Shown one piece after another: positions 1 through 21,776 of a stretch of DNA of 21,776 bases. This stretch comes from Sphingobacteriales bacterium (GTDB lineage: Bacteria > Bacteroidota > Bacteroidia > Chitinophagales > Chitinophagaceae). The stretch lies in NCBI GenBank assembly GCA_024640385.1, contig JAHEFC010000004.1:1-21776 (forward strand), written 5' to 3'. The first letter of the stretch is position 1, and the number at the start of each line of letters is the position of its first letter. A program made the position numbers and the translations under genes. Under the pieces are notes generated by a model that was not told the DNA's origin, searched no databases, and saw nothing but the letters and a program-made list of their open reading frames with translations.

Positions 1-866
1 GGAAATACCTTCGCCTCCAGCAGTTGAATATTCATGGAACCTGCATACCCGATCACGGTATCAATGGCGATCACCTGCGTACCTACATGCAGAAAAATAC
101 TTACCGCACCCAGGATCAGGTGTGGAAACTGGAAGATATTTGTTTTGCCTGCATTTGACTCTGCAACAGCTGCCTCTTCATTATCGGTATCGATCTCCGG
201 AAGTGGTGAGTACCTCACAAACAGTCCCAATACAAATAACACTATGCCAACTACTGTATAAGGTACAATTACACGCGTCACGAGTTCATCCAGTGCAGCT
301 GCCTTTTCCACTTCACCCATAACCGGCAACTGTTTGAACAGCTCGCTGTCTGTTGCTTTCAAAACAACAGCAGCAAAGATCAAGGGCGCCAATATGCCGG
401 CACCTTTATTACAGATGCCCATGATACTGATCCGCTGCGCTGCACTTTCTTTAGGCCCAAGCACAGTGATATATGGATTGGCCGCGGTTTGCAGAATGGC
501 AAGTCCTGTCCCCAGGGTGAACAGGCCCATCAGAAACACTCCGTAAGTTCTGCTGAAGGCGGCTGGTATGAAAATGAAAGCGCCCAGCGACATGATCCAG
601 AAGCCAATCATCATACCTTTTTTAAACCCCGCCTTCTTCAATAAAAAAGAAGAAGGAACTGACATCACGAAATAGGAAATATAAAACGCGAAGGCAACAA
701 AATATGCCTGGAAATTGGTGAGCTCACAGGCGATCTTAAAATAAGGGATAAGGATGGAATTGACCCAGGATACGAATCCGAAAATAAAAAACATCAGCCC
801 TATGATCAATATCGAGATCCAGGTATCTTGTTTTGTCAGGGAGCCCACCTTAACAGCATTGTTCAT
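1..866 (-). CDS. FucP/GluP-type sugar:H+ symporter (MFS), 3' end cut by window edge
   Basis: Reading the minus strand from an ATG at 866 gives an open frame of 288 codons that runs off the window without a stop. It is a polytopic inner-membrane protein. The first transmembrane segment carries a FIFGFVSWVNSILIPY pattern at about residues 27-42, and QTAANPY lies at 126-132. Both are typical of the fucose/glucose/galactose:H+ symporter (FHS) branch of the major facilitator superfamily. Known members import a hexose or fucose together with a proton; the actual sugar cannot be read from sequence. Around eight hydrophobic segments are present, and the remaining C-terminal ones lie outside the window. 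The next gene upstream on the same strand ends at 1019, and the gap is almost entirely filled by the 888-1018 inverted repeat. No -7 promoter element was recognised. The family call is firm; the substrate is unknown. Confidence 0.85.
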   Translation of the reverse strand, partial: MNNAVKVGSLTKQDTWISILIIGLMFFIFGFVSWVNSILIPYFKIACELTNFQAYFVAFAFYISYFVMSVPSSFLLKKAGFKKGMMIGFWIMSLGAFIFIPAAFSRTYGVFLMGLFTLGTGLAILQTAANPYITVLGPKESAAQRISIMGICNKGAGILAPLIFAAVVLKATDSELFKQLPVMGEVEKAAALDELVTRVIVPYTVVGIVLFVLGLFVRYSPLPEIDTDNEEAAVAESNAGKTNIFQFPHLILGAVSIFLHVGTQVIAIDTVIGYAGSMNIQLLEAKVF

Positions 867-887
867 CTTTGATTAATTTCTATTCTA

Positions 888-1018
888 AGTGTGCTTGCCG
901 GATAGTGTGTTAGCCGGAGAATGCATTAGATAAGCAGGGAAGTGATCGGCTCGTCTATTCTCTTTCATATTTATCTGGTGCACTCTCCGGCTAACACATT
1001 AACCGGCAAGCACACTAA
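888..1018. repeat. Inverted repeat built from 8-base units (copy 1)
   Basis: Two arms of about 48 bases face each other across roughly 35 bases of unique sequence. Each arm is six 8-base units in the order GTGTGYTW, RCCGGWTA, RTGTGTTA, GCCGGAGA, RTGCAYYA, GATAARYA, read inward. The left arm starts at about 889; the right arm, read on the minus strand, starts at about 1015. I count about five mismatches between arms. The right end touches the TGA stop (1019-1021) of the serine hydrolase gene, and the left end lies 22 bases from the sugar transporter start. The same six-unit order recurs at 19731-19880. Unlike that copy, this core has no obvious terminator hairpin. Confidence 0.85.
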
Positions 1019-2680
1019 TCAGATTTTCCTGAATTTCAAATGAAGCACCCTTCCGTTATTCACTTCAAAGCCCGTCACTTCATTCTTTCGGCCTCTTTGC
1101 ATCAACAAGTTGTTCATCCACCAAATTCCACAGCTCATCTGATCATCACCAACAAGAATCAACCGCGCATCGCTGTACTTGGGATTTGCCAGGAATAGCT
1201 GATGGTCTTTCAATATAATACTATAACTGCATTCCAGTTCATCACTGTAGTAGGTGCCTGTATACTTTTTAAGCTCATCATCCGAATACAGTTTCCCCGG
1301 TTGAAATTTCTTAAACCGAAAATCACCACCTGGGGTGAATACATTGATCAGTGTGTCTTTCCCCTGGACCTTTGATACCATTCTTCTTGCAGGATCAGTA
1401 AGATCCGCCAGGGTATCTTTGGAGTAACTGGCCAATACCCTGAAATTATTATTGACAATATAAGTAAGCCTGCCGGTAAGCCAGTTGAACTGGGCCCGCA
1501 TTCCTTCATCCGTAATGTAATTCCCCGATAAGACCTTCCATCGGGAAGAATCCGTAAGTAATGTTTTTGAACTGTCAATTTTACTCGCTGTAGTTACTGC
1601 CGAGCTGGTATCCTTTATGAAAAGATCTGCCAGTGCATAGGTTCTTTCACTTGAATTGAATTCACCGAAATTGCTGAATACAAGGAAGCCCATTTTCAGG
1701 TCGGGGAATACAGACAAATAAGTTCTGAAACCCGCGTCGGAACCGCCATGGGAGTATTGCCGCCATCCTTTATAGGTATTTGAAACGATGCCAAGCGCGT
1801 AGTCAGTTTCCCTGCCGGAATTGAGTACCCCGTTTTTTGTGAGTTCTTCAATATCTTTTTGATCGCCCGCCACCGTATGATAATAATTCATCACCCATTT
1901 ACTCAGATCAGGGATATTGGTGAACAGGCTGGTAGCGCCGGCGTTGGAATAACTCAAAATACTATTGGCATAACTTACTCCGCGACGGCTGTAAGAATAG
2001 GCCCTGTTTTTTTCGATCTCTGTATAGTCGTCGTGAAAATGTGTATTGTTCATCGCCAGGGGTTTGAATATCGCAGAATCCGTAAACTGTCTCAGTGTTT
2101 TACCCGTGACCGCCTTTACGATCTCGGCACACAGGGTATATCCACTGTTGCAATAGAGATAACGGTCCCCGGGTTTGAAATTCAGCTCCCGTTGTTTACT
2201 TAGTAATTTGATGATATGCTCCTGGGTAATCACGTCATCCAGCCTGGTGCCTGAAATGGCGAGAAGCTGCCACTGGTCCCTGATCCCGCTGGTGTGATTC
2301 AGCAAATGACGGATGGTGATCTTTTCCTTCATATCCGGAAACCAGGTCAGGTATTTCCTGATGTCATCATCCAGCCTAAGCCGGCCCTGTTTCTCCAGCA
2401 ATACCAATGCATACCCTGTAAATTCCTTGGATACAGAGGCCATATGATAAATGGTCTCCGGACCATTGGGAATATTGTATTCCAGGTTGGCCATGCCATA
2501 TCCTTTGGCAAATACCAGGGAATCCCCCTGTATGATACCAATGGTACAGCCGGGACCGTACTTATTGTCCCACCTCGAAAAAAGCTGATCGATCTTATGC
2601 ACCATGGAATCAGGAAAAGCCTGGGGGAAAGCCTGGACTCCACTAATGATAAAGGCAATACATGCTATGATCTTTTTCAT
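1019..2680 (-). CDS. Exported class C beta-lactamase-fold serine hydrolase
   Basis: This is a 553-residue protein with an N-terminal signal peptide (cleavage expected near residues 16-20), so it acts in the periplasm or at the cell surface. The beta-lactamase/penicillin-binding fold (PF00144) covers about residues 28-365. The three catalytic motifs are visible: S82-V-S-K85 (nucleophile and general base), Y176-C-N178, and H311-G-G313 in the position of KTG. The remaining 180 or so residues form an extra C-terminal domain, as in many esterase or D-aminopeptidase-like members. In this family the reaction is acyl-serine hydrolysis of peptides, esters or beta-lactams, and the substrate cannot be predicted here. 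The HGG third motif argues for an esterase or peptidase rather than a true AmpC. The gene lies 49 bases downstream of the hipA-like gene on the same strand. Its stop codon abuts the repeat at 888-1018. Confidence 0.88.
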   Translation of the reverse strand: MKKIIACIAFIISGVQAFPQAFPDSMVHKIDQLFSRWDNKYGPGCTIGIIQGDSLVFAKGYGMANLEYNIPNGPETIYHMASVSKEFTGYALVLLEKQGRLRLDDDIRKYLTWFPDMKEKITIRHLLNHTSGIRDQWQLLAISGTRLDDVITQEHIIKLLSKQRELNFKPGDRYLYCNSGYTLCAEIVKAVTGKTLRQFTDSAIFKPLAMNNTHFHDDYTEIEKNRAYSYSRRGVSYANSILSYSNAGATSLFTNIPDLSKWVMNYYHTVAGDQKDIEELTKNGVLNSGRETDYALGIVSNTYKGWRQYSHGGSDAGFRTYLSVFPDLKMGFLVFSNFGEFNSSERTYALADLFIKDTSSAVTTASKIDSSKTLLTDSSRWKVLSGNYITDEGMRAQFNWLTGRLTYIVNNNFRVLASYSKDTLADLTDPARRMVSKVQGKDTLINVFTPGGDFRFKKFQPGKLYSDDELKKYTGTYYSDELECSYSIILKDHQLFLANPKYSDARLILVGDDQMSCGIWWMNNLLMQRGRKNEVTGFEVNNGRVLHLKFRKI

Positions 2681-2729
2681 GGCAACAATGTAAACTGAAA
2701 TAATGAAAAAGGCATGCCGCTGGTCCTGA

Positions 2730-3689
2730 TCAGCCTTTATTCAGACCGGAAAAAGAACTGGCGAGTTTTGCGTGCCTTGCCTCGTAAAGCCTGTAGTAAT
2801 CTGTTTTCATATCATCACTCAAAAACGAGCGGCTTATCATGCCGGCTACTTCTTCTTTGGATCCCAGGAGCTGATCCATGAATCGTTTAACCCTGAACGA
2901 TACCAAGCCCATCTTCATGCCGAATTGGAAGAAATCATCGTAACCATAATAGCCCAGTGTTTTGAAACTCAGTTTCTCAAAATCACGTTCATATAATCCT
3001 CCCAATAGTGCAAGGTCGCCATCGTCTCCGTGCAGGGCCGTATTCACCAGGTTGTAGGCCGGCGCCAGCTGGCCATCACCATTTCCCTCACAATCAATGC
3101 GCGAAAAATTCTCCAGGTGAGCGTCACCGTTAGAGAATAGGTAATTGAACACCACCATCCTGAATAACTGTTCCTTAGCCAGAATGGCGGCAGGGAAATA
3201 TTTATCTATCAGCTGCGACATGTCAAAATAAGACAGCTGGTACCGGTAATGAGCGCCTGTATTGGCTTCCGTGAGCCTGGCCAAAGATGCAAAATCATCA
3301 ACTTTGCATGTACTCCCATCTTTCTTTATATCGAATCGACGCGTGACGTAGGCAGGAGTCCCGTCTTCGAGGAAGATCAACGCAGATCTTGCAGTCGGGA
3401 TATCAAACACCTGAGATGCCAGTTGCATGGTAAGATGCATATTGGCAGGATATTGTTCTGCATTGATCATATCGCGCGGTGCAATTTTTAAGATATACTG
3501 ACCATCACTGGACAGGCTGATCTTTCGGCGATGAAGTTTAAGCAGGAAGGTGTCAGAGCCCGTTTCCGGAAAATCGATATGAAGCAAGTGATCAATGACA
3601 CTGCCATTGAATACTTCCCTGATGCAGCGTGGTGAATAGGTTTCGAAGCCTGGTTTCAAAGTACCAGGACAAACATTCAGTTTATTCAT
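2730..3689 (-). CDS. HipA-like kinase-fold protein with Asn at the metal-binding position
   Basis: This 319-residue protein matches the HipA C-terminal kinase region. A probable ATP-contacting Lys is K68 in YILK; RRFD follows at 117-120. The catalytic loop is NGDAHLENF (187-195), where D189 and N194 align with the catalytic Asp and the Asn of E. coli HipA. The motif LAPAYNLVNT (208-217) follows. In HipA relatives the latter reads ..YDL.., and that Asp binds magnesium; here it is Asn213 (codon AAC). The glycine/serine-rich loop before K68 is also atypical (LHRRKIS). Known HipA/HipT proteins phosphorylate aminoacyl-tRNA synthetases or related targets and are held in check by HipB. The protein lacks the N-terminal subdomain of full HipA (about 440 residues), and no separate hipS-type gene is present. 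The gene overlaps the hipB-like gene by 8 bases, so translation is probably coupled. It may be weakly active, a pseudokinase, or use Asn in place of Asp. Confidence 0.8.
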   Translation of the reverse strand: MNKLNVCPGTLKPGFETYSPRCIREVFNGSVIDHLLHIDFPETGSDTFLLKLHRRKISLSSDGQYILKIAPRDMINAEQYPANMHLTMQLASQVFDIPTARSALIFLEDGTPAYVTRRFDIKKDGSTCKVDDFASLARLTEANTGAHYRYQLSYFDMSQLIDKYFPAAILAKEQLFRMVVFNYLFSNGDAHLENFSRIDCEGNGDGQLAPAYNLVNTALHGDDGDLALLGGLYERDFEKLSFKTLGYYGYDDFFQFGMKMGLVSFRVKRFMDQLLGSKEEVAGMISRSFLSDDMKTDYYRLYEARHAKLASSFSGLNKG

Positions 3690-3900
3690 TTTCCAAATGT
3701 TTTATCTGTACAGACAATTCCAATCCGAGTACATCCATCACCTTTACAAGGTTGGAAAGATTGGTGTTTTCACCTCCTTCAATGGAGCGGATGGTGCGTT
3801 CTGCCACGCCGCTGATCTCGGAAACATCGTTCTGGGTATAGCCCAGATATTCACGTCGGCTTCTTACTGACTCTCCAATTTTATTAAAATCGTTTTCCAT
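3682..3900 (-). CDS. HipB-like XRE-family DNA-binding protein (candidate antitoxin)
   Basis: A 72-residue protein with one helix-turn-helix at about residues 8-60 (R-x-R-R-x-x-L-G-Y-T-Q then S-G-V-A-E-R-T-I-R-S-I-E). This is the standard XRE/HTH_3 pattern used by HipB proteins. Its C-terminal strand (LGLELSVQIK) resembles the dimerising strand of short HipB-like repressors of Bacteroidota. By family analogy it binds operator DNA as a dimer, represses its own operon and helps neutralise the HipA-like partner. The ATG at 3900 is the only sensible start. The last codons overlap the start of the hipA-like gene. A good -7 element (3926-3933) and a short inverted repeat (3903-3916) lie directly upstream, which fits autoregulation. 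Confidence 0.82.
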   Translation of the reverse strand: MENDFNKIGESVRSRREYLGYTQNDVSEISGVAERTIRSIEGGENTNLSNLVKVMDVLGLELSVQIKHLENE

Positions 3901-3902
3901 TA

Positions 3903-3916
3903 GGCAATTTTTTGCC
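3903..3916. promoter_or_regulatory. Candidate operator of the hipB-like gene
   Basis: A perfect inverted repeat, GGCAA-TTTT-TTGCC, sits 3 bases upstream of the hipB-like start codon and just downstream of the predicted transcription start. A further GGCAATT half-site occurs at 3964-3970. The position fits autorepression by the encoded XRE protein, but binding is inferred only. Confidence 0.45.
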
Positions 3917-3925
3917 GGTTAAACC

Positions 3926-3960
3926 CAAAAGTAAGATAAAATCAAATTTCACAATCAAAA
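3926..3960 (-). promoter_or_regulatory. Bacteroidota-type promoter of the hipB/hipA-like pair
   Basis: On the minus strand TACTTTTG (3933-3926) is an exact match to the -7 consensus TAnnTTTG. It is preceded after 22 bases by TTTTG (3960-3956), a reasonable -33 element although slightly wider than the usual 19-21 spacing. The expected start of transcription is near 3919. Confidence 0.55.
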
Positions 3961-4039
3961 GAAGGCAATTAACCACAATCAGGTGTCAAATGATGAATAT
4001 CAGGACTGAGGGCGTGAGTTTTGTCTATTTTAGCGACTT

Positions 4040-6097
4040 ATGAAATATATACTTGGTACGATACTGTGTATTGCAGTTGGGTTTCATTCTATTGCCCAGT
4101 TGAATTATGCTGCTGAAAAGGAGAAGATCTTCAAAAGAATGACCGAAAGGTCGATCAGTCCGGCATTTGATTCATATGTAGCACATTTCTACAATCAAAC
4201 ATGTGATTCACTGGTGCAGTCAAAACTGGTGATCGATGGCGACCCGATAGAAACCATATTGATCCGGTTGTTCGGGAATACCAACATGGAACTTGACAGG
4301 AGAAAAATATCGAAGTTGCGGGTACCGGCTGTCAATACATTTTTCATTGAGTTATTAAACACCTACAAAAAAGAATCTATCGTACCAATATTGAGAACAG
4401 CGGGACTCAATCAATCCAGGATTCTTGCCAATGCATTTATAGGGCTCCCAATCGGAGACACCATTGCAAGAGCTGTGACGCTGAGGGAAATGGTGATCAA
4501 CACCCGCATTGTTCCCCAGAAAATCTACGACCCCCAGTACAGCAGGTTTGTAGATACAGTTATGCATTATTTTGTAAATGAAGATCCCGAACGTTTCATA
4601 GCAGAGTTGCAGAACCCTGAAATGCAGAAGATCGCCGATGCTTCCACTAAAACTTATGTCAAGGCGGCAGCCACTATAAAGGGTCAGAAAAATCTGAACA
4701 AACTGATCCCTTTTGGCGTGGCGATCTACGAAAACCGTATTACCATTGATTCTGTGATGCAGCTTGCGGGTACTCCGGCCAAATATATTAAAGCCTATAC
4801 CAATGAAGTGATAAGACTAAGGACTAGCGAAGACCCCACGGTTAAGGCTTATATGTATGGTTACTTTGAGTACACACATAAAGAAATTGCAAAAATGTTC
4901 ATTGAGCCGATCAATCAGTTACATGAATCGGCAGAAAAAGAACGTTTTTATGTACTCAGCGGGTTAAGTGCACAGGATCTTTATTTCATTATCCTTGGCG
5001 GTGAATCTGTGTTTTACACATCAAGCTTTATTTACACCTTCAACCAGTTTCTGGCCAGAGTAGAAAAAGAGGGACTTGAGAATTTTTTTGAAAGGATAGG
5101 ATACTATCATTTCGGGAATTTCCTTTCTGTCTGCGGTGGATACGGCATGACGGGCAAACTGATCAGGAACATGAACGAAGAAAAGTTTGCGACCACATTC
5201 CTGAAATACATTGACAGGCATATCAATTCTTTACAAACTGATCAGGACCTGATCCTGCATGGCATGACCATTTCAGAGATCCTGTACGACATCAGGGATT
5301 TCAAAAAAGCCAAACAGGTAATTATCGACTCTGTCGATCGGAGAAAAGCCAGGGAACTTTATGCAGACCTGCTGATCCAACGTATGTACAACGGTTTTAA
5401 AGGGATCCTGAACGACAGCATCAGTGGAAAGTTAAAGGAGATAGAAGCCAAGTATGAAGTAATGCCGGTAGAAAGGCTTAAAAACCGCGACACGATAGTT
5501 CAGGTAGGATTATTTTATGACGATGAAGATGGCGTTACCTCATTTGGAAATTATCTAAATTTTTTACCGGCGAAAGAATGGACCCGGGAAGACAAGGGGA
5601 ATTATCTGGTTTTCCGGTCAAATAGCGGCAACCCGATGCTGATATACCTCAATAAAGTCAATACTTCAGTTGGTGATGCTGCTGCCCAGGACGAAATGAT
5701 GAAGGCCATTGAAGATGCTGGATTGAATATCACCTATTTTACACACAGGGGTCACAGCTACCACCTGCATAAGAGTATAAAACGACTTCCGGAATCAGCT
5801 GAACTGGTATACCTGGGTTCATGTGGCGGATATAATGAAGTGATGAAGGTATTCCAGAGCAATCCGGATGCGCAGATCATCTCCACCAGGAATATCGGCT
5901 CCAAATACATAAACGACCCGGTATTGAGCAAGATCAATAACCAGGCCGTTGCCAATAAGGATATCAATTGGGTCACGATGTGGTCTGATTTCAATAAGAG
6001 TTTCACAGCCAAGAACACTAAGGAGCTTTTCTCTGCTTATATCCCGCCAAATAAATATATCGGGATCATGTTTATCAGGGAGGTGTTTAATTTTTAA
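4040..6097 (+). CDS. Large exported protein of unknown function with possible caspase-like His/Cys pair
   Basis: A 685-residue protein with a signal peptide (about residues 1-19, ending SIAQ) and no later clear membrane segment, so probably periplasmic or secreted. I do not recognise the family. Residues 20-480 are mostly helical with many Lys, Glu and Tyr. The C-terminal 200 residues look like an alpha/beta domain. Within it, a hydrophobic strand ends in THRGHSYH (H569, H572). A short helix follows, then a second strand ending in VYLGSCGGY (C595). This is the arrangement of the catalytic His and Cys of clan CD (caspase/gingipain/CHAT-like) peptidases, although the 23-residue spacing is short for that clan. 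ISTRNIG at 614-620 could be the following strand. The gene stands alone, divergent from the hipB-like gene. Its stop is followed at once by heptamer repeats that can fold into a hairpin. The CDS is certain; the peptidase idea is tentative. Confidence 0.8.
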   Translation: MKYILGTILCIAVGFHSIAQLNYAAEKEKIFKRMTERSISPAFDSYVAHFYNQTCDSLVQSKLVIDGDPIETILIRLFGNTNMELDRRKISKLRVPAVNTFFIELLNTYKKESIVPILRTAGLNQSRILANAFIGLPIGDTIARAVTLREMVINTRIVPQKIYDPQYSRFVDTVMHYFVNEDPERFIAELQNPEMQKIADASTKTYVKAAATIKGQKNLNKLIPFGVAIYENRITIDSVMQLAGTPAKYIKAYTNEVIRLRTSEDPTVKAYMYGYFEYTHKEIAKMFIEPINQLHESAEKERFYVLSGLSAQDLYFIILGGESVFYTSSFIYTFNQFLARVEKEGLENFFERIGYYHFGNFLSVCGGYGMTGKLIRNMNEEKFATTFLKYIDRHINSLQTDQDLILHGMTISEILYDIRDFKKAKQVIIDSVDRRKARELYADLLIQRMYNGFKGILNDSISGKLKEIEAKYEVMPVERLKNRDTIVQVGLFYDDEDGVTSFGNYLNFLPAKEWTREDKGNYLVFRSNSGNPMLIYLNKVNTSVGDAAAQDEMMKAIEDAGLNITYFTHRGHSYHLHKSIKRLPESAELVYLGSCGGYNEVMKVFQSNPDAQIISTRNIGSKYINDPVLSKINNQAVANKDINWVTMWSDFNKSFTAKNTKELFSAYIPPNKYIGIMFIREVFNF

Positions 6098-6166
6098 TTC
6101 CGAATTGTGTATTCCGTATTCCGTATTGAATGATAATCAGGAATACGGCATTCGGAATCCGGAATG
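6097..6166. repeat. ATTCCGT heptamer repeat with inverted arms after a stop codon
   Basis: Directly after the TAA at 6095-6097 come near-exact 7-base units related to ATTCCGT. The series turns round at about 6131-6139 and continues as the complement to 6166. A perfect 9-base stem (CCGTATTCC at 6114-6122 with GGAATACGG at 6140-6148) results. It could work as a transcript end or stabiliser for the preceding gene, but there is no T-run. Confidence 0.75.
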
Positions 6167-6208
6167 TACATGTAACAGTTAAATGACTCTTTCGGCAGTC
6201 GTTTTTTC

Positions 6209-6216
6209 TACCTTTG
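6209..6216 (+). promoter_or_regulatory. Bacteroidota -7 element of the gene at 6265
   Basis: TACCTTTG matches TAnnTTTG exactly and lies 48 bases upstream of the start codon at 6265. I found no convincing -33 TTTG at the usual distance, so this is a partial promoter match. Confidence 0.45.
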
Positions 6217-6264
6217 ACCACCATTTCAATTTTTAGTAAAACAACCATTTAAATAACAAAGACC

Positions 6265-6762
6265 ATGAAAAAAGTAGTGTTAGCAGTTTTATTTGTAATG
6301 TTCGCATTTGCCGGTATGGCCCAGTCCAATAAGGACGACCTGCAGATACTCCAGGCCACTTTCGGCAAGGAAAAAGCAGAATTGGTGAAAGCCTATATGA
6401 AGATCCCGGCTGAACAGGATGCGGCATTCTGGAGCCTGTACGATAAATATGAGGAAGAACGCAGGGCACTTGGAAAAGAAAAAGCAGTATTGATCGAGGA
6501 GTATGCAAATGCGTACGAGACACTGGATGACAAAAAAGCTGCTGACCTCATGAACAAAAAACTTAAACTTACAGACAGCTACACAAAAATGCAGAAGAAG
6601 TATTTCGACAGCTTTGCCAAGCAATTCGGCGGACGTCAGGCTGCTAAATTCTTCCAGCTGGAAGACTACCTGGAAAACATCATCAGGCTGGGCATCCAGG
6701 AATCAATTCCTTTTATAGATGAGCTGGACAAATCCAAGCTTCCTGAAGCAACTAAGCAATAA
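6265..6762 (+). CDS. Small helical periplasmic protein, Spy/CpxP-like in character
   Basis: A 165-residue protein with a signal peptide (residues 1-19, ending GMAQ). The mature part is almost entirely charged alpha-helix, rich in Lys, Glu, Ala and Leu. It contains FWSLYDKYEEERRALGKEK at about 52-70 and ends in KKYFDSFAKQFGGRQAAKFFQLEDYL. The pattern of a W/F-x-x-Y-x-x-Y helix followed by a long hairpin helix resembles periplasmic adaptor proteins such as Spy/CpxP. There is no plain LTxxQ motif, so this is resemblance and not an assignment. The gene is 19 bases upstream of an outer-membrane barrel gene on the same strand and is probably cotranscribed with it. A role in envelope homeostasis or as a chaperone for the neighbour is possible but unproven. 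Confidence 0.75.
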   Translation: MKKVVLAVLFVMFAFAGMAQSNKDDLQILQATFGKEKAELVKAYMKIPAEQDAAFWSLYDKYEEERRALGKEKAVLIEEYANAYETLDDKKAADLMNKKLKLTDSYTKMQKKYFDSFAKQFGGRQAAKFFQLEDYLENIIRLGIQESIPFIDELDKSKLPEATKQ

Positions 6763-6781
6763 ATTGATCAAGCATTTAACT

Positions 6782-7411
6782 ATGAAAAAAATTACAGCAA
6801 TCATTGCCTTGGTACTATTGGTATCAAGTGCAAACGCACAGGAACGTGGAACAATATCGCTGAATGCTTATGGCGGTTACACTTTCATGGACAGGGTCAG
6901 GTTTGATGCTGCATATGCAGATGTTCAGGCTGGATTTCAGTGGGGTGCCGGCCTGGAGTATTTCCCATCCAGGGACAACTCTATAGAGCTCAAATATCAA
7001 AGGATGGGCACAGATTTCCCCGTCTACAGGCCCAATGGTCAACAGATCAATAAAGGGTTTGAGAGTGGTGCGGTTAATTTTATCACTCTGGGTGGTAACC
7101 ACTATTTCTCCGGTGCGGTAAACGATGCCAAGATCATTCCATTCATTGGCGGTGCCATGGGTGTTGGTATTTTGGATGGCCCGGAAAATTCAACCACAAA
7201 ATTCGGATGGGATGCACAGGTAGGTATCAAGATCCCGACTAAATCTGTTGCATCATTCAAACTCAGGGCATATATCCAGTCAGTCACCTCAACTTTTGGT
7301 ACTGATTTCTGGTATTACCCGGGATGGGGAACTTATGCAGTTCCTGACTACGTGACCATGTTCCAATTCGGTCTCGGAGGAACAGTTACATTCGATTTTA
7401 AGAAAAAATAA
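6782..7411 (+). CDS. Small outer-membrane beta-barrel protein
   Basis: A 209-residue protein whose ATG at 6782 directly begins a good signal peptide (MKKITAIIALVLLVSSANAQ). An in-frame upstream ATG at 6719 lies inside the previous gene and is not preferred. The mature part consists of alternating polar and hydrophobic strands rich in Gly and aromatic residues (ISLNAYGGYTF, FQWGAGLEYF, IIPFIGGAMGVGI, VTMFQFGLGGTVTFDF). This matches an 8-stranded outer-membrane barrel of the OmpA/OmpW-like, 'outer membrane beta-barrel domain' kind. Function is unknown. It is the second gene of a likely two-gene operon with the helical periplasmic protein and is followed by a strong terminator. Confidence 0.78.
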   Translation: MKKITAIIALVLLVSSANAQERGTISLNAYGGYTFMDRVRFDAAYADVQAGFQWGAGLEYFPSRDNSIELKYQRMGTDFPVYRPNGQQINKGFESGAVNFITLGGNHYFSGAVNDAKIIPFIGGAMGVGILDGPENSTTKFGWDAQVGIKIPTKSVASFKLRAYIQSVTSTFGTDFWYYPGWGTYAVPDYVTMFQFGLGGTVTFDFKKK

Positions 7412-7443
7412 ATAACACGCTCTGATTACTTGCCAGTAAAAAT

Positions 7444-7480
7444 AAAACGGCAGTTACCATTTGGTAGCTGCCGTTTTTAT
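7444..7480. terminator. Rho-independent terminator between convergent genes
   Basis: A 15-base stem (AAAACGGCAGTTACC with GGTAGCTGCCGTTTT, one G-T pair) closes a 4-base loop and is followed by TTTTTAT. The A-run on the other side makes it usable from both strands. It ends the 6265-7411 unit and may also stop minus-strand transcripts from the amidohydrolase gene. Confidence 0.9.
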
Positions 7481-7523
7481 TTACCGACTCAAAACTGTTC
7501 TAATATCTACTTTCGCTGTTCTT

Positions 7524-7555
7524 CTGCAACCTGCAACCCGCCACCTGCAACCTGC
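7524..7555 (-). repeat. GCAGGTT heptamer tandem repeat after a stop codon
   Basis: On the minus strand the TAA stop of the amidohydrolase (7558-7556) is followed immediately by about four and a half 7-base units (GCAGGTT, GCAGGTG, GCGGGTT, GCAGGTT, GCAG). The unit is the same as at 8759-8797. Confidence 0.8.
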
Positions 7556-8728
7556 TTACCTCGCCGTCCCTGGCCCCGAAACAGGCGTGGGTGCCGGTAT
7601 CTTATTCGGTTCATTCACATGGAGCCTTTCCCAATCACGCACCTTGACCTTTGCCGCATCAAACAGGCGTTCGTAATTTCCTTTCAGTAATTTCTGCCTG
7701 GCATCCGGCGTAAGTTTTGCCAGTAATGGCTGATACATATCCATGATCTTGAGGTATGACTTCTGATCTGGTGGAGCCACTTCATCAGTCCCCATCAGAA
7801 ACCGATCTGGGAATTTATTGATCAGTCCCGCCATTTTTTCCACGGCCTCGGGCGATGAAGTGATATACTTGGCGGTTTCTGTCCACGACAGATCTATATT
7901 AACATGATTTACTTCAGGATTAACCAAGGCTTTTTCGAGCATGCCGATCTGATCAGTAACCGGACGAACTATCCTGCCTAAGCCACAATGTGCCCAGATG
8001 ATAGATGTTTTTGGATGGCGTTTCATTAATGCAGAAAACTGCAGAAGATCCCAGTTATCCTGTCCGTCTTTCGGGAAAGGCATATTGATATCATTATGCA
8101 GGATCACCAGCAATCCGGACTCCGCACAGAAGTCAAGGATCTTGTCCAGTGCCGGATTGTTCAGGGTGGCAACTGGTCCTGCAACTTTTGAAGAGACAAA
8201 TTCTTTATGAATGGAAAACTCGCCTATGCCAGTGAACACGCCGGGGAATGTTTTCAGTACCCGTTTAATATGATCCACTGCATACATATCAGCAGGATTG
8301 AACCCCGTGATCATGGGATCGAATCGGGCCTGGTTCTCTTTTGAAAGAGATTTGAACGCCATGGCAATGAATGCATCTGTAAAGGAGTAATAATACAAAG
8401 GGTCGTCACTGGCCAGGTAATAGGTAGGCGCAAAATCTCCGGAGTTGCCATAGGACCATAGTTGCTGAACGGGTATTCCGAATAGCGCAACTCTCCCCAC
8501 CCTGGTACCCATATTCTCCAGGCATTTGTTGATGTCTATGCCTTCCTGCACATAATTGGTCATATGGAAATGCGCGTCGTTCAGTTCATAAACAAGCTGC
8601 GGTTTCGGCGCTTCAGGAATTGCCGTTTTAGTATTTGCGACTTTTTTCTGCTGTGCATGAACATCACTGATCCCTGCAGTTATCAATACGATCAGCATTA
8701 CCGCAATAGAAATTGAATATTTTTTCAT
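7556..8728 (-). CDS. Exported metal-dependent amidohydrolase (Amidohydro_2 type)
   Basis: A 390-residue protein with a signal peptide (residues 1-25, ending VHAQ) and then a TIM-barrel amidohydrolase (PF04909-like) domain. Metal-site residues are visible in order: D51-A-H53-F-H55 at the first strand, E170 in GIGEFS, H211 in ILHND, H247 in WAHCGLGR, and D315 in LMGTDE. The family hydrolyses C-N or C-C bonds in small cyclic or carboxylated molecules; no substrate can be assigned. Export to the periplasm is notable, since many relatives are cytoplasmic. The C-terminal 20 residues are Pro-rich. It is the last gene of the minus-strand cluster that starts at 12534, 69 bases after a porin-like gene and separated from it by a heptamer repeat. 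Cotranscription suggests it processes something taken up through these porins. Confidence 0.85.
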   Translation of the reverse strand: MKKYSISIAVMLIVLITAGISDVHAQQKKVANTKTAIPEAPKPQLVYELNDAHFHMTNYVQEGIDINKCLENMGTRVGRVALFGIPVQQLWSYGNSGDFAPTYYLASDDPLYYYSFTDAFIAMAFKSLSKENQARFDPMITGFNPADMYAVDHIKRVLKTFPGVFTGIGEFSIHKEFVSSKVAGPVATLNNPALDKILDFCAESGLLVILHNDINMPFPKDGQDNWDLLQFSALMKRHPKTSIIWAHCGLGRIVRPVTDQIGMLEKALVNPEVNHVNIDLSWTETAKYITSSPEAVEKMAGLINKFPDRFLMGTDEVAPPDQKSYLKIMDMYQPLLAKLTPDARQKLLKGNYERLFDAAKVKVRDWERLHVNEPNKIPAPTPVSGPGTAR

Positions 8729-8758
8729 CTTGCTAATTTTACTTTAAACCATTTATTT

Positions 8759-8797
8759 CTGCAACCTGCTACCTGCCACCTGCTACCTGCTACCTGC
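8759..8797 (-). repeat. GCAGGTA heptamer tandem repeat after a stop codon
   Basis: On the minus strand the TAA stop (8800-8798) of the porin-like gene runs directly into more than five 7-base units of consensus GCAGGTA/GCAGGTT. They fill more than half of the 69-base gap to the amidohydrolase start. No hairpin is obvious. Confidence 0.82.
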
Positions 8798-10138
8798 TTA
8801 TAGAAGTATGTCCGTCCCGATCGTCAAAGTACTCCCCGTCTGTCCTCCAGTATACAACCCAAAAGTTCCCCCGGCAGAAGTTTTATACACCCGCATCAAC
8901 TGCATATTCAGTCTCCAGCTCCTGCTATTGACGGGATAGAAATTAAATCCGCCACCATATTCATGCGGATTCCGTTTAAATTCATCCCAGAAATAGGAAT
9001 TGATACCGTAGATGATCAGTCTCTTTGGCACCACTACTTGTGACACCTGCAGACTGTACCCCACATCTTTTATTGTACTGATCGGCACAGGACCATCGGC
9101 ATCAAAATTAGACAGGCGGCGGCCATAAAATTCAAGCTGGGCATTGAACCCTTTATACTTGACTCCAAGGTCAACCGACATCATATTATAATCAGCTTCA
9201 TTCACTGTAACACCATCTGCCAGGGCGCCTGTTTCAAAAAACAGTAGTCCATCGGTCATTCTCACCTGGGTATTATCAGGTGATGGTGTGCCGGTATTAT
9301 TAAATCTGTCTTCACGGCTGGTGACATAAGATATACCAAACCTCGTAGCTGCTTTTTTATGATATTCCAGGTCGCCAATGCCACCACGCGGTCCGAATTC
9401 CCCGGTAGTTGGCATCCACCAGATAGAAGCGCTTTTTGACAGGTCACGGGTTTCTTTGGATGCCTGGATACCCAATGTACTCAGGTTGTTTCCCAACATC
9501 AACCAGTAATTCAGTTTTGGAACAATCTCACCCTGGACAAAAAAGCCCTGTGTAAATCCGCCACGAAGTGATTCCTCTCCCATGGTACGGTCAGTGGAAG
9601 AATAGAAGGGGAAAGGCCCCTGCATCGATCGGACAGACAGATTGGGTGCAACACCAATGCCCAGTTTGAAATGCTTGTTAATTTTGTATTGAATATTGCC
9701 ATACACCAATGTCTGTTGTGTAGGCATGATGGTCCATACAGTAACAACATAAGTGAGCTTGGGGGTACCCACAAAGCCTGAAAACCATAACATGGCCCGG
9801 TGAAAATAGAAGTCGTTTCGTCCGGTTAGTTGCCGTTCTCGTCCGAGGTGGTCATACCAGGTTTGCTCACCAGGCATCTGGTTCAGGTACCTGGCCATAG
9901 CGTAGAGACTGAAATTCAGGCTGCCGTACCTGGTGCGAACAAGGTCAAAACCCCTACCAGGAGTGAACTCACCTGAGGCTATATTTTTATAGGTACTGTC
10001 AACCTGAGTCCCCCGCTTAAAATAGGAAATGTAATTCATTGATTCCTGGGTGCTATCCGGACCGGGAATAACAGTTTGTGCAAATACCGGAATAAAAAAG
10101 AAACAGGAAATGAATAACAAGGTGCTACCCCTCAACAT
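8798..10138 (-). CDS. Porin-like outer-membrane protein (OprO/OprP-like)
   Basis: A 446-residue protein with a signal peptide (residues 1-20, ending PVFAQ). The mature protein has many alternating amphipathic strands (YGSLNFSLYAMARYL, FYFHRAMLWFSGFVG, LTYVVTVWTIMPTQQ, FNAQLEFYGRRLSNF, WRLNMQLMRVYKTS). The alternation and the length of about 430 residues fit a 16-stranded porin of the phosphate-selective porin superfamily (OprO/OprP). No anion-selectivity motif can be judged by eye, so the transported molecule is unknown. It lies between an exported glutaminase and an exported amidohydrolase on the same strand. A hairpin at 10173-10203 separates it from the glutaminase and may reduce read-through. 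The stop codon is followed by a heptamer repeat. An uptake channel for the substrate of its neighbours is the simplest inference. Confidence 0.7.
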   Translation of the reverse strand: MLRGSTLLFISCFFFIPVFAQTVIPGPDSTQESMNYISYFKRGTQVDSTYKNIASGEFTPGRGFDLVRTRYGSLNFSLYAMARYLNQMPGEQTWYDHLGRERQLTGRNDFYFHRAMLWFSGFVGTPKLTYVVTVWTIMPTQQTLVYGNIQYKINKHFKLGIGVAPNLSVRSMQGPFPFYSSTDRTMGEESLRGGFTQGFFVQGEIVPKLNYWLMLGNNLSTLGIQASKETRDLSKSASIWWMPTTGEFGPRGGIGDLEYHKKAATRFGISYVTSREDRFNNTGTPSPDNTQVRMTDGLLFFETGALADGVTVNEADYNMMSVDLGVKYKGFNAQLEFYGRRLSNFDADGPVPISTIKDVGYSLQVSQVVVPKRLIIYGINSYFWDEFKRNPHEYGGGFNFYPVNSRSWRLNMQLMRVYKTSAGGTFGLYTGGQTGSTLTIGTDILL

Positions 10139-10172
10139 CGTCTATATATTTTACAATCTTCAAAATGAACAA

Positions 10173-10203
10173 AAATGTTGGCCACCTCAGGCAACCAACA
10201 TTT
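10173..10203 (-). terminator. Intra-cluster hairpin, terminator-like
   Basis: AAATGTTGG (10173-10181) pairs with CCAACATTT (10195-10203), with an inner GCC/GGC pair. On the minus strand the stem is followed by TTTTTG. It lies between the glutaminase stop and the start of the porin-like gene, so it could end or attenuate the upstream transcript. Confidence 0.6.
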
Positions 10204-10228
10204 ATATAAACAAGACGTACATGAGAAA

Positions 10229-11293
10229 CTACTGTTTGGGCTTGATCTGGTATGGATTCACGCCTAAGGCCTCTACGATATACCTGATCGAATAGATCGC
10301 TTTAACACTGTTGCCTGCAGGTGAAAGCGGAGGAGAGATCACTGCGATCCCGAACTTACCGGGAACAACAGCGATAATACCACCGCCAACTCCTGATTTA
10401 CCAGGTAAACCGGTGGCAAACAACCACTGGCCGGCATCATCATACAAACCCGCGGTTGCCATTACAGGCAGCACATATTTTACAGTTTCCGGCGACACCA
10501 CTTTCTTCTTGGTAACCGGATTGACACCACCGTTGGCCAGTGTACCAGCCATGATGGCCAGATCTTTTGCATTCACACTGATCGCACATTGCTTGGTATA
10601 GATATCGGTTGCTTCTACAGGATCCCAATACATACGGCCATATGCTTTCAACAGATGGGCAATGGCCTGGTTTCTCAGGTTATCTCCGGCTTCACTGATA
10701 TAAACAGGGATATCGAGATAGAGGTCCCTGCCTGCAAATTCACTATGTGTTGCCAGGATGTTTTTCCATTTGGCCGCAGAATCTGCCCCGCTTACCAGGC
10801 TGGTGGAAGCAATAGCACCCGGATTAACCAGCGGATTGATCTCCTTACCTTTTTGTAACTCAACAGCGATGATAGAGTTGAAACGCATACCAGTTGCGTC
10901 TACTCCTATTTTGTCCATAATGGCCTTGGGACCCTGTTCTTCGATCACCCTTGCCATGGTGAACACCTTGGAAATGGATTGAATGGAAACAGCGGATTGA
11001 AGATCGCCTGTGGTATAGATCTTACCATCCGTAGTCACAATGGCTATACCGAATATATTAGGATCAACCCTGGCGAGTTCTTTAATATAGTCGGCATTCT
11101 TGCCTTCTTTGATGTCCTTGAATTTAGCATAGGCTTCATCCATGGCCTTCTGAATGGCCACCGGATCCTGTGATGGGTCAACAACTACCGGGACCGGAGC
11201 TGTTTTCTTTGGCTTTTGTGCATAGACTACATGCACTGAAATATTCAGCGCCAACAGCATCAGCACAACCTTACATATTATTTTGGTACCCAT
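10229..11293 (-). CDS. glsA: Exported glutaminase A (EC 3.5.1.2)
   Basis: A 354-residue protein. Residues 1-25 form a signal peptide (VVYAQ) followed by a Pro/Val-rich linker. The glutaminase domain starts at about residue 48. The serine-lysine pair is seen in SIQSISKVF (S106, K109). NPLVNPGAI follows at 153-161, and the late GKSGVGGGI loop is also typical of the family. The enzyme converts L-glutamine to L-glutamate and ammonia. Well-studied bacterial forms (E. coli YbaS/YneH) are cytoplasmic, so a signal peptide points to a periplasmic role, for example scavenging nitrogen from outside glutamine. The start codon lies only 26 bases from the stop of the upstream DcaP-like porin gene, so the two are surely cotranscribed. 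The gap is filled by AAAAGTC heptamers and leaves no room for a Shine-Dalgarno site. The assignment is firm. Confidence 0.92.
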   Translation of the reverse strand: MGTKIICKVVLMLLALNISVHVVYAQKPKKTAPVPVVVDPSQDPVAIQKAMDEAYAKFKDIKEGKNADYIKELARVDPNIFGIAIVTTDGKIYTTGDLQSAVSIQSISKVFTMARVIEEQGPKAIMDKIGVDATGMRFNSIIAVELQKGKEINPLVNPGAIASTSLVSGADSAAKWKNILATHSEFAGRDLYLDIPVYISEAGDNLRNQAIAHLLKAYGRMYWDPVEATDIYTKQCAISVNAKDLAIMAGTLANGGVNPVTKKKVVSPETVKYVLPVMATAGLYDDAGQWLFATGLPGKSGVGGGIIAVVPGKFGIAVISPPLSPAGNSVKAIYSIRYIVEALGVNPYQIKPKQ

Positions 11294-11321
11294 ATTTTTG
11301 ACTTTTAACTTTTGACTTTTT
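11294..11321 (-). repeat. AAAAGTC heptamer repeat bridging stop and start codons
   Basis: On the minus strand the TAA at 11322-11320 merges into AAAAGTC, AAAAGTT, AAAAGTC, AAAAATA. The last unit leads straight into the ATG of the glutaminase at 11293. The whole intercistronic gap is repeat. Confidence 0.75.
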
Positions 11322-12534
11322 ACTTGGCCTCTTTGTAGAACATATGCGAGAAGCTGTACTTAAAAGAGAACTGCATCTTCAGAATGTCAGACGTGAAATC
11401 GTCCCTGAAATTGGTCCTCTTTCCATATTGCATCTCTACTCCCATCATCACTCTCTCAACAGGCGTATACAACAAATTCACAACGGCATAATCACCATGC
11501 TTGAATGCATCATCTGTTGAACCATCGGAATTATCAATTGATACGGACGAATAACCTATAGATGTACTGAGCTTGCTGCTCCAGTTGTGGTCTATGAATG
11601 CCACCAGGCCCTGCACCGGAAGCGCTACACCAAGCACGGGTTGCCTTGGATTGGAAAAATTATTTTTTATGCCGATATCGGCTGGAGCATCGTTCATATA
11701 GTTCTGAATACCTTCGCCAAATACATACTGCCCACGAAATACAGTGCTTTTGCCCAGGTTAAGATTGGTACTTAAATTCAAACCCCAGCCAATGGCGTCT
11801 CCGCTCAGGTCATAGGTGGGGCTGTTATTCTGATCTTCCCATTCGATCTTACGTAGGATACCGGCAAGCTCTACATAACCCCATTTCTTTCCTCCGTACC
11901 TGTACTCTGCAGAAAAATCGGGCAGCTTGAACCTGGGTTTTACGTTGTTCAGTTCAATACGATCGTCATAATTTCCCTGGTCTGCAGAAGCACCCGGACG
12001 CTCTAGGGCGAATGTCAACCTGGAATCACCCTGTATAGGCATATACCGGAACTGGACGTTCCTGAAGAATGCCATCCCCGAGGGACCCCAATATTCAACA
12101 GTATTTGGGAAAACGTCAATATCCATAAATGGACTCCAATACTGACCAGCACCGAATTTACCAAGCTCTCCATAGGCATGTCTCAAACGAATAGTTGTTT
12201 GACCTGCGTCAACACCCGTCCCAAACATTTCAAATTCAAAAATTGTTTTCAATTCACCGAGCGGGGTATTATGATATCCTTTAACACCAAATCTTGTTTG
12301 TCGAACGCTGAAATACGTATTGCCGTCAGTACCGTACTCATTTTTATATGCCGGCAGCTTTGTAGGCCGAACAACATCGAACCAGTCGGGGTGGATCTGG
12401 TTGAAATTGTACCCTGCATCCATCATGGCAAAGCCATAGATCTCCAGGCTTTTCTCCTTCTTAGGTTCCTCCTGCGCATTTGACCCCAGGCTGAAACAGA
12501 GCAGGATCAAACCCAATACATACCTTGACTTCAT
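11320..12534 (-). CDS. DcaP-like trimeric outer-membrane porin
   Basis: A 404-residue protein with a signal peptide (residues 1-20, ending GSNAQ). The mature start LEIYGFAMMDAGYNFNQIHPDWFDVVRPTK, then TYFSVRQTRFGVKGY, LGELKTIFEFEMFGTGVDAGQTT, LRHAYGELGKFGAGQYWSPFMDIDVFPNTVEYWGP and ALERPGASADQ are characteristic of the DcaP family of porins. The rest alternates as barrel strands and ends in an aromatic-rich strand (FSFKYSFSHMFY). DcaP channels known from Acinetobacter take up negatively charged small molecules such as dicarboxylates; this member may import similar acids or amides. It is the first gene of the minus-strand cluster. The gene upstream is divergent, and the 287-base region between them holds several palindromes that could regulate the cluster. 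Confidence 0.86.
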   Translation of the reverse strand: MKSRYVLGLILLCFSLGSNAQEEPKKEKSLEIYGFAMMDAGYNFNQIHPDWFDVVRPTKLPAYKNEYGTDGNTYFSVRQTRFGVKGYHNTPLGELKTIFEFEMFGTGVDAGQTTIRLRHAYGELGKFGAGQYWSPFMDIDVFPNTVEYWGPSGMAFFRNVQFRYMPIQGDSRLTFALERPGASADQGNYDDRIELNNVKPRFKLPDFSAEYRYGGKKWGYVELAGILRKIEWEDQNNSPTYDLSGDAIGWGLNLSTNLNLGKSTVFRGQYVFGEGIQNYMNDAPADIGIKNNFSNPRQPVLGVALPVQGLVAFIDHNWSSKLSTSIGYSSVSIDNSDGSTDDAFKHGDYAVVNLLYTPVERVMMGVEMQYGKRTNFRDDFTSDILKMQFSFKYSFSHMFYKEAK

Positions 12535-12607
12535 AGCAGATGTTTTAATATTTAGAAAACAGACATTAACTCCTGTAAATTTATTAGTGTTGCATCAGAA
12601 ATTACTA

Positions 12608-12619
12608 TGACCCTGGTCA
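12608..12619. promoter_or_regulatory. Palindrome TGACC-CT-GGTCA in the divergent region
   Basis: A perfect 5+5 inverted repeat 74-85 bases upstream of the DcaP-like porin start. GGTCACC at 12615-12621 also has an inverted partner GGTGACC at 12661-12667. This is a candidate regulator site; no binding protein is known. Confidence 0.35.
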
Positions 12620-12722
12620 CCGAAATAAGAGGCTGAATCAGAATCAACATGTTAAATGCAGGTGACCGGCCGTGGAAAATCACTGTGAGTAAGGATTACA
12701 CCGAGTGAGTCCTGTTTGGACC

Positions 12723-12757
12723 GGTTGGATCAACCCTCAATTATTTTACGGTAAAAT
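12723..12757. promoter_or_regulatory. Two adjacent palindromes upstream of the DUF481 gene
   Basis: GGTTG-GAT-CAACC (12723-12735) is followed 7 bases later by the perfect 15-base palindrome ATTTTAC-G-GTAAAAT (12743-12757). Both lie 65-99 bases upstream of the start at 12822. They may be operators for either direction. The remainder of the 12535-12821 region shows no gene and no clear TAnnTTTG element. Confidence 0.4.
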
Positions 12758-12821
12758 GCAGTTCCGGAAACCAGATAAACAGCCCCATGGAGATGTATTA
12801 CGAAATTTGCAACATCCCTGA

Positions 12822-13853
12822 ATGAAGAAACTCCTATCTATCTTAGTTCTATCTGTCATCCTTACCCCAGGTCTTTTTGCCCAGGTAAAAAAGGATACCC
12901 TGTTCTTCACCAATGGTACTATAGTGGTTGGGATCCTGAAGAAGATTAAGGTAGGTGTAGTGACATTTGATCCCGATTGGGCCAATGATATCACCGTTCA
13001 ACTGAAAAGGATCAATACCATTAATGCCGGCAGGGAGATCTACCGGGTGGAGTCAACCAAAAAGCAGGTTTATTTCGGGGTGCTGATGCAAGACTCTATT
13101 CCCCACAGTGTCCGGATCGTTAATGGTGTAGTCCAGTCAAGCCTTGGAATGGAAGATATCGTAAATCTCTACCCCTACTCGGACAGGATCTTGCGGCGGT
13201 TCTCCGGGGATTTTGGTTTTGGATATAACTATACCCGTTCAAGCAGTTATGGGAGATTGAATTTTGATGGAACATTGAATTATCTTGCTAAAAATCAGGA
13301 GACAGGTATATCATTATCAACTGTCTATTCCGTTACCGATTCCGGAATGACCCGCGACAGGGAAGATGCTTCCATCAAGTCTAACTACTATTTCAGCCCT
13401 ACTTCTTTTGTGTCAGGGGCCGTCGGGTATCAAAGAAACCTGGAACTGGGCATCAACCGCAGGTACCAGGAAGGTATAGGTATCGGCAATAAATTTATAA
13501 CGAAAAAAGTGGCCTATGCCTGGGCAAGAGGTGGACTGGTATTCAACCAGGAAAAAAGCACCGAAGGCAAAAGCTCTGGAAACCTTACCGAATTTTATAC
13601 CCAATTGCAATTCAACTTTTTCAAATTCACCAAGCCCGAAGTCAAGTTCGATATCACCCAAACAATATATTTGGGTATTACAGACAAAGGAAGATTTCGT
13701 AGCGATGGAGAATCCAATTTATCCTGGGAGATCGTACGGAATTTCAAACTGACTTTCCAGGTCTACAACAACTACGACAGCAAACCGCCAGTGTCATCCA
13801 GCTCCAACTTTGACTATGGTATTGTATTCGGGCTGAGTTATTTCTTCTATTAA
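12822..13853 (+). CDS. DUF481-type outer-membrane protein
   Basis: A 343-residue protein with a signal peptide (residues 1-20, ending GLFAQ). Residues 22-120 form a small all-beta region (DTLFFTNGTIVVGILKKI, VVTFDPDWANDITVQLKRI) that resembles the N-terminal part seen in DUF481 (YdiY-like) proteins. From about residue 130 the sequence alternates as barrel strands (GDFGFGYNYTRSSSYGRLNFDGTLNYL, KLTFQVYNNYDSKPP) and ends in GIVFGLSYFFY, with the C-terminal aromatic expected of an outer-membrane barrel. Function is unknown. The next gene on the same strand starts 90 bases later and is also an outer-membrane protein. The upstream region is shared with the divergent porin cluster. Confidence 0.78.
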   Translation: MKKLLSILVLSVILTPGLFAQVKKDTLFFTNGTIVVGILKKIKVGVVTFDPDWANDITVQLKRINTINAGREIYRVESTKKQVYFGVLMQDSIPHSVRIVNGVVQSSLGMEDIVNLYPYSDRILRRFSGDFGFGYNYTRSSSYGRLNFDGTLNYLAKNQETGISLSTVYSVTDSGMTRDREDASIKSNYYFSPTSFVSGAVGYQRNLELGINRRYQEGIGIGNKFITKKVAYAWARGGLVFNQEKSTEGKSSGNLTEFYTQLQFNFFKFTKPEVKFDITQTIYLGITDKGRFRSDGESNLSWEIVRNFKLTFQVYNNYDSKPPVSSSSNFDYGIVFGLSYFFY

Positions 13854-13943
13854 CCGGGATTTACTGTTAAATAGGCTTATCCAGGACCATAACACCGGGT
13901 TGAACTAACTTTACCAAAGGACCGCATTCATTAATGATGAATT

Positions 13944-14966
13944 ATGAGGCGCTATCTATTAATTCCGGTTTTACTTCTTTGCTTACAGATTCCAGCCAGG
14001 GCCCAGTATTCACAGTTTGAATTAAAGAAAAAGGATTCTGCAAAGCCCTACCCATATATCTTTCCCTACCTCGGTAAAAAGGCAACAGAAAAGGGATTCA
14101 AATTACCTCTGCCTGCCGGTTTAATGATCAATACATTCATTGGAAAGTCTGATATTGACATCAATAATCTCCAGTTGGGATTTGAGGGTACGAATGCAAG
14201 TATTCCACTTACCCCGGTTGAATTCATCGAGTTCGGGAAAAACACTGCCACCATCAAGAACATCAATTTCCGGCCAGATCTCTGGATACTTCCATTTATG
14301 AACGTATATGGCATTTTGGGTTACACCGAGGGCAAAACTTCCGTGAACCTTACTTCGCCGGTTGCATTCAATGCCGTAGCAGACCTTAAAGGATATACTT
14401 ACGGTTTCGGGACTACTTTTGCCGGTGGTTTAGGTAAATATTTCATCGTAGGCGATTTCAACTGGACCTGGAGTGCCATGGATATTCTCGATAAGCCTGC
14501 TGCGTCAAGCATTACTTCATTTCGCTTTGGCAGAACATTCCCGCTAAACAAGCAGGTACAATCAAACTTTGGCATCTGGGCAGGCCTCATGAAATTCAAA
14601 CTAGCCAGCGGCACCCAGGGAAAGATCCAATTGAGTGAAGTGATCCCCCCGGAGTTCTGGGATAAGAAGGACCAGTTTGTGGCGGATTATTATGAATGGT
14701 ACAACAGCCTGGGCAACTCTCCCGCAGACCAAAAGAAAAAAGAGGTGGCTGACAAGGTACTTACTCCAATTGTGGAAGACATTGATGAACGAAACGGCAG
14801 CGGAACAGTTTCATACTCGCTGGAGAAAAAACCATCAAAGAAATGGAATATGATCCTAGGCGGACAATATCAATTCAATCCCCGATGGGTATTGAGAACA
14901 GAGTTTGGATTCTTCGGGGGAAGAACCCAGGGCTTGTTCTCAGTCAACTATCGTTTCGGATTCTGA
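13944..14966 (+). CDS. Outer-membrane beta-barrel protein of unknown function
   Basis: A 340-residue protein with a signal peptide (residues 1-20, ending PARAQ). It contains a conserved-looking block LPLPAGLMINTFIGKSDIDI at about 54-73 and PDLWILPFMNVYGILGYTEG at about 110-129. Barrel strands follow (YTYGFGTTFAGGLGKYFIVGDFNWTWS), then a charged loop at about 235-285, and the C-terminal strand is LFSVNYRFGF. A terminal Phe on a beta strand is the usual barrel insertion signal. I do not recognise a named family. It lies downstream of the DUF481 gene and probably belongs to the same transcript. Its TGA (14964-14966) directly abuts the TGA of the convergent gene, with no room for a terminator between. 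Confidence 0.75.
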   Translation: MRRYLLIPVLLLCLQIPARAQYSQFELKKKDSAKPYPYIFPYLGKKATEKGFKLPLPAGLMINTFIGKSDIDINNLQLGFEGTNASIPLTPVEFIEFGKNTATIKNINFRPDLWILPFMNVYGILGYTEGKTSVNLTSPVAFNAVADLKGYTYGFGTTFAGGLGKYFIVGDFNWTWSAMDILDKPAASSITSFRFGRTFPLNKQVQSNFGIWAGLMKFKLASGTQGKIQLSEVIPPEFWDKKDQFVADYYEWYNSLGNSPADQKKKEVADKVLTPIVEDIDERNGSGTVSYSLEKKPSKKWNMILGGQYQFNPRWVLRTEFGFFGGRTQGLFSVNYRFGF

Positions 14967-15836
14967 TCAGGCCACAGCCATCACCGGCTTCGATCTGTTC
15001 TTCTGGACCAGGATTTTGCCCTGCTGATACATTGACTTGATCACCTGGTCAATGATCTCATCCTGTACCTTGAAACTGTTTGTATCGGTAACCTTTCTTT
15101 CAAACATCTCGCTCCAGATCTGCTCACTGGTATCGGCCTTGATCATCTGAACGGTCACTCGCATGGTATTCTTCTGTTTTTGTACTTCCCCTGTAAAAAT
15201 GTATTGAGCCTGGAAAAAACGACCAATATCTTTTACATCAGAAAATTTCTCCGGCAGGCGCCTGGAGACCGTATAAGAAATCACTGAAAGGGACCTGATC
15301 TTCATTAATGCAGAGCTAAGCTGGATTCCCAAACCATCAGAAAAATTCTTTATCATTTGCGTCCTGTCCTGGCAATGAAAAGGGATCACCGCAGTAGTCA
15401 TTAAATGCCCATTAACATCAACCCCTTCCTGCAGACCGGGTTGATCACTCAGTACTGAATTCAGCAAGGGTTCCAGATTATCGCTGAACACCGGGACATA
15501 ATTTCCTTTAGGCAGGATAATTCTGATCTCATCCATTGAACCCGGCCCGTTATAATAATTTTGTAAAGCTTTCCTCAATCTTACTGCATGGATCCGTACA
15601 ATACAATTTTCTTTGGGCTTGAAGGTTTTCGGCTTATTCAACACCTTAAGTGCAATGGTATACTCCTTCAGGCGATTTGATCTGCCTGCGATGGTTTCCG
15701 CAACTATAAAACTGAGAAAATCTCTCAGGATTTCAGAACTGGCGAAATGGGGATCGCCCAAAACCCTATCTACCTGCCTGTTGATTTTCTCCGGAGAGAA
15801 ATGCAGGTCCCCGGTGTTAAGTGAAATTGGTTGCAT
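14967..15836 (-). CDS. CadC-like regulator with TolB-N/FlgO-like domain, no membrane segment
   Basis: A 289-residue soluble protein. Residues 12-117 (VDRVLGDPHFASSEILRDFL, AETIAGRSNRLKEYTIALKVL, IVRIHAVRLRKALQNYY, LPKGNYVPVF) match the winged-helix-like module found at the N-terminus of many adenylate-cyclase-like and TPR regulators. Residues 147-265 (AVIPF, FSDGLGIQLSSALMKIRSLSVIS, AQYIFTGEVQKQ, MRVTVQMIKADTSEQIWSEMFER) match the TolB N-terminal/FlgO/CsgG-like fold that often follows it. In relatives this pair is linked to a cyclase or TPR region, and these are absent here. A DNA-binding role is likely by analogy but not shown. It follows the ABM-like gene by 48 bases and is probably cotranscribed from the sigma-54-like promoter at 16247-16262. 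It could therefore be a downstream relay of the sigma-54 activator. Confidence 0.62.
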   Translation of the reverse strand: MQPISLNTGDLHFSPEKINRQVDRVLGDPHFASSEILRDFLSFIVAETIAGRSNRLKEYTIALKVLNKPKTFKPKENCIVRIHAVRLRKALQNYYNGPGSMDEIRIILPKGNYVPVFSDNLEPLLNSVLSDQPGLQEGVDVNGHLMTTAVIPFHCQDRTQMIKNFSDGLGIQLSSALMKIRSLSVISYTVSRRLPEKFSDVKDIGRFFQAQYIFTGEVQKQKNTMRVTVQMIKADTSEQIWSEMFERKVTDTNSFKVQDEIIDQVIKSMYQQGKILVQKNRSKPVMAVA

Positions 15837-15884
15837 GTTAGCGTTTTTGTGTGATGGTAATTATCGTAAGGACTGTCTATGGTA

Positions 15885-16169
15885 TTAATTGATCTCGATC
15901 ATGATGCCACTCTTGTTTTCACTTAAAGTACCCAGGGTTTTAAAAGCCCCGAGTAGCATCATACTCACTGATGAATGGGTGAAATGCTCTAAAGAATTCA
16001 TCTGATCCCAGAACGAAATGAAATGGTACCTGTTCTCATCTTCAATATCCCTTGAGAACTCTATTCCCGCACACCCTTCAGGCAGTTTGGCGCCAACCAT
16101 ACTGAATGTCTGTTCAAACTCCTTGTGTTTGTTCTCGGGGATAGTGCCTGACACCTTATGGAAATACAT
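15885..16169 (-). CDS. ABM-like dimeric alpha/beta-barrel protein
   Basis: A 94-residue protein with the ferredoxin-like pattern of antibiotic-biosynthesis-monooxygenase (PF03992) domains. It has strand MYFHKVSGTI, helix NKHKEFEQTFSMVGAKL, strand CAGIEFSRDIEDENRYHFISFWD, helix SLEHFTHSSVSMMLLGAFKTL, and a last strand SGIMIEI. The Y-H-F-I-S-F-W-D segment is the most typical part. Such proteins act as quinone or heme monooxygenases or as small-molecule sensors; this one has no recognisable cofactor ligand. There is no signal peptide, so it is cytoplasmic. It is the first gene after the sigma-54-like promoter and precedes the TolB-N/CadC-like regulator. A sensor or stress role fits, but the enzymatic activity is unknown. 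Confidence 0.7.
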   Translation of the reverse strand: MYFHKVSGTIPENKHKEFEQTFSMVGAKLPEGCAGIEFSRDIEDENRYHFISFWDQMNSLEHFTHSSVSMMLLGAFKTLGTLSENKSGIMIEIN

Positions 16170-16246
16170 AAAATGAGCGTTAGCTGTTTGGGTAAAAAGA
16201 AAGTTCAGGGGATACAGTCTACTAATGAGAGAGAATATATATATAT

Positions 16247-16262
16247 GTCAAGCAATGTGCCA
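16247..16262 (-). promoter_or_regulatory. Near-consensus sigma-54 promoter (-24/-12)
   Basis: On the minus strand TGGCAC (16262-16257), five bases, then TTGAC (16251-16247). This equals the consensus TGGCAC-N5-TTGCW except for the base after TTG (GA in place of GC at -13/-12). It points at the ABM-like gene, 78 bases from its start codon, and lies next to the gene of a sigma-54 activator. The mismatch at -12 is the main weakness. Confidence 0.55.
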
Positions 16263-16364
16263 GCTTTGTCGCTAGAAAGAAATAACTTAAATAATTGCTT
16301 ATCAATATTATATAAATAATAAACAATTAAATATATATGAATTACTGACGAAAAAACTTCTTGC

Positions 16365-16380
16365 TAACGAAATATCGTTA
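16365..16380. promoter_or_regulatory. Candidate upstream activator site (16-base palindrome)
   Basis: TAACGA-AATA-TCGTTA is a perfect 6+6 inverted repeat. It lies about 103 bases upstream of the sigma-54-like promoter and just beyond the stop codon of the sigma-54 activator. The distance is normal for enhancer sites of NtrC-type activators. The AT-rich stretch between (16283-16342) could bend. That the neighbouring Fis-type helix-turn-helix binds here is inferred. Confidence 0.5.
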
Positions 16381-16393
16381 CCTGCTTGAGCAA

Positions 16394-18463
16394 TTAATGC
16401 TCTTCTCTGGAAATATTCAGCTTCTTCATCCTGGATCGGAGTGTATTAGGATTCAGGCCCAGTTTTTCTGCAGCGCCATTTTCCCCGTTGATCTTCCACT
16501 GCACCTCCTTCAATACCTTAAGTATATGATCCCTTTCCAGGTCCCGAATAGAAGAAACGGACTTAAGCGGCTCCTGGACTCCATTGTGGTTTTTTTCCCA
16601 GTCGATCTTTAATGTATCCCCGGAACTTGAAATAACCGACCTTTCTATCAGGTTGATCAATTCCCTGATATTTCCCGGCCAGTCGTACTCCACCAGCCTG
16701 CCAAGATCTGCCTTCGAAATATGCCGTATGTCTTTCCTGAACTCGAGGGCATACTTCTTAATGAAATGATCCACCAGCAGGGGAATATCTGACTTCCGGT
16801 TTCTTAAAGACGGTATAGTTATAGGATATACGTTGAGACGATAATAGAGATCCTCCCGAAACCGGCCCCGGTGCACGTCCCCCATCAGATCGCGATTAGT
16901 GGCAGATATTACCCGTACATCCACTTTAATGGTTTGCTGACCGCCAATTCTTTCAAATTCGCCAGCCTGCAATACCCTCAATAACTTGGCCTGAAGAGAA
17001 AACGGCATCTCAGAGATCTCATCCAGGAAGATCGTTCCTCCATCTGCCAATTCAAATCTGCCTTTACGGAATTGTAAGGCCCCGGTAAAAGAACCTTTTT
17101 CATGACCAAACAGCTCACTTTCTATCAAGTCATCAGGTAATGCGGCGCAATTTACTTTGATCAACGGCTTACGATTGCGTTCGCTCAATTGATGGATCAG
17201 ATTGGCAAATAATTCCTTGCCAACACCGGTTTCGCCCTCCAGCAAAACAGTTGCATGGGTTCCTGCCACCTGCTTTGCCTTTTGTAACGCATAAATAATC
17301 GCTTCGGATCTGCCGATGATCTCACTCTGCATATCGTCAGTGATCACTTCTTTAAGAAAAACATTCTCCTTGGCCAATTCATTCTTAAGATCCTCAACCT
17401 GCTTAAATGCTCTATCAATTTGAGTGGTATCCACACCAATACTCATCAATGCGTTTACTCTTCCATTTTCGTCAGGTATCAGAACGCTGGTCCAATTAAT
17501 ACTGTGTTCTGTTCCGTCAAAGTCCAACACAGTTATCTTAATGTCGTCAGGCTCGGTTGTTGCCCGGATCGCATTTTCAAATAATGAACGCAACCGCTGC
17601 CTGTCTTCGGGTTTTATGAATGAATCAAACCAGTCCAATCCCACTATATCTTTATCTGTTTTTGCCCCAAGAAATTTCATCCCGTAGGGATTAATGTAGC
17701 CGATCTTTCCCGCCTTATTAACTTCAACAACAATTAACTGTATGTTATGCATCAGCTGCTCCCATCGGCTATTCTGCATCCGTAAAAGCTTTTCCAATCT
17801 GTACTTGTTGAAAGTATCCTTCCTCAGCCTGATACTCATGATCAGCATAAATGCGAGTGGATTAAAATGAAAAGAAAAAAACTGCCTGAATCCCAGGAGT
17901 TTTTCCAAATGCGCTCCTCCTATATTGAATGCAGCAGCCATCAGGAACAAAACCATGTACAGATACATAGCCAATTGCAACCACCTGCCTTCTTCTTTAT
18001 TGACTTCTTTGATCTGGTACCGGGCCGACAAAATACCATACACCCCCACCAGGCCTAAAGGTATCAATACCAATAATCGCCAGACCGGGTTGATATCACT
18101 GGCTGTTGTAGACAGATAAACAGGGTAGGTGATCAGGCTAGTTATGAATATGATCCACTTCAGTACATTATTTCTATACCCGCTATAATACTGTAGGAAA
18201 ATTGGAAAAGAACCATAATATATCCAGATAAAAGCACGCTTGATATCGAGCGTCACAGGATAGGGCGGCTTATCGTTAAAAATGAATCCAGTGGGAGGAA
18301 AAACAAGAAAGGCAAAAAGTATTAAACAATGTACTCCAAATATAAGGCTCACCTTCTCGCTGCCTTTGCTTAGGCCAATGGATAAACTATTCAGCCCTGT
18401 TGCCAAAGCAACTCCTGCAGTAATCAGAGCTATGATATATAACACGGTCTCCATCATCGTCAT
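16394..18463 (-). CDS. Membrane-bound PAS sigma-54-dependent transcriptional activator
   Basis: A 689-residue protein from the ATG at 18463. An in-frame GTG at 18529 would add 22 residues, but a -7 element (18508-18515) lies inside that extension, so the ATG is preferred. Residues 4-220 hold about seven hydrophobic segments, forming a membrane sensor region. A PAS domain follows at about 233-350. The AAA+ domain has Walker A GETGVGKE (410-417), the sigma-54 contact loop ESELFGHEKGSFTGA (GSFTGA at 457-462, a mild variant of GAFTGA), Walker B GGTIFLDE (475-482) and the arginine-finger region RFREDLYYRLN (534-544). A Fis-type helix-turn-helix (NGAAEKLGLNPNTLRSRMKKL) ends the protein. There is no receiver domain. 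It probably senses a membrane or small-molecule signal and drives sigma-54 RNA polymerase at nearby promoters, above all the one at 16247-16262. Confidence 0.9.
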   Translation of the reverse strand: MTMMETVLYIIALITAGVALATGLNSLSIGLSKGSEKVSLIFGVHCLILFAFLVFPPTGFIFNDKPPYPVTLDIKRAFIWIYYGSFPIFLQYYSGYRNNVLKWIIFITSLITYPVYLSTTASDINPVWRLLVLIPLGLVGVYGILSARYQIKEVNKEEGRWLQLAMYLYMVLFLMAAAFNIGGAHLEKLLGFRQFFSFHFNPLAFMLIMSIRLRKDTFNKYRLEKLLRMQNSRWEQLMHNIQLIVVEVNKAGKIGYINPYGMKFLGAKTDKDIVGLDWFDSFIKPEDRQRLRSLFENAIRATTEPDDIKITVLDFDGTEHSINWTSVLIPDENGRVNALMSIGVDTTQIDRAFKQVEDLKNELAKENVFLKEVITDDMQSEIIGRSEAIIYALQKAKQVAGTHATVLLEGETGVGKELFANLIHQLSERNRKPLIKVNCAALPDDLIESELFGHEKGSFTGALQFRKGRFELADGGTIFLDEISEMPFSLQAKLLRVLQAGEFERIGGQQTIKVDVRVISATNRDLMGDVHRGRFREDLYYRLNVYPITIPSLRNRKSDIPLLVDHFIKKYALEFRKDIRHISKADLGRLVEYDWPGNIRELINLIERSVISSSGDTLKIDWEKNHNGVQEPLKSVSSIRDLERDHILKVLKEVQWKINGENGAAEKLGLNPNTLRSRMKKLNISREEH

Positions 18464-18507
18464 GGTGTTTATTGCAGCTTGCCTAAAAATATTGAAATTA
18501 ACTAATT

Positions 18508-18515
18508 CAAAAATA
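18508..18515 (-). promoter_or_regulatory. Bacteroidota -7 element of the sigma-54 activator gene
   Basis: TATTTTTG on the minus strand matches TAnnTTTG and lies 45 bases upstream of the ATG at 18463. No -33 TTTG is seen. A perfect 10-base palindrome, GCATATATGC, lies at 18536-18545, around the expected -33 region, and could be an operator. The element supports starting translation at 18463 and not at the upstream GTG. Confidence 0.45.
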
Positions 18516-18614
18516 CTTTTATATGACACCCCCCTGCATATATGCTGAATTACATAAACGGTAACAAGCCTTCCATACGGTTCACATAAATTTCAACTCC
18601 CTAAATCAACGCTT

Positions 18615-19730
18615 ATGAAGAAACAGTTCATTTTTACCATTTCGATCATTTTGATCTGTCTTGGCCAGTTGAGTGGTCAGGGACTTCGGCTGCCAAACAG
18701 CGTAGTCAACCAACCATCTATGGCTGGTCGTACGGTTGGAGTAACCGAAATCCAGCTCCGCTGGAATGCACCGGGAGTAAAAGGCCGGGAAGGGAAGATC
18801 TGGGGCACCGATGTAGCCCCATACGGTTTTGAACCACTCGGATTTGGATCTGACAAACCATCTCCCTGGCGGGCCGGAGCTGATGAAAGTACCACCATCA
18901 GCTTTTCAACAGATGTAACCATCAATGGCAAACCGCTTGCCGCCGGCAATTATGGATTCTTCATAGCGCTGTATCCCGATTCATCTGTATTGATCTTTAA
19001 TAAGAATACTAAAGGCTGGGGCGCATATTTCTATGACAGTAACCTGGATGTGCTTCGGGTAAAAACTGTTCAACAGAAAGATCAGAAAGAATCGGTTGAA
19101 CGACTGGTATATAATTTTTATAACCAGACCGCTAGCTCTATAGAGATCGCATTGGAATGGGAAAGATGGAAGATCCCGTTCACCGTGGGAGTTGATCTGA
19201 ACAACACGACGCTGGCAGAGATCAGGACCCAGCTCAGTGGCGCCCTGGGATTTGATCCCCCAAGCCTGCAAGCCGCAGCAAACTGGTGCCTGACCCATAA
19301 CCTGAATTATGAAGAAGGACTGCAATGGATCAACAGGGCTGTCAATCCTGGCCTCGGTGCATCGCAATCATTCCGGGCATTGAGCATTAAATCAGGGCTG
19401 TTGGAAAAACTGAACCGGAAGGAAGAAGCGGATCAGATCATGGCCACTGCTATCGAAAATGGAAGCGCAGTTGAACTGCATCAATACGGGCGGACCTTGC
19501 TGGCGCAAAAGAAAACTGCCGAAGCCATGAAAGTATTTGAGAAAAATTATACCAAATACAAAGGAGCCTGGCCTACTAATGTTGGCATGATGAGAGGCTA
19601 CTCTGCCATGGGCAACTATAAAAAAGCACTTGAACATGCGAAGCTTGCATTGCCACAGGCACCTGACGACGTGAACAAAAAATCACTGGAAGCGGCGATC
19701 AAAACATTATCCGAAGGCAAACCCCTGTAA
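18615..19730 (+). CDS. Exported DUF2911 protein with TPR-like C-terminus
   Basis: A 371-residue protein with a signal peptide (residues 1-22, ending LSGQ). Residues 25-180 carry the hallmarks of DUF2911 (PF11138): GRTVGVTEIQLRWNAPGVKGR, IWGTDVAPYG, PWRAGADESTTISFSTDVTINGKPLAAGNYGFF, VLIFNKNTKGWGAYFYDSNLDVLRV. Residues 215-365 form TPR-like helical pairs (LQWINRAVNPGLGASQSFRALSIKSGLLEKLNRKEEADQIM, TAEAMKVFEKNYTKYKG, NYKKALEHAKLALPQAP). The DUF2911 role is unknown; TPR parts usually bind proteins. It is monocistronic, divergent from the sigma-54 activator gene. Its TAA is followed at once by the second 8-base-unit inverted repeat, which encloses a terminator. The DUF2911 assignment is firm; the TPR call is good but not certain. 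Confidence 0.88.
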   Translation: MKKQFIFTISIILICLGQLSGQGLRLPNSVVNQPSMAGRTVGVTEIQLRWNAPGVKGREGKIWGTDVAPYGFEPLGFGSDKPSPWRAGADESTTISFSTDVTINGKPLAAGNYGFFIALYPDSSVLIFNKNTKGWGAYFYDSNLDVLRVKTVQQKDQKESVERLVYNFYNQTASSIEIALEWERWKIPFTVGVDLNNTTLAEIRTQLSGALGFDPPSLQAAANWCLTHNLNYEEGLQWINRAVNPGLGASQSFRALSIKSGLLEKLNRKEEADQIMATAIENGSAVELHQYGRTLLAQKKTAEAMKVFEKNYTKYKGAWPTNVGMMRGYSAMGNYKKALEHAKLALPQAPDDVNKKSLEAAIKTLSEGKPL

Positions 19731-19880
19731 GTGTGCTAACCGGTTAACAAGTTAGCCGGCTAGTGCATTAGATAAACAAGTTAGAGACAAATCATTTAAA
19801 AAAAGAGCTCCTGTTTCGGAGCTCTTTCTCGTTTATCTATTACATTCTCCGGCTAACACACTAACCGGTTAACACACTAA
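19731..19880. repeat. Inverted repeat built from 8-base units (copy 2), enclosing a terminator
   Basis: This copy has the same six-unit arm order as copy 1 at 888-1018 (GTGTGYTA, ACCGGTTA, then units ending in TTA, GCCGGNNA, RTGYAWTA, GATAAACR). The left arm is 19731-19778 and the right arm, on the minus strand, is about 19877-19830. Between the arms lies a terminator hairpin. The left end follows the TAA of the DUF2911 gene without a gap. The right end contains the TAG stop of the convergent DUF6799-like gene. Confidence 0.87.
19802..19830. terminator. Bidirectional rho-independent terminator
   Basis: AAAGAGCTCC (19802-19811) pairs perfectly with GGAGCTCTTT (19818-19827) around a TGTTTC loop. 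There is a T-rich tail on the plus strand and a run of seven A before the stem (T on the minus strand). It serves both convergent genes and sits exactly inside the inverted repeat. Confidence 0.9.
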
Positions 19881-20404
19881 TTCCTTCCTCCCTGCCTCTG
19901 CATTCTGCCCTGGTCCATATTGCGGGCCTGGTTCATTCCCTGTTGTTGATTCATGTTCTGTCCCTGACCCCTGTTTTGGTTCTTTGCCATATTCTGATCC
20001 TGGTGCATGGACTGCATTCTCTCTTTCTGCATTTGCTTATCAGACATCATTTTATTCTTATTGAATTTGTTCTGATTCTGATATTTATTCCCGGCCATAT
20101 CCAGGCATTGGCCATTTTTCATTTTTAACTGATCCTGGTTCTTTATCTGACAGGTACCGTCCGGGTTTACCATGGTTCCATTGTTCAGCCTGACCCTTTC
20201 TTTTACCTGTGTTTTTACACCAGCCTTATATTGGTATAATTTGCCATCTTCCATGATAAGATGATCTTCCTGGTGAATACGGTCACGTTTCTGTATTTTC
20301 TGATTGTCTTTGTCCTGGTTCATGGTCCGGTCCTGATCCTGACTCATGACCACTCCTCCACTGAAGAGCACTAAAGAGATCAGCATGATCATTCTGTTTT
20401 TCAT
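19877..20404 (-). CDS. Exported DUF6799-like protein with Met/Asn/Gln-rich tail
   Basis: The preferred start is the ATG at 20404, which begins a signal peptide (MKNRMIMLISLVLFSGGVVMSQ) and gives 175 residues. A longer frame from 20458 would place 18 odd residues before it. After a QDQDRT-type charged linker comes the core (HQEDHLIMEDGKLYQYKAGVKTQ, RLNNGTMVNPDGTCQIKNQDQLKMKNGQCLDMAGNKYQNQ), which resembles DUF6799. This is a small repeated beta unit with 'L-x-N-G-T-x-V-x-x-D-G' and 'L-K-x-G-x-C-x-D-x-x-G'. The last 55 residues are rich in Met, Asn and Gln (MQKERMQSMHQDQNM...). It is a paralogue of the gene at 20585-21052. Function is unknown; it is a periplasmic or surface protein, and the Met-rich tail could bind metal. 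The stop codon lies inside the 19731-19880 repeat. Confidence 0.78.
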   Translation of the reverse strand: MKNRMIMLISLVLFSGGVVMSQDQDRTMNQDKDNQKIQKRDRIHQEDHLIMEDGKLYQYKAGVKTQVKERVRLNNGTMVNPDGTCQIKNQDQLKMKNGQCLDMAGNKYQNQNKFNKNKMMSDKQMQKERMQSMHQDQNMAKNQNRGQGQNMNQQQGMNQARNMDQGRMQRQGGRN

Positions 20405-20531
20405 CGCATCATTTTTTTTAGTTATAGGATAGTTTAAGTTCAAATGCCAACTCATCAACTTCTACATTGGTTTGACTTATGGATCGCAATGAAGTTTAAT
20501 GCCGCATGATCAAAACAGGTCAGGAATATAA

Positions 20532-20569
20532 TAAAAAAAGGATCTTTAACATAACAGTTAAAGATCCTT
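20532..20569 (-). terminator. Strong rho-independent terminator
   Basis: A perfect 13-base stem (AAGGATCTTTAAC at 20538-20550 with GTTAAAGATCCTT at 20557-20569) with a 6-base loop. On the minus strand it is followed by seven or more T. It ends the polyglutamine paralogue transcript 16 bases after its stop, so the two paralogues are separate transcription units. Confidence 0.92.
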
Positions 20570-20584
20570 GTATTTACAATCAAT

Positions 20585-21052
20585 TCAGTTTTTCTTTTGC
20601 TGTTGTTGTTTTTGCTGTTGTTGTTGCTGCTGTTGCTGTTGCTGCTGTTGTTGCTGTTGCTGGGCTCTCTCCTGTTGCATTTGCTGTGTGGTCATCATCT
20701 GCCGCTGATTGAATTTCTCCTGGTTCTGATATTTGTTGCCGTTCATATCCAGGCACTGCCCGTTCTTCAACTGGTATTTCTCTTTGTTTTGCAGCTGGTA
20801 TGCACCATCAGGATTCACCATAGTGCCATTACTCAGTTTCAGCTGTGTTTTTGTCTGCGTTTTGGTACCTGCTTTTACCTGGTATAATTTACCATCCTGT
20901 AAAAGAATATACTCTTCCTGGTGTAACCGGTCCTGTGTCTTGAGCTGAGTCTTGTCCTGATCCTGCTGTTTAGTTCGATCCTGGTCCTGGGCCAATACAA
21001 CTGTTCCGAATACGAGGAACAAAGACGCCAGCGTTACAAATATTTTTTTCAT
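20585..21052 (-). CDS. Exported DUF6799-like paralogue with polyglutamine tail
   Basis: The start at 21052 begins MKKIFVTLASLFLVFGTVVLAQ, a clean signal peptide, and gives 155 residues. A longer frame from 21091 is not favoured because the -7 element at 21089-21096 lies there. The core (HQEEYILLQDGKLYQVKAGTKTQTK, LKLSNGTMVNPDGAYQLQNKEKYQLKNGQCLDMNGNKYQNQEKFNQRQMM) is clearly homologous to the gene at 19877-20404, including the QDQDRT linker. The tails differ: this one has 17 Gln in a row (20612-20662, mixed CAG/CAA codons), Lys, 4 Gln, then KKN. Mixed codons suggest selection for Gln and not simple slippage. Function is unknown; it is probably an envelope protein. Divergent from the gene at 21212. 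Confidence 0.8.
   Translation of the reverse strand: MKKIFVTLASLFLVFGTVVLAQDQDRTKQQDQDKTQLKTQDRLHQEEYILLQDGKLYQVKAGTKTQTKTQLKLSNGTMVNPDGAYQLQNKEKYQLKNGQCLDMNGNKYQNQEKFNQRQMMTTQQMQQERAQQQQQQQQQQQQQQQQQKQQQQKKN
20597..20662. repeat. CTG/TTG triplet tract encoding polyglutamine
   Basis: Twenty-two triplets, all CTG or TTG on the plus strand except one TTT, code for Q4-K-Q17 on the minus strand. Changes in triplet number would keep the reading frame. Confidence 0.85.
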
Positions 21053-21088
21053 TTGTCCGCATTTAGAGTGAAAGAAAATACTAACATC

Positions 21089-21096
21089 CAAAATTA
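21089..21096 (-). promoter_or_regulatory. Bacteroidota -7 element of the polyglutamine paralogue
   Basis: TAATTTTG on the minus strand matches TAnnTTTG and lies 37 bases upstream of the start at 21052. No convincing -33 element was found. It supports the shorter start. Confidence 0.45.
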
Positions 21097-21173
21097 CTTT
21101 ACAACAACATTTTCATAAGTAACTTTCATCACTTCCCAACTTCAAATAAAATCGATGATGAGTATCATTGATT

Positions 21174-21207
21174 CTGTTTTCATCTGCATTTAACTTGCAG
21201 AAAACAG
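21174..21207 (+). promoter_or_regulatory. Inverted repeat just upstream of a start codon
   Basis: CTGTTTTC (21174-21181) and GAAAACAG (21200-21207) form a perfect 8-base stem, with an alternative inner pair TCTGCA/TGCAGA. It ends 4 bases before the ATG at 21212. It could be an operator, or a leader hairpin that limits access of ribosomes. Confidence 0.4.
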
Positions 21208-21211
21208 TTGT

Positions 21212-21776
21212 ATGAACAAGGCAGTGGCAATGGTGCTGTTTGCATTGATCTCATTATTTGGACGGGCGCAGGAAGAAAATGCCAAGGGAATAACAGGCAA
21301 ATCTGTTAGTTACAGTATGTTCTGGACGGGCATTGAAACAAGTACAGTTTCATATTTCAATAATGATACAAAAGACAGCAGCGGTGTTCAGGCCTACCTC
21401 GCACCATACATCAACTACAACCACAAAAGTGGTTTCGGAATGAAATTAAAATCCTACTCGGTGCCATTCGGCAGTGATCCGGGATTTTACATGACATCTG
21501 TTCAACCATATTTTGCAAGGTATGACGGTAAGTTCTATCCTTATATTTCGTATACCAGGTACATTCAGCACGATAACCCATCCGTACCGTATTCGCCGAT
21601 ACAGAATGAAATTTATGCCCACCTCAGATTCAGGAACAGGATCATTGACCCATGGATAGGTGTGGATTATGGATTTGGAAAAGACAAACTGAACAACGAC
21701 GAACCAGCCAGTGATATCAATACTTTTATTGCGCTGTCTCATCTCTTCATCATATATCAGCCATTCAAGATCAGCA
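21212..21776 (+). CDS. Envelope protein, probable outer-membrane barrel, 3' end cut by window edge
   Basis: An open frame from the ATG at 21212 runs 188 codons to the window edge. Residues 1-18 are a signal peptide (MNKAVAMVLFALISLFGRAQ). The rest alternates as barrel-like strands: VSYSMFWTGIETSTVSYF, VQAYLAPYINYNHKSGFGMKLKSY, VQPYFARYDGKFYPYISYTRYIQ, IYAHLRFRNRIIDPWIGVDYGFGKD and FIALSHLFIIYQ. Pro, Tyr and Gly are frequent, as in outer-membrane beta-barrels of this phylum. I do not recognise a family from this part. It is divergent from the DUF6799-like genes, and an inverted repeat sits immediately upstream of the start. Confidence 0.72.
   Translation, partial: MNKAVAMVLFALISLFGRAQEENAKGITGKSVSYSMFWTGIETSTVSYFNNDTKDSSGVQAYLAPYINYNHKSGFGMKLKSYSVPFGSDPGFYMTSVQPYFARYDGKFYPYISYTRYIQHDNPSVPYSPIQNEIYAHLRFRNRIIDPWIGVDYGFGKDKLNNDEPASDINTFIALSHLFIIYQPFKIS

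Follow-up and report, generated by a model that had tools for sequence, protein, structure and literature searches.

Within the window (the whole 21,776-nt stretch of DNA analysed, from a Sphingobacteriales bacterium), gaps between genes carry period-7 arrays, located with Tandem Repeats Finder, as well as two elements made of 8-base units (Table 1). All four stops at the period-7 arrays are TAA, and their coordinates meet those of the arrays; each array therefore abuts or overlaps its stop, as an earlier note on this DNA had claimed. Only the 6097-6165 element possesses an inverted partner arm, the other three heptamer sites being lone arms. What had been read as one ATTCCGT repeat at 6097-6166 does have a period of 7 and does lie at the stop, but it comprises an ATTCCGT arm and a second arm of the reverse complement, which together fold as a hairpin at -25.0 kcal/mol (6095-6170); in the first arm, unit 1 is degenerate and regular repetition begins at 6109. 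The units in the four gaps are unrelated, as noted previously, except that GCAGGTT and GCAGGTA belong to one family, and the four gaps therefore hold three families. Almost the entire gap between the DcaP-like gene and the start codon (ATG) of glutaminase gene 10229-11293 is taken up by the 11296-11325 arm. Both 8-base elements (867-1018 and 19731-19880) are built from 8-base units as described, but are actually long hairpins of period 16 (i.e., 2 x 8), folding at -85.0 kcal/mol (867-1020) and -67.1 kcal/mol (19728-19880). An Rfam search of the window gave no match above gathering scores. By eye, a terminator-like hairpin with a T-run (7444-7479) belongs to the facing forward-strand gene near the 7524-7555 arm, and the two arms of the 19731-19880 element enclose an ordinary terminator-like hairpin.

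Table 1. Repeat arms in the window and the genes or gaps in which they lie
Feature	Position	Strand	Context
5' arm, ATTCCGT family	6097..6127	+	merges with TAA 6095-6097 of gene 4040-6097
3' arm, reverse complement of the 6097-6127 arm	6135..6165	+	pairs with the 5' arm as a hairpin
Lone GCAGGTT-family arm	7524..7555	-	adjoins TAA 7556-7558 of amidohydrolase-family gene 7556-8728
Lone GCAGGTA/GCAGGTT arm	8759..8798	-	adjoins TAA 8798-8800 of gene 8798-10138
Lone AAAAGTC-family arm	11296..11325	-	overlaps TAA 11320-11322 of DcaP-like gene 11320-12534
Left arm, 8-base-unit hairpin (period 16)	888..918	.	gap 867-1018
Right arm, same hairpin	987..1018	.	ends at stop of gene 1019-2680 (-)
Left arm, second 8-base-unit hairpin	19731..19763 (limits by eye)	+	behind TAA of gene 18615-19730
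Right arm, second hairpin, (CCGGCTAACACACTAA)2	19849..19880	.	reaches stop of gene 19877-20458 (-)

The assembly is a metagenome bin (4.08 Mb, 585 contigs, 94% complete), in which genes were called with a custom hexamer-based caller; the first sample comprised 80 sequences plus the window, with 15 of the 81 (contigs <3 kb) excluded as wholly N. The first 508,747 non-N bases contain 63 period-7 arrays of at least ~19 nt, against 0.0 per run in five third-order Markov runs, and 55 of them are intergenic, with <20% overlap with predicted genes. The constant period and the coexistence of several unit types in one genome, both remarked upon earlier, are borne out beyond chance. As over-represented and mostly intergenic tandem units of 7 bases, the arrays match heptameric simple sequence repeats of the LSSR/STRR type; the STRR of heterocystous cyanobacteria are intergenic tandem heptamers, with several families per genome.

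The placement analysis covered 106 contigs of the assembly, together 817 kb, and counted arrays of period 7, 8 or 14-16. Of the 137 such arrays in gene gaps, 59 lie ≤6 nt from a stop; placing arrays at random within the same gaps gives 24.5, and no more than 37 in any of 2000 trials. There is no preference for starts (9/137 at ≤6 nt vs 13.0 expected), and 23 of the 137 lie between divergent genes. The earlier note had named an absence of stop enrichment, or equal frequency inside genes and before starts, as what would speak against it; the pooled arrays display neither, and the same holds for three of the six families taken singly, the others, including AAAAGTC (one of the three in the window), being undecided. 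A 15-base palindrome family (6 arrays) is contained in the 137 of the stop-placement count and in the list of stops, and was excluded from the analyses of pairing, terminators, array lengths and gap types, from the family-by-family test, and from the stop-codon (TAG) split.

The units form families that are spread genome-wide, six in all, with units of 7 or 8 bases. Across the whole assembly, GCAGGTNGCAGGTNGCAGG is present at 181 places, and its backwards-read pattern at 0. The earlier reading had missed these genome-wide families and the fact that their arrays are frequently arms of hairpins. Proximity to the stop (≤6 nt) is found for GCAGGTT (23/42 vs 8.8 expected), AGAGAGTC (12/19 vs 5.4) and ATTCCGG (7/18 vs 1.8), with no more than 1 of 2000 trials attaining the count in each case, whereas the preference is not significant for AAAAGTC (4/19 vs 2.3) or AATTGGCG (4/16 vs 2.6). 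The idea that GCAGGTT is a special shared word was rejected, since 7 genomes out of 348 in the order contain it (its own among them) versus 12 out of 348 for its backwards control unit, which occupies 109 places in one of the genomes scanned, where the unit was confirmed.

A complementary partner lies within 130 nt of 86 of 131 arrays, compared to 1 of 131 in a shuffled control, and 44 of 100 array-bearing gaps, including three of the window's four, are without a paired array. Among 7-mers, the most frequent arm length is 30-32 nt (44/92), and among 8-mers it is 33-37 nt (19/39). A constant number of units was rejected, because lengths in nucleotides are alike for 7- and 8-mers (p = 0.28) while lengths in units are not (p = 0.002). 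Read away from the stop, arrays beside a single stop are biased towards G over C (56:8) and towards purines (51:8), compared to 132:102 and 119:102, respectively, in array-free post-stop sequence; G-over-C polarity is missing from ATTCCGG (3:4) and AATTGGCG (3:2). In convergent gaps that carry arrays, folding of the 3' ends is stronger, with a median of -42.9 kcal/mol per 100 nt (38 ends) versus -27.5 (54 ends).

One published interpretation of such repeats is the formation of G-quadruplexes, as proposed for Xanthomonas and Nostoc, in which four G-tracts would explain a preference for four units, and the excess of G over C away from the stop is as in those organisms (PMC4692102). A G-tract unit of the Xanthomonas type is nevertheless absent here: AGAGAGTC and AAAAGTC contain no run of two G, and the G-runs of GCAGGTT and ATTCCGG are only two bases long; yet the median units per array in AGAGAGTC and AAAAGTC are 4.25 and 4.43, respectively, and AGAGAGTC arrays are stop-bound nonetheless. 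Without a G-tract in these two families, the sequence therefore contradicts a G-quadruplex for both, and we consider this explanation very improbable.

Our preferred explanation, to which we assign a probability of roughly 0.4, is that the arrays are dispersed short-tandem-repeat hairpin elements at gene 3' ends, with a putative function; directly observed are the placement (pooled and in three families), the arm length, the pairing, the family structure, and the absence from a syntenic congener. In a complete element, a ~31-35-nt arm starting from the stop codon would be joined to its reverse-complement arm through a short loop lacking conservation, each arm comprising four to five units of 7 or 8 bases that, in most families, are G-rich when read away from the stop. 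Such elements would settle at gene 3' ends, with lone arms representing halves; a few families would become widespread in a given genome and other words would take over in related species. The RNA stem just behind the stop may end or protect the transcript, or insulate facing genes, and this use at the RNA level, together with the harmlessness of the post-stop position, would retain arms there. Protection of the 3' end, as suggested in the earlier note, is a possible role. That two of the six families show no significant stop preference of their own weighs slightly against this explanation and in favour of neutral dispersal.

Neutral or selfish dispersal, whereby slippage and recombination between copies would produce arrays that pile up behind stops as the least harmful place (i.e., free of codons and promoters), is a credible if tentative alternative. 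It would accommodate the genome-specific units and their turnover, the lack of a preference for starts, and the families that do not keep to stops. Sampled congeners carry different heptamers instead; in three congener samples, 4 of 22 arrays lie ≤6 nt from a stop and 2 lie ≤6 nt from a start (raw counts, without an expectation), and the stretches from congener G029 read as N. In congener G031, which shares the gene order around the window, the orthologous gaps are array-free, which suits dispersal, yet too diverged to reveal an empty site. Arrays as rearrangement breakpoints were also considered, and one gene-order change was seen in G031, near L273 2953-3046. Stop-overlapping arrays often complete a TAG with their own base (20/30 vs 144/669 genome-wide), as if extending to the tolerance of the gene; TAG is found in 15 of 43 cases among arrays lying after the stop (p = 0.057), the excess being mainly confined to overlapping arrays. 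In only 8 of 22 cases do the two arms of a 7-mer hairpin match each other better than they match, on average, the arms of different hairpins (8-mers, 5 of 7); compensatory evolution is therefore not demonstrated, and this lack of covariation between 7-mer arms likewise suits dispersal. However, the preference concerns the first 6 nt after the stop and exceeds random placement in the same gap, and the narrow peak in arm length across unrelated families runs contrary to free slippage.

The inverted arms with their peaked length, the many copies of each family, and the absence from the orthologous gaps of the congener would also suit miniature mobile elements (REP/REPIN- or MITE-like) moved as whole units by a transposase encoded elsewhere, as would the GCAGGTT arms, whose variant spacer is phase-specific (permutation P = 0.0035, for one of three families tested and with the statistic chosen afterwards). 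REP/REPIN elements with their RAYT transposases are dispersed extragenic palindromes (PMC3733652, PMC3116915, PMC2817692). The transposase search, which covered the Y1 family, yielded only two Y1 genes in the assembly; the surrounding loci (2.6 and 3.3 kb) contain no heptamer array, and one of the genes is flanked by a different 15-base palindrome. The heptamer families thus differ from REP/RAYT in having no linked Y1 transposase and in that their arms are tandem repeats. Moreover, no conserved core or loop was found beside the arms among enriched 6- to 10-mers, the remaining ones being missed array copies. We therefore judge mobile elements of this kind to be improbable. Reverse transcriptase (PF00078), considered as a template-copying source, was not found in the assembly.

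The fragmentation of the bin into 585 contigs at 94% completeness raises the question of an assembly artefact, which we regard as negligible. The genes flanking the window arrays have orthologues in the same order in G031, and an AAAAGTC arm at the orthologous place in congener G034, detected in a search requiring 20 matching bases, is identical over 33 nt, with differing non-coding flanks. That arm sits inside a stretch of 77% identity. Its conservation between differing flanks also speaks for the preferred explanation, a point weakened by the way in which the case was detected and by the equally identical start of the neighbouring gene.

Arrays are found in 24 of 57 convergent gaps of 40-150 nt versus 5 of 47 divergent ones (p = 0.0004, the length range having been chosen afterwards); at 150-400 nt, convergent gaps are no richer (1/9 vs 7/40 divergent). 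Canonical terminators occur at 5/57 tandem and 5/46 convergent array sites, compared to 21/152 tandem and 9/72 convergent sites without arrays; on these counts, no replacement of terminators by arrays is visible, and arrays as substitutes for them were rejected. Only 3 of the 10 terminators at array sites overlap the array, and a GC-rich stem directly followed by a T-run, as sought for arrays acting as intrinsic terminators, is confined to those 10 sites. The congeners yield too few terminators for a comparison.

Stop-proximal placement had been put forward as a contrast to known heptamers; this is not supported, as a distance of 0-50 bp to the stop, on the coding strand, has already been reported for most downstream repeats of Xanthomonas GGGAATC and Nostoc GGGGA(C/T)T, stop-overlapping ones included (PMC4692102). 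The same source describes 70-75 inverted GGGAATC pairs per Xanthomonas genome, mostly ~four units per repeat, few repeats between divergent genes, 83% of repeats common to two species, and one G-tract unit per species. Stop placement, orientation and inverted pairing are thus already reported for GGGAATC, and these traits (stop placement, G-rich coding strand, and inverted pairs) recur in our pooled arrays, and in GCAGGTT and AGAGAGTC singly. Unlike those repeats as described there, the present genome holds six families, two of them without G-tracts, and a syntenic congener is array-free. TAACTGA repeats, known from marine Beggiatoaceae, Cyanobacteria and some Bacteroidetes, similarly form many intergenic heptamer arrays per genome, with other heptamers alongside in some Bacteroidetes, but in the BOGUAY genome most of them immediately precede start codons (169 direct sets, one indirect; PMC4679880), whereas our arrays lie behind stops and are often inverted. 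Long simple sequence repeats, with heptamers the most abundant, were attributed to polymerase slippage by Mrazek et al. 2007 (cited in PMC4679880 and PMC4692102); period 7 dominates here too, and slippage leaves the peaked arm length and stop anchoring unexplained.

Foreign loci were examined in 80 of at least 114 stretches, with genes taken as long-ORF calls and with 62 arrays inside such crude calls, arrays at locus edges, and arrays in gaps >600 nt set aside. Neolewinella persica and Niastella caeni are among the organisms with GCAGGTT arrays. In these 80 stretches, 13 of 43 arrays of the query unit lie near a stop (4.5 expected; G>C 13:2), as do 14 of 44 arrays of other units (5.2 expected; G>C 13:2). 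What is new, then, is (i) that unrelated families with a common stop placement coexist in one genome, including AGAGAGTC, a unit without a G-tract, and (ii) that pooled loci of other phyla, in 80 of at least 114 stretches, also display the stop preference. A general class of 3'-end elements in many bacteria could be imagined, although we consider it unlikely: the word would be arbitrary and swappable, re-invented by each lineage, while the period of 7-8, the ~31-35-nt arm, the G-rich-first polarity and the stop position would be fixed, and the elements would be made or kept by some common process or factor responsive to geometry, not to sequence.

Several bacterial groups commonly carry heptamer arrays, for which the published accounts drawn on here (PMC4692102, PMC4679880) still offer no explanation. 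Unrelated words with one placement in a single genome, and a similar preference in other phyla, indicate that geometry is separable from sequence; as the words share their placement, G-quadruplexes are unlikely as a general cause. Should the arrays work where transcripts end, such an element would be present in roughly two-fifths of this genome's convergent gaps of 40-150 nt.

Period-7 arrays are present in all four gaps of the window where the earlier note had reported heptamer repeats, and each abuts or overlaps the TAA of the preceding gene, as claimed there. Inside the long 8-base-element hairpin at 19731-19880 lies what was judged by eye to be an ordinary terminator-like hairpin. The neighbouring genes with a Pfam match are all ordinary (amidohydrolase family, glutaminase, DcaP-like outer membrane protein, DUF2911); three of the eight neighbour proteins have no Pfam match. 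Separately, a TTG/CTG-type repeat at 20597-20662, within a predicted minus-strand gene (20585-21091), probably encodes a glutamine-rich stretch.

Arrays and hairpins of the window
Feature	Position	Adjoining stop	Folding energy (slightly larger stretch folded)
Two-arm hairpin, period 7	6097-6165	TAA of preceding gene	
Lone arm, period 7	7524-7555	TAA of preceding gene	
Lone arm, period 7	8759-8798	TAA of preceding gene	
Lone arm, period 7	11296-11325	TAA of preceding gene	
Long hairpin, 8-base element	867-1018		-85.0 kcal/mol
Long hairpin, 8-base element	19731-19880		-67.1 kcal/mol

The window is one entire contig of an assembly of 4,084,565 bases in 585 contigs. In a first sample of 66 contigs (508,747 non-N bases), 63 arrays had period 7 (simulated sequence gave 0), 20 had period 8, 12 period 14, 11 period 16 and 9 period 21, with 0-6 arrays for each remaining period. 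An enlarged sample (106 contigs, 817,158 bases) held 164 arrays: 137 intergenic, 23 mostly genic and 4 that lay at contig ends or could not be placed; at sampled loci L080 (9092-9165) and L108 (16703-16747), heptamer arrays lie entirely within predicted genes. With every array re-placed randomly within its own gap (2000 trials), the proposed association with stop codons held genome-wide: 59 of the 137 arrays lay within 6 nt of a stop, against 24.5 expected and a trial maximum of 37. Starts were not favoured (9/137 within 6 nt, 13.0 expected). The stop was the nearer end for 54 of 78 arrays in co-directional gaps, and among gaps of 40-150 nt, 24/57 convergent but 5/47 divergent ones carried an array (p=0.0004), a contrast that vanishes at 150-400 nt (1/9 and 7/40). 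Where an array lay no more than 10 nt from a stop, that stop was TAG in 36/74 cases, against 144/669 in the sample. Excluding the 15-base palindromes, TAG made up 20/30 where the array overlapped the stop and 15/43 where it started after it; arrays running into the stop thus often supply the last base of the codon.

Excluding the same palindromes, 131 arrays fell into the families GCAGGTT (42), AAAAGTC (19), AGAGAGTC (19), ATTCCGG (18), AATTGGCG (16) and AGAGGCG (9), plus 8 single others. Stop preference was clear for GCAGGTT (23/42 near a stop, 8.8 expected), AGAGAGTC (12/19, 5.4 expected) and ATTCCGG (7/18, 1.8 expected), and was not significant for AGAGGCG (4/9, 1.7 expected), AAAAGTC (4/19, 2.3 expected), AATTGGCG (4/16, 2.6 expected) or the single others (4/8, 1.8 expected) taken alone; without GCAGGTT, 35/89 arrays remained near a stop against 15.6 expected. 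Arrays beside one stop were also polar, G-rich in 56:8 and purine-rich in 51:8, where post-stop sequence free of arrays gave 132:102 and 119:102 (p about 2e-6 each). The polarity was carried by GCAGGTT (23:0), AGAGAGTC (14:0), AGAGGCG (5:0) and AAAAGTC (4:1), and was absent from ATTCCGG (3:4) and AATTGGCG (3:2). At AACCTGC-type period-7 stop sites, GCAGGTT read away from the stop in 22 and oppositely in 2; in both of the latter the array sits between two convergent stops close to each other and was counted once in the usual direction too. G-quadruplexes as a general cause are opposed by AGAGAGTC, which has no G-tracts yet favours stops, with about four units.

Many arrays can form hairpins: for 86/131, complementary sequence lay no more than 130 nt away (1/131 in the shuffled control), and paired arrays occurred in 56/100 gaps. 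Neighbouring arrays sharing a gap were 0-32 nt apart in 30/31 cases, and the sequences between them, in the 31 cases compared, had nothing in common. Arm lengths peaked at 30-32 nt for period 7 (44/92 arrays) and 33-37 nt for period 8 (19/39), with no difference in nucleotide length between periods (p=0.28) but a difference in unit count (p=0.002). The match between the two arms of one hairpin exceeded the mean for other hairpins in 8/22 7-mer and 5/7 8-mer cases, the former counting against a selected stem. Among GCAGGTT arms that have exactly four spacers, variation fell on the second spacer in 13/17 (permutation P=0.0035), which hints that arms are copied whole; two other families examined lacked the pattern. 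At sampled locus L273 (2953-3046), a convergent gap with a AGAGAGTC hairpin, gene order differs between this genome and contig C313 of the syntenic congener G031.

Among 60 genomes, including 36 congeners, GCAGGT arrays occurred in this genome only, AGGCGA arrays in one, and AAAAGT arrays in ten including this one, with a backwards control similarly numerous in several. Where sampled congeners carried arrays, the units were other words: G019 had seven period-7 arrays in 60 kb (four AACAACG), G033 seven in 21 kb (three ACTGCCT) and G020 five in 60 kb. Of the 22 period-7 and -8 arrays across these three, 4 lay no more than 6 nt from a stop and 2 equally close to a start, counts that do not establish the stop rule there. 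The stretches from G019 and G033 contain seven copies of a 9-base word, GGAACAGCC, or its complement (L226 2845, 2886, 5598, 15055, 17382; L241 4118, 9143); five of them lie no more than 1 nt away from detected period-7 arrays, and the units of those arrays differ. Period-7 or -8 arrays were absent from the stretches of G016 (60 kb), G028 (40 kb), G031 (26 kb) and G005 (11 kb). Window 7575-12474 has its gene order conserved in G031, at 75-79% identity; the matching G031 locus has no such array, and in 2/3 aligned gaps (alignment judged by eye) the G031 gene likewise has TAA as its stop at the equivalent position. Congener G034 has one period-7 array in 11 kb, a stretch picked because of it: an AAAAGTC arm with 33 nt identical, where the adjoining gene start is identical too and the non-coding flanks are not. 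Such turnover fits pure dispersal, in which arrays spread and are tolerated where found, as do the lone arms, the weak covariation, the arrays without T-runs and the families that ignore stops; we regard this explanation as plausible, at less than even odds.

Order-wide, the GCAGGT pattern occurred in 7/348 genomes and its backwards control in 12/348 (reaching 109 places in genome G301); with the control as widespread, the heptamer word looks arbitrary. Among the matches listed, 80 foreign loci, each found via a GCAGGTT array and selected by unit irrespective of place, came from Chloroflexi, Lewinella relatives, Acidobacteria, cyanobacteria, Aequorivita and more. In these listed loci, 45 gave usable gaps with 87 arrays; pooled across phyla, 13/43 query-unit arrays (4.5 expected) and 14/44 other-unit arrays (5.2 expected) lay within 6 nt of a stop, with 4 of each near starts (4.2 and 3.0 expected). 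For arrays next to a single stop, G exceeded C in 13:2 for both unit sets (background 90:74), and purines prevailed in 13:2 and 9:5, respectively.

Of the two Y1 transposase genes found, one (orf 1309-1884 at locus L286) has a palindromic repeat of 15 bases, TACCTCCAAGGTCCC, on both sides (1260-1294 and 1972-2033), a REP/RAYT-like arrangement; the repeat recurs at L035, L052, L073, L250 and L271, and the 817 kb sample holds its core 35 times. For heptamers, PMC4692102 already describes stop placement and orientation for one G-tract heptamer in Xanthomonas, with unit number and inverted pairing as here, and similarly placed Nostoc heptamers, with G-quadruplexes discussed; in PMC4679880, TAACTGA arrays sit before starts. 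Titles and abstract openings of mostly open-access literature yielded no description of a single genome with several heptamer families placed after stops. Because their placement, polarity and hairpins fit, we tentatively read the arrays of this genome as a candidate 3'-end element, with a probability of about 0.4.
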